DNA from: Loxodes magnus
Lineage: Eukaryota; Ciliophora; Karyorelictea; Loxodida; Loxodidae
Direction of reading: 5' to 3'
Assembly: GCA_946699065.1 (NCBI GenBank)
Contig: CAMPDV010000896.1
Span: forward strand, 108,282-172,281
Length of the DNA stretch: 64,000 nucleotides
Below the pieces are notes generated by a model. The model was not told the origin of the DNA and searched no databases. It worked only from the letters and a program-made list of their open reading frames with translations. Within the stretch, counting starts at the first letter, position 1, and every line of letters starts with the position of its first letter. Made by a program: the position numbers and the translations under genes. This document shows, piece after piece, positions 1 to 64,000 of this stretch.

Positions 1-2
1 GA

Positions 3-1037
3 AAAGATGGGGAAAACTGCTTAATCAGACTATCTTTGTTTGATCAAAGTTTAACTTAAAATGCTATCATAACATTAACAGTCTTAGAAGAGAGAAGTTT
101 CGCTAATGGGATAGAATTTAATGTTACTTCTACTTCTTCAATTCCAAATTAATATAGTACTGTCTTGATGAAAATATCCGCACCTCAAGGGAGAATATTT
201 AGAGGCCCAACTTCAACTTCTATGACCATAATAGGAATTCCTTCAGTATTCAAGTCTGACTATGGAAGTATTAGAGAGTAAACAGGTTTTCATTTAATGA
301 GTAAAGAATAAATAGAACTAGGCTCTACTTTCACTACGTAACAAATCCAAATAACTTAAGGAATTAGAACTTAATTAAAAATAGAACTACTAGAAAGTGG
401 ATTAAAAACGGTCCGAACCCTAAAATTTACTTTTTCAGCATTCGTTTAGGCTCTTATTGGATCAATAGTTGGAATAATGATAACATTGGGAGGTTTCATG
501 TAAGTGGTAGAAATAATTTATTGACATTACTCTAATAAAATATAGAAGAAGCGAGCTATAAAAAAATAATTCGAAAAATACTAAAATAAAATCATAAAGC
601 TGAAGAAAAAAGAACCTGAGAATGAAGAAACTATCATAGTATCTAAAAAAGAATCTAATAAATAAAATCTATTTTCAGAGTCTGAAATTTCTTCTTAAAC
701 TCCTTTGAAAGCACAAATTGCCTATTAGAATAATTCATAACAAAAGGAAGTAAATGATCAAGATCCAGATGATTATTAAGAAAATTAAGTTAATTAATAA
801 GAGATGACGTAAGCATTTCCTTCAGTTAAAATTACTTTAAAACAAAAAGAAAATTTTAAAATTATAGATTAGAATAATTAAGAATCGAGAGCAGTTAAAA
901 TTCAAAGTCCTTATGAAATAGAAGAAGTAAAAGATTCAATGCCAATGAATTCCTACAACAACTTAAAAAGATACAAAACAGGAGATAATTCAGATCCTTT
1001 AATATTCGTGAATACGGCAAAAGATTATGAAAAGTGA
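3..1037 (+). CDS. C-terminal part of a kelch/Cys-rich membrane protein (5' cut by the window edge)
   Basis: Read with TAA/TAG as Gln, one frame runs from base 3 to TGA at 1035-1037 and gives about 344 residues. It is a close paralogue of the C-terminus of the minus-strand gene at 47401-51213, covering its last extracellular part, its last membrane helix (around ALIGSIVGIMITLGG, bases 450-495) and a Gln/Asn/Ser-rich cytoplasmic tail. An in-frame TGA at 522-524 just after the helix sits at the same place as a TGA in the paralogue, so it is read as Trp. Both proteins end in DYEK then TGA. Inference: a surface or endomembrane receptor-like protein whose kelch and Cys-rich domains lie outside the window. 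Function unknown. Confidence 0.85.
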
Positions 1038-1133
1038 CTTAAGATTTTTAATTTTTTAAATATCTATATCTCAAATTAAAAAATTTCATCTACTAATAGT
1101 TGAGTCATTAAAAAATATAATTATTTATCTATA

Positions 1134-1159
1134 ATTTATTTATTTATTTATTTATTTAT
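1134..1159. repeat. (TTTA)n microsatellite
   Basis: About six perfect TTTA units lie 100 bp downstream of the receptor-like gene end. Similar TTTA/TTAT runs follow many of the SINE-like elements in this window, so it may mark the tail of an old insertion, but no element body is visible next to it. Confidence 0.7.
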
Positions 1160-1229
1160 AAAACACGAACAAATAAAAAATAAAAATTATTTGGTATATT
1201 AATTCTGAGCAATAAATTTCTCAAACATT

Positions 1230-3050
1230 CTTATAAAAAGAGAAAATGAAGATTTTACCTTTTATAAAATGCTTTTCGATGTTTATAGTTTTAAGTATAT
1301 TAATTCTCTAATTTAACTAGAGAAATTTATTTGAAATTATCTAGTTAATTTCTATGGATCATTAATAAATACATTTCTTAATTTAAGCATAATGCAAATG
1401 AATATTTGCTTATTTTTTATTTATATGAGATTTTATTTCTTTCTAAGTAAAACTTATATAGATTTAAGCTTTTATTAGATTGTTATTACTGAAAGAATAA
1501 GGATTGAAGACATAATATTTATTATTGTATAGATATAACATGTTTTATCTATCATTAATCCTTATAATTAATGATATATACTTATATAAATTTAAAATTG
1601 AAGAAATCATAAAATAATTTTCAACTTTTAGTCTAGTTTCTTATAAAATTATTCAGCTACATTTAATTTATTATTAATATACTTCTTCTATCAATTTTAA
1701 ATATAGCATTTTAAGTCTGCTTTAATTAGCTAAAATACTTAAATTAAGGTCTTAATTTAAGAAAATATAACCAAATTCGTGCTTAAATCTATTTTTTTAT
1801 ACTTCTTTTTCATCAGTCTAGTTTTTAAAAGATTATGTTTGATTTATCAAATTGCTTTATTTTTCAATCTTTAGAGTCTTTTAAGATTTTTATTAAAGGA
1901 TTTTGCGAGAAAATTAAAATGTATTTATTTAATTTGAATTTAAACTTTTTTAAATCTGAGTTTTAAGCAAGTCCTTAATCCTTGATAGTAGTTTTATTAT
2001 TAGACCTAATTAAAATTTAAGCTTCTAATTTATTGATTTTCTCTAGTTTTTATTTGTTCTCTTTAAAAAATAAATATCAAATTTAATGTTTTTCCTTTTT
2101 ACAAAATGCTTACTTTCTATATTTTCACGTTTTTCTTAAATAAATTGTAAATTAAATTTCTAAAACTTCTTTATCTAGCAAGCATAAAGAATTAACACTT
2201 TATTTAGGATATATAATTACTTAAAATAATTTTAAAATAAATTCTTAGTACTTATATTTTATTTAAATTTTACAAATAAACTACAATAGTTATCATTTAA
2301 CATTTAAGCTTCATCTGATTTATTTTAAATATGATTGCCAACTATATAGTCAGATATAGCTTGCTGTTATACGTAGTTTTATTCTTAATTTGATCAAATT
2401 AGGATTCTTTTAAGTTATTTATTTGTATTGTTTATTTATTATTTTCATAGTCAATTTTTATTAATGAGCATTCTTTTAAAGTTAAGAATTAGTTGCTTAA
2501 GGAAAATTTATCGAGATATATGAAACTTTTTGAATTAAAATATTGATATTCTGCTTTTTTAGTACCAAGATACATTTTAATAAATTTAGAATCTTAATCT
2601 TTTTCTTCTTTTTGTTCGAGTTTTATCTATTTGAATTCACTTAATTTCTAAATATACTAAACTCTCATGCAAATATAATCTCATATCTTTTCCTGTTCTT
2701 CTAAAGTATTTAAGATTACATCTAAAAGTTTATATTAAACCTGTTACTTGTTTTAATAAAGTTTTGAAACAAATTATTTTTTTTAGTATTGTCTTATTAT
2801 TTTAGATTTTCTATCGATTCGTCATTCACTTTTTTTTCATCAGCTTCGATGATTTTTGCTAAATTGTTCAAATTAAAATAAGCTTAAAATTATATAAAAA
2901 TGAACGAACATTATACTATAAATTTAGAAGTCAGACCAAACTTTATTTTTTATAATCCTATACTCTGTATCATCTGATTTAGCACAACTTTTTTTAATTT
3001 TTGATGCTAAGTAATTAATGATTCAAGCACTAAAAATTTAATTTATGAAT
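1230..3050 (-). other. Long AT-rich stretch, coding-like on the minus strand
   Basis: The plus strand is T-rich here, so the minus strand is A- and purine-rich as in the recognised genes, and minus-strand frames read through hundreds of codons rich in Lys, Asn, Gln, Leu and Ile with few TGA. More than one frame is open and I recognise no domain, so I cannot choose a frame, start or stop. It may be a large divergent gene, a dead gene or AT-rich spacer. Confidence 0.25.
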
Positions 3051-3179
3051 GAAAAAAGAAAAAAAGGCATCTATGCTTATAAATAAAAAAAACCATAGGC
3101 TTTTTTTTTAATTGGCTAATACTTTTTAAAGTAGAGCTTAAATTTAAAATATTTTTAAATCTAGAAAATTAAAAAAATA

Positions 3180-3252
3180 TACAGACAGCGGGGATCGAAC
3201 CCACGACCTACTGCGTGTCGAGCAGTCGTCATAGCCACTAGACCATGTCTGC
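3180..3252 (-). tRNA. tRNA-Val (GAC anticodon), with unusual C33
   Basis: The reverse strand folds as a 73-nt cloverleaf: acceptor GCAGACA/TGTCTGT with a G-U first pair, a short D-stem, anticodon stem ACTGC/GCAGT with loop TCGACAC, and T-arm GTGGGTTCGATCCCCGC. The anticodon is GAC (codon GUC). The D-arm and anticodon flank resemble eukaryotic tRNA-Val. Position 33, almost always U, is C here, so reduced function is possible. The gene stands alone with no other tRNA within 13 kb. Confidence 0.85.
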
Positions 3253-3555
3253 GATAAAATAATTATTTTAAATATTATTTAAATAATAAAGGATAATGCA
3301 AATAAACAAATAGTAGATGCAGAATATAAAATATAGTGGCATTAATCAGAAAGAAACATATGTAATAAAAACATTTTTCAAATTTATAAAATTTTGATTT
3401 TTATAACAATTTTAAAATGAAATAATATTAAATCCGAAGAGAGGAATCATTTTAAAATTTTCACTTAAATATAAATTTTAAAAACTAAAAAACTAGATAT
3501 AAAATTAAAGAAAAACTAGTAATATAAACAAATATTATTTTTTATATTTTTTTAA

Positions 3556-4025
3556 AACCGCCATAGTTGTTCGAAGGTGAACAACAAGGTCATCTTCATC
3601 AGAGGTTGGGGAAGTTAAGTACCCATAATCGACTTTATGTCTTCCTCTGCTTTGGTGTGGCCTCTAGACGTAAGATTCTTAGACCTTCGACACTGGCTTG
3701 GCTTAGTTTATTTTTAATTCTGGAACGAAAAAGAAATAATATTGCGAGCTTCATCAGAGGTGAGGAATTTAAGTACCCATAATTGACACATGTCGTCCTC
3801 CGCTTTGGTGATGCAATGAGACACAATCCTGCCATGTCCTTGGACCTCCAGCAAGTATTAAAGATTACGAGTATTCTAAAATGATATCAGTACTGAATAA
3901 TTATACCAGTATTGAACAAGGTCTACATTATCTGATAATTTTATCAGTAAGAAACATTTTTATCAGTATGAAACATTATTTTTTTAAAAAGCTGCGAACC
4001 AACGAGAGTGCTACACGCTCTATAA
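3556..4025 (+). repeat. SINE-like island, family C-related, internally duplicated, with terminal hairpin
   Basis: A GC-richer island in AT-rich DNA. A unit of about 65 bp beginning cttcatcagaggt occurs twice (about 3594 and 3749) and resembles the distal half of family C elements at 8776, 24018 and 63454. Imperfect repeats of atcagta follow at about 3880-3965. The island closes with gctgcgaacc...gagagtgctacacgctctat at about 3990-4024, the terminal hairpin common to several families here, followed by a TTTA-rich tail. Short standard-code ORFs inside it are not conserved in the other copies. Confidence 0.7.
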
Positions 4026-4525
4026 TCAAATTTATTTATTTATTATTATTTAAATAAATTAAAATTTAAAATTAATTTTTATCATTTTTTCAAAATATTA
4101 AAAATAGCATAATTTAAACAAAGGGAGCTCAATTGACTTAAATATTTATATTATACAAATATTTACTAAAAATTCAAAAAAATTATATATATCAATAGCT
4201 TTAAATATAAATCCAAATTAATTGCTTATTTTCTCAAAATAAAGATGTTAGATGAGATGATATATAGATTTAAATATTCTTTCAAGATGGTAGAAATAAG
4301 CATGATATTAGTATGACTTTAAAAAAATTTATTTCTGTTTTGTAATTTTAAAGCGGATGAATGCAAATTTTAAAATAAATAATAATTTTGATATTTAAAT
4401 ATAAATTACCATCTTAGAAATTAAGATGATAAATTAATAGATATTAAAATATCTAAGTTCATATAATTATTTTCTTAATAAAGTAATAAAATTTTTAATT
4501 TAAAGTTAATTAATTTCAACTAAAA
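4026..4525. other. AT-rich spacer
   Basis: Extremely AT-rich tail of the preceding element and spacer. No coding frame, RNA gene or repeat recognised. Confidence 0.5.
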
Positions 4526-4526
4526 A

Positions 4527-4805
4527 AGTTTTTGAACCGGAAACTCCTTTCCGATTGCACGACCCGACGCTCTCTTTTTATGGAATAACGGGGATATCCT
4601 GTTGTGCTCCAGGCACAGCTGCTAGGGAGTTCCATCCTATGAGCAGCCAGGCTTCAAGCCCCTACCAAGAGCGGATAATCTCAAAGCTAGTGTTCCCTTC
4701 AGAAAATGACTCTGACCAGGGACTTTCTCAATGACAGGAAAGGACAAGTTCCTAGCCATAAAACCAGAAAGTGTTGTCACGAAGGTCATTCTCAGCTCCC
4801 ACCAT
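4527..4805 (+). repeat. SINE-like element, family B copy 1
   Basis: About 280 bp of GC-richer sequence, also found at 11262-11543 (same strand) and 36571-36853 (opposite strand). Shared blocks include cggggatatcctgtt, gcagccaggcttcaagcccc, gggactttctca, aggaaagg, agccataaaaccagaaag and a terminal gctcccacca. The block ggcttcaagcc is a weak match to a Pol III B-box. No open frame is conserved among the copies. Unlike the other families it lacks the shared terminal hairpin. A dispersed structural RNA gene is possible, but copy divergence favours a SINE. Confidence 0.75.
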
Positions 4806-4806
4806 T

Positions 4807-5362
4807 TTATCAATTATTTAATTTAAAGTTATATTTAAAGTAAATCACTTCTATAGAAAATATAATTTTTGATTTTATATTTAAAGTATGAAATAAAAGA
4901 TAAATAGTTTAGCAAAGAAAATTCTATCTGCCTGCTAATAATAATAAATTTTTATAAATTTAATTAACAAATTTACATTATTATAAAATTGATTCTATTT
5001 TTATAATCTGAAAATTTATATCATAAGTTTGGATAATTTTAGTTAGTATAACTCACATTAATTATTAGATTCTTAAGATTATTATCTTTTATTTTTCCTT
5101 AATTTTTATTTTTTATTATTTTGCATATTAATAATTAATATAAGTATTATTAACTTTATACAAATTTAGTATAATTTAAAATTTGAAAAATATTAAAAAT
5201 AATATTTATTTAACTAAGCTCTTTGAAATATCCCTAGCTTATATCTATTTTTTATTAACATTTATAAGTAAAAAATTAAAAAAATTTTTATGAAAAAAAT
5301 TAAAAATTCAGCCAAAAACTTTTTCGTTTTAAAAGAAACTATTATATCTTAAATTAAAATAA
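4807..5362. other. AT-rich spacer downstream of the minus-strand kelch gene
   Basis: No recognised feature. The frame of the adjacent kelch gene continues into it for at least 40 codons without TGA but loses all similarity to the paralogues, so it is taken as non-coding. Confidence 0.45.
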
Positions 5363-6310
5363 TTAAAACTACTAAATTTTTCGCCAATATTTTTTTCTCA
5401 GATCTAAAATACAAAGTTCACTTTCATAATTAAATTAGAATATAATGCTCCTTTACTAAATAGGCTAAGTATAATCGTATCCTCCAGTTTTATATTTATC
5501 ACCATATATTATTATTCGTTTAAAATCAAATATTTGTGTATCTATATCAGAAGTATTTGCAAATATAATGTATGAATTTTTTTCTGGAATATAAATTGCT
5601 GAAGTTAAAGCATTTTTTATTATTTCCTATTCACTTAAAAACCATTCATTTTTCTTAATACTATAAATTTAAATTTTATTTTAAGCTTATTCTTCTCTAA
5701 AAAAATATCCACCAAACACATAAACATTTCTGTTATTTTAATCACATCCAAATGTACTAACTGGAATTTTTATAGATTAAGTATCTCTGAAATTTTTATC
5801 GCTTAAGTTAAAAAATTCACATTCAAAAACATCTTTTTATTCTTAATTTTGAGAAAAACTTCCAGAAATAATAAAAATTAAATTTCTGTTGTTGTAGCTT
5901 GTTCTATGTCAAAATCTCGAATATTACATTTCGTATTTTTATATCTAACTATTTTCAAAATGAAATGTATAACGTTTCTAATTTTAAGTATATCCTCCAG
6001 TCAAAAGTATTACACCGTTTTATAATTATTCTATCTATGTATAAAAAAATTCTGTATTTTCGATATCAACTTTATAATCTTAAAATTATTATTCCACTAT
6101 TTCGAAAATTTTTTTATTATTTGAGTTAAACTAAATTGTAGAAACAACTTTAAAATTTTTTCTCGGAATTAAATTAGGACAGACTTCGTACTAAACTATT
6201 CCAATACCAAATGATGCAAATAATCTACTTCCATTCTTACTATTGTAGCTTCTAATAATTTTTCTCAATGCTAAGATTTATACAATTTTATTTTCTATTT
6301 TATTTAGCAT
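5363..6310 (-). CDS. Kelch-motif protein, four-member family (no TGA stop found)
   Basis: ATG at 6310-6308 opens a frame that matches the kelch proteins at 14922, 25623 and 40342 throughout: basic N-terminus (LRKII), FGIG, then YEVCPNL, a first blade, FIISG, FECEFF, and FGCDQNNRNVYVFGG in a typical kelch blade. One in-frame TGA falls where a paralogue also has TGA (RFWH, Trp). Residue 312 is reached at 5375, the same length as the relatives. There is no TGA there: the frame meets TAG TAG TTT TAA (5374-5363) and then at least 40 TGA-free codons without similarity. Either TAG/TAA stops here or the stop has been lost. Kelch blades form propellers that bind partner proteins; the partner is unknown. 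Confidence 0.8.
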
Positions 6311-6399
6311 TATAAAACTACTCATTCTTAAGATGTAAATTCTTAACTTAAATTTTTAATTTTTAAATGTTTCTTAATTTACTTATTATAAAAATAGAT

Positions 6400-6960
6400 T
6401 ACTTAAAGAAGAGTTTTTCATCACTTTCTCAGAAAGTGAGAGAAAACTTGGAGTATCTCTCTTTAGATCACGTCTAAATTTAAAATAGCAGAAAAAATAT
6501 TAACCGAGCAATTCTTCCAAGACAGAAAGGGAAAATTTAACATCCTTCAATTACTTAAACTGAAATATCTACAAAAAACATAAAAAAGGAGAAGGGATCG
6601 CAGTAAGAAAATGTACCACGAATGATAATTTGAGTAATCTGACAAAAGAATAAATAAATGGAATGGAATAGAATCAAACCCCAAAAAATGATTTTTCGAC
6701 TAATTAGAACTATGTTGAACTGAAAAAAGAGCTGATAAAACTCCAACTTGACATTTACTTTCACGCTATGAATGCAAATTTAAATATACACTACTTTAAT
6801 TTATAGATTAGTTTGAAACCAAGATGGAAGAGTTAGAGCAGCAATGTGTAAAAGTTTAAATAAAAAAATATACTAAAACCAAGAAATAAGAATGATAAGA
6901 AAAAAGAAACAGTTTTGCTCAAAAGGTATTATAACAACACTGGAGAACAATTAAATAATC
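6400..6960 (+). other. Coding-like plus-strand segment, unrecognised
   Basis: From about 6400 a purine-rich plus-strand frame runs for roughly 180 codons with balanced, polar composition (many Asn, Lys, Ser, Thr) and two or fewer TGA, for instance around LTKEQINGMEQNQTPKND and KRYYNNTGEQL. No start is obvious and it runs into the microsatellite at 6965. It may be a fragment of a mobile-element ORF, since a gag relic follows on the other strand, or a host gene. No domain recognised. Confidence 0.35.
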
Positions 6961-6961
6961 C

Positions 6962-7018
6962 AAATGGAAAAAGAAAAATGAGTAGATAATTAAATTAAAT
7001 TAAATTAAATTAAATTAA
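6962..7018. repeat. (AAATT)n microsatellite
   Basis: About five tandem AAATT units sit exactly at the 3' end of the minus-strand gag-like relic at 7026-7819. A short tandem repeat at the 3' end is typical of non-LTR retrotransposon insertions. Confidence 0.75.
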
Positions 7019-7025
7019 AAATTTT

Positions 7026-7819
7026 AAGGTTAATGGAGTGTTCCCTTAAAAGATCCATAAACCCCTGTATTAACTTTTACAGGGTCTCGGACTTCCCGGT
7101 GTCTCCACCCAAGTTCACTTCCGAGCTTTCCGAACGGTTTTGGAATTATCTTCTTACGTCATAATTAACCATCCGAGGAAGGATAAAGCATGGTCAATTC
7201 ATTTCAAATCTTTTTTCTAATTTCCTTATTTCCCTAGCATCTTCTTCAAAGATGATATTGACTGCCACATATGTAGCCTTTTTTTTAAGTATTTTTCTTA
7301 AGTCATGGGTTGTTCTTCTATTATCATTGAATCTTGATTTTTTTATGGCTATTAGCTCTCTAATTTCTTTAACCTTTACTTAATTTCATTAACTTGCTAA
7401 AAGGCATTTTCATATTTTTAAAAGTCTATTCCCATTTATTCATCTAGTCTAACAATATCGCATTCTATTTCTTGATATCTATTATTAATTTCCTATTTTG
7501 TAACAAATTCAGTGTGCGGCTTCTCATTGTCCACATGATCTTATAAATCTTGTTATAAACTGATAACATAATGCTCGAGATTCTTCACTTTATCAGTGTA
7601 GTCGAAAATAATCTCCACGAGTTATTCCTTGTCTAAATTAATTAGTTGATTAAATGTATGCCTCGTTTTAAGAATTTTTCCAGGTAGTTATTTTTCTTCT
7701 GATGTTTAACAATATTTTTTCTTTTAAATCTTAGTTGGTGTTTACTAATTTTAGAAAGATTGATCAGTAGTATTACGAGTAATCTTTTCTATAAGAAAAC
7801 CTTTGTTCCAATTCTCCAT
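7026..7819 (-). pseudogene. Gag-like (ORF1-like) retrotransposon relic with coiled coil and damaged zinc knuckle
   Basis: From ATG 7819-7817 one frame gives a long coiled coil (around LVEIIFDYTDKVKNLEHYV, then KQEINNRYQEIECDIVRLDE) and a linker motif DSMIIEEQ. The knuckle lies in another frame as GYICGSQYHLWRRC, followed by KIWNEL and a Lys-rich tail. This matches the intact copy at 42756 (CYICRRTDHLWRQC, KIWNEL). The first Cys has become Gly and at least one frameshift separates coil from knuckle, so the copy is dead. GC-richer sequence on the same strand up to about 8060 also reads open and may be its 5' part. Known role of the family: binding retrotransposon RNA. Confidence 0.7.
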
Positions 7820-8059
7820 CTTTTTTTTTAAAATGAGTAGATAATAGAAAAATAATAAAAGCAGGAATTCTACATCTGCAGTACTACATGCCTCCTCTGG
7901 AGAAATTTCAAACAGATTTGAAGATCCTTAAGAATGCTTTAAAAATCTTATTATATTTAGTCAATATATGAGGCAAAATACAAAGAATAAGTTCGATCTG
8001 AAGGAGTAGTGTATTCTTGGAAGTAATTTTTTCATCAAAGGGATCTGGGGACTTGCCTG

Positions 8060-8775
8060 ATACTTAGGGAAAATAATTTTATAAAAAACATCCTTTTTCT
8101 AGAAAATTTTTTACTTGATAAGATGATGTATAAATTTAAGGATAACTAAATTTGATTTAGAAGTTTTAAACACAACTACTTTCGTTTATAAGAATATTTT
8201 AGTTTGCAACTTTTTAATTTACTTTTCCTTTCAATTTTATTAAAGCATTTTTTCAATTTATTTAATTTAACCTTTTAAATTTGTTTTTCATATAAAAATA
8301 ACTCTAAAAGATTTCTTCAAATAATTTAATAATTATTTTAAATTTTCTTTTTTTATTTAAATTAATTTTCTATTAATATTACTTAGCATTTTGCAGAATA
8401 AATCTCAAATCAATCTTTTTTTAACATTTCTTATTTTGCATAAATTACACTCTTCATATACTCTATTCAAGAAAAACGTCTTAAACTAGGATTTATTAAT
8501 CTTCTAGTTCGTTAAATATACATTTTTTTTATTTAATTGTAAAAAATGACAGACAGAACGAGGCTTTTATTTTTTATTCTTTTTATGTTTTAAGATAGGT
8601 AATATTATGAATAAAAATTCCATATTTTATGAGATTTTAATTTTTTTAATTATAGATTTTCTATTTGTATTTATGAAAAAATTTTAATTAAATAAAGCCT
8701 AAATAATTAGCAAAATGATATATTAAAATTCTATTAAATTTATATTTTATCAAAATTTAAATTTTATATTTAAAT
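8060..8775. other. AT-rich spacer
   Basis: Nothing recognised; strongly T/A-biased without a protein-like frame. Confidence 0.45.
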
Positions 8776-9131
8776 AGAGTGGAAAGCCCTTTCCTTCAGA
8801 TCCTGCTTGGAGGCCTACAAGGCAACTAAAAAATGAGTGCGGACGGAGAGTAAATCGGAGAAAGAGAAACTAATAGCAAGAGATTCCTAGAAGGAAGATT
8901 TGACAAGCGGAGAACTCTGAATGTCAGTAGAAAACCTTTTTCGTCATAGGTCGAGGAAAGATGTATCTGTAATCGCATATTGCATCCTGTGCTTTTGAAG
9001 GAAAAATTATAGGACATACTGCAGGAAGAGAAAAAAGGGATAGAAAGACCCATAAATTTTTATTTTTCGACATAAAATAAAATTAATTTAAAGAGCAAAG
9101 CTGCGCACCAATAAGAGTGCTACGCGCTCTA
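8776..9131 (+). repeat. SINE-like element, family C copy with terminal hairpin
   Basis: The body begins gtggaaagccctttccttc and matches 24018-24300 and 63454-63690 in blocks gatgctgcttggaggc, aactctgaatg, cttttcgtcataggtcg, gcatcctgtgctt and caggaagagaaaa. It ends at about 9052. After a short AT stretch the terminal hairpin follows (gctgcgcacc, loop, gtgctacgcgctctat, 9100-9131). A run that is open in the standard code on the minus strand inside the body is not conserved. Confidence 0.75.
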
Positions 9132-9531
9132 TGATTCATTTTTTTATTTATTTATACTCAGCTAAATTGAAAAACTTATATTATAGAGAACTTAGCGTTT
9201 ATTTATAAGTTAATCTTTATAATAAAGTTTTTATTATATGTCATCAAGAAAATTTATGAAAGTGATAAGAAATTAACAAATTAAATAAAGTAAATAAATA
9301 AGGTTATAATTTATGTTTTTTTATTATAAATAATTTGTTTATCTCTTTCAAAAAAAATCTTAAGTTAAATTTTCTTTATAAAATAACGAATGCAATTTTA
9401 TAATCTAAACAATTTTCGATATTTTTTAGAAATATATAAACAATTTTAATTTTACATAAAATGTAATGTATTTAAAAATATGCGATAATAGTAATTATAA
9501 AAATTTGAGTGAAATTAAAAAAATTGAATAT
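9132..9531. other. AT-rich spacer
   Basis: No feature recognised between the family C element and the end of the membrane-protein gene. Confidence 0.4.
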
Positions 9532-10827
9532 TCAAAAAACTAAAGTTTAGTTTTTAGTTTTTATCATTTATAATTTCCTCTTTAATATTTTCAATTTATT
9601 TACTTTCCATTATAAATACTAATGTGAAAAATATGGTTTTTAAATTTTATAATTTATTTTAACATAAGCGAAAAATAAGAAATTATTTTTAACATTTAAT
9701 ATTACTATTAATTTAAATATTAATAAAATAAAAGAAAAAATAAAAAGTATAAAAAATATAGTCAAAAATAAAATTGAAAATTAGATGGAAATTTTAATTT
9801 AGCCATTTAAGAATTAAATAGAAATTTCAGTTCGTGTAAATTCAGATTCAGAACTAATTTTGCTTCCTTCTCCAAAGAATAATTCCTTTTAAAGAGATAT
9901 TTAACTTTCTTTAAAACTTTTATTTTTATCTCCAAATAAATTTTTTATTTCCAAAAAAATATTTCCCTTTTATAAAAAAATAAAGCAACTAAGACATTCA
10001 AGCAAGTTATTTAAAAAATAAAATGTTCATAATTAAAAAAAATTTCCATTTGTAGGTGTAAAGTCAAGCATAAAATAAGAAAACCACTATTTAAATTCCT
10101 CCTTTTTATAGAATAAATTTATTAATTATAATATCAAGTTTATATCATTCATTGTGAAGAGAATAAATTTTATTACTGGAATTCATTTCATATTTGTAAA
10201 CAAAATCAATGCTTCTTGCACTTCAAGAGAAATATTTGATATTATATTTTAATTTGAACTTTTGACTTATCGAATGATCTAGAAAATAATCGCAAAAGAA
10301 TAAGCACAAAGAAATAAAAATAAAAAAGTATTGATAAAATATAAGGTAATTATTATATTCCTTTTGTGTTCTTCTTTCAAATAATTTTATATTCCAATAA
10401 AACTTAAGATTAATAAAGGAAGTAGCAAAACAATAAATCATTGTATTCTAACATAATTATTGAATTATTTTTTAGTAATTCTTTAAAGCTTTAAAAAAAG
10501 ATTCTTCATCACTAGTAAAATTACAATTCATCAATATAAAGTTAAAAGGTATAAAGAAACTTCAAATGCATATAAAGAATGCTAAATATATTAAACAACC
10601 TTAGTATGGGTAAATTCGTATCACAAAATAAGATGAAACAGGTCTATAATTTTAATTAGCAAAGTATTTAAAAAGTACCATCAAATTAAGTTTTGCTGTT
10701 AGTTCTGCTAGTTTTTAAACAATTTATATAGCGAAACAGTTAATAAACAAAAAGCAAGGGATGCACCAAAAATAACCCACGCCGAAAAATAATAAAATCA
10801 ATCTTTTTCTTCATATTCGCTTTTCAT
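9532..10827 (-). CDS. Multi-pass membrane protein, about seven helices, unknown function
   Basis: ATG 10827-10825 starts MKSEYEEKDWFYYFSAW and leads into six to seven hydrophobic helices separated by charged loops, for example WVIFGASLAFCLLTVSLYKL, LYLLTLYWWIVILLV, WFIVLLLPLLILSFIGI and ITLYFINTFLFLFLCAY. A polar, acidic C-terminal tail follows (KSFKES, SSESEFTRTE). Several Trp near helix ends are TGA. The tail loses protein-like character at about 9785, where a TAA lies in frame (9783-9781; 348 residues). The first in-frame TGA is 9534-9532 (431 residues), used for the coordinates. The layout suggests a 7TM receptor or transporter-like protein, but no diagnostic motif was found. Confidence 0.6.
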
Positions 10828-11261
10828 ATTTTAAATTTAGTTAATACTTACAAAAAAGTAAAGGCAAGTATTTTAAATAAAAAATCAAAAAAAATTATTA
10901 TAGATCCTAAATTTTATACTTTTTATATGAAATTATAAATATTTAAATTTCAGGGATAAATAAAAAAATTTAAGAAGTAAAAATATAAAAATGAGCGAAA
11001 ATTTCGTTTTTTTAATTAAATTTTAAATAATAAAAAAATAATAAATTAAATGAGGTATAATGATAATTCTATTTTTATAAAATGTTTTAAATAGGATAAT
11101 TTATAAATAGATAATAAAATACTATTTACATAATTTTATTAATATTAAAAATTTTTTATCTTTATATTTATTACTCTTTTCTTTTTCTTAAATTTTTGAA
11201 TGTTCAATAAATTTAAAATTTGTGCTAGTTTTTTAATTTTCCATAATTAATTTTAACTTAA
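10828..11261. other. AT-rich upstream region of the membrane-protein gene
   Basis: Presumed promoter-side spacer. No defined element seen. Confidence 0.4.
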
Positions 11262-11543
11262 AGAGTTTTAGACTGCAACTTCTTGCAGTTTAACGACCCC
11301 AACACTCCCTTCATGGGATAACGGGGATATCCTGTTGCCTTCGAAAAGCAGCTGTCAGGGAACTCCATCACTATGGGCAGCCAGGCTTCAAGCCCCTACC
11401 AGGAGTGGATAATCAAAAGGAAGGCGTTTCCTTGCAAAGGTTGACTTTGACAAGGGACTTTCTCAGCAACAGGAAAGGAACTTGTTCCTAGCCATAAAAC
11501 CAGAAAGTATGATTCAGAAGGTCAATCTCAGCTCCCACCATCT
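11262..11543 (+). repeat. SINE-like element, family B copy 2
   Basis: Same length and block order as 4527-4805, including cggggatatcctgtt, gcagccaggcttcaagcccc, ccaggagtggataatc, gggactttctca and a terminal gctcccacca. The match appears high over the conserved blocks, with scattered substitutions. Confidence 0.75.
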
Positions 11544-11754
11544 TTTTAATTATTTCGAAAATTTTATTTTTTAACACTAAAAACATAATAATTAAAGATA
11601 AAATGGATAAAAAATTCATTTATATTAGATATTTTGTTATTTTTTGTAAAGCTTATTTATATTAATTAAAGTGGCTTCTAAGAAATAACAGAATTTTGAA
11701 AAAAATATTTAAACAGGCAAATTCTCTAAAAAATAAAAAAGCGAAATAATTACA

Positions 11755-12515
11755 ATGAGTGAAATTGAGAAATATGAATGATATGACGAACATTAACCAC
11801 TTGGAAATACAGAATTTAAAAAAATTCAGAAACAAACTCAAATAGAAATATTATCTAAGTCATTAAAAAGTTTATGTTCAAAAATAGATACCTCACTGAT
11901 AAAATAGAAAAACTAATAACATCTTTACTTGAGAAACAATATTAATAATCATAAAAAATAGAAAACAAACTGGAAAAAAGAATTATTTAATTTAATAATA
12001 AATTCAGGTAACGTCATTTTCGTTTTAACAGAGTTAATCAGATCCTATGGAAATAGAAAATGAAGCCTCAAATTAAAATAAACAGTAAACGTTTATTAAA
12101 ATAAGTAGTAAATTTAAATTAAATAAGTGCTACAGGAATAATAGTTTAAAAGAAGAATTAAATGCTACGTGTGCAATAAATAATAACAATGAAAATACTG
12201 CTACTAACTAAGCGAAATTTAAAGAAAGAATAAATAAGATATTTTTAGAAAACTATTTAGGATATATTCAACATAAAGCGGAAAAATTTATAGAAAAAAA
12301 TTCTTTAATTCAAATCTTAATCCTTGGAGAAATAATTAGGAACGCTACATGCAAGATCAAAACTATTCAGAATATTAAAGGATGGTGCACTAATGAAGTG
12401 CTACACCGCCTTACTAAGCCTAATAGAAATTCAAAACAAAATAATGGAGAAAAGCTGATAGAATAGGTCAGATGGCTGACTACTAAGGTTTTAACAAAGC
12501 TTTTTAACTTTTAAT
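11755..12515 (+). pseudogene. Gag-like retrotransposon relic (frameshifted)
   Basis: ATG 11755 opens a frame with a polar N-terminal part. A second frame carries SDPMEIENE at about 12041, the linker seen before the knuckle in related copies. The first frame then carries CYVCNKQQQWKYC followed by IFRKLFRIYSTQSGKIYRKK, which aligns with KIWNELTQFYPTKNGEIYKK of the intact copy at 42756. The His of the knuckle is lost and the frame changes between linker and knuckle, so this is an inactive fragment. The second frame (12047-12577) alone is TGA-free until 12575 but is probably not a gene. Confidence 0.55.
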
Positions 12516-12702
12516 TTATTTATAATAAAAAATGTACATTCGGGCAAAGTGGATAGAAAAAAAGTTTATTAAGATGAAATTAAATTTAAATTAAATAGAA
12601 AATTAATGGAATTATACAAATAAAACTTGAAATGCCTTTTTTAGAAATTTTTTCCTAAATAAATTTATTTTTTTAAATAAATAAATAGATAATAAATAAA
12701 AA

Positions 12703-13107
12703 TGATTATAGAGTGTGTAGTGACTTTTGGTGAGCAGTTCTTTCAATATTAATATTTAATTTAAAGAAAAAATATTCTCATGATTTTGCTAAAATCCTAG
12801 TAGTCCAATGAGTCACGTTAGCTTCTCCCAATGGGGAATCTTCTTATTAAAAATTATTCTCAATCTTGAATCAAATGCTTCAGTCTTCTTGAATAAGGTC
12901 CAAATAAGAATTAGTTATTAAGTCGGTAATTAGAAGACCCGTCAGTCAACTTTTCATACTTCTACAGAGAACTCTCGGGGTAAGTTAGGCATGTCTCAAC
13001 GGAGCTTATCCACCCTTCCCCATGGTGGCATCTAGTGCGAGATTACTCGCAATGCAGTATTCACGGCACCAGATTACCTATTAATTCTCCTGATCGCAGC
13101 CGCATCC
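12703..13107 (-). repeat. SINE-like element, family A copy
   Basis: Family A (about 380-400 bp) has copies here and at 29353, 33427, 41727, 43727, 53067, 53617 and 57557. Read on the minus strand: a start near gaattaataggtaatctggt, a palindromic stretch, gcgagtaatctcgcactaga, a gggtggataagctc block, then an AT-rich distal half ending in the terminal hairpin (12703-12745, decayed here to gtgtagtgacttttggtgag). No shared protein frame. Confidence 0.8.
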
Positions 13108-13261
13108 TTTTTATTATATATAAATTGAATATTATTGGCATTTGATGTAGTACTTAATTAAATCATTCAATATGATTTTTTTATTTACAATTTTTTAAGT
13201 TAATAAAAATAAGTATTACTTTAAATGAAAATTTACTATATAAATAATTTACTTTAAATAG

Positions 13262-13530
13262 GTTGGATCTTATTTTTGAGATCGCGAGAAAAATTTTCAA
13301 GAGATGAACTGACTGTGAACCAACCTTTTCTAAATGTTGGACCTGATTAATCTCTACATCATGGATTGGAAATCCACCAGTAATCGCCTGTTGGCGTCTT
13401 GTGATTTGGAGATTTTGAACCGCAACCCTGCTCGCAAATAGAAGAAAGAAAGCATTGGGAATACGGGAGATTAAAGAGACTTATAAATTTACTTTTTTAA
13501 AGAGATGCGGGCTACGCATTCTATAATAGC
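13262..13530 (+). repeat. Single-copy GC-rich island (family F) ending in the shared hairpin
   Basis: The sequence between 13262 and 13470 (for example ccagtaatcgcctgttggcg) has no second copy in the window, but it ends at about 13498-13528 with agatgcgggctacgcattct, a shortened version of the terminal hairpin of the other families. It is probably another SINE family using the same 3' end. Confidence 0.55.
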
Positions 13531-13542
13531 ATTTTTATTTCT

Positions 13543-13583
13543 TTTTACGCACCATTGAGGTGCTACGCGCACTTTAATCAAAT
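13543..13583 (+). repeat. Solo terminal hairpin
   Basis: The hairpin module alone, tacgcaccattgaggtgcta then cgcgcacttt, stands directly after the family F island without its own element body. It may be a 5'-truncated insertion of only the 3' end, as target-primed reverse transcription would produce. Confidence 0.6.
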
Positions 13584-13589
13584 TTTTTT

Positions 13590-13915
13590 TTATAAATAAA
13601 AAATAAAAAAGAATCTTGAAGTCAATTTGTTGAAATTAAAACTTGAAAATATTATAACTTAATTAACTAAAATAATTAAATAAGTGATCATAAATCGTTG
13701 TAGTTTGCAAACTTTATATTTAAAAAATTTAAATTGATTATTTTAGAATTTGAAAATATAAAAAATAAGAAGAAAATAAGAATAATAAAGAAATAACGAG
13801 GTCTAATGGTATTGAAAAAATTCTATTAATGTCTTTAATTTAAGTAAGAAATTTCTATATTTAAAAGTCCAATAATTTATATTAAAGAAATTTAATCTTT
13901 TAAATAAATAAATTT
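13590..13915. other. AT-rich spacer
   Basis: Nothing recognised. Confidence 0.4.
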
Positions 13916-14220
13916 GATTATAGAGCGCGTAGCACCTCGATGGTGCACAGCTCTTTAATAAAGATCTTTAAAGTTAAAAAATTCCTTATTGAAGTCTTCC
14001 ACAGTGCTACCATTTCCTTGGGAGTTCTATCTTCTATAGGGTCACGATTGGAATGCTACCCTAAGAAACCTTAGTATCTGGCATCTTTCATCATTAATGC
14101 TACTTGATGCCTCTTCGATCTTATCTTATCTTCTCTTCTCTTTTCTAGTTCTTCACCTATGAAGTACTTCTGGTACCAGAGTTTAAGTCAGTTTCAGTTG
14201 GAGGATTGCTCCTCCCTATT
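13916..14220 (-). repeat. SINE-like element, family D copy 1
   Basis: Begins on the plus strand with the terminal hairpin in reverse (agagcgcgtagcacc...ggtgcacagctct, 13922-13954). The body is shared with 23471-23772: cagtgctaccatttcc/cagtgcttcactccc, gaatgctaccctaagaaacc, tctggcatctttcat, aatttaagt-like and cagttgg...gattgctcctc blocks. Two copies in the window, diverged, with no common frame. Confidence 0.7.
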
Positions 14221-14921
14221 TATTTTTTAATATTTACTTTTTAAAAACATGCTTAAAAAAAATTAGATATTCATTTCAAAAAGATATATTAATGAAAACA
14301 TTTATTTTAAAAAGTTTAGCGAATTAACTACTTACCAATTTTTATTATATAATTTCAGTTAAACTTATTTTATTTGAATACTAAACTAAATGTTATATCA
14401 TATTTAAAGCTGCTGATTTTTTAATTTGTTTTTAAAATTAAAAAATATTTATTTTGTTTTGAAATAAGATTTTTGAATTAAAAAAATTAAATATTTATAT
14501 AAAAAAACAGGTATTAGATTAATAATTTTCCTATATTTTTATAATGTGAATTAAGAAATGAACAAGGGTCTTATTTTAGCAAACTTAAATTTATTTTTAG
14601 AATTTTTAGAATTGTGAATATGAAATAATTTTTTTATGATTATTAAGAATAAAAAAATATTTTTTAATTTTTTGATTTAGTTTTTAATATTGAAAAATGA
14701 TTTTATTTCCGAAATAAATTAGTTTGCTCTATTTTTTTATCTTTATTGGTTAAATTTCCAAACTTTTTTTATAGCGATTTAAATAAGGAAAGTAAACAAA
14801 TAATTAAAGCTCTTATTTTATTTCTATTTATTGGATTTATATTTAAACGTTTAATATATTTTCCCATTTTCATCATATTTTATCTAAAGCAAGTACTGAA
14901 AACTTTTTTATTTAATTATAA
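14221..14921. other. AT-rich region upstream of a kelch gene
   Basis: No element identified. It presumably contains the promoter of the kelch gene starting at 14922. Confidence 0.4.
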
Positions 14922-15857
14922 ATGAAAGAATATAACTAAATAGTCAAAATTCTCTTTCTTAGAAAGCTTATAAGAAATTCTAAAAATTGGAATAAATTAA
15001 GAATTTTCGCTCTTTTTGGAATTGGAATGACAAAATATGAGATATGCCCTAATTTAAAAAATTTTAGATAGTTCAAAAAAATTTATACGATATTTATGGA
15101 TTCAAAAAAGTTAAAAACTTATTATATTGAAGAAAAAGTAGATAGTGAGCAAATAATTAATATTAATCCAACTGAATATTCAAAAACATAAATAGAATAG
15201 ATATCAGAAGAATGTTTCCTTTTGTCGGGAGGAGAAAACAGTATCTAAATTAGATTTGATATTTATTGCAATAAAACATAAGTTGAAAACTTGCAAATGT
15301 AATATTAAAGATATTGACATAAAACAACCTTTAATAGATAAAAATAGATTTTTATAATTTCAGGCCTTTAAAATATTAATGAGTAACTTTCAGATGTGGT
15401 AAATTGTGAAGTTTTTATGAAAAACACTAAGTAATTTAAAAATATAAAATAAATACTAATACCAACTTATTTATTTGGATGTGACTAAACACATCAAAAT
15501 ATTTATGTGTTTGGAGGATTTTCAGAAACTAAAAAAAGTTATTTGGATACAATATAAAATTACAATAAATAGAGAAATGAATGAAATATATTTGACTTAA
15601 ATATATATAGAAAAGCAACAACTTAGTCAATTTTCTATCCATAAGAAAGATCATTTTTTATTTATGGAAATTGACATTTTTTAGAAACATTTATATTTGA
15701 TGAAAAAAAAATGTAAATACATGGAGAGAAATATACTAATAGTTCTTACGATTTTACAAAGCCTGTCTTAAGTAGAAACTTAATTTTTTAATTTAGTGGA
15801 GAATGTAGATTATAAGCATACTCGTTGCAAAAATCTTAGTGGAGTAAAATAAGTTGA
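14922..15857 (+). CDS. Kelch-motif protein, four-member family
   Basis: An uninterrupted 311-residue frame from ATG 14922 to TGA 15855. The N-terminus has a basic helix (LFLRKLIRNS) and FGIGMTKYEICPNL, the family signature. The central part has FLLSGGE and FIISGL, and the clearest blade is FGCDQTHQNIYVFGGFSE, ending ERNEW-like with Trp coded by TGA at 15582. RYWH and YGNW are further TGA-Trp sites. Length and order match the paralogues at 5363, 25623 and 40342. Probably a beta-propeller or half-propeller adaptor; partner unknown. It lies 440 bp upstream of tRNA-Leu, but no link between them is apparent. Confidence 0.9.
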
Positions 15858-16293
15858 ATAAATAAACATTTAATTTAATCTTATCTTAAAAAATAAAGTA
15901 TTATTTAAAAAATCAATTTATATTTTAATTGAAAGATAAAAATATTAAAATAATTAAAAAAAGAACAATTTCTAAAAATATAAAAAAGTGAATTATTTAA
16001 AATGAAGATATAAAAAAAATTTTTAGAAATAAACAATAAAATTTTCAATTGCTTGAAATTAAATCTTTATTTGTAAATTAAAAAAATAATCTAAAATATG
16101 ATTAAATTTAAACATAAAAAGTTTTAAAAAAAAATCAAAATATCAAAAAATTAAAAAAATTTTGATATAAAGAAAGCAAAAATAAAAAAACAAATATAAT
16201 AGACAATAATTTATAAAAAAAAGACAAAATGATGTATAAAACAATATAGGACTACGAACTATTTATAAAAGAAGGGTGAAAAAGAATTTATAA
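15858..16293. other. AT-rich spacer between kelch gene and tRNA-Leu
   Basis: A-rich on the plus strand. No conserved element recognised. Confidence 0.4.
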
Positions 16294-16373
16294 GACAGTG
16301 TGGCCGAGTGGTCTAAGGCGCTAGCTTAAGGCGCTAGTCTTTCGGGGCGTGGGTTCAAATCCCACCGCTGTCA
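16294..16373 (+). tRNA. tRNA-Leu (AAG)
   Basis: An 80-nt type II tRNA: acceptor GACAGTG/CGCTGTC, D-arm TGGCCGAGTGGTCTAAGG, anticodon stem CTAGC/GCTAG with loop TTAAGGC (anticodon AAG), a variable arm around TCTTTCGGGG, and T-arm GTGGGTTCAAATCCCAC. Nearly identical in body to the minus-strand tRNA-Leu(TAG) at 62704-62783. The T-run after it (16374-16380) can serve as Pol III terminator. Confidence 0.95.
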
Positions 16374-16378
16374 TTTTT

Positions 16379-16406
16379 TTATAATAATAATAATAATAAT
16401 AATAAT
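16379..16406. repeat. (TAA)n microsatellite between tRNA-Leu and a gag-like ORF
   Basis: About eight TAA units start 6 bp after tRNA-Leu. They sit at the 3' side of the minus-strand gag-like ORF, as expected for a retrotransposon 3' end inserted just downstream of a tRNA gene. Confidence 0.75.
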
Positions 16407-16429
16407 AGTAAACTAAAAGTAATTAAAGT

Positions 16430-17238
16430 TTAGCATTCCCTGGATTTTCAACCAGGTTTTTGCTACCATTTTTTTAGCGTGGATGGATACCACGCCATTT
16501 TTTTTGTGGATGGAACCATTGAGAATCTTCTGTCTTTTATACGAATATCTTCTTCTTGTAAATTCCCGTTTCGGTGATTCATAGTCTGCTAAGCATTCTT
16601 AACGTTCTTTGTTGTTCTTTCATCTAAATTTATCTTCACTGATCACAATTTTGTAATAGATGTCACTTTGATTTGCAATAATAGCAATTTTTGATTGGTC
16701 TTTTCTTGAGTCTTTTCAGAAATACTTTTTTTTCAAGTTAATCGATTCTTTGGAGTAATTCTATATTAATCTTTTCGTCATTCTATTTTTCTTGGATGTT
16801 TGTTTATGTAGAAACTTTTTCAATAATCATATTTTGTTCTTGCTTAAAATTCGATTGAGATTATTCATATAGTTACTATTCCGTGACTAAATTATTTTAA
16901 ATCAATTGTCGTCTTATTATTAGTAGCTCGTTGCTTTAATCTTCGATAGTATTCATTAGTTCTCTTATTTTTTCCCCTTGATTGTAAATTGTTTCCTAAT
17001 AATTTTGTATTATTGTTTTCATTTAGTCAATTTATGTTTAGATTTCTGATTATTTTTGTACTTTTACTGGATTCGTCTCTATTGTTCCAATTATAACTTT
17101 TCCTTCAGATGAGGAACTTGATTTATCTTCTTCTTGTTATTGTTTCTGCATTAGTTTCGCAGCTTTCCTTTTTGCGTTCTTAATTTGGTTTTTGGAAAGG
17201 CGAATAGATTATTCCATTTTTTTTATATATCCTGTCAT
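16430..17238 (-). mobile_element. Gag-like ORF with intact CCHC zinc knuckle (retrotransposon ORF1-like)
   Basis: ATG 17238-17236 begins MTGYIKKMEQSIRL, a basic N-terminus (NAKRKAAKL). An acidic Ser stretch (EEDKSSSSSEGK) and a long coiled coil (GEKIRELMNTIEDQSNELL; INIELLQRIDQLEKK) follow. Residues about 195-208 are CYYCKSKWHLLQNC, a perfect C-X2-C-X4-H-X4-C knuckle in which Trp is TGA, then a basic tail (SRLWITETGIYKKK). The frame is uninterrupted for about 265 codons to the TAA microsatellite, so this copy could still be expressed. No reverse transcriptase follows on either side. Known for the family: RNA binding and ribonucleoprotein formation in retrotransposition. The stop is not clear. 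Confidence 0.75.
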
Positions 17239-17690
17239 TTTTTTATAACATTAAAAAAGATAGGTGAATAAAAAAAATTTTATTTTTAATGTTCACTTTT
17301 TGAAATATCATTTTCTGCTTAAATAAAATAAAAAGTTGTATATAGCTATGAGAAGCAACGCAGTATTGCTTAGAATGATTTATTATTACTAGTTAGCAAC
17401 GCAAAAAAAACTAAAAAGAAACTAATTTTAAATCGTATTACTTCATAAAGTTATTAAAAAAAAGAAATTAAAGCACTAAAAGTAATCCTTAAAAATTATT
17501 ACCTCTTGAAAGTTGGTGCTACTAATTTTTATTTTCTTTATAAAAAATTTTACCAAATTAAAAAAATAAATTATTTTAATTCTTTATAATAACTTTATAT
17601 TTTATTACATGATTTAAATTTTTAAATTTAAACAAATATGTTTAGGTAAAATAAAAACTTTTAACTTTTTGCTTCAAATTTCTTTCTTTT
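17239..17690. other. AT-rich gap between two divergent gag-like ORFs
   Basis: Contains agcaacgcagtattgct and a second cagttagcaacgc-like segment at 17350-17405, a short imperfect repeat of unknown meaning. Otherwise featureless. Confidence 0.4.
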
Positions 17691-17699
17691 CATATGATT

Positions 17700-18500
17700 T
17701 AAAAATATATTGCAAAAGAAGGAAGGAATTCGCAAATACTTTATGGCTCCAAAATGGTAGGAGTAAGAATATCCTAAAGTATCTAGGACAGGAAAAACAT
17801 GGTAAGAATATTGCCAACTAGAAAAGATTCCTACCTCTGAAATGAAGCTTAGGAAATAGTAAAAAATAATATTTGGCCCTCAGAAATCTATTTTACAACC
17901 AATCAACAAAAAAATTATTAATAAATGAATTAGATAGTGCTAAATCTTCAGGAAGAGGTCAAGAAGCTGAAGAAAGACAATAAGAAACTAAGGATAAATT
18001 TAAAATGGGAAAGAAAATAGAACTAAATCGATTCAAAAAAAGAGACTTAAAAGTCTTTTGTAGTATATCACAAAATCAAAGCAGTCAATTGTAAAACTAG
18101 TAACACAAACAAGCAAAAAAAGAAAACGTAATTGACGAATAGAAGAAAAATAAAAGGACAAAGAAGCAACTCAATATCTATAAAAAAAAATGAATTTAGA
18201 GCAAGTTACTAACTCTATATGTTAGAGAAACTGCTTAAACTAATTGTGAATAAATTTTTTTGCTGCATAAGCGAAAAATACCATTTATTAATAATGCCAA
18301 TTTTTAACAAAATAAAAAAAGTTTTATGGCAAAGAGAACTACTGGAGAAAAAGAAAGAGGACATTCTAATTTAGGAAAATGTATTACTGATAGATATGTA
18401 AAAGAAAAACTGAATTTCGTATTCGGAATTTGAATAATAGAAAAGAGCGATTCCTCTTACGGAGTGAAACCGACTACTCAGAAATTGTAAAAATATCCAG
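17700..18500 (+). pseudogene. Gag-like retrotransposon relic, degenerate
   Basis: The plus strand matches the N-terminal part of the gag-like ORF at 35207 (block tttatggctccaaaatggta against ttgcggctcctaaaaaatag, then a basic Arg/Lys region and a coiled coil). The knuckle region near 18260 reads CCISEKYHLL, with the Cys/His pattern broken, and frames switch along the copy. It diverges from the minus-strand ORF at 17238. Inactive. Confidence 0.5.
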
Positions 18501-18504
18501 AAAT

Positions 18505-19255
18505 ATGTAAATTTTGACCATTTAGTATATCTTTATTAATAATAAAAAGATAAATTAAATCAAATTAATTTATTTAATATAAATTTTAAATAAAAACTTA
18601 TTTCATTTAATACATTTTTTTATTAAAATAAAATTTACTTAAATAAGGGAATTTTATATTATAAGCCTCTTTATTTTATATTTAAATCAAAAAAAATTGA
18701 TTAGGTTCTGTTTTACTTCAAATTTTGTAAAAATGTCATAAATAAATAGTTTTTTCTAAAAAATTTATTCTGCACTCTCACCCATCTAAGCTATATATAA
18801 AAATATTTCAAACATTTTCTAATTTATTTTAAGTTTTTTGTATTTTAAGATTTTTTATTTGCATACTGTTTTAAACGTATATTATTTCATTTATTTATCA
18901 CTTTCTTTGTTATTTTTTTAGTTTTTAGATTTTAAATTAATTTTGGTTTTGATTACTTTAAACCTATTTATTTATTCTTGTTAAAAATTGTTCCATTTAG
19001 AATTGAAATGATTTATGCTAAAGAATTTTAGAGTTTCTAATTGAAAAAGAGCTTATATTTTATAAAATTATAATAGCTTTTTATAAATTTCTGATTTAAT
19101 AGCTAATCAATCTTCATACGAAATCTCATAAATTAAAAAGAAACTTGTTTTTCTGCCTTTTAGATGAAATTAATAAAAGAAAGTTATAAATAAAGTAAAA
19201 GCATTAATTAAATAAAGTTTTTCATGAACTCATTTAAAGATCAATGCTACCAAAC
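18505..19255. other. AT-rich spacer
   Basis: No feature recognised before the LINE fragment. Confidence 0.4.
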
Positions 19256-19259
19256 CTGA

Positions 19260-19500
19260 ATGCATCTAATTTCTAAAGAAGCATCAAAAATTTTTAATCT
19301 TAAGTTTGTGATTAAAAAATTAACACAATTGCTTAAAAAAACAAGTAACATATTTAGGAGTTATTTTACATCAGAAGAAGAATTTCAGTTCCCATTGCAA
19401 AGAAGTTGCATTCAAATATATAGTGGCAAAGAAGAAAGTTGTTTTTTAAATGATGAGATATAAGAACAAAACTCCTTGATATTTAAAAACTTTATGTAGA
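19260..19500 (+). other. Coding-like segment just upstream of the LINE fragment
   Basis: A frame from ATG 19260, free of any standard stop for 67 codons, reads LISKEASKIFNLKFVIKKL and FTSEEEFQFPLQRSC, and continues if TAA is Gln. No such block precedes the sister LINE copy at 59431-60522. It could be an inner part of the element or an unrelated fragment. Not recognised. Confidence 0.3.
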
Positions 19501-19503
19501 TTT

Positions 19504-20531
19504 TTTTAATTTCTTAAAGCAGAATATGGAGGAGACTTAGCACCATGAAGTATTCAAAAAGGAGTAACTGGAGTTCTGAACAGAATTGAATCAAGCATGA
19601 GATTGATTTCAAGAAAAGCTTCTTAAATAGCAACTTCAACATTTAGTGAATCATGTTATATAGACCTGAATTGATTACCTTTTAAGCACATTATGACTAT
19701 AAAATTCTTCAGATTCTATTATAAAACGAAATAAGAAAGTATTTATTTATCAAGATCAACAATAGGCTCTCTTTTCATTAACATCTGGAAAAAAAATTTC
19801 AATACTACGATTAAATGCCGCAATTGTCAGACCATTATAATATCGATCTGCAGAATTAATAGAATAATACCAATCTTAAAACTTTTACTAAACATATGAG
19901 AGACAAAATACAACAATATTTCTATAACGTAGCTACTAAAAAATTTATGAGAATGAAGATAGCTAAAATATATAAGGAATAATTTGGCAATCTTTAACAA
20001 TTTCCACAAATTACTTATACGAAATTAAACAAATAGTATAGATGAAAAATTATCAGTATACATAGACTTAGAACCTAAACTTATAATTTTCGTAAGGATC
20101 TTTAAGATCATCATTATCCTATTGATAATTCCTATTGTATGTTTGGAGAGTTTGAGACCTTCGAACATATCTTTAAATGTATATAATATTCTGATATAAA
20201 GAATTAACTATCAGAAAAGATTGGGAATTATTACCTTGGGAGCCTCATACTATATGATCAAGAATATATAAACTCATTTTCAAGGTTTAAATTGGAGTAT
20301 TAAGACTTAATGATCAAAATATTTCACAAGAAGCTAATGATAAGGAGACTTGAGATTCTAGAAATGGAGAAAGCAAAAAAGGAAGAAGTTAAAGGTGAAT
20401 AGAAAGAAGAACTAATTAAAAAAAAATGATGAGATGTAAACAAGATTAAAAAGCAATTTAAAAGCATTTAATAACATCTATAATTGAAAGAAGCAATTCT
20501 TGCAATTAAAGACGTCGAAAAACTCTTTTAG
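19504..20531 (+). mobile_element. Non-LTR retrotransposon (LINE) fragment: end of the reverse-transcriptase ORF
   Basis: Begins EYGGDLAPWSIQKGVTGVLN, the (A/L)-E-Y-G-x-x-x-x-x-W segment that follows the catalytic core in LINE ORF2 proteins. Then come DLNWLPFKHI, a helical region, and a terminal zinc-type motif YCMFGEFETFEHIFKC, resembling the CxxC-ETxxHxxxxC end of Jockey/R1-like ORF2. The catalytic YxDD region is absent, so the copy is 5'-truncated. At least one frameshift lies in the middle (about 19800-20040). The last shared bases with the sister copy at 59431-60522 are around gacgtcgaaaaactctttta (20507-20530), defining the 3' end. Confidence 0.75.
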
Positions 20532-20643
20532 TATAAATTAAAATTAAAATGAAATACGTTTAAGATCTTTTTAAGCATCTTTAAATTATTATTAATTGCC
20601 TATTTTTTTAACAGTTCTAATTATTTAAATTTGCTTCAAATAA

Positions 20644-22130
20644 TTATTTAAAAGGATAATTATAATATAAATTATAGATTTTTATATAATAATAAGAATA
20701 ATAAACTACTGTAATTTCATCTAAATATGGTTTATCATGAATGAAGTTTAATGTTGAATAAAAATTTGCTTCAAATTCGCTCGGATAATGTCTATTATAA
20801 GTTCTGATGATTTTTATTTCTAATAATTTCCGATAAATCAAGTATAATTTATTTCATAATTGAATTCACTAACTGCATATTAAATATATGGAGCTTTCTT
20901 TTTTAGTTGAGGTATTTTTACCTGTACAGTTTGTCTTCTTAATTACAATAAAGTCTGAAAATATTTTTCCATTAATTATCTACAATTCTCTTTTCCTCTA
21001 GTTTAAATTGGAAACTATCTCGCACTTTATTCCTGACCTCTTGTAATATCAACATCTCATTATTTTCAGATAAAGAATATAATTTAACGAAGGATTTTGT
21101 TCTACTTCCATCGAATCATTTATCGATATCTTTTAGAGGAATTTGCTTTCCGTCAGCTCTGAAATTTTTTAGAATTTTATTTCAAATTGGTCGATTCTGA
21201 TATTGGTTGCCTACTTATTTTCAGTTTTTTGCATATTTTTAGTAATCATCAATATTCAATTTTTCTTTCTGGCTCTTATACTTGTCTTAATTTTTTTAAT
21301 TTTCTTATTACATAATTTTGAGGTCTTAAAGTATTTCTAACTGAAAGTAGTTAGGCTGAGATGAATCCTTTTAAGAAGTGACTTATTTCAAGAAATTTTC
21401 AATTTTATTGATCATATAAAATTTTAATTTAATACTAGGATCTTTTGAAAACTTTTAACTTATTTCGCAATGACTTTCCAGTACTTCTTTTAATTTTATT
21501 ACTATTTCCATCTGTTTTTTATTATTAATTTTAAAAAGATATAATTTTTTGGCAAATACTATAAATGTATCCCTCTATTTAAATATAATAAAATTTTATT
21601 CTCTTTACAAATTTCAAATTTTCAAATTCTCTACTTTTTATCACATTTTTCACTTTAGCTTCTTACATTTAATATTCCATATATTTTTCTACTTGGTTAT
21701 ATATCTTATTTGCCCTTTTTACTATTTTATTTTCTAAAGCAGAGTTTGGACTAGCTATTAGATATTTTTTAAAGTTAATTCTCTTTCTTAAATCAAGAAT
21801 CCTGAAAGAATTTTTTGAAGTCATATAATCATTCCATAGTTACTTCTTTATTCTTCTTCAGTTGTTTGATTTCTTCTTACAAGTTTAATATTATTTCATC
21901 TAACTGTTTTAAACACAATTTTAAGTCAAAAAAAGTTAGAAACTGTCTAATATTTAACTGATTTATCTATTTATGAAATTTTCCTTTAGATATAGCAGAT
22001 ATTTACATATGAACGCTTTAATTATTTATATTTGTCTAGCTTGCTTACTTTAGTTTCTTTGGATTTTAGAAATCTTTTTAATTTTCTTTTCTTGCTTCTT
22101 TTTCATCTAAATAACTTTTTACAATAAATC
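20644..22130 (-). other. Coding-like minus-strand region, frames unresolved
   Basis: The minus strand is purine-rich and several segments are clearly protein-like: a 5' coil-rich segment (IVKRANKIYNQVEKYMEY) near 21700, a middle segment (DIDKWFDGSRTKSFVKLYSL) near 21120-21030, and a 3' segment from 20841 (YNRHYPSEFEANFYSTLNF) open even in the standard code. They lie in different frames. Introns, frameshifts or decay could explain this. No family recognised; it may be a host gene with introns or an unfamiliar part of a retroelement, given the LINE fragment beside it. Confidence 0.4.
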
Positions 22131-22439
22131 TTTATTTTATTTTTAAATATAAATAGGGAAGATTAAAGGAAGGTACTCACTTACTTGTCAAAGACAGAGA
22201 AGAAAATTGAAGAACCTGATTAAACTACGACCTAATCATAGCAAAAAGTAACCTTCAAAACTTTCTTCGGGCAATTATCATTGCTTCTACTTGAGATTTT
22301 TCTTGTTACTCTAACTTGGAGCTTAGAATTCCCTGACCTCTGATATTTGCTATCATTTTTTTCTTAGGTTTTTCAGTTGGTTGGAGGGGTTTCTATTTAA
22401 GTATAGAGGTGCTGAACTTAGCCTGAAGGTGAGTAGTTT

Positions 22440-23045
22440 CAAAGACCGAATTGATTATGCTATAAAAATACATCACAAAAGACTGGATCTAAACTAGAAA
22501 CTTTAGGTCTGCATTGTGAAGGAAATCCAGTGACTTAGAGAGGAAAGTAAAGACATTAACAGCTAACGGAGTAGCTCGGGAATTTGGCGAAGAACAAGAG
22601 CAACCGTAGCAGCAAATAATAGCTCCTAGGATGATGGAGCTGGGAGATAATGGGCATTCTTTATCTAAACCTCCTCCTTCAGCATAACACCAGTAAGTCA
22701 AGCATCCTATGTAAAGTGCTTGGAACCTCTATTGACATTTCACACTTTCATAGAAAAATAGAAGAGTTTCTGAAGAATTTAAATCTATCAGGATCAATAA
22801 GCGGTAAAGAAATAAAGACAAAGAATACAAAATTTAACAAGAAAACAAAATTGCCTCTACTGTGATCCTAGCGGGAGAATGTTCAAGAGGAAATCTCATC
22901 CTTATATAGATTAAACATTGCACCAGAAGAAAACTTCACCATGCGCAGCATCCTTGAGAGGAGCCACAATGTAATGAATTTTAGAACTCACCAGAAAGAA
23001 AACAGAAAACCTGCCGAAAAGCAGAAACAGATATTAAAAGGCTTT
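22440..23045 (+). pseudogene. Gag-like relic, strongly diverged
   Basis: A GC-richer plus-strand block. One frame gives a coiled-coil-like stretch (SSDLERKVKTLTANGVAREF) and a Gln/Pro-rich linker (EEQEQPQQQIIAPRM). A neighbouring frame gives CLYCDPSGRMFKRKSH at about 22845-22895, resembling the CxxC half of the knuckle with the His/Cys half lost. Assignment to the gag-like family rests on order (coil, linker, CxxC, basic tail), not close similarity. Confidence 0.4.
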
Positions 23046-23470
23046 TTAATAAATATTTCTGATTATCTCGTTAATTTAATTTAGATTTATTATTTCTTTT
23101 AATACCTAACTTTATACTTATCAATTTTTAAAGAATTTTAGGAATTTTATAACTTGATTTATTTTACAAAAATTCTAATTTCTATTTAAATAAATTTCAA
23201 TGAATGAATATTTCAAATTTTAAGTTTAAAATCTTTCATTAATAAGAATAAAAAAATTTATTTATAAACTACAATAAAAATAAAATAGTAACAATATTTA
23301 AAAATTCAAGTTAAAACATATTTATAGAGTATTATAGACATAGCTAATATAAATAAAAATAATGCTCATTTAGATGTATTTATTTATATATTTAATGCTA
23401 ATCTAAATATATATCTCTTTATATAAACTTTAATCTAACTTTATTTTTTGTTATAAATAATAAATAATTG
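23046..23470. other. AT-rich spacer
   Basis: Nothing recognised. Confidence 0.4.
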
Positions 23471-23772
23471 GATTATTGGGCGCGTAGCACTCTTGATGGT
23501 GCGCAGCTCATTAAATTAATTTTCTTTAATGTAAATAAAAATTTCTCAAAGGAAATTTTCTCCAGTGCTTCACTCCCTTTGAAATCTTGTCTTCTAATAG
23601 GAAATGGTTAGAGTGATGCCCTAAGAGACCTAATCGTCTGGTATCATTCACCAACCGTTATTCAATACCTTCAGTACTTTCTTGCTTGGGCCTTGTCAAG
23701 ATTCTTCTCTCCTGAAATACTTCCTGTACTTGAATTTAAGTAAATCTCAGTTGGTGAATTGCTCATCACTAT
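23471..23772 (-). repeat. SINE-like element, family D copy 2
   Basis: Starts on the plus strand with the hairpin gggcgcgtagcactcttgat, ggtgcgcagctc (23478-23511). The body aligns with 13916-14220 over its whole length (gtgatgccctaagagacc, tctggtatcattcacc, ctcagttggtgaattgctc). An (AT)n run of about five units follows at about 23779. Confidence 0.7.
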
Positions 23773-24017
23773 TTGAAATATATATATATAAATAATAAAA
23801 AAACGAAAAGTAAAATGATTTTACTATCTCATTGCAAAATTTAAATTCTCTCAATTATTAAAAACCAAAAGCAATGCTATAATGGAATTTTGCAAATAAA
23901 AACTAGATCATAAAGTATTTTTAAACATTAACTATCTTAAATGTCTTTAACATTTTAAAATTTTAAGTCAAAATATCAAAAAAATTACTTTAGAATAAAT
24001 ATAAATAATTTAGTTTA

Positions 24018-24300
24018 AGTAGGGTGGAAAGCCCTTTCCCTCGGATGCTGCTTGGAGGCTCAGAAGGCAACTAGAAATGAACGCGAACAGAGGATAAATA
24101 TTAGAAAGAGAAATCAATAACAAGAAACTCCTAAAAGGAAGATTTGTCAAGCTGGAAAATCTGAATGCCAGAAGAAAACCTTCTTCATCATAGGTCGGGG
24201 AAAAGATGTACCCGTAATTGCATATTGCATTCTATGCTTTGGAGGATTAAATTGCATGCTTGTACCACAGGAAGAGAAAACAAAGATAGAGAGACTTATT
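24018..24300 (+). repeat. SINE-like element, family C copy
   Basis: Body gggtggaaagccctttccct to ggaagagaaaacaaagatag, matching 8776-9052 in order and spacing. It ends ttttgacattaaataaaatt, the same AT-rich tail as the other family C copies, but without a nearby terminal hairpin. Confidence 0.75.
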
Positions 24301-24529
24301 AAATTTTATTTTTGACATTAAATAAAATTAATTAATCTTGACTAAAGAAAATGATTACTATATTTTTTTTGTTGAAAAGCAAAAAAGGAAATATAAAGTA
24401 TTGTAACATATTTATTTATAGTTAATCTAAGTTAAATAAAAAAGTTATACACTGACAACAGATATCAAACCAAATATTGTACCAAGTTTAGCTTATATTA
24501 TGTCATTAAATTCTTTCTTATAATTTATG

Positions 24530-24830
24530 TTAGTAATAGTTTTAATTTTGCGGCTTCAGGAAAAGTGCTTCATTTTTCCATGATATAGCTCCCTAGAATG
24601 AGCAGCATCTTGATTTAAAATCAAATTTAATTATCTGGTTTCCCCTCAGTAGAGGCTTGATAACAGGCAGTCCATAGTCATGGAGCTCCTTAACTACAGA
24701 TATCCAAATATCAACTATCTACCTCTGCATAAGCCACCAGCAATCATTAGTACTTAAAGACAATATACTAAGAGTTACAGCCGAGCAAGACGTTAAATTT
24801 CCAATCAGAATAGACCAAATAATTTTAGTT
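24530..24830. other. GC-richer island of unknown nature
   Basis: About 300 bp stand out from the AT-rich surroundings (for example ggtttcccctcagtagaggc, catggagctccttaactaca). No second copy in the window and no hairpin end. On the minus strand it reads open with protein-like stretches (KELHDYGLPVIKPLLRGNQI), so it may be a further SINE family or a small retroelement coding fragment. Confidence 0.4.
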
Positions 24831-24839
24831 TAATAAATA

Positions 24840-25622
24840 AATAATTTATCTAAGTTTTGATTTAAATAAGAAATAACAAAAATTAAGAATTGTATAACTA
24901 CCATTATTTTATAAATAAAAATAATAAAACAATTACATACTGAATAATTATACAATTATACTAAATAGATATTAATTCACTTTGCATAAAGAAATTCGAT
25001 ATGCTTATAAAAATAATTTAATTTTAACAATTTAAATAGATAAAATAACCTCTTTTCATACTTTTATTTATTTAATTAAAAATATTAAGATTGAAGCGTA
25101 AAAGTTAAATAAAAAGCATAGATATTAATACTTTATTTCCTTCGTTTAATTTGAAACCAATAATGATTAAATAAAGTAAAATAATGTTAATTATTTAGTA
25201 TTATCAGTTAAAATGAAAGAGAAAACTAAATTTTGCAATAATAAAATAATTAATTTTAGTTCATCCACTCACAAAATAAAATTATGTACTTAAATTTGAA
25301 AAAGTGAACTTAATTTTAACTCTTCAATGATAAAAATAAAGGTTTTAGGTTAAATTTATTTTTAAATTACAAGCCACGCTAAAAATTATTTATAATTAGA
25401 GAAAGCTTTAAAAGTAAATCTTTAAAAAAAAAGGAAAAATATATTAATTTTTTAATTTTATTTCTAACTATTTTTAGTCAAAGTAATATTACTCAAGAAA
25501 CGAAATGAGTATAACTAAGAAAGATGTCATAATTAAAATATATACTTAAATATTTGCTAAAAATATTTAGTTTGATTATAGCAATTATTTAATTTTATTA
25601 ATAAACAGTCAAAAATAAAAAA
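24840..25622. other. AT-rich region upstream of a kelch gene
   Basis: Mixed A- and T-rich spacer. No element seen. Confidence 0.4.
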
Positions 25623-26579
25623 ATGCAAAACTATGCTAATTTAAAAATTTTGATGTTATGATTAAGAAAAATTATTAGAAAATCTAGAAATTATAGTGGA
25701 TGTAAATTAATAGCAAAGTGTGGAATTGGAGTTATAAAGTACGAAATTTGTTCTAATTTGAGTCAAAAATTAAATAAAAATATATTAACGATTATCTTTA
25801 ATTCTACAGTCTTGGAATTATATTCCTTGGAAAATAAATAATTTTTATAGCTAAACTTGAACATTCAGAAAACTGACCAAAATTATACGCAAACAGAATA
25901 ATATTTGGATGATAGTGTAATAATATCAGGTGGACTAAATAACTGTCAGAAAAGATTTACTATTTATAGATAAGAAATTACAAAAGACTATTAAATGGAA
26001 TTTTAAAGATCTTTTCATCGAACAAAATTTGATTAAAGGAAGATTATTTATATAATATCAGGTTTAACTGAAATCAATTATGATTTATTAGATGTCGAAA
26101 ATTGCGAGGCTTTTCACATATAATCAAATACATTCAGTAGATTAAATAAAATATCAATTCCTGTTTATTCTTTTGGTTGCGATTAAAATGATTAAGGAGT
26201 ATATGTTTTTGGTGGATGCAGTGAGACTTAAAATAAATTCTAAAATAAAATTTAGTTTTATGACAGTAAGATAAATTCTTGAAATCTACTTCCTTAAACT
26301 TTATCAAAAAAAGCATTTTGCTCAGCAATTTTTGTTCCTTATACAAAGATTTTTTTAATATATGCAAATAGTTCTGATTTAGAAACTTAAATTTTTGATT
26401 TTAAGAGTATAGCAATTCAGGGAGAAAGATATATATAATATACTATAAGTGACTTTACTTAACCAATTTTAAATAGAAGTTATGTCTATTAATTTCGTTT
26501 TGACAATAAACTTATGAGTTATGACTTAAACATTGGATAATGGAAAGCGGTTTATTAAAACAGTGGAATTTTATATTGA
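25623..26579 (+). CDS. Kelch-motif protein, four-member family
   Basis: An uninterrupted 318-residue frame from ATG 25623 to TGA 26577. Family signature GIGVIKYEICSNL near residue 35, IISGGLNN, IIISGL, DVENCEAF, then the best blade FGCDQNDQGVYVFGG followed by KINSWNLLP, whose Trp is TGA at 26280-26282. A second half-blade FDFKS and a C-terminal strand NIGQWKAV precede the stop. The relatives at 14922, 5363 and 40342 end at the same place after a W-containing strand. Probably an adaptor or propeller protein. Start chosen because the paralogues begin at the same distance from the FGIG motif. Confidence 0.9.
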
Positions 26580-27690
26580 AAATTAATTAAAAAAAAGATA
26601 AAAAAAAAATTAAATTTTCATTCCTTAGATCAAACTATTAATCGCTTTTTTAGTTTATTTTCTATTTAATATTCTAAAAAAAATGAAATCAAACTATGAA
26701 AATAAAGATAAAAATTTTAAATAATAAAAAAATTGAGAATCTTAAGGAAGTAGGAAATGAAATTGAAATTTATATTTTTTAATCTTTCAGTAAATTATTT
26801 GAAGATAATCATAACTTAAGAAAATAATTTCAGTAAATACTTATGAAATCGAGTATTTAAATTGAAAAAATATGAAAAATAAATTAAGAAAGTAAACATT
26901 TTTTAAAGGTAAAAAAAAATCATTTAAAATATTTTTTTAATTTTAAAAAATGTTTTAAAAAATGAGATGATGCTTACAATCTTTCTTAGGGATCAAATTT
27001 ATAATTCTTATCTTCTTTTAAAAATAATTTTTATTAATAAATTTAAAATAAGTTTAATAAGAATAATTTTCACCAAAAAATGTGTACTATTTCTTTTGAT
27101 ATTAAATATCTGGTAGATAATTAATTTAATTTAATTATCATAAAATATAAAGCTATTAATTTATATTATTTCTCTCAATTTTATTTTAACTTTTTTCCTT
27201 ACTTAAGAATATTTTTAATAATATTTAAACTTAAATGGTCATAATTATATTTAGCTTTTAGACTAAAATAAATAGTTATTTTTACTAAATTCTTTAACTT
27301 TTATTATTCTTTTTTCTTTCTATTATGAAAGCATTTTTATTTTTTTCTTCTTAAACTAATTTCCAAAAGTTATTTAATTTTAGAAACACTTTGAAAAATT
27401 ATTCTGAGATTTAGTCAGAAAAAAAGTTGAAGAAAATTAAATTTCGAAATAAAAGGAAGTTTAATTATTTTAAATAACTCAAATTTTAAGAAATATAAAT
27501 TTATTAACTGATTGTAAATTTGTATAGTAGAAATCAAAGTTTTACAATAGTTATTTTATATGATACTTGTAAGAGTTTATTTTATTATGTCATTAAGTTT
27601 AAATTTTTTAAATATTTTTAGCGTTTAAAAGAATAATTCAGGAGATATATTTAAAAGGAATTTTTATGTTGCAAAGGTTTAGAATAATTC
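26580..27690. other. AT-rich spacer
   Basis: Strongly AT-biased. Short A-rich plus-strand stretches (26690-26930) read open only briefly before TGA. No feature supported. Confidence 0.4.
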
Positions 27691-27691
27691 C

Positions 27692-28300
27692 ATGTTTTAG
27701 TAAATCTAGGAAATGGAAAAATTAACTGCAAGAGGTATATAAAATTGAAAATAAAACCTTCGAGAAAAACCTAGAAATAGATAAATTGATTTATTTTAAG
27801 AGATATCTGAATTCCTGTCAACTGAATTAAAATATCTTGATAAAATAATTAGAGTAGTATCAAATTTACAAAAAGGAATCAAGATACTTGGGAAGAAAGA
27901 GATAAATTATTTGAAATAAGTATATCCATAAATAAAATAAATAAGGACTCGAATCAAAAGAGTAAGATCTAAAAGCTTTTTTACTTTAATTAAAGTTAAA
28001 ATAGTGAATCTATCTTCTATAAAAAAAGACCATATTTGTAAATAGAATAGCAGTAAATTATTTGTAATAAGCAATAAAATTAATTCCACTTGAACAATTT
28101 AAGAGATAATAGGAGCCAAATAGAGGAAATAAAATTCAAAAACATAATATAAAAAGAGAAGTATGATGATTTAGCAATTAATAAAAGATTCTCAACAGAA
28201 GATTCCAAAGATTACTAAGTTTAGAATAAATACTGAAAAAATATTAAATTTAAAGAAATAATACTGAAGAAATTAAAAGAAATTATGAGTAATTGGATTT
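27692..28300 (+). other. Coding-like plus-strand segment, unrecognised
   Basis: From ATG 27692 a purine-rich frame gives a basic, helix-prone protein of about 200 residues (ISEFLSTELKYLDKIIRVV, LQKGIKILGKKEINYLKQVY, IRTRIKRVRSKSFFTLIKV) with a few TGA read as Trp. TGA codons at the distal end (about 28270-28310) could stop it. It converges on the minus-strand gene ending at 28387. No domain recognised. Confidence 0.4.
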
Positions 28301-28386
28301 TTATGAATAGAGATAAGTTTATTTTTTTAAGCAATAATAGCAAAAAGCTTTATTTAAAAGAGAACTAACTAGTATTAATATAATTA

Positions 28387-28784
28387 TCAAAGACAATAAA
28401 CTATTTTAGTAAATCTTCTGAAAACTCTATAGTCAGTAATAAAGTAAAATGTCCCATTAACATCAAAATCAAATTTGTCTTTAATTCCTAGATTATAAAT
28501 TTTAATTAATTGCCAATTATTAAATTAGTTTGAAGACAACCTATCTCTTATTTACTGTATTCTCCGAGTAGCCTCTTGGATATGGCAGTGATATTCTGCT
28601 GATCAGCTTTTTGCAAACAGGGACCATCATGTGTGTTGAAAGCATACTCAAGGATAATAGACTTCGAGGCCTTGAATCCAATAAGAACCTCCTTAGGATT
28701 GGAGGTATAATCAAACAATTCAAAATCTTTCTCGTTATTCTTTTGATTACTTAGATTATATCTGATAAATATAAAAAGTTTCAT
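28387..28784 (-). CDS. Small hypothetical protein with one likely 53-nt intron
   Basis: Exon 1 (28784-28541) begins MKLFIFIRYNLSNQ and is open in any code. Joining it across a GT...AG intron at 28540-28488 (gttgtc...aatctag) to exon 2 (28487-28387) restores a single frame of 114 residues ending FTKIVYCL and TGA at 28389-28387. Without splicing, the similarity-free frame runs on through AT-rich DNA. The product is compact, with mixed alpha/beta-like composition (EVLIGFKASKSIILEYAF, DFDVNGTFYFITDYRVF) and no signal peptide or membrane helix. No family recognised. The intron call is an inference. Confidence 0.55.
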
Positions 28785-29350
28785 AACTTATAAAATAAGT
28801 GATAAAACTTTCGTTTTAACTGAAATCTTTTCTTATTTAAAAAAAAAAAATTAAAAAAGTTACTATTGTGAATGAAAAAAAATAAAGCATATAAGCTTTC
28901 AAAGGAAATTAAGAATATAAAAAATTAAAGCAATTCATAATCTTAGTGTATTTCTTTTTCAACTATAAATTTATCTTAACTAACTGAAAAAAACATTTTA
29001 TTCATCAATCCAAATTTATTTCGTCTATTTTATTTTTTTAATTAAATTCTTATATCTTCAAATGAAAATAAATTTTTAGTCAATTTCAGTATTTAAATAT
29101 CTTCTTTTTTTTTGAAAAATAAATATTAAAAATAATTAAAAAGTATAAGAAATATTTTTATTTAGAATGAAAACATTATTTAAATCATTATGAAATTAAA
29201 AAACATTTAATTATTTTCTGATTTGCAAATCAATAGAAAACTATTTTCAATACTCTTTTTAGTCAAAATTAAAAAATAAAATATTTATTTACTAGGAATG
29301 TATATTTAGAATCAAAAATAATTTGAAACATTTTTAATTTTATAATATAA
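28785..29350. other. AT-rich spacer upstream of the small gene
   Basis: No feature recognised. Confidence 0.4.
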
Positions 29351-29352
29351 AA

Positions 29353-29735
29353 GGAATGTCGCCTCGACAGAAAAAATAGTAGGTAATTTGGTGCAGTGTA
29401 TACTGCATTGCGAGTGATCTCGCACTAGATGCCAACATGGGGGAGGGTGGATAAGCTCAATTGAGACATGCCTAACTTACCTCGAGAGTTCTCTCTAGCC
29501 TTATGAAAGTTTGACTGATGGGCTTCTAATTACTGATTTAATAACTTATTTTTATTTTTACCTTATCAAGAAAACTGGAGCATTTGATCCAAGGTTTAAA
29601 AATAATTTTTAATAAGAAGTTTCTCCATTTTGAGAAGATAAAGTGATTCTTTGGACGAATTGTATGAAATCAAGCTTTGAGAACACTTTTTTTAATATTA
29701 AATATTAATACTGAAAGTGGTACGCGCTCTATAAT
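29353..29735 (+). repeat. SINE-like element, family A copy
   Basis: Shows the whole family A order: aggtaatttggtgcagtgta, tgcattgcgagtgatctcgc, gggtggataagctc, acctcgagagttctctctag, tgactgatgggcttctaatt, an AT-rich distal half and a shortened terminal hairpin (gtggtacgcgctctataat). The 5' end differs from other copies (gaatgtcgcctcgaca). Confidence 0.8.
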
Positions 29736-29877
29736 AATATTTTCTTATTTATGAAAATATATATATGTTATCTTATAGTACCTTCATTAATTAATAGCAT
29801 TTATTTTAATTTTCAGTGCTTTATTAACTTATTTTAAGAATTTTATTAAAAATATTATAAATTATATGTTTGTAAGT

Positions 29878-30345
29878 TACTGGCAGTTTAACTTTTAAAC
29901 TAGTTAATTTGGATAAGTGAAGAAGAGCTCTAAGAGGATAAGCCCAACTTATTCATGGTTCTCGCTAAAGTTAAAGCTCTACTGATGGATTGATATCTCC
30001 TAATTCTGAATTAAAATCTTCTATTTTCTCATTTTATATATCAAGACATAAGATACAGAAGAAGATGTAATGTCATGGAGGACGTTTATCAATTTCCTTT
30101 TACTGGTATCTAAAAAAGAAAAATTAATTTGCAAAAAATCAAGAATTATGATTAAAAAAGACTACCCATTTGGCGAAAACAGAATTGCCGCAAAATGAAT
30201 CGAAATTGAATCAAGAATTACCTAAGAAAGAGTCAAGAATACAAGGAAATAAATTTTAAATAATGAGAACACTTTATTTTATATTAATATTGGGAGAGCT
30301 GCTTGCCAACGAAGTGATACGATTTCTTTAATAATATTTATTTAT
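29878..30345 (+). repeat. SINE-like element, family E copy 1, with family A 3' end
   Basis: The body (tggataagtgaagaag, agaggataagcccaacttat, catggttctcgctaaa, gtaatgtcatggagga) recurs at 56035-56505. Its last 70 bp (gaacactttattttatatta, gggagagctgcttgccaacg) are almost the same as the end of the family A copy at 33427-33812. It appears to be a chimaera of an E body and an A-type 3' end. Confidence 0.7.
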
Positions 30346-30479
30346 TCATAAAAAATTTCAAAATAATTTTCAAAAGAAAATAAATTATTTTCTATTTAAA
30401 ATATAATAAAAAGCTATAATTTATAAAATACATATATTTTTAAATATATTTTATAACTTAATTTTAATTTATCTAAATT

Positions 30480-30890
30480 TATTTGAATTGTATAAATAAA
30501 AATTTTATTTTATAAACGATAGAATAGTCATACCCTCCCATCAGAACTTCCCGATACGATGAACTTTGAATCACTGGATATAGCCACAGCAGATTTACTT
30601 TTTTCCTGATTATTTTTTGTTTTTAAAATAGATGAAAATTGAATTTTCAGAGTACATTTTTAATAAAAGAATTATTCAAAGTAAACATTATAAGATTTTG
30701 ATTTAATATTTTCTTAATTATTTCCTTTTAATTATCTAAATCATTTTAATATCTTTAATATCAACTACTACTGATATAAATTTAAACAGTTTGCAAATTA
30801 TTATGCTTTTCAGTTTTATTATTTTCAAATTCTAGCCTATCCTACTAATAAAATAAATGATAATTATATTACAGTAAATTTGTTTACTTT
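30480..30890 (-). pseudogene. WD40-repeat gene relic
   Basis: On the minus strand, 30617-30525 reads KSAVAISSDSKFIVSGSSDG then RVW(TGA)LF, an unmistakable WD40 repeat with the S-D-S-K-F and SGSSDG signatures. Upstream the same frame continues to about 30890 with a possible second, weaker repeat (ARIW, Trp by TGA). No start is visible and the downstream part is AT-rich. It resembles the WD40 protein at 60662-61626 in repeat style. Probably a decayed fragment, or the last exon of a gene whose other parts I cannot see. Confidence 0.6.
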
Positions 30891-30974
30891 TCTCACATAA
30901 TAAATTGATTATTTTATAACTTAAGTTTGCTTAATATTTTTTAGAATGTTTTAAATTATTAATCATTATAAAAA

Positions 30975-32744
30975 ATGTAGAGCTTTATTTGCAAGAATTG
31001 CGATAAAGAATATGATTAATAGAAACGTATTCCTAGGATTCTTAAATGTGGGTGTGTTCGGTGCTAGAGATGTATCACTTTAATTTTTCGAAACGAAAAT
31101 TAGTTTAAATGCAAGTAGCATGAATAAATTACAAAAGATAAGCCTGAAGATCTACCAATATAAAGTGATTATTCTTCTTAAGATTAACAAAACAAACAAG
31201 CTAACAAATGTAAAGCACATAATGAAAAATACTAATTTTGATGCTCAAAAGATAATGTCTTTGTTTGTAAGAACTGTATAACGTAAAATCATAAAGGACA
31301 TAAATTTGAAGAGCTTAAAAATGGAATAATTTAAAAATGAAATTAAATTTAGAATGAGATAAATTATTTAGAATAACAATCTTCAACTGAACAAACAAAT
31401 TAACGTAAAATAGTAGAAAATACTAAAAAGTATAAAAAACAAATGTTGGAAATTCAAAAAAATGTTTTCTTTCATTTTGAAAATTTTTCGAGATATGTAT
31501 TTGATTAAGAAGTAAAACCTATTCATAAATAACTTAAACAAACATAACAAAAAGCAACGAAATCAGATGAAGATATACAATAAATAAAAAATAAGCTTTA
31601 ATAAATACAAGAAAAGCCTTTTAATTCAGAAGAGGAATATGAATAAATAAAAAATTAAATTTTTGAAATTAATCTGGCTTATAAGCAGATCTAAATGAAC
31701 GTATAGTAAAATGTAGATTTAAATATTGATTCAAACGAAACTATAAATAAACTTAAAAGCATAATTTTAAAGAATATTCTGGAAACAGAAGAAGCTAGTT
31801 AAATTATAGGATAATAAAAAGCAAATAAATAGAATTAAGCTTAATAATAGCTTCAAATTTTATTATAAGATACTAAATGCTTAATTGATATTATATCACA
31901 AAGAAAACATCAAAGATCAGAAACTTTGACAAAATATAAAATAATTTATTGAGATAGTTCAAATTTTCTAACAAGCAATTTATAGGGATAAGAATAGTAT
32001 AAAATCTAAAGACAGCAAGTTAAAGACTTGAAGTCTATCTTCAAAAATTATACAACATCTTTGTAAATAAGCGATAGTTAAATTATATTAGCTGGAGGTG
32101 AATCAGACTAAACATATTCAAACTCTTTGATACAGATAGAAGATTAGAAAATTTAATAATAGATAAACTTAATATATGCGAAAGACAGCCCTTCATTAGT
32201 GTATAATAACAATTAAAAAGTTTTTATAGTTGCTGGAGTAGATCCTTAAATAAAAAACAGTACAAAATCTTGCGAATTATATAACTTATAAAAAAGCAAA
32301 TAAGCTCCTATTTCATAACATCTATATGAAATCAGTTTCAATGGAATTTGTTTCGCTTATGATTTTATATTTACTTTTGGAGGATTATAGTATAATGGAG
32401 AAATTAATAAAGTTTGCTTTTATGATATTTAAACAAATAAGTGAATTGAGCATGATAAAAAAATTCCAAGAGGTGCATTTAGCATTTCAGCAGTATTTGC
32501 CTAGGACGTGAAATTTACTCTTTTATTTGATAATTTCGAATTTTTAGAAAAAACATATGCTTATGATTTTAAGCAATTCTAAGAACATGGAGCAGAGTTT
32601 CCTAAACCTATGAACTGAAATAGAATTTGATTCAATGCAATTTATGAAAATAAGCGAGTTTACATGTATAATTCGGATTAAAATTATTAAGATTAACTAT
32701 ACATGTACGAAATAGTTGAAGCTAAAGAATGGAAAAAAGTTTGA
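30975..32744 (+). CDS. RING-like/B-box and kelch protein (TRIM-like)
   Basis: One uninterrupted frame, 589 residues, ATG 30975 to TGA 32742. Residues 1-45: Cys-rich RING-like start (ICKNCDKEYD, KCGCVRCQRC). Residues about 76-115: B-box, C-KAH-NEKYQFW-C then VFVCKNC, ITQNHKGH, with zinc ligands in B-box2 spacing; its Trp is TGA at 31239-31241. Then a long Gln/Lys-rich coiled coil (to about 370) and kelch-like blades (IILAGGES, VFIVAGVDP, FIFTFGGL, TNKW) to the C-terminus. B-box proteins with this order act as scaffolds or ubiquitin ligases; whether the first zinc domain is a functional RING is uncertain. Six Trp are TGA. Isolated gene between two element-rich stretches. Confidence 0.9.
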
Positions 32745-33425
32745 AGATAGACTTAAAATAAATATTTACAATAGAATGATTTTACTAAAAGTTTGAAATA
32801 TAAAAATTATATCTTTTTACATTTTTTTTGGACATAATTTTTAATAAAAGTCACATTATTTAAAACTTTCAATTTAAAGAGTCTTTTTAGCAGACTTAAT
32901 CTTAAGATATTTTATTTCATCATAAAAATATAAAATAATAGGATTGCTTACTTTTTCTCTATATTCTAATTCAAAATTTCATCCTAATAAAAAAAAATTA
33001 TAATTTTAGATCAGTGATGTCCATTTAATTAAGGAATTTAAAATATGAAGCCTAATTAACCTAATAATTTTTACTTGCTTATAAGATTAATATTTTATAT
33101 AAATTGTTGAAATAAAAATACTTTTAAGAAATTAAAATTAATCTGGTAAATTATTTTCAGATTTTATTACATTTTTTTAAGTTTAGAAAATACATAAACT
33201 TAATTCTATTTAAAATAGATATGAGTAACATCTTTATTTTATTATTAGAAAAAATAAATATAACAATGCTTTTTAAAGAGAAAATAGATGAAATTTGTTT
33301 CTATAAAGAAAATAAAGAAAAACAGAAGAAATAAAATTTAAAAATTGTAAAAAGTTTTTTCCGTTTATAGCTTTTATATCTAAATAATTCCATTAAAGGA
33401 CAGTTCTTTAATAATTTAAAAATAC
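32745..33425. other. AT-rich spacer
   Basis: No feature recognised downstream of the B-box/kelch gene. Confidence 0.4.
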
Positions 33426-33426
33426 A

Positions 33427-33812
33427 GATGAAGGCTACGGTCAGGAGAACTAGTAGGTAATCTGGTATAGTGTATACTGTATTGCGAGTAATCTCGCACT
33501 AGATATCATCACGTGAAAAACTTGGAAGAACAAACCTAACTTGCCCGAAGATGTTCTCGCTAACAGTAAGAAAGTTTGACTGACAGGCCTACTAATGACT
33601 TAATTGGTATCTCTTATTTGGATCTTATTCTAGAAGAATGGAGCATTTAGTTCAAGTCTCAAGAACAATTTTTAATAAGAATATTTCCCATTATGAGAAA
33701 GAGACATGACTCGTTGGACGAATAGAATGACAAAAAGAAGTATGAAAACACTTTATTTTATATTAACATTGGGAGAGCTGCTTGCCAACGAGGTGCTACT
33801 CTCTATAGGCAT
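33427..33812 (+). repeat. SINE-like element, family A copy
   Basis: gaaggctacggtcaggagaa at the start, aggtaatctggtatagtgta, gcgagtaatctcgcactaga, tgactgacaggcctactaat and the distal end ttgggagagctgcttgccaa, cgaggtgctact. The body block around 33515 is more diverged than in other copies. Confidence 0.8.
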
Positions 33813-33919
33813 ATTTATTATTTATAAAATATATAAAAAATGACTCCAAAAATGTTACATCTCCCATAAAACCTAATAACGATTAGTAGAATGTTGCCAA
33901 CATTCTATCCCTTCTTTGG

Positions 33920-34642
33920 ATGTAGAAACAAAAATTAGCAAAGACTATTTGATCTCTATTAGCAGACTTAAGATTTTATAAAAATTGATAAATCTTAAAA
34001 AATAAAAGCTCAATTTTAAGATATTGATTTGGTCTAAAATTATATTTGCATCAAATTTAATGGAGAACTTTGTAAACAGAATAGGTCGTAAGGGAAATTT
34101 AAAATACTAGAAAATTTAAGCCTAAAAATTGCTAAATACTCAACAATTCAATGGAAATAGAATAGCATTCTTCAAAAAATTTATTCCCTACTAAGGAGTA
34201 ATGATATTGTGGATTTGCAAGTGGACAGGAAATTATTAAAAATTTATTACCAGATTAAGCAAAAAGAAAAGTGAATAATATAAATTTAATGGTAAATTAT
34301 TTTTTAATTTATTGCAATCAAGAAATTTTCTTTATAGAACAAATATTTCAAGTTAATAAAGAAATTCCCTATATTAAAAAAGTAACCAATATATCACAAA
34401 AAATAGTTAGGAATAAACTTAAAGAAAAAACCACGAAAAAATAATCTTAAAAGCTTAAAGACATACGAAAGTGGAGATCCAAGTAATTTGAAATGAATAT
34501 CTTCCTAAATAAACTCTTTTATCGTAGTTATTCAATTAAAAAAGTTACTGTGTTAATTAATTATTATCATTATTATGATGAAACTTTAAAAAAAATATTT
34601 TAGAAAACTTATTTTTTTATTTATTTCTACATTTTACTTTGA
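33920..34642 (+). CDS. Hypothetical protein, possibly gag-like
   Basis: From ATG 33920 a 240-residue frame ends at TGA 34640. It contains RYWFGLKLYLHQIQW, a motif NSMEIEQHSSKNLF that resembles the (D/S)PMEIE linker of the gag-like relics, then EQWYCGFASGQEII and a basic C-terminal half (KKVTNISQKIVRNKLKEKT). At least four Trp are TGA. The other two frames are also largely open over the first half, so the choice rests on composition and the linker. No complete CCHC knuckle. It starts about 100 bp after a family A element. Confidence 0.4.
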
Positions 34643-35206
34643 TAATAAAATAAAAAATTTGCAAACTATAAATGAAAATTAAAGCTTTATAAAAGATTAA
34701 AAAGTTATAATATTATTTAATTTTGCTTTCTTTTCATTTTTTCAATTAAAATTTTAAATATTCTTCTTTTATACTTAACAAAGTAAATTAACAGTCAAAG
34801 ATTTTCTAATTGGAAAAAAATAGTATAAAAGTAGCTTTTTCAAATATTGCTTACAAATATAATATATATTTAATTTAATAAATTTAAAATTAATTAAAAA
34901 ATGCTTTAATAAAAGTCGTAATCAATGGATCTGAGTAAATTTTTTTTATTTTTTATAAATCAAAATTTTATAATTAAAAAGTAAATAAATTCAATTTATA
35001 TTTTTTTTATTTCATAAAGTAATACTCTTTATTTTTATTTTTTTAAGCACTATTTCTATATTTTAATACTATCTAACATTTTCAGGTTTTTTTTAAGTGA
35101 AATACTTTAAAAATATTTTACTTTTTTGGAAATTTTTTTTTTCAAAATTGTTTAGTGTCTATGGAATTTTAGATTTTTAGATTATAAAAATTTAATTAAA
35201 ATAAAA
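34643..35206. other. AT-rich spacer
   Basis: Nothing recognised. Confidence 0.4.
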
Positions 35207-36045
35207 ATGTCAGGATTCAAACCAGGATTCTTTGCGGCTCCTAAAAAATAGGAGTTAAGGATATCAAAAAAGGCTAGGACCAGGAAAAGGGAACCAAAAA
35301 GATTACCTATCAGGATGAGTCTCCCACCTCTGAAGAAAAGTATAGAAAATAGGCTAAGAATATTATGCGCTCGGAAGTCTCGAATCTCACCACATAATAG
35401 TAAAATAAGTTATGATTAAAAAGTCAAAAAGTTGAAGAAAGACAATAAGAAGTTAATGGAAAAATTTGAACTTGCAGAGGAAATAGCGAGATTCATGACC
35501 TAAGAAAGAGACCTTAATGCATTTTGAAATATATCAAAAGACTAGAGCAGTTAATCTCAAAACTAGCAATAGAAGAAGAAAGAGCTAATCAGCAAATTAG
35601 AAAAAATAGAAGAAAACCAGTACAAATTGCAGCTTTAAATTGAATTGAAAGAATAAAGGAATGATCCAATGATAATTGAAGGTGAAAATAACTCAAGATT
35701 TAAATCTAAACGACAAGTAAAAAGATGGCTATTATTGTAACTCATCTCATCTGTGGAAAAAGTGCTTGAAATTTCTCAATTTCAAGTAAGAATATTGAAA
35801 CTATTAGAATTAGTTGGAGAACAAAAGGAAGAAACAATAATAACTAAAGCTATCAAGAGAAAGAATATACTGTAACAAATATGAGTAAATTTACAAGAAA
35901 AAAGACATCTAGCATCTAAGTGAAAGAAGAATTAAAGGACAATATCCATGGCAAGGAGAAGAGTTGTAGAGATCTTCAGACTTTTATATTTAGCATCTAG
36001 AGCAATAAAGAGGTTGAAATAACTCCAAGAACATCAAACACTTAA
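35207..36045 (+). pseudogene. Gag-like retrotransposon relic with coiled coil and damaged knuckle
   Basis: ATG 35207 begins MSGFKPGFFAAPKK, then a very basic region (ARTRKREPKRLPIRM), a long coiled coil (KKLKKDNKKLMEKFELAEE; KELISKLEKIEENQYKLQLQ) and the linker RNDPMIIEGENN. The knuckle lies in another frame as GYYCNSSHLWKKC: the first Cys is replaced and one residue lost. A frameshift between linker and knuckle therefore makes the copy non-functional, although the first 165 codons are intact. Closest relatives in the window are 17700-18500 and the intact ORFs at 16430 and 42756. Confidence 0.7.
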
Positions 36046-36570
36046 TTTTATATTTATATTAGATTATACAAGATTTAAATTTTATTATGAATTAAAATAA
36101 TGATATATTTTATTCTCAAATTTTTTATAAAATATTTAAAAGAAGTTTCTAATTAAAAAAATTAAAATGCTTTAATTATTTATTAATTTTTATATCTAAT
36201 AATTAAATAATTAAGGTTAAATATTAGCTTAAAATGATATGAAGTCAAAGTTATAATTAAGAAATACTATTGTAATTAAAATTCTTAATATTACACGACT
36301 TATTAAATATAATACACTAATATAATTTAGCTTTTATAAATGAAAATAATAAAAAGTAACAGACATTTCAAAATCATCGCTTTTTTTAGCAGCATTTTTA
36401 GTGTTTAAATCTTCGAAAATATTTTAGAATAAATAAGCATTATTAAATTAAAAAGCATTAATTTCATTTTTTTAATTCAAATATCTTCATATGTTAGGTT
36501 ATTTTAATGCATAGTGTAGTAATTAATTTAACTATTTAAAATGTAAATATTTTATTTTAATAATTTAAAA
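36046..36570. other. AT-rich spacer
   Basis: Nothing recognised. Confidence 0.4.
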
Positions 36571-36853
36571 GATGGTGGGAGCTGATATTGTCTTTCTTGA
36601 CTAAACTTTCTGGTTTTATGGTTAGGAACAAATTCCTTTCCTGTCGCTGAGAAAGTCCCTAGTCAGAGTTATTTTCTGAAGGTAACGCTGTCTTTGAGAT
36701 TATCCGCTCATGGTAGGAGCTTGAAGTCTGTCTGCTCATAGCGATGGCGTTCCCTAGCAGTTGTGTCTGGAGTACAACAGGATATCCCCATTATTCCTTA
36801 AAAAGAGGCCTTGTGTCGTCTATTCGCAAAGGAGTTTCCGGTCCCAAAAACTA
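36571..36853 (-). repeat. SINE-like element, family B copy 3
   Basis: Reverse orientation of the copies at 4527 and 11262: gatggtgggagctga at its left end, ctttctggttttatggttag, aagtccctagtcagag, ggtaggagcttgaagtc and aacaggatatccccattatt. It is the most diverged of the three copies in the cttgaag block. Confidence 0.75.
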
Positions 36854-36855
36854 TT

Positions 36856-37400
36856 TTAGTTAAAATTAGTTAAGTTAAATATTTTAAAGATTTATAAACT
36901 TAAATATTTTATTTTTTCAAAAAAGTAAATTAACGGATCGTTAATTATCTATATTAAATCCTTTCCCTTGAATATGATATTTTTAAGTTACTTATATTTT
37001 GTCTTCAATTCATCCATTTTAAATTAACATTTTGTGACAATATCCCGTTAAGAAAATTTTTGATCCATTAAATAAATATTGCTTTTGACTGATATTTCAG
37101 ATTAAAATTTTAAATTCCTTTTATAACCTTTTGTTATATAAAGACAATTCCTTTTAATTTTTAGCAAAAAATTAGAAACTTTCTCATCTAACTTAGAGTT
37201 TTTATAATAATATAATTTTTTATATATCAGCATAATATTTAAAATAAACTTCTCTTCATTTACATAAATTTATAAAAATCATTATTAAAATGGAATTATT
37301 AATTATTTTAGTATACAAATTTTTGTTCTTTAATTTAACTACTTCATATAATCATTGAAAATTGTTTACCTTTCGTATTAATCTAAATGTTTCTAAGTTT
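36856..37400. other. AT-rich spacer
   Basis: No feature recognised. Confidence 0.35.
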
Positions 37401-37404
37401 TTGT

Positions 37405-38600
37405 AAAAGGGCTAGTAACACCTTGAGTTTGGTATTTTTCTCTTATAAACTCCCTAATAGGTAAGTCTGATCAGTTTTTTTTATGTTCTCTCGGCTTTTT
37501 TTCTTCTTATCTTCTCAAAATAGATACAATTGCTAAGCAGATGCTTCTGGGAGTGTCAGGATGATACTTCTCCTTAGATTTTTTGGCTTCTTCTCTGCAT
37601 TCCTTTTTCAATTCTGGTTACTCAACTTCATCTTCTTTAAAATTTACTCTTTAATCTCTTACTTTTAAATTTTTCTATTTAGGAGCATCAAAGTCCATCA
37701 AATTGACAGATTCTTTCTCTTGGTACTCTCCCAAAATTTTTATATCTCCGTAGGTTCTAAGAAATACTCTACCTTTGTAAAGGAAGTATCATAGAGAAAG
37801 AAATTTTCTACATTTTCTTTCTGTTCTTTTAGTTCTTGCTGCAATTTGAATAATTCACCTTCTTGATGATCTAATAGCGCCGTTAGATACTTTATTATCT
37901 TGATCAGGTTTTATTTATTGAGATCTATCAGTTTAATTTCTTTTTATTTTGTAAATTTTCAAATATTATTGCAGAATAGTCTTTTTTGGTAGTCCTTAAA
38001 ATTTTTTCATTATATTTAATCTTTTTTAATTTCCTGCTTTTCAACTATTAATTTTGTACTGTTAACATTTTTTGATTTTTATAGATTAGTTTTCTTATCC
38101 ACTTAGGTAGCATTTTTTCTTTTAAAATTAAAAAATTTGTTTTTCCTCAAATTGCATTTTATTAACTCCTTGAGTATTAATACTAATTAAGATATATTTA
38201 TTGCTAATATTGCTAAATATATTCAATTTATTAATTTCGTCCTTTTATTCTCTGATTCTGAGATAAGTTATCTGTTTTTGATTCATTATATGTTCCAAAA
38301 GGTATTTGAACCTCGTTCTTACAACAAAATTATTGAGCAGATTTTGCTAGTTTGCTTGCAGAAGAGAATAGCTTTTTCGTTACCCTTTTTACTCTTTTTT
38401 TTCTTATATGCTAAATAATATTTAAAATGCTTAAAATTAATTATTTAATCTTATTATAATCAGATACTTTTAAGTGAAACTTAGATTTATCTACTCCCTT
38501 GCTTTCACTTTGGAGGTATGAATCTCATTTAGTACTCGATTTCTAAATTATTTTCTTCCTTTTAATTCGTTATATTTGAAGTTTAGATGGCTACTTTTCT
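37405..38600 (-). pseudogene. Gag-like retrotransposon relic, long coiled coil, broken knuckle
   Basis: The minus strand carries protein-like pieces in order: a basic segment (KRVKRVTKKLFSSASKLA, about 38390), a coiled coil (LDHQEGELFKLQQELKEQK, about 37850), a linker with LMDFDAPKQKN, and a degenerate knuckle SWHSQKHLLSNC followed by RRKKAERTQKKLIRL, which aligns with CKSTQHLIRNC and its tail at 58885-59430. The pieces lie in different frames, and the second knuckle Cys position is now TGA, so the copy is dead. Confidence 0.55.
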
Positions 38601-38649
38601 AGGTTTTAGTACTAAATTTAATACTAATAATAATAATTTTTTTTATTTA

Positions 38650-38999
38650 TATTAATTGACAAAATATCAGGTCTATAAAAAGGATTTATCCTCCAACTAG
38701 AATACTAAGAAATGAGAAGAGGATAATTAAGCTGGATTCAAAAATTATAACGGTCCTTCTTCAAGGTTTAGCAGAAACATTTACATACTTCACCAAGACA
38801 TTCTAACAGGAAGAAAACCTAGCAAGAAATATTTACTCTTGCAATCCTTTCAGTTCTATTTTTCTCTTTAGACTTTGAAATGATAATTAACTAGCTATTG
38901 AAGTTTTGGAGATGCGATAGGAAGTATCATATCTCAAAAAGAACATGAAAACCTTATTGAGTAATAACACTAAATTGTTTTACTTGGGACATAGTTATA
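38650..38999 (+). other. Coding-like segment upstream of the hypothetical gene at 39000
   Basis: Protein-like stretches in two plus-strand frames, for example IYILHQDILTGRKPSKKYL (about 38780) and a coil LAIEVLEMRQEVSYLKKNM (about 38900). They may be upstream exons or frameshifted parts of the next gene, or another retroelement relic. Confidence 0.3.
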
Positions 39000-39575
39000 A
39001 TGACTAAAATTGAGAAGTATTTATTCGATGTAGCACGAAAAGATCAATAATTAATTGTAAAATAATGAAGCAAAGTTGCAAAATTTAACAATTTAGAAAA
39101 GCAGAAACCCACTAGATTATAGGCATCGGCTTTTTATCTTACTTATGCCGCCTATTTTATGGAAAAGAATTATGACCATGCCTCCATTTTCTCTATTTTC
39201 ACAATAGCAAATTATTCTAGAATATGCAAGATATTGTTTGCTGTAAATAGAGATGAAACGACCAAGATAGAAAAGGCTGTGAAGAAAAAAAATCAAATAT
39301 TTTCAATAAGAAGATTTTATACTGCAATTCAAACGGAAGAAAATACAGAAATCGACACTAGTAGAAACAAAATAGAAAAATCCAAAAGCACATTTTACCT
39401 AAGACACTCTTCATAACTTAAATAAGAATTACATAAAACCCAAAAGAGTATTATTGTTTATTGTGTATGTAAAATAATTAAAAAAATTTATTCAAATGTA
39501 ATTCCGACGTAAACAAACAGTTAAGACACATCACCACGCGAAATGATCCAAAGGGCGCAATAATGTAAATAGTGA
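39000..39575 (+). CDS. Hypothetical protein
   Basis: From ATG 39000 a 191-residue frame ends at TGA 39573. It opens MTKIEKYLFDVARKDQQL, then LQASAFYLTYAAYFMEKNYD, HASIFSIFTIANYSRICK and a charged C-terminal half (RDETTKIEKAVKKK; EIDTSRNKIEKSKS). The middle contains one amphipathic or membrane-like stretch. The part from 39159 is open even in the standard code. Codon choice is less AT-biased than the flanks. No family recognised; the true start may lie upstream, where other frames are also protein-like. Confidence 0.5.
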
Positions 39576-39639
39576 CTTGAAGTTTGGCTCCTTGCTCCAT
39601 TTCCCCTCGATGTCATATTTAATTATCTTCAAAACTAAA

Positions 39640-40341
39640 AATAATTAATAATTTTATTCTTTTATATTATATAAAAAATTATTTTTTTTAGGTTAATTAA
39701 TACCAATAAATCTCATTAAATAATCAAAATATAATAATGAAAATCAATATAGAGATTAGTAAAATTTTTAAAGTTTTATGCTTTATTTTTTAGGAAAAAA
39801 TATAGAAAATTGAATTAAAAAAGAAATTATTTTAAAATAAATAAATTTTACAATTTAATAAATTCTTCACGCAATATTCAAAATTTTAAATTTTAAAGAT
39901 TTTTTCAATTATTTTTTATAGAATAAAACTCGAAAAATAATTATCCTAAAGAAAAAAAATTTTGTAGTCCTTTATAATTTTACTAATTTAATTGTTTATT
40001 AAAAAATTCTGCTTTATAATTTGTTATTTGTATATTAAATGTATGCTAATAAATTTGGAATTAAATTTAAAGTGTACCATACATGAATATTTTATTCTTG
40101 GTATGCATATAAAACTCATAACATAGTCTAAACGGAGATAAATTTTTAAATATTTAAATCATATAAATAATTATCATTTTTTCTAGTTTAAGAATTTTCT
40201 TAATTAAGTTTGAAATTTTTTTTTTTATAAATAAATGCTTTTTTACATTTTTTTGAACATAACTAATTTAAAGGTATTTTAAATTTTTTATAATTAATAA
40301 AATTTATTATAACTCAAAAAATAAAAATTTTACAATCAAAA
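39640..40341. other. AT-rich spacer
   Basis: No feature recognised. Confidence 0.4.
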
Positions 40342-41279
40342 TCAAACATTTTTTTTCCATTTTCCTTCATTCAAATCAAATGTATAAAGCTCGCTATTGT
40401 AGTTGTATTAAAACACTTTGCTTTTATTTAAAACTGGTTAACTAAAATCATAGTTTCCCCATGTATAATCCTAGCCATAAGGGTTAAATGTCTTTAGATC
40501 AAAAATTAAAGTTTCTATTCAAGAAGTATTAGCATAGATTAGAAATTAACTGATTTGAGGGATATAAATAGCTTATGTCCAGGCTTTCTCTGTTAATTTT
40601 TTCTCGCTTTGTTATCATATATTTAGCTTTGGATCAAAAAATTAAACCATATCTTAGTCTTTAAGTTATTGATTATATCCTCCAAAAGCAAAAACATGCT
40701 TATAATTTTAGTCACAACCAAACGTGCGTATTGCTGTTTAGATACTCTTTAGTGGTTTAAACTTCTAAGTATAAGTATTAAAAACTTCACATTCAAATGT
40801 ATTCTCTAATTGATTATTTTTTTTTTATTCCCAGAAATTATGTAAATTAGATTTCTTTAATTAAAGCATGTTTTATGAAAAAATCTTTAGCAAATCATGG
40901 AAAACTCTTAAACTTTTTCCTTTTAATTTGTTATTGTAAATCTATTTTATGTATTATATACTCCTCCTGAAACAATTAAAGAATTATTTTCTATTTATTC
41001 AATTTAAGTGAAGCATCATTCAGTTTTTAACATAGTGAGTTCCTATTCTATAAATTCATACAAAGTGGAATTAAATATTTTTTAAAGATTGGATGCTTTT
41101 AAAATCGTTGAAACTTATTTGAATTACATTTTTTGTTTTAAGTTTGGACATATCTCATACTTCACAACTCCAATTCCAAACCTCGATCACAAATTAGTTT
41201 CAGATTATTTTTTTAACTTTCTTAAAGCTTTTCTTAGCCACAAAATTTCAATTATTTTATTATTTCATACACCTTTCAT
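40342..41279 (-). CDS. Kelch-motif protein, four-member family, with a one-base frameshift
   Basis: ATG 41279-41277 starts MKGVWNNKIIEILWLRKALR; FGIGVVKYEICPNL, IVSGGV and IYIISG follow as in the paralogues. At the ten-base T run 40817-40826 (A10 on the coding strand) the frame must shift by one base to continue as ENTFECEVFN, FGCDQNYKHVFAFGGYN, KLNIWQQ and GKWKKNV, ending at TGA 40344-40342. With one extra A the protein would be 312 residues, as in the other copies. Explanations: a homopolymer error in the assembly, a recent inactivating deletion, or +1 frameshifting. Confidence 0.8.
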
Positions 41280-41725
41280 TTATAATCAATTTTAAAGAAT
41301 TGAAATTATAAAATTCTAAATGATAGTCACTTTTAAAAATTATTTCAAAGGGTGGAGCATTTAAACAGAAGTATTCAAATTAAAAAAAAAAAGCTTTTAA
41401 GCGAGATATGCTAAATTTACTAGATCCATAGAATTTTTTAAATTTATCTTTATTAAAATGCTTATGACGTTCGACAAATCACCACTAAGTAAGCATTTTA
41501 CAGTTTGAATATTTATTAAATTTTTAAAATTAAATCTATTTATATCCAAGCACTTCTTTTTAGTTAAAGTGGTTATTTTTATTTGAATATTATTATAGAA
41601 TTTAGTTAAATAATATTTATACTTGCTTTATAAAAAAAAATTTAAATTTACTTAAAGATAAATTTTGGTTTTTTAAATTATGGATAAAAAAGGATAAGGA
41701 AAAATATAAAAAGATATAAATAAAG
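41280..41725. other. AT-rich region upstream of the kelch gene
   Basis: No defined element. Confidence 0.4.
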
Positions 41726-41726
41726 A

Positions 41727-42060
41727 GTCGTTAGCAAAGATAGTAGGTAATCTATTGTAGTGTATACTGTCACATGAGTAATCTCGTACTAGATGTCATT
41801 ACAAATAAGGGTGAAATAGCTACATGAGATAAACCTAATTTTTTCGAAGGTTCTCTCTAACGGTATGAAAAAAGTCTGGTTAATAACTCAATATCTGAGT
41901 TTAATTAATCGGATTCTGAAATAAGAGTCGTAAGGTTCTCTGATGCCATCTTTAATTTTTAAAATAAGATTAGAAGAATTTAGACCTCAGCAAAAAACGT
42001 TAAAAAAATGAGAATTCCTCTATGACTTCATTCTCCAGTCTTCGGAAAGAATTTCAAGAC
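41727..42060 (+). repeat. SINE-like element, family A copy, diverged and without its hairpin
   Basis: Recognisable by agtaggtaatctattgtagt, gagtaatctcgtactagatg, gggtgaaatagc, ggttctctctaacggtatga and aaaagtctggttaataac. The distal half is poorly conserved and the terminal hairpin is missing. The oldest-looking family A copy in the window. Confidence 0.65.
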
Positions 42061-42074
42061 GCAAGAAGAAGAAA

Positions 42075-42755
42075 ATAAAAGATTTAGATTTGAAATAATT
42101 TGTTTATAGGAAGAAAAGTAAACTTTTAATTATAGACAAGTCAAATAAAGACGATATCACATTAATAAATTATTATTATTATATATGATAAAAAAGAAAA
42201 TCAGATGTCAAGTTAAAAGAATTCCTTTTTTGTTTCTAAGCAGGAAGTAAAAAAAGGAAGTGAGAGGAACCGAAAAATCAAAAAAGCTAAATCCATGCCC
42301 TCAATAGCATTGGGAAAGTGCTATAAGAATATTTTAATTAATAATCCAAAAGAAGAAGAGTATTAGTATTTAATATCTTTCATTATAATAAATAAACATT
42401 ATTCAAAATCCCTTTTTTAATAAAATGATTTCTGCCACAAAACTCATTCTCAATTTTATTTTACAATCAACTTTAACTAATAATTATAATTTGCTTATAT
42501 TTCAACATAAATAGAATAGATAAAGGTAATAACTTTATAAAGTTAAATAATTTAGTAAATTATCTTGTAATTTTTTTAATTCTAAATTTAAATAAAAATA
42601 ATAAAAAAATAATAATGCTTATATTATAAGTTATAAATATTCAAAAAGAAAGAAAATATAAAAGAAATAGTATTTTACGTTTTATAAACTACTTATTTAC
42701 AGAATAATAAACAGAAAATATTGCGAAATTTTTTATATTATCTTGTAGTAATTCT
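42075..42755. other. Mostly AT-rich; coding-like fragment at 42190-42370
   Basis: A plus-strand stretch at 42190-42370 reads protein-like with a basic cluster (SKKRKWEEPKNQKSQ, Trp by TGA) and could be the 5' end of the gag-like ORF that follows, but no continuous frame links them. Confidence 0.3.
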
Positions 42756-43262
42756 ATGCAATCTATCCTAATGGAGATCGAATAAGAGAATATTAAGCTA
42801 ATTGAACGAACTAAAGAAAAATATTTTAGGAAAAATTGTTACATCTGCAGGAGAACAGACCACCTATGGAGACAATGCTGGAAGAGAAAGAAGATTTAAT
42901 AGAAAATATGGAATGAACTAACTTAATTTTACCCAACCAAGAATGGAGAAATTTATAAGAAGAAAGCAAGCTATATGAAGAGACAACCATTCCGAAAACT
43001 TGACAGTGAAGGGAGGAGAAGACCACCTAGAGATCAAGTTCCTATTGGTTGGATAGGGAAGTAGGAAGCTCTTAAGTAGACGATCCTTCTTTAACACTTT
43101 AATTTAATTTCATATCTTGTAGTAATTAAACTATATTTTTGCTTATTATTTAAAATTAAAAAGTAAAAATTATTTTATTATTTTTAGTTTCTAGTAATTT
43201 CATTTTTTTTCTTTAAAAAATACTTAATTTCATTTTTTTTCCAATTATAAAATATTAAATTG
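42756..43262 (+). mobile_element. Gag-like ORF with intact CCHC zinc knuckle
   Basis: From ATG 42756 (MQSILMEIEQENIKLIERT) the frame gives the linker MEIEQ and a perfect knuckle CYICRRTDHLWRQC (C-X2-C-X4-H-X4-C, near residues 32-45). It continues KIWNELTQFYPTKNGEIYKK and a basic tail with RRRPPRDQVPIGW. The coiled coil of the longer relatives is not in frame upstream, so this may be 5'-truncated. Recognisable coding ends near 43085; the first in-frame TGA is 43260. It serves as the reference for the knuckle region of the relics at 7026 and 11755. Expected role: nucleic-acid binding by a retrotransposon ribonucleoprotein. Confidence 0.7.
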
Positions 43263-43725
43263 ATTCAAAATTTGTTAATAAAAATTGCTAATAAATCGAA
43301 AAAATAACTCTTATTAGTAGAAAAAAAAATTAATTTCCTTAGCTTTTTTATATATTTTTTTCATTTCTTAGCATTATAAAAAAATTAAATCTTTTATGAA
43401 GTGATTTATTAAAAAGTATAGCTGGAGGTTATAATTTTTTCAAATGTATAACTTTTAAAAATAAATGAAATAACTTAATATAAATTTATATTTTAAAAAA
43501 GCTTATTATCTTAGTATTTTTAAGATTTATATATATGTTTTAATTAAAAAATAGTTAAAGAATTGAAAATATTTATTTATCTAATTGTACTTTATGCGAA
43601 AATAAATTAAATATTTTTAAAATTTTACTGTTATTTTGTTTGTTTCTAACTTTACGAAAGAATATTAAAAAATTGTATTTCCTCTTATTCTACATTTTTT
43701 GCTGAAATTTATAATTATTATATAA
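43263..43725. other. AT-rich spacer
   Basis: Nothing recognised. Confidence 0.4.
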
Positions 43726-43726
43726 A

Positions 43727-44105
43727 ATGGATGTAGACTACAGTCAGGAGAACTAGTAGGCAATCTAGTACAGTGTATACTGTATTGCGAGTAATCTCGC
43801 ACTAGATGCCACCACGGGGAAGGGTGAACAAGCTCAGAAGAGAAAAGCCTAGCTTGCCTGAGGGTTCTCTCTAGTAGTATAAAAGTTTGTCTGACGGGCC
43901 TTCTAATTAATGACTTAATAATTTATTCTTAATTGGGTCTTATTCAAGAAGACTGGAACATTTGATTCAAGATTCAAGAATTATCTTTAATAAGTAGATT
44001 CCCATTTGGAAAAGCTGACTTGACAAAAAGAAGTATGAGAACACTTTTTCTTAATATTAATATTGAGAGAACTGCACGCAAACGAGGCGCTACGTGTTCT
44101 ATAAT
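43727..44105 (+). repeat. SINE-like element, family A copy (young pair with 53067)
   Basis: 379 bp, atggatgtagactacagtca to cgtgttctataat. It has the same length, with no indel, as the copy at 53067-53445 and about 95% identity by eye. The terminal hairpin is gaactgcacgcaaacgaggc, gctacgtgttct. Both copies are preceded by a short tataaaatgg stretch. Confidence 0.85.
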
Positions 44106-44819
44106 ATTATTTATTTATTTAATTTTACATTATAGTTGTTTTATAAACTTCTGCTAATTAATTTTTAGAAATCTATATTATATGAAAGCTAAAAAATGAC
44201 TTCTTTCTTCAGATATAAAATTATTTATTTTTTAGACTTTCTATAAAGAAATTAATACATTACAAGATAGTCAAAACTTTCCAGATTAAGAAGAAATCTA
44301 ATTTAGCATTTATCTTTATAACTATCTGTCATAGGCTCTTATATTAAATGCTTATTCCTCATTTATTTACATTCAAACTTCATTATTTAAATAATATTTT
44401 AAACAAGTTTTATAATGCATACATTGCTAGTGGTTATAATAACTTATCGATACGCTTTATATCGCAGGTTCGATTCCCGCTATTATTAGAATTTATTCTT
44501 CTCTAAATTTTTCTAAATTTCTAGCTCCAAAAAATATTTTAATCATATTCCTACCAACAAAAAAATTAGCTCGATTTAAAAGCTAGTAAAGCTTTTTTCC
44601 TTAATTAAACCAAAAGAAATACTTCCACCTACTTCTTGCTATTTTTTTCATTCAGATAAGCAAACTAGATTGATATACAATATTATAATTAAAAATAAAA
44701 CTCATCCAACCCATATAATTACGATATAGTGTTCATTTATACTTTATAATAAATAACTAGAAACGTATAACTTTGAGTATATTCTAGTTTGCACAACTTT
44801 AATAAAAATTAGAAAAAGT
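44106..44819. other. AT-rich spacer with a tRNA-like relic
   Basis: Apart from the tRNA-like sequence at 44430-44491 no feature is recognised before the hypothetical gene at 44820. Confidence 0.4.
44430..44491 (+). pseudogene. tRNA-like relic
   Basis: Contains a D-arm-like ctagtggttata, a possible anticodon stem CGATA/TATCG and a good T-arm gcaggttcgattcccgc, but no matching acceptor stem can be formed upstream. A decayed tRNA gene or tRNA-derived element end. Confidence 0.4.
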
Positions 44820-46136
44820 ATGCTTTGAAAGTGAGTAATAAAAGGCGAAAGAAATTTTGAGAAATAAGGGATAATTAAAAAATAACTACTTTATTTGAAT
44901 ATTTTGGAATAAATCTTAGTGACTAAGTCTAATTATAGAATAAATAGATACAAGCTGTAAATCTTTTAGATGAATCTTAAGAATTTAGAAACTAAAATTT
45001 TGGAAGTTAAATAAACTTTAAGGAATGATTTTTTAATTATAGCAGCCATTTACTTTCTTAGCAAGCTTTCACTTTTTAAAACTTGGTAAAGCGGAATTAA
45101 AAATAGAAGCGATAGTCTTAAGCTTTTTAGATTGGTTAAATCCAATTTTATATATTCAAATAATTCTTAATTTGAAAGCAGATGCTTATTTACAAGAATC
45201 GGCTTTAAATATTATAAATCGGTAATTATCAAAATGCATCAAATAAAAATTCATATTTGATCATCTTAAGACTAGTGGCTTATTAGGAAAGTAGGCTATT
45301 TTAAGATTTCTAGTGGCTAAATATATTACGAAAATGACTGTGATTAAGATTTATTTAGTGTCAATTAATAAAAAGAACTAAGCATCTTTAAAACCAATTA
45401 TAGATATTAGTATTCTCTAAATAAAGTGAAAACACATTAAGCTAGATAATATGAAGCACTTGTATGAAATTTTAGTAATAGAATATTTTAGAAAAATGTA
45501 GAAAAGCTTTTAAGCTATGTCTTCACTAAAAAGGGTAATAGACAAATTATCTTAAATTAATAATGTTAAATTACTTTATTTGTCTATTCGCTCTTTAAAG
45601 AGTTTTTGATGTCAAATAAAAAAATAAAAAAGTTGCTATCCAGATTTTTAGATTGGGAACTTGCTTAAAATTTAGATTGATATAACTTATTAAATTTCAG
45701 CTTAAATATACTAAATTTATCTGAACTTTCTCATAGAAAAATCTTTAATAGGATCTAAAAAGAAGATAAAAAGATTCAAAATATAACCATTTGACAGTTA
45801 AATAAAACGAACCAAAACGAAGCAAATTTGGTGAAATAGAAAGGATTAAAATAGATATATGCTTAAAGTTGGTTAAAATGTCTCTAATTGAAAACCTTAA
45901 TTTAGTTGAGTTAATATACTAAAGCAATTTTTGAAAGCTGAATTTAAAAATTTATATTATGAGTTTCTCAACTTTAAAGCTAAATAAGCATATATTATAA
46001 ACAAATAAGGTTTAACTTTAGATAAAATTTATTTGATTTATATATATATAAAATAATTGATCTTAAGTCGCTATTCTCTTGGTAGTAACTACATCTAAAG
46101 ACTTAAATAATATAATACTTATTTAGAAAGAAATGA
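44820..46136 (+). CDS. Hypothetical protein, Trp-rich, about 438 residues
   Basis: A single frame runs from ATG 44820 to TGA 46134 without a shift over 1.3 kb. The second in-frame ATG (44970) avoids two early TGA and may be the real start. The protein has a hydrophobic stretch (FLIIAAIYFLSKLSLF), then a mixed helical body (IFQKNVEKLLSYVFTKKG; LLNFSLNILNLSELSHRK; QKGLKQIYAQSWLKCL) and a basic C-terminus. Roughly half its Trp are TGA. It converges with the minus-strand gene ending at 46174, leaving a 37-bp gap. No domain recognised. Confidence 0.6.
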
Positions 46137-46173
46137 AGACTCTATTAAATTTAAGATAAGCAAGTATTCAATT

Positions 46174-47037
46174 TCATTATGATTAGGAATATACTTATCT
46201 ATGATTCTTTTAAAAGTTACTAATGAAGTATTATATTTTAAATATACCTCATTAGTTAATTTAGAAAGTTTATCTTAAACTAAGGAAATTATCTCTTTGT
46301 ATATAGTATCCTAACTTTAATATAGAGATGCTTATTTGCTAGGCTTCACCTCAATTTTTCTTTTATAGATAGTTTAAATTTTATTAATTTATAGTGTCTA
46401 TTCAATTTTCTTATTCACTTGAACATAATTAAATGATGAAATTTATTCCCACACCAATATTATCAATAGGAAATATCTCTAATCCTTTCTCATTAAAGCA
46501 TATATATAATTAAACTATAACTAGTGCTTTCAATTTTCTTTCAAATTGAAAAATTGATTTAGATTATTATTTTTATCTAAAGAAATAAATTTATATAGTC
46601 TAAGACATTCTGAATTACAATTAAAATGAGACAGTTTAAGTTATGGTATAAGCTTGTTAACTATCCTTTACCAATTATTTTATTTTTAATATCCATTTAT
46701 GGATAAAAACTTTTTTATCTAAGCTTGCTATTTTTTTTCCTGGCTACTTTCTTCTAAAAATAGTGATGACTTTCTATATTCTTTGAAGCTATCTTTTACA
46801 TTCTTTAACTCTTATTATAGCTATTAAATGTTGCTATCATTGCATTAATAAACTGGCTTATTTAAAAAGTTAAATCTAAGGACTGTGATATTCCCTTGAA
46901 ATTCTATGGTATAGTATTTATATTAAAAGACTATTGATTCACTTAGTCTAGCTTTTATTAAAAGCTGCATTAATATATATAGAGATCGCTTTATTTTAAT
47001 CATTATCTTTTTACCTAAATAAAAACAAAGGGTTCAT
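46174..47037 (-). CDS. Hypothetical protein with a possible PH-like domain
   Basis: Frame ends at TGA 46176-46174. ATG 47037-47035 (MNPLFLFRQKDNDQNK) is the first good start, but the same frame is open and protein-like back to 47400, so the N-terminus is uncertain. In the C-terminal half LEIFPIDNIGVGINFIIQLC followed by SEQENWIDTINQQ looks like the last strands and W-containing helix of a pleckstrin-homology domain. The middle is rich in Lys/Gln helices. PH domains bind phosphoinositides at membranes; the assignment is tentative. It lies directly downstream of the receptor-like gene ending at 47401, on the same strand. Confidence 0.5.
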
Positions 47038-47400
47038 TGCTTTATAGTCATAGTATAATAATTATTAGGCTAAACTCAAGAAAAAAACTCTAAATAAAGG
47101 GAAATAAAATTCTCTTAGTACATATTAGAGCGTTCTAAATAATCAATGATAATCCTTATATTTAATAAAAAATCAAAGCCTCTTAAGATAAAATCTTTAA
47201 CCTCATTACACGTAAAATCTTTGATAAGCTTATTTAGCTAAATTAATATGAAAAATAGATTTAGAAATTTCTCTTTTTTTTTAAACTTTTTGAACGAAGA
47301 AAATTTATAATAGAAACTACAATTGCTAAGTAATTTAACTAAAAAGGAAGATTTTATTAAATCTGTTTTTATAAATTAATGAAAAACTTAAATTCTTAAA

Positions 47401-50400
47401 TCACTTTTCATAATCGTTTTTTGAATTCACAAATATCAAGGAATCTGAATTTTCTTATGTTTTAGTCTTGTTTTAATTTTTGTTAGAACGCAGCGACGCT
47501 AGATCCTTCAGTTCTTCTATTTCGTAAGGACTTTAAACTTTAATTACTCTCGATTCCTAATTATTCTTGTCTCTGACTTTATAAGCTTCTTTTTATTACA
47601 ACGTAATTTGGATAGAGGGAAATTCTTAAGTTATTTCTTACTAATTTATTTAATTTTTTTATTAATCATTTGGCTCTTGGTCTTCTACTTCCTTTTGTTA
47701 TGAATTATTCTAATAGGCAATTTTTGCTTTAAAGGGAGTTTATGAAGAAATTTCAGACTCTAAAATGAAATTTTATTTGATGGAAAATTTTTTGGATATT
47801 AGATTAATTGCTTCATTTTCAGGGTTTTTTTTCTTCGAAGTTCTCAATTTTTTTTAGAATTTGAATAGCTTCCTTTTTATAAGTCGCTTCTTCTATATTT
47901 AATTAGACCAATGTCAAAAAAATCTTTCCACAACTTACATGAGGCCTCCTATTGTTATCATTATTCCAACTATTGATCCAATAAGAGCTTAAATGAACGC
48001 TGAAAAAGTAAACTTAAGAGTTGAAACCGTTTTTAATCCACTTTCTAGTATTTCTATTTTTAATTAAGTTCTAATTCCTTCAGTTATTTGGATTTGCTAC
48101 GTAGTGAAAGTAGAACCTAGTTCTATTTATTCTTTACTCATTAGATGAAAACCTGTTTACTCTCTAATACTTCCTCAGTCAGACTTGAATACTGAAGGAA
48201 TTCCTATTATGGTCATAGAAGTTGGAGTTGGGCCTCTAAATATTCTCCCTTGAGGTGCGGATATTTTCATCAAGACAGTACTATATTAATTTGGAATTGA
48301 AGAAGTAGAAGTAACATTAAATTCTATCCCACTAGCGAAGCTTCTCTCTTCTAAGACTGTTAATGTTACGATAGCATTTTACGTTAAGCTGCAATCAAGC
48401 AAAGATAATCTGATTAAGCAGTTTTCCTCATCTTTTCTACATTAAATTACTCGAGCGTTTTGATTGATTTATCCTTGAATTCCAAATTGCTCTAAATTAA
48501 CTTCTAACGATTCCACACAATATGTTCACTCTTTATTCTAATTACTAAACTCTGTCTAGGTAATGCATTTTCCTCCGTATTAGAGGTAAGTAAGAGTGAA
48601 ATAAAAATCTGCTTTGATTACCTTATAGCTCTCTAACAGAATAAGTACTGGAATCAAGGCCTTAGTTTCATTGATGTTGTCCTATAAGTAATAAATAAAG
48701 TTTATGCATATCACCAGCGAAGCAGCAAACAAAAATAAAACAGTGAAGAAGCCACCTATTCTTGTTGCTTTTTATCTAAGGATTTCTTATTTATAGTTAT
48801 GCTTATTGCTGAATAAATCTATTTTATAGATTTTATCATACAAGCTTTAGGAGCAGCAAATAAATATGAAGGCTATAAATAATAAGCTACCTGTTGCAAC
48901 CTAAATAAGTTTCAGTTTTTCATTAATTTCTTCGTTGTCAATTTGATAGCTTTCTGGTTACTTAAAGTAGGTTTGATTAGTGGTTTAGTAGAGTTATGGT
49001 ATTATTGTACCTATTGAACATTTTTAAGATTAAGGACATTAGTAACACTCTGCAAGGCCAGGAGTTGGTCCATATGTTCCATTGTTACAAGGATTACAGA
49101 ACTTATGATCAGAAGCAGCTTCAAAGCCATTAAAATTCCCTGATTCACATGGAATACAATTACCCTCCTAAACTCAGTAAGTGCCTTTTACACAAGGCAA
49201 GCAATTTTAGTTTTAGATCAAGTAAGTACCTGCACTGCAATTTCAACCACATTCTTCTATTGGACATTCAAAATTATATATATAAAATTAATTCTAAGAT
49301 TTCTAAATTTGAGCTGATGATTTAGCAACTGCTACTCCACCGAACATTATTATTCTTCTTTAATAGTAGACCATACTTTACCCAAGCACAAATCCAGGTC
49401 AAGCTCTAGTACTTTTATTCTGCTACTAGAAAATAATTTCCCCTGTCTCTAAATTCATTTCGATGAAATTGTCTCTCAATAAATCTCAAAATGATCCACC
49501 GTATCAAACAATTTAGTTTTGCGATGCAGCAACTCCATATAAAGAAACGGAAAATTATAGATTTTGAGTCTCATTTATGAACTTTCACCTTTATGTTTCC
49601 AAGTTGTATTCATAAACTGCATCTGTTGGAACCTTCGATAATTTCTCACCTCCAATAACATAAAATTTATTATTTCATTAATGAGCATGGCAATAGTATA
49701 TTTCACCTGGGCCATATAAGTCATTTGAGGAAAGTAAGGTTCATTTATAAGAACCAAAATTAAAAGAATATAGTTCGCTGGAAACTCCGTTCTAGCCCAT
49801 TCCCCCATAAATTAGAAATTGATTCCCAATAATTACTCCACAACTTCCGTATTTACCTGCAGGATTTTATGAAAAATATTCTTATTTTTGCCAAACTGAG
49901 GTAAATGAATCATATAAATACATATCATTGTAGATGAAATTATTATATCCAACTCCTCCTCATATCACTAGATATTTACCGTGTGTTGCTGCTACATGCT
50001 TACTTCTCTATTATGGATTTTCTCCTTAGAAATTGGGCATAGTTCATATATTAGTCTTAAAATAAAAAAATCATAATTCGTTATTTTTTATTGCGTTATG
50101 TTCTCCACCAAAGATAATCATAATGTTGGAAATTATATTTGCTGAATGAAAGGCTCTTGGCTCAGGTGTTTGCATAACTGGATATAATTATTCCCATCTT
50201 AGTATATTTTGAGTTATATTTAATCTAATTATGTCGTTTTTGCAACCAGACAAACTTCAGCCTGAGAATAAATAAAAGCAACCTTAATAAAAGGAAACAA
50301 TAGCATTATCTCTCTCACTCACATCATCATTTTCTATCTTTAATTTGTATCAGACTATTTCATCTAAGTTACTAAAGTCTATGTAGTAGCTCTAATTTAT

Positions 50401-51213
50401 ATTATGCTTAAATTAGAAATCTCACCCTTAGAATTAATATCATCGTTTTTATTCTCAATCAACTCATTCTCCATTCAGATATGTCCATTTAGGAAAAACT
50501 CCTTACACTGTTTTTCTCGTCCAAACACCAGAGGAAAGGTTTAGTAGATACATACTTTAATCATCGTAAATAGTTTCGTAATCTCCGTTTTTTAGAAGTA
50601 AAAACCCGTCCAAGTAAAGTAAATTTGGCTAACGCATTTTGAGAGGCTTTTCACCTGTTGTTATTATTTATTTAAATCTTCAGTTTGAGAAGCTTAATTC
50701 CCAAAGATCATTAGTATATTGCTCTTATCCCATTCCCCCAAAAATCAGCATTTTCCATGTCTAATCTTAATCATTTCAGTAAGTTATGCATCCCATCTTT
50801 TTAGCAGGAGGAGGTGAGCTTCCTGAAATAGTAACTTTAGTTCAATACTAAAAATCCAGACTGAAAATCCAGACATCATTTTAGTTTCCATTTTAAGTTT
50901 ATCCCCCATAAAGAATTAGTAAGTTCTCATCTTCAATTTTAGAGGTACAATGACTAGTCCTTGCTTCAGGTATCTCATTGTTAGTTAAAGTCATTCTAGT
51001 TCATTTTAAGTCATGAAAGGTATATATTCAGGTATCATCTAGCATTTAAGTGGTTCCCATTCCATGAGTTATTATTAAAAATTTATCAGAAAATTGCTGA
51101 CCACTACTTCAATAACGTGGAGGAGGTGGAGTTCCGCTAAAGGGAAATAATGATCACTCTGACTAAGAAACCTTTAATAAAAACTCAAATATAATTAATA
51201 GCTATAAAGGCAT
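47401..51213 (-). CDS. Large kelch-repeat, Cys-rich, multi-helix membrane protein (receptor-like)
   Basis: One uninterrupted frame of 1,270 residues, ATG 51213-51211 to TGA 47403-47401. Residues 1-18 are a signal peptide (MPLQLLIIFEFLLKVSQS). About 20-640 hold many kelch blades (LILYGG, DVWIFSLDF, MLIFGGMG, NDLWELSFSNW, IMIIFGGEH, FYVIGGE, IIMFGGVAVA). About 650-740 are Cys-rich repeats of the GCC2/GCC3-ephrin-receptor-like type (CGWNCSAGTY, CLPCVKGTYW, CNPCNNGTYG). Helices lie near 775-795, 820-845 and 1075-1095, then a Gln/Asn/Glu tail. Dozens of TAA/TAG (Gln) and many TGA (Trp, often at the kelch W) are in frame. Such proteins are common at ciliate surfaces; ligand unknown. The gene at 1-1037 is its paralogue. 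Confidence 0.93.
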
Positions 51214-51600
51214 TTTTATTTTTATAGTTAGGACTACAACTCCTCAAATAAATGGTTAAGCCAATCATTAAATGATGTCATCAAAAGAAATTATTTTTCT
51301 ATCTTAATACTAGTAAATTAAACCTTATAAAGCTAAGTATTTCTCTACTAAAAGTAAACATTTAAGTTAAATTTGCCTTAGTCTAAAAACATAATTATGA
51401 AGTTGGGCAAGCAACTAAAACTACAATGCATTTGCATTATATAAAATTAGTTTCTAGATTATAAGCATAGTCTTATTATAATTTTAACTCGTTTACTCTA
51501 GATTAAAATGACAATTTTATTTCTCTTAACTAGATTCAATTTATGTAGATATTCGAAATGACTCTTGACTATGATTATTTTACTTTATCTTATAGCTTCT
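51214..51600. other. Intergenic region between divergent genes
   Basis: 387 bp between the starts of the receptor-like gene (minus) and the hypothetical gene at 51601 (plus); it presumably holds both promoters. No specific motif identified. Confidence 0.45.
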
Positions 51601-53019
51601 ATGGATTTTTTTAAAATACTGTTTGAATTGAAAGAGTTATCTCATTTTATTATTTTATTTCACCAAATATTGGTTTAAAGTTAAATGATATAATAGCATA
51701 GTATTAAGATATTTTTCATAGAAAGTGTAAAGGGGCTATATGGAAGCATTTACTGTGCTGAGTATTATCGAAGCAATAATTTTATAAATGATATCATTTC
51801 TAAATATCCCATTTTTTTAATCTGATTCCTTTATTTTTAATTTGAATTCGCTTATTAATCTACTTTAGTCAACTTATTCTTTAAATAACTTGGTTAATAA
51901 TTATCTTTAAGGTAAAAAGCTTTATCTATAGTAAAAATAATAGAAAATTAGTCTTAGGGATTTAAGCGTAAGAGTATAATGAGATTCTTTAACTTTTATT
52001 TAGAAGTCAAATTTTAAATCTCAGCCAACTATAATGCTTCTTTGAGTCTCTATGCTTCTAAATTAAGCTAAAGAATTCACTTTTCTAGATATTGTCCTAA
52101 GCAACTCCATTTCTGTAAGTTTCTTAGTGGAATTCATCTTATTTTTGTTGTCTAGTTTTATACTAAAATCTCAAAGAGAGACTAAAATTCTAACTACATT
52201 AAAGGCTCTTAATAAGTCTAAGAGAATCATATTAAAAGTGTAGTAATTTAGTTAGTTTAGAAGGTAAATTTTTACTCATAGTAGTTTGTAGCTTCTTTTG
52301 AGATGAAAAATTCACTTAATCTATTAATAAAATTCCTTTTATCTTAACTACCTTTTTTGACTCTTATACACTTAACTTCCTTCTTTGGAAAGTACAAATG
52401 AAGCTTCTAAAAATAAAGAAATAAATGATTGGATATCTTTATAAATTCCAAAGATAAAAGAGTTAAAGCTTTAATATTCTAAGCATTAAGATAACAATTC
52501 CTAGTATAGCAGAGAGGAAGAATAATAAAATCAGAGTGATAGTTGCTTATCAATATTCAGTAAAATAGTCAAAACAAATTAGCAAATATTAATGTTGCTT
52601 AGATATTCTAAGGAAAATAAATGTATTTAAGACTCATTTTTAGTTTTGCGTTATTAGGATATTTATCTTAATTTTCTAATTAAAGATAGAAAGGGTAGTT
52701 TGATAATCTATTTAGTTATAATGTAATTTAAATAAGGAGGAGTAATCCTCATACTGAGATTTTAAAATTTTTAGAGATTAGGAAGTTGATCAAAGTATGA
52801 AAACTTGTTCAAGACTCTTTGCAGGAGTTAAGAGAGAACTCAAACGTATAGAATCAAATTAATAAATGCTAAAGGATGTTTACACATTTGGTCTCTTTTG
52901 GTGGCATTTAAATCTACGTCCACAGATAAAAAGAAGGATTTAAGGGATAATGCTTGGAAGACTTCAAAAAAACTTCTAATAAGCAAGAAAGATTTAATTT
53001 AAAGAGCTGCGCACATTGA
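51601..53019 (+). CDS. Hypothetical protein, about 472 residues, stop lies at the edge of a repeat
   Basis: ATG 51601 (MDFFKILFELKELSHF) opens a frame that stays protein-like to about 53005: SVKGLYGSIYCAEYYRSNNF, a Lys/Gln-rich middle, HFSRYCPKQLHFCKFLSG, and a C-terminal part ILKFLEIRKLIKVWKLVQDS and MFTHLVSFGGIQIYVHR. TGA at 52399 and 52426 are followed by equally protein-like sequence and are read as Trp. The first TGA after that (53017-53019) lies inside a hairpin-like sequence gagctgcgcacattgaggta, so an insertion may have supplied the stop. Mostly helical, no clear membrane helix or known domain. Confidence 0.55.
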
Positions 53020-53036
53020 GGTACTACGCCTTATAT
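53003..53036 (+). repeat. Solo terminal hairpin at the end of a coding region
   Basis: aaagagctgcgcacattgag followed by gtactacgccttat is the terminal hairpin module without an element body, 30 bp upstream of a complete family A element. Confidence 0.6.
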
Positions 53037-53066
53037 AATTTAAGTTTTTATTATATATATAATAAA

Positions 53067-53445
53067 ATGGATGTAGACTACAGTCAGGAGAACTAGTAGG
53101 CAATCTAGTGCAGTGTATACTGTTCTAGGAGTAATCTCGCACTAGATGCCACAACGGAGAAGGGTGAACAAGCTCGGAAGAGAAAAGCCTAGCTTGCCTG
53201 AGGGTTCTCTCTAGTAGTATAAAAGTTTGTCTGACGGGCCTTCTAATTAATGACTTAATAATTTATTCTTAATTGGACCTTATTTAAGAAGACTAGAGTA
53301 TTTGATTCAAAATTCAAGAATAATCTTTAATAAGTAGATTCCCATTTGGAGAAGTTGACTTGACAAAAAGTAGTATGAGAACACTTTTTCTTAATATTAA
53401 TATTGAGAGAACTGCGCGCAAACGAGGTGCTACGCACTCTATAAT
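53067..53445 (+). repeat. SINE-like element, family A copy (young pair with 43727)
   Basis: 379 bp, colinear with 43727-44105. Differences are point changes, for example gttctaggagtaatctcg against gtattgcgagtaatctcg. The terminal hairpin gaactgcgcgcaaacgaggt, gctacgcactct is followed by a TTTA tail. Confidence 0.85.
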
Positions 53446-53616
53446 AATCTTTATTTATTTTATATATTAATCGATTTTACCTTAAAAAATCTATCTTTAC
53501 TATTAAATCAATTCACTAAAATTAGTTATTTATATGATTTTAACTATGCCAAAATGTTGAAAAAAAGACAAAAGACTAATTAATAGTAATCAAAATATAA
53601 ATTAATTAATTAATGT

Positions 53617-54008
53617 GATTATAGGTGTGTAGCACCTCGTTGGCGCGTATTTTTACAATATTAATATAAAAAATGCTCTCATGCTTCTAGTTGTCATTCA
53701 TACTTCTATTCGTCTAATGAATCACGTCAGCTTCTCCAAATAGAGAATCTGCTTATTAAAAATTATTTTTGAGGTTTGAATCAAATACCATATTCTTCTT
53801 GAATAAGACCACAATAAGAATTAGTAATTAAGTCATTATCATAACTGTCAGTCAAACGTTCACACTGCTAGTGAGGACTTTGGGCAAGTTAGACTTGTAT
53901 CTTCCGATCTTATCCACTCTTCCCCGTGGCGGTATCTAGTATGAGATTACTCGCAACGCAGTATACACTGCATCAGATTTCCTGATAGTTCTCCTGACCA
54001 TAACTAAC
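53617..54008 (-). repeat. SINE-like element, family A copy
   Basis: Reverse orientation: hairpin gtgtgtagcacctcgttggc at its left end, gcgagtaatctcatactaga (minus strand) and a right end at gttagttatggtcaggagaa. Together with the plus-strand copy at 53067 it forms an inverted pair 170 bp apart. Confidence 0.8.
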
Positions 54009-54010
54009 CA

Positions 54011-54490
54011 TATATTTTAATAACAAAAATTAGAATAGAGCAATAGTTAAATAACCAGAATAGTACCACAATTATAATTCTAAATAAATCTAAATTCATT
54101 AACTAAGAAACTATAGCCAAAAGTTAACAACTACTAAGCAAATAACTATTAAAGCTAAAACATTATCAAATATTAATTACATCCTCATGACTTAAAAAAC
54201 ATCTATAATACCAAAAGCTTCTTATTTTAAATAATTAAACCTTATGTACAAAATAAACAAAACTTTGACATCATATGTTTCACTCTTTTAACGAGTTTTA
54301 AGAATTGATAGCACAAGGTTAAATATTATATTCAAATATAGTTAAAGAGATAAATAAAAATCAAATCAAATATAGATATAATTATGTCTAATAACTTAGC
54401 TGACTTTTAAAACTAAAGAATATAAATTATACTTCATTTTATTAAATCAAATTTAGCTATTTTTTTCATAAATCTAAATTATTATATAAA
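54011..54490. other. AT-rich spacer
   Basis: Nothing recognised. Confidence 0.4.
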
Positions 54491-55310
54491 ATGGAACCTA
54501 AGAAATAATCACTAAAAAATAATTTTCTAACTAGAAATAAGATATCCTGATTGAGGTTTTTTCGTTATAAACTGAGATATAAAAACTATAGGATGCAGTG
54601 TAGCAATTAATTAAGTAAATAAACAGCATTTTTTTCAAATTAATTAACTCTACAATGATAATAAAATCTTGAATACAGGATTAAGATTAAAAGGCTCTGA
54701 ATATAAATTGAATTAAGAAATTAAAAGAGAAGAAGATAAAATATAAGAAATTAGAAATCTTAATTGAATAAACAACGAATAATCGATGATTAAAGTTATG
54801 AACGATCCAATGGAGATTGATTAATCAAATTTAAATATTGATAAAATATTTAAAAAATAGATGATTAATAAAGTAATAAAAAGAATATTAAATATGTGCT
54901 TATTCTGTAGAAGGTTAGGATATGTAAAAAAAGAACTGTTTGAGAAAGAAAAAAATTCCATAAAAGCAAAAAAAAATTCTCAAAAAACCTTACTAAGATT
55001 TATTGTAAGTCTGAAAGTGACCTATAAAGGAAAAAAATGATTGGTGGAAACTATAAACTCTAGCAAATAGAGTTGTTCTAAAACGAAGAAGCAAACAAAT
55101 GTTTGGAAAGGACTGAGATTGGAATAAAATACCAACGATAAAGAAAGGATAGATTAGCAGCCATAGATATTTAATTTAAAAAATATGAACTTAAAAAAAA
55201 TTGAACGATTTCAATGAGTTTAACAAAGATTCTTGAGATTTTTTATAGACTCTTAAATGGTAAGGCAAATAAAGGCTTCGTCATATTATTAAAAATGCTA
55301 TGCTATTATT
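54491..55310 (+). pseudogene. Gag-like relic with degenerate knuckle
   Basis: ATG 54491 (MEPKKQSLKNNFLTRNK) opens a basic frame that is TGA-poor to about 55300. In a second frame, from ATG 54799, MNDPMEIDQSN gives the linker motif, followed by CLFCRRLGYVKKELF, where the CxxC of the knuckle is kept but the His and last Cys are replaced. A later segment (KDRLAAIDIQFKKYEL, SLTKILEIFYRLLNGKANKG) is protein-like. It is read as a frameshifted member of the gag-like family. Confidence 0.5.
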
Positions 55311-55557
55311 TATAAATATTTCATATATATTTTCTATTTTAGTTATTTTTCATATATTTATAAAAACTATTTACTCACTTTACTAAAAGAAGCTAACAAA
55401 TCAGTTTAAGATCTAAAATAAATAACTTATTCTCTTATATTTACCATCAGCAAATTGATTAACGGAACCTTAAATAAGAAATTAACTAATAGATGGAAAT
55501 TTAATTTAAGGCAATCGAAAGGAACTTAAGACAAATTTGAATTAGAGAACTAATCGC

Positions 55558-56088
55558 ATGGAGTGTATCAATTAACAAACTGATCATGAATCAAGAGGTA
55601 AATATGATTCTTCCTCAGGCTTCATTTACTGAAAAGAAAAGTTAAATAATGATTTTGCAAAAAATATGGTAAAAAAGATAAGAAATTACTACAGATTTTA
55701 AGACTTAGCAACAGAAAAAGGAGTTTAAAACCTATTTAATATTTATTACAACAAAACGGAAGCCTTTACTACAAAAAAAATTTAACCATAATTAGAAGCT
55801 CAAAAGATTATAGATGTATTTAGATGATGAGAGATTAATAGTGCAATTTTGATTTTCAATCACTAGCAATAGGAGAAAATAATCAAGCTATAAGAATTTA
55901 CAGCCCAGAGAAAACCAGTAAAATTTATTTAGAAATATTTTGAAGATAAAAAGCGTGTATAAACTCTAATTTGGGATTAATCAAATAAAAATTATTTCAC
56001 TTTAATATATTATGTTATAATTATTAATAATATTGATGCTGGCTACTGTCAGTTAGACTTCTAAGTTAGCCATCGTGGATAAGGGTGA
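55558..56088 (+). CDS. Hypothetical protein
   Basis: From ATG 55558 (MECINQQTDHESRGKYDSSS) a polar, helix-rich frame of about 145 residues is convincing to roughly 55995: GFIYWKEKLNNDF, NMVKKIRNYYRFQDLATEKG, QPQLEAQKIIDVF with two Trp as tandem TGA, and FTAQRKPVKFIQKYFEDKKR. The first in-frame TGA (56086-56088) lies inside the family E element that begins at about 56035, so the real end was probably before it. Similar polar sequence upstream of the ATG leaves the start open. No domain recognised. Confidence 0.45.
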
Positions 56089-56505
56089 CAGATTTAAGAG
56101 GATAAACCTAACTTATTCATGGTTCGTGCTAAATTAAAAGTGTAACTGGTGGTATGCTACCTCCTAGTTCGGATAAAATCTTCTGGCGCCTCATGTCGTA
56201 TAACAAGTCAGAAGATAAAGTGGAAGATGCAATGACATGGAGGAGGAGTCTAATTTTAATTTTCGATAAACGAAACCTAGTTTAAGAATTTTTTTTCATT
56301 TGAAAAAAAAGTCTAGAATTATGATTACGTTTGACTTCCTATTTGAAGAAAATGTAGTGTCTCCGGATTGAACTAAGCCATAACCAAGAATAATTCAAGA
56401 AAAATCTGAAAATACAAGGAAAAATATTCTAAATAAAGAGAACTCTAATAGCTATTTTAAAATTAATTCGTGACAATCAATCAAAGGTGACGCCACGTTA
56501 ATTAA
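56035..56505 (+). repeat. SINE-like element, family E copy 2
   Basis: Shares with 29878-30345 the order ggctactgtcagtt/actggcagtt, agaggataaacctaacttat, tcatggttcgtgctaaa, gcaatgacatggagg, aagtctagaattatgatta and agaactcta. The distal end has lost the hairpin (ggtgacgccacg). A TTAA run follows. Confidence 0.65.
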
Positions 56506-56509
56506 TTAA

Positions 56510-56830
56510 TTAATTTATGTTATAATTATTAAAGTTAAATGATGATTATAAATAAATTTGATACTTTGATTACTTTTAAAATTAGCAAGTATTAATTAAA
56601 TATTCTAAGCAAATTTTAATTTTGATGCTAATATTATTTATGCTGCTTGCATAATCATCCAATTACCTTCTAAAAAGTTTAATATATATGCAAAATAATC
56701 TAATTTTATACTAAATAACGTAATACAGTTTTAGATGTTTTTTATTATTTATCGTACTATTACTTTTATTTGTTGCTAGCTGTTATAAATTAATTATTTA
56801 AGCACATTTTTTATCTAAATTATAATCAAA
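56510..56830. other. AT-rich region upstream of the RING gene
   Basis: No specific feature. Confidence 0.4.
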
Positions 56831-57337
56831 ATGTAAGCGTTACCAAAATGCTTAATCTGCTTAGAAGATTACAACTTAACTAATGCTCTTCCAACTGTCT
56901 TACCTTGTGGACATATTTACTATGGTTTGTGCTTGAATGTTCAGTACTGATTATAAGGTATATAATATTGTCCTATTTGCTAAAAAGGATTCCATTTTAG
57001 ATTTGATGATGTTCCCTAAGAAAGTGATTTAATAAAAATGATATAAGAAAACAAATAACACTCATAAAAGATTTAAGATGTTAGATTGAAATTAAAAGAA
57101 ACCAAAAGCTAAATTAAGGAAAAATCTAAAACTATTACAACCAAACAATCTAAAATTACTGATACTCTCATACACTTCATACAATCAAATCTATTTATAC
57201 ATCAAGAAGCGTACTCTTTAACTACTTCAAATTTATATCAAATTATTAAGAAAATAAAGAATCTTTAGATTTAACAAGAAGAAGTAATTGAACTTCTATA
57301 TTTCCTTATTATAATATTTATTAAATTTCAAAATTGA
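56831..57337 (+). CDS. RING-finger protein (probable E3 ubiquitin ligase)
   Basis: ATG 56831 begins MQALPKCLICLEDYNL. The RING is CLIC, then LPCGHIYYGLC and YCPIC, i.e. C-X2-C, C-X-H, C and C-P-X-C with one unusual Gly before the third pair, and its inner Trp (QYW) is TGA. It occupies residues 7-56. A Lys/Gln-rich coiled coil follows (VRLKLKETKSQIKEKSK; TSNLYQIIKKIKNL). TGA at 57335 gives 168 residues and is used here, but the frame stays protein-like for another 70 codons (KALKFIQNDITQIRQKLQ) and then enters the family A element at 57557. RING domains recruit E2 enzymes; the substrate is unknown. Confidence 0.75.
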
Positions 57338-57556
57338 CAAATAAGAACTTAAAGGAACTATAATGGAAATAAAAAATTTATAAGCAATATAAGAAAATTT
57401 AGAATATAACTAGTAACTTTAATAGAAAAGGCATTAAAATTTATTTAAAATGATATCACATAAATAAGATAGAAACTATAAAATAATACAAGTTAAGAAG
57501 AATGGAAAATTATTTAGACAAATAAAGGTAAAAAAATTAATAAATAAATAAAAATT

Positions 57557-57957
57557 ATTATAGAGAGCGTAGCACCTCATTGGCGCGCAGCTCTTTCAAT
57601 ATTAATATTAAGAAAAAGTGTTCACATACTTCTTTTTGTCATTCCATTTGTTCAATGAGTCAAATCAGCTTCTCCAAATGGGGAATCTTCTTATTAAAAA
57701 TTATTCTAAAATATTGAGTCAAATGCTTCAATCTTCTTGAATAAAGTCCAAATAAGAGATAGTCATTAAGTCGGTAATTAGAAGACCCGTCAGTCAAATT
57801 TTCATACTGCTAGAGAGAACCTTCTGGGTAAGTTAGGTATGTCTCAACGGAGCTTATCCACCCTTCCCCGTGGTGGCATCTAGTGCGAGATTACTCGCAA
57901 TGCATTATACATTGCACCAGATTACCTACTAGTTTTTCTGACGCGGCCAACATCCAT
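57557..57957 (-). repeat. SINE-like element, family A copy
   Basis: Reverse orientation: hairpin gagagcgtagcacctcattg, gcgcgcagctctttc at the left, complete body, right end at gatgttggccgcgtcagaaa (minus strand). One of the best-preserved copies. It abuts the 3' part of the RING gene. Confidence 0.85.
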
Positions 57958-58071
57958 TTTATATAATAAAGCTTTAAAAAATCAAAGTTTATTCACCTTT
58001 CTGATTGATCTATTTAAAAATTAAGTTTACTTAATATATAAACATAGTAATTACGATAAATTTAAGTTTAA

Positions 58072-58746
58072 ATGATAATTCCTGTAGGCAATTAAAGTAT
58101 AGAATATTAAAATAAGTTATATTTAAATAGAGGATATAACTAGAATTTATAATAAGGATTGAAAGAAACCTAATAGTTTGATTATGAAGGTAATAGCATA
58201 AAACTTAGTGATCTAAATGGTGGAAGATATGGATTTGGAATAGCTTTAGCTTCAGAACATCTTTATGTAGTTGGAGGATTTACTAATAATTAGCAATTTC
58301 TATAATAAGACAAAAAGTTGAAGATAGGATTCTTAAATAAATGATAAAGCTTTTCTTAATTTCCATTCTAAATAACAGTTTAGACTTTGTTAGTAGATAA
58401 AGATGAATAAAATATTTATTCTCTTGGAGGATCAAATTTGAAATTCTAAACTTTAAAAGATATATGAAAGTATAATATATAGAATGATAGATGAACTAAG
58501 TTGGATTAAAATCTTCTTGAAGCTACTGTTTGACTTATAGTTTCTTTAGAGCCTTTTATCATATTTGGAGGTTTAAAAAACTGGTTAAAGAAAGATTTTT
58601 CAAGAAGATTTATAAAAGAAAAAAAGAATAATGATAATAAAGTTAAATTTATAAAGATGTTTCTGCTTTAACGGAGATGAAAATAAGAGATAACTATGGA
58701 TATATTTTACTTAAGAATAGAAAAGAATTTCAATAATGAGGATTGA
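58072..58746 (+). CDS. Short kelch-repeat protein
   Basis: ATG 58072 (MIIPVGNQSIEYQNKLYLN) to TGA 58744, 224 residues in one frame. Three kelch blades are visible: LSDLNGGRYGFGIA with LYVVGGFTNN, KDEQNIYSLGGSNL with DIWKYNIQNDRWTKL, and FIIFGGLKNW. Trp in DIW, DRW and ATVW are TGA or follow one, as the kelch pattern predicts. The C-terminal 50 residues are basic and carry no blade, so the propeller is incomplete, perhaps dimeric or truncated. It is not closely related to the 312-residue family. It starts 115 bp after a family A element. Confidence 0.8.
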
Positions 58747-58884
58747 TTTAGAAAAATTGAGTTATAGAAGTATTAAAATTCATAATTGATAAACATAATA
58801 ATATTTATATTATATGTATTATTAATATTATTTATAATAAATATAGTTTCATATAATTATGATAATAATATAAACTAACTGTCA

Positions 58885-59430
58885 ATATAAATGTTTACCT
58901 TCTTCAGGGATTTTGACCTGATTGGGAGGCCCATCAAGTTTTACGTGGCAGGGTTTCACGACCTTTTTTGTTAGGAAGGTTAACCAACTTGCTCTCTCTA
59001 AGTTTTGCCATTAAAATATTCTTTTCTTGTAAATTCCTCTCTTGTTATTCACAGTCTTGAGATCTGCCTTAGAGTTTTTTCTTCTCTTACTTGAAGGTTT
59101 TTAAAGTCTTTACAGTTTCTAATTAAGTGTTATGTTGATTTGCAATATCAACATCTTTTTCTGACTACTTGCTTTTTTTGTCTCATGATAAGGATTCTTT
59201 CTATTTTATCTAATCTTTCAGAAATTCTTTATTTTTTTTCCTCTTAAGTTGAGGCAATATTTTGTTATTAGATTTGAAGAAGTGACTACTAGTATTCAGG
59301 GTTTTCTATCTACATTGGTACTACTTAACTAGATGGTTGCTAGGACTGTAATCATATTTATTCTCTTGCTATGTGCTTATTTGTGACAAGTAAAGTCTTT
59401 AATTGGTCGAGTTCTTAAATTAAATTTAAA
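58885..59430 (-). mobile_element. Gag-like ORF segment with intact CCHC knuckle
   Basis: On the minus strand a frame from about 59430 gives LIQELDQLKTLL, a Gln/Ser/Pro linker with VVPMQIENPEY (compare PMEIE), a coiled coil (RISERLDKIERILIM), then CWYCKSTQHLIRNC, a perfect C-X2-C-X4-H-X4-C, and the tail FKNLQVREEKTLRQISRLW, very like the copy at 16430. No start codon is clear, because the segment begins exactly where the LINE fragment at 59431-60522 ends, in the same orientation. The end near 58885 is undefined. Confidence 0.65.
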
Positions 59431-60522
59431 CTAAAAGAGTTTTTTGACGTCTTTAATTGCAAGAATTGCTTCTTTCTATTCATCTTTAGCTTCTTCCTTT
59501 TTTGCTTTCTCCATTTCTAGAATCTCAAGTCTCCTTGTCATTAGTTTCTTGTGAAAGTCTAAATACTCCAATTTAGGCCTTGAAAATGAGTTTAGATATT
59601 CTTGATCGAATAGTATAAGGGGCCTTAAGTCATAATTTCCGATCTTTTCCGATAATAAATTCATTGTGTTTAAATAATACACACATTTAAAGATATTCTC
59701 GAAAGTCTCATACTCTCCACACATACAATAGGGATTATCAATGGGGTAATGACGATCTTAAAGATCCTTACAAAAATTATAAGTTTAGGTTCTAAGTCTA
59801 TACATCCTGATAATTTTTCGTCTATACTATTTGTTTAATTTCGTATAAGTAATTTGTGGAAATTGTTAAAGATTACCAAATTATTCAATATACTTTAGCT
59901 GTTTTCATTCTCATAAATTTTTAGTAGCTACTTTATAAAAATATTGTTGTATTTTTTCTCATATGTTTAGTAAATGTTTTAAGATTGAAATTATTCTATT
60001 AATTCTGCAGATCGATATTATAAAGGTCTGATAATTGCTACACTTAATCGTAGTGTTGAAATCCTTTTTTCCATATATTAATGAAAAGAGAGCCTATTGT
60101 TGATCTTGGAAAATCAATACTTTCTTATTTCATTTTATAGTAGAATCTGAAGAATTTTATAGCCTTAATATGCTTAAAAGGTAATCAATTCAGGTCTATA
60201 TAACATGATTCATTAAATGTTGAAATTGCTACTTAACAAGCTTTTCTTGAAATTAATCTCATGCTTGATTCAATTCTGTTCAGAACTCCAGTTACTCCTT
60301 TTTGAATACTTCATGGTGCTAAGTCTCCTCCATATTCTGCTTTAGGTAATGTAAGTTCTATATAGCAATACTCATTTAAAGTATGTTCAGGTGCTTAAAT
60401 GACTTTTCTTGCTATCAATCTCATGCTTTTATCAATTTTATTTAATGTTGCAGTAATTCCATTTTAGATAGATCAAGATACCAATTCTCCTCCATATTGT
60501 TATACTTGGCTATTTTAAATAA
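59431..60522 (-). mobile_element. Non-LTR retrotransposon (LINE) fragment with an internal tandem duplication
   Basis: Sister of the plus-strand copy at 19504-20531. The minus strand reads EYGGDLAPWSIQKGVTGVLN, DLNWLPFKHI and a terminal YCMCGEYETFENIFKC, with its CxxC intact, unlike the other copy. The last 83 codons are open even in the standard code. At its 5' end a diverged extra copy of the first segment precedes it (QYGGELVSWSIQNGITATLN, 60510-60350). Between the two ends the frame shifts at least once (about 60070-59760). No catalytic YxDD region, so 5'-truncated and dead. It fixes the family 3' end at about 59431. Confidence 0.75.
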
Positions 60523-60661
60523 ATATTATATTTGTCTAGATTTAAGACAAAAAAGAATTTAAAAATGGTTATATCAGCGATAAAGTAATTATAAGTGTAA
60601 ATAATTAAAATAAATTAAGTTATTTAAATTGTTTTGAAATTTAGTAAGGGAAATTATTAAA

Positions 60662-61626
60662 ATGAGCTACTTTAATACAAAAATTATTTAAGTAAGTTAT
60701 AAAATTAAAAATGGAGAAAAAAGAAATACAATTTACTAAAAAAAGCTTGCTTTTACGAAAAATCTTAAGATAACGAAAAGATTTCTTGGAACAATACCAC
60801 TTCTTCTATTTAAATATGAAATATTACCAAATTTATGCTTCTAAAAACTTGTTAATAAGATCAATTACGATAAAAGCAAAGGTATTTCTTTAATATTTTT
60901 AGACTAATCCCTTACTGGGCACTTCTCATATGTTTACTCGGTAGTTATTTCCCCTGATTAGAAATAAATTGTATCAGCATCTTACGATAAAACGATAAAG
61001 ATCTGAGATTTTCATATTGGTTTTCTCTTAAAAAATTTGACTGGACATAATTCTTACGTTTACTAGGTAGTTATCTCTGCTGACTAGAAATAAATTGTAT
61101 CTAGCTCTGCAGACTCCTCAATAAATATCTGGAATTTCTAGACTGGTGCTCTCCTAAGAACTTTGATTAGACACTGCTCATCTATTTACTAGGTAATTAT
61201 GAGTCCTGATTAGAAATGAATAATTTCAGCATCTAACGATAAAACAATAAAGATCTGGGATTTCCTTTCTGGTCAGCTTGAACGAACTCTTTCTAGGCAC
61301 TCTAGCTCAGTTTTTTCAGTAATTGTGTCTTAGGATAATAGGTATATAATATCGGGTTCCTATGACAATTCAATTAAGATATGGGACTTCTCTACTGGTT
61401 GGCTAGTTTGTACTCTTCAAGGGTATATAGAATTATATAAAGTATTTAACTTAGTACTGATTCTAGCGTTATATTTTCTGGTTCTTATGATTAAACAATC
61501 AAGATAAGGAACTTTATAATGGGCGAATATATCCAGACTCTTTAAAAGAATAAATCATCAATAGAATCTATAGAATTAAGTAGTGACAATAGATGGTTAG
61601 TATCTGGAGATTAGGATAGTATGTGA
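60662..61626 (+). CDS. WD40-repeat protein with one frame break in the fifth repeat
   Basis: ATG 60662 (preceded by an in-frame TGA at 60635) gives an N-terminal domain of about 85 residues, then five to six WD40 repeats: LTGHFSYVYS, SPDQKQIVSASYDKTIKIW (Trp TGA), SSADSSINIW, SASNDKTIKIWDF, SGSYDNSIKIWDF. After TLQG (about 61420) the frame must shift by one base to continue as QSIQLSTDSSVIFSGSYDQT and SSDNRWLVSGDQDSM, ending at TGA 61624. Repeat length is kept if one base is missing; removing a 32-nt gtatat...acttag segment also restores the frame but shortens the repeat. WD40 propellers are protein scaffolds; partners unknown. Confidence 0.8.
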
Positions 61627-61820
61627 GAAAGTAGAGAATTGCAAGTTGCGAATTAGAGATAAACTAATTTAAGACTAATTTTATTTTACAATTTAGTAGT
61701 TAATAATAAAAACTAAACGAAGCTAAGTAATACATTTTAAATTGCTTAATATTTTAAAAAGATTAAAGTTCTCCATTTTTTTAATTAAAGGAAAATATCG
61801 ATTATGTTTACGTGTATTAT

Positions 61821-62348
61821 TCATATTTATTTTAAAAGATAATTATACAGATTAGTTTTTTGTATTATGAGATATTAAGTTTCTAATAGAGATTGATTTA
61901 GATCATGTTTTTGTATATTTAGAAATTTATATAAATTTTTTGGGCTTTTTCTATTTAGTTGATAAATATGAATATTTCTTAGTTTTTTTTTAAGTTTCAA
62001 AGTCTTTTCCATTATCGTTTCAAAGCAAGTTGAAATTTTTTTTAATTAAAATAACACTGTAATCAGATTTAACAAGGTCTATAATTGATTGATTATTATA
62101 AAGTCAGGTTTAGCTCTTTTTTACTGTTCTTAGGTTCTAATGAATTTCTCGAAGATGGCGGAACCTCATTTTATATCTTTTACATTTTGATATTTCTTTT
62201 GTAAATTGATTCTAAATATTATAAGTTTATTAACAAGCATATTTATAGAATTCCTATTACTTTGAAAAATGTTGTCTAACTTAAAAACACTTCTAAAATA
62301 ATCTCTTTTAAAGTCTATTATTAGAATGACAGAAAGTATAACTTTCAT
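61821..62348 (-). CDS. Hypothetical protein whose 5' half is duplicated at the window end
   Basis: ATG 62348-62346 (MKVILSVILIIDFKRDYFRS) to TGA 61823-61821, 175 residues, basic and helix-rich (NSINMLVNKLIIFRINLQKK; FIIINQLQTLLNLITVLF; EKTLKLKKKLRNIHIYQLN). One internal TGA (KDIKW) is read as Trp. The first 60 codons are open in any code. It converges with the WD40 gene. Bases 62047-62346 are repeated perfectly at 63701-64000, where the copy is cut off by a family C element. No domain recognised. Confidence 0.55.
62047..62346. repeat. Perfect 300-bp direct repeat, left copy
   Basis: Identical over its whole visible length to 63701-64000, offset 1,654 bp. It includes the 5' half of the hypothetical gene. 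The true length is unknown because the right copy runs off the window. Confidence 0.95.
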
Positions 62349-62421
62349 TTTATAAAGTAAACTAGTTTATGTCAGAGAACTACAGTAAGGTTTTTAAGTG
62401 AAGTAAAGCATATAAAATTAA

Positions 62422-62502
62422 GACACTATGGCCGAGTGGTTAAGGCGACAGACTTGAAATCTGTTGGGTTCTCCCGCGCAGGTTCAAATCCTGCTGGTGT
62501 CG
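62422..62502 (+). tRNA. tRNA-Ser (TGA)
   Basis: An 81-nt type II tRNA: acceptor GACACTA/TGGTGTC, D-arm TGGCCGAGTGGTTAAGGC, anticodon stem CAGAC/GTCTG-like with loop containing TGA (reads UCA), variable arm TGGGTTCTCCCGCGC, T-arm GCAGGTTCAAATCCTGC. First of three tRNA genes within 370 bp. Confidence 0.95.
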
Positions 62503-62562
62503 TTTTTAGTAAACTCTTAATAAAAAATGATACTTATTGTAGTGAAACAATTAATTATAGAT

Positions 62563-62635
62563 GCCCTTGTAGCCTAATGGATAAGGCGCTTCCCTCCTAA
62601 GGAAGAGATTGCGGGTTCAAGTCCCGTCAAGGGTG
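62563..62635 (+). tRNA. tRNA-Arg (CCT)
   Basis: A 73-nt cloverleaf: acceptor GCCCTTG/CAAGGGT, D-arm TAGCCTAATGGATAAGGC, anticodon stem CTTCC/GGAAG with loop CTCCTAA (anticodon CCT, reads AGG), T-arm TGCGGGTTCAAGTCCCGT. A T-run follows as terminator. Confidence 0.95.
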
Positions 62636-62703
62636 TTTTTTTATATAAAATTTAAATATTTTGTTAATGAATATATTGATTGCTTAAGTCATATAAAAAA
62701 AGA

Positions 62704-62783
62704 TGACAGTGGTGGGATTTGAACCCACGCCCCGAAAGACTAGCGCCTAAAGCTAGCGCCTTGGACCACTCGGCCACACTGTC
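62704..62783 (-). tRNA. tRNA-Leu (TAG)
   Basis: Reverse-strand 80-nt type II tRNA: acceptor GACAGTG/CACTGTC, D-arm TGGCCGAGTGGTCCAAGG, anticodon stem CTAGC/GCTAG with loop TTTAGGC (anticodon TAG, reads CUA), variable arm TCTTTCGGGG. Almost the same body as tRNA-Leu(AAG) at 16294. The anticodon change and a few substitutions separate them. Confidence 0.95.
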
Positions 62784-62789
62784 TTACCA

Positions 62790-63095
62790 ATATAGTGAGA
62801 AGAAAGAAATAAAAAGTCTAAACTTTTTTAATGAGAATGATATTTTGTTGATGTGATAAACCTTAAGAAATGTTTCATTTTTAAGAAACATTTTTTTTAA
62901 ATCTTTTTATTTCATTGAACAGCATTTACTATTCTTTTTTTGCTTCATATTAGCTCCAAAAACAAGTTTTTAAAACTATTAAATAATATAAAAGTTTTAT
63001 TGTTTTCTTTATTTACTTTTTTAAATATTTTTTTTGATCTTCTATTTCCTTCTTAAATTCTCTTTTTCATTAGATTCGAAAACAACAAGAATATT
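62790..63095. other. AT-rich spacer
   Basis: Contains a short inverted repeat aagaaatgttt / aaacattt around 62867-62891. Otherwise nothing recognised. Confidence 0.4.
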
Positions 63096-63096
63096 T

Positions 63097-63136
63097 TTAT
63101 GAAGAGCGCACTTTTTTCGTGCTCAGCTCTTTGCAT
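63097..63136 (-). repeat. Hairpin related to the shared terminal module
   Basis: gaagagcgcacttttttcgt, gctcagctcttt forms a hairpin and resembles the reversed terminal hairpin of the SINE-like families (agagcgcgtagcac...gcagctctttc), in shortened form and without a recognisable body. Confidence 0.45.
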
Positions 63137-63139
63137 TTA

Positions 63140-63440
63140 TATATGTTCGTTGCTTCAAGTATAGAAGGTCTTTCCTTATTAGTTACATATCTTGCTCATT
63201 TTCCTCTATTTTATCTCTTGTTCTTCTATCATCGCTTTAATAGATTTTTATTGCTTAATATGTTTTTTCTTACATATTTTACTAATTTTAATTTCTAATT
63301 CTTTTCTTCTTTAACAAGCTTTTTTATACTCATAAAAATTATCCTTTTCCTGCTCTATATTCTTTCCTATTTATTTTTTTCATTCAAATTTCTTTTCTAT
63401 ATTTTCCTTTTTTCTAATGAATCTTTGATATAATCTTTTA
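63140..63440 (-). other. Coding-like coiled-coil segment, interrupted by a family C element
   Basis: The minus strand is very purine-rich and gives a heptad-like frame (KKENIEKKFEWKKQIGKNIE; KACQRRKELEIKISKICKK) with no start or stop visible. Upstream on the same strand the family C element (63454) cuts it off. Probably a fragment of a gene or retroelement coil. Confidence 0.4.
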
Positions 63441-63453
63441 TTATATCATTTAA

Positions 63454-63690
63454 ATAGGGTGCAAACCCCTTTCCTTCGGATGCTGCTTGGAGGCAAGGCA
63501 ACAAAAAATTAGCGCGGAGGATAAATCGGAGGAAGAGAAACCAAGAGAAAGAAGATGCGACAAGCTGGAGAACTCTGAATGCCAGGAGGAAACTTTCTTC
63601 ATCATAGGAAATATACCCGTAATCGCATCCTATGCTTTGGAAGGAAAAATTACAGGGACGTACAGGAAGAGGATAGAATAAAAAAATGTT
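63454..63690 (+). repeat. SINE-like element, family C copy
   Basis: Begins gggtgcaaacccctttcctt, cggatgctgcttggagg and follows the order of 8776 and 24018 with two internal deletions. It ends ttcgacatgaaataaaataa, which merges into the right copy of the 300-bp direct repeat. Frames open in the standard code on both strands here are not conserved in the other copies. Confidence 0.75.
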
Positions 63691-63700
63691 CGACATGAAA

Positions 63701-64000
63701 TAAAATAACACTGTAATCAGATTTAACAAGGTCTATAATTGATTGATTATTATAAAGTCAGGTTTAGCTCTTTTTTACTGTTCTTAGGTTCTAATGAATT
63801 TCTCGAAGATGGCGGAACCTCATTTTATATCTTTTACATTTTGATATTTCTTTTGTAAATTGATTCTAAATATTATAAGTTTATTAACAAGCATATTTAT
63901 AGAATTCCTATTACTTTGAAAAATGTTGTCTAACTTAAAAACACTTCTAAAATAATCTCTTTTAAAGTCTATTATTAGAATGACAGAAAGTATAACTTTC
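63701..64000. repeat. Perfect 300-bp direct repeat, right copy (truncated by window end)
   Basis: Identical to 62047-62346. Its left end joins the AT-rich tail of a family C element through a short shared taaaataa. It carries codons of the hypothetical gene at 61821-62348 up to, but not including, the ATG. Confidence 0.95.

Follow-up and report, generated by a model that had tools for sequence, protein, structure and literature searches.

Whether the three canonical stop codons can all serve as sense codons, and which of them still ends a gene, is the question raised by a stretch of 64,000 nucleotides from Loxodes magnus (hereafter the window; C896:108282-172281). The window has a GC content of about 24% and contains five tRNAs, and its translation with NCBI table 11 yields a single open reading frame of at least 100 amino acids in the whole 64 kb. 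An earlier note on this DNA had proposed that TAA and TAG are very common in frame as Gln and that TGA stands for both Trp and stop, and had placed this code among those of karyorelict ciliates. The group was named correctly, and the proposal matches the published code of the species: in the available text of PMC11441545, L. magnus is assigned NCBI table 27, in which UGA means Trp or serves as the sole stop, and the accessible part of PMC4967479 gives table 27 as the nuclear code of the karyorelict Parduczia sp. as well. With this code, in which UAA and UAG are sense codons, the window genes agree, and no difference was found in the portions of these two papers that were available. The code is not new, being already in print for L. 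magnus, and the main claim adds nothing to published knowledge. The interest of the window lies in the confirmation, from genomic DNA alone and with no code assumed, that one codon has two meanings in the same gene. We are almost certain that the window represents macronuclear DNA with this known ambiguous nuclear code. The genome searched comprised 705,730,643 bp in 7,843 contigs.

In-frame stop codons in the genes of the window

Coding regions were delimited with a home-made six-frame coding model, which returned many weak segments; a segment was kept only if Pfam matches or paralogues supported it. The gene on which the question centres, located on the forward strand at 30975..32744, matched the Pfam B-box (6.3e-10) and kelch families and remained open over 590 codons when TAA and TAG were read as Gln and TGA as Trp, with 67 reassigned codons. 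Apart from its terminal TGA, it contains 45 TAA, 15 TAG, 15 CAA, 3 CAG, 6 TGA and 1 TGG codons.

The earlier note had also placed TGA at sites where the protein families need Trp. This part of the proposal held for two kelch genes and a WD40 gene, and failed for the B-box. At the claimed B-box Trp (31239..31241, forward strand) a TGA is present, but the column that it faces is occupied by Phe in all five TRIM B-box matches printed; this site is the weakest of the examples put forward. The two kelch genes, at 14922..15857 and 25623..26579 on the forward strand, were confirmed by Pfam; their TGA codons at 15582 and 26280 are present and lie, as judged by eye, at blade Trp positions, and the putative stops of these genes are the TGA codons at 15855-15857 and 26577-26579, respectively. 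A kelch paralogue on the reverse strand (5237..6460, extent approximate) has TGG where the motif at 15582 has TGA, also by eye. The WD40 gene on the forward strand (60662..61700, extent approximate) was likewise confirmed (PF00400, 2.6e-41), and the Trp of its W[DN]F motif is encoded by TGA in one repeat (61004) and by TGG in three (61130, 61256 and 61382). The frame of the WD40 similarity changes near 61430, inside the gene, which points either to a frameshift or to a tiny intron.

The gene at 47401..51213 had been described as receptor-like kelch, with no strand given. Its identity was upheld by six stretches of PF24681 (1.7e-123), and hydrophobic segments were judged by eye; it lies on the reverse strand, where it carries 27 sense TGA and 8 TGG codons. 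A reading on the forward strand was rejected because the translation yields no sensible protein. The 3′ part of a second copy is found on the forward strand at 1..1250 (extent approximate), truncated by the start of the window. Both this gene and the B-box/kelch gene are duplicated across contigs C896, C1173, C1872, C4702, C6820 and C22: the receptor-like gene in copies with 93-100% identity, three of them on C896, and the B-box/kelch gene in four nearly identical ones, an additional one being on C896. These near-identical copies represent either segmental duplication or uncollapsed alleles.

Codon exchange among paralogues

The receptor-like gene was aligned as DNA, with no code assumed, to 12 genomic paralogues, two of them with about 91% identity and the other ten aligning in pieces at 67-73%; aligned pieces shorter than 150 nt were left out. 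The 308 cells opposite a TGA of the window gene, two of which belong to the terminal codon, contained 221 TGA, 59 TGG, 9 TAT and 19 other codons. TGG made up 59 of the 87 changed cells, as compared with a share of 1/9 expected if a single base changed at random (p ~1e-35 by a binomial test, a value that overstates the case and serves only as a guide, as related paralogues are treated as independent), and this exchange excludes chance. Opposite the TGG codons of the window gene, 85 cells contained 38 TGA and 34 TGG. The codons facing TAA (553 cells) included 228 TAA, 56 CAA, 48 TAG, 45 AAA and 27 GAA, and those facing TAG (193 cells) included 54 TAG, 58 TAA and 13 CAA. This is the exchange pattern expected if TGA encodes Trp and if TAA and TAG, which exchange with CAA/CAG, encode Gln.

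In Euplotes, TGA is read as Cys, which is the known alternative and provides a precedent for assigning TGA here to another residue, be it Cys, Arg or Gly. The exchange data speak against such an assignment, since TGT, TGC, CGA, AGA and GGA are absent from the listed partners of TGA, which account for 306 of the 308 cells (the rest being one GGT and one TCA), and TGT, with 161 cells, changes only to TGC (47), ACT (1) and TAT (1). We consider it extremely improbable that TGA encodes a residue other than Trp in these genes.

The same alignments bear on the idea that TGA is a stop only, its in-frame occurrences being signs of pseudogenes or of short introns. The presence of several window genes in multiple near-identical copies would fit pseudogenes, and the very short introns of L. 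magnus (mode 17 bp, lengths of 16 nt or more, in the available text of PMC11441545) would fit the other version of this idea. However, it is already contradicted by the conservation of TGA at the same columns in paralogues of about 70% identity and by its swaps with TGG; furthermore, introns of at least 16 nt, as given in that part of the paper, cannot excise one codon, and TGA occurs at conserved Trp positions of actin and CCT-eta. The probability that we would grant this explanation is close to nil.

Blinded alignment to solved structures

The reading of TGA as Trp was also examined in conserved proteins, whose sequences were aligned to solved structures after TAA, TAG and TGA had all been written as X. 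In the actin gene L052, TGA was found on W79 and W340, and two of the four sense TGAs of this gene were opposite non-Trp columns. The one TGA of the CCT-eta gene L020, at codon 436, was on Trp, the codon having been matched via its distance to the stop. In the B-box/kelch gene, the X at codon 490 (32442..32444, forward strand) was opposite a kelch-blade Trp in 7q58 and 9tsn, in a weak match with a whole-sequence E value of ~9e-5 and single domains that were not significant. Regarding TAA and TAG, several of these codons in the actin and CCT-eta alignments were opposite Gln and several were opposite other residues.

TGA as a stop codon

The position of gene ends was studied in actins, in the B-box/kelch family and in the receptor-like gene. 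The C-termini of 13 actin loci were printed, and two were left out, L032 because the wrong strand was shown and L061 because its match was partial. In all of the 11 loci readable at the C-terminus, the first in-frame TGA lay 0-1 codons past the domain match. In L052 and L053, sense TGAs and a terminal KCF-TGA, placed after the C-terminal Phe, occur in one gene.

A query of the B-box/kelch gene extended 62 codons beyond 32744 produced 68 genomic matches, of which five (the window itself and near-identical copies) matched over the full length. Among the other full-length paralogue matches, 10 of 11 ended at codon 590, where the TGA at 32742..32744 would act as the stop, and one ended at 633; the ten resemble near-copies of one another and do not count as ten independent witnesses. 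As for the 52 partial matches, 28 ended at 588-597 and 24 ran on to 599-650, the run-on probably reflecting extension of the local alignment into AT-rich sequence, so the end of similarity at codon 590 appears clean for the full-length set only. Three copies share the 3′ end of the receptor-like gene at about 79% identity, and their alignment breaks off 22 nt past the first base of this gene's terminal TGA (47401..47403, reverse strand); five copies with 99-100% identity continue past this codon. The proposal that these genes end at TGA where similarity to paralogues stops was sustained for the full-length B-box/kelch set and for the receptor-like gene against its ~79% copies. As judged from these ends, TGA very probably acts as a stop as well. 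Paralogue exchange, blinded alignments to solved structures and the C-termini of conserved proteins support Gln as the meaning of UAA and UAG, and Trp or stop as that of UGA, in the genes of the window.

A code of the Condylostoma type (NCBI table 28), in which TAA and TAG are able to terminate as well as TGA, has to be weighed at this point. According to the part of PMC4967479 that was available, Condylostoma magnum resembles the present case in having 64 sense codons and context-dependent termination, but differs in that all three codons also terminate there, whereas only TGA ends were seen here. Such a code would account for the use of all three codons as sense codons in the window, and occasional termination at TAA would also lead to the depletion of TAA before gene ends that is reported below. 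On the other hand, the ends placed by domains or paralogues are TGA (11/11 readable actins, B-box/kelch and receptor-like genes), no TAA or TAG being needed as a stop in this small sample, and the available text of PMC11441545 gives UGA as the sole stop of L. magnus. We regard the table 28 code as very unlikely here.

Codon use near gene ends

Within the table 27 reading, codon use before the stop was determined in a set of 33 genes (20 CCT, 8 actin, 1 eRF1 and 4 window genes), in which members of a family are not independent. The stop was defined in this set as the first TGA and, because of this definition, the set cannot test termination at TAA or TAG. Among Gln-type codons, TAA was depleted over the last 40 codons before the stop (23/77) as compared with its use farther upstream (439/838; p=1.9e-4), whereas TAG was not (25/77 vs 169/838; p=0.019, in the opposite direction). 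The same contrast before the stop, with UAA depleted and UAG not, is given for L. magnus transcripts in the available text of PMC11441545. The share of TGA among Trp codons was also lower near the stop (3/19 vs 45/111, p=0.043), a difference that is partly circular because the stop had been defined as the first TGA. In a group of about 40 actin copies that are nearly identical, L035 and L040 among them, TAG is preferred to TAA as the Gln codon and TGA does not occur in frame, in contrast to several divergent actins; this difference could stem from codon choice according to expression level.

Components of the decoding machinery

Two candidates were considered for eRF1, L010, which was aligned as eRF1, and L011, which was judged by eye. 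The L010 protein keeps the NIKS motif and, in the alignment, has TASNIKSRVNRLSV replaced by RAQNIKSRAVQKAV, with Ala at the position that we take to be human Ser70. A third locus, L009, gave the best eRF1_1 match and was set aside, since by eye it resembles pelota/Dom34.

At least 37 genes for tRNA-Trp(CCA) were found on contig C148 (L071 1-9991 and L072 1-600; G000:C148:155200-165790), where at least 36 units follow one another on one strand about 241 bp apart and the right end of the array was not reached. The 34 copies of L071, which are those compared base by base, are identical, 33 of them being in the 241-bp tandem array, and L072 adds three more at the same spacing. In this tRNA, T27 and C43 are unpaired, which leaves an anticodon stem of 4 bp (drawn for 4 copies, with the sequence common to 34/34). 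A tRNA-Trp with a 4-bp stem has already been reported in Loxodes by Swart et al., as cited in the available parts of PMC13092985 and PMC12005148. The tandem array is not described in the available text of the literature searched, which does not include the key paper on the Loxodes tRNA-Trp, and newness is not claimed for it. On contig C110, three genes resembling tRNA-Trp(CCA) (L062, identical to L063; L064; and L066) have the full 5-bp stem, so the open top pair of the anticodon stem is present in 34/34 copies of L071 and absent from these three genes.

Both traits have counterparts in Blastocrithidia, where, in the available parts of PMC12153298 and PMC13092985, tRNA-Trp(CCA) also has its top anticodon-stem pair open and eRF1 is also altered at human Ser70. 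The residue at that site is Gly in Blastocrithidia, in contrast with Ala here, and the two codes differ in the meaning of UAR (Glu there, Gln here) and in the stop codon (UAA there, UGA here).

For Gln, 15 tRNA-Gln-like loci were read, with anticodons CTG (12), CTA (2) and CGG (1). The two CTA loci have a Gln body, though ARAGORN labels them Pyl, and their anticodon is cognate to UAG. No tRNA-Gln(UUA) was present among these 15 loci, which came from probe-biased searches that scored 40 candidates each, out of 190 and 470, respectively, and a Tetrahymena-like tRNA-Gln query had no match. The locus with anticodon CGG (L080, G000:C531:101423-101512) has a Gln body and is called Pro by ARAGORN.

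The codon meanings and the sequences of tRNA-Trp, tRNA-Gln(CUA) and eRF1 are direct results of this analysis, and they suggest a model of decoding in which these molecules would be the working parts. Gln would be inserted at UAA and UAG by tRNA-Gln species whose anticodons are altered, among which a tRNA-Gln(UUA) is predicted to exist. UGA within genes would be read as Trp, most likely by the 4-bp-stem tRNA-Trp(CCA) taking UGA as a near-cognate codon, and an eRF1 weakened for UGA by the Ala at human Ser70 would favour this reading. Near the 3′ end of the mRNA, UGA would terminate, as eRF1 may there outcompete the tRNA. In the model published for L. magnus, termination is governed by closeness to the poly-A tail, and 3′ UTRs have a median of 41 bp (available text of PMC11441545). 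With the eRF1 Ser70 to Ala change, the array of open-stem tRNA-Trp and the tRNA-Gln(CUA), the competition model becomes testable in this genome.

A variant of this model, in which the amplified 4-bp-stem tRNA-Trp(CCA) and the eRF1 change would tip UGA to Trp by tRNA dosage, with the 5-bp genes reading UGG only, seems unlikely to us. It is weakened by the fact that neither copy number nor regular spacing is peculiar to tRNA-Trp. For the tRNA-Leu(AAG) of the window (16294-16373), no fewer than 40 exact copies were counted over 28 contigs, with 40 of 309 candidates scored, and tRNA-Gln copies on contig C112 (G000:C112:666912-688432) recur every 1,264 bp, 11 in a row and one apart; the one copy read (L073) has anticodon CTG.

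Finally, L062/L063, L064, L065, L066, L067 and L068, on contigs C110 and C7736, constitute a tRNA-like family with one body and anticodons CCA, CAT or CCT. L065 was not called by ARAGORN, and the T stem pairs poorly in several members, which are possibly mobile or decaying tRNA-derived copies.
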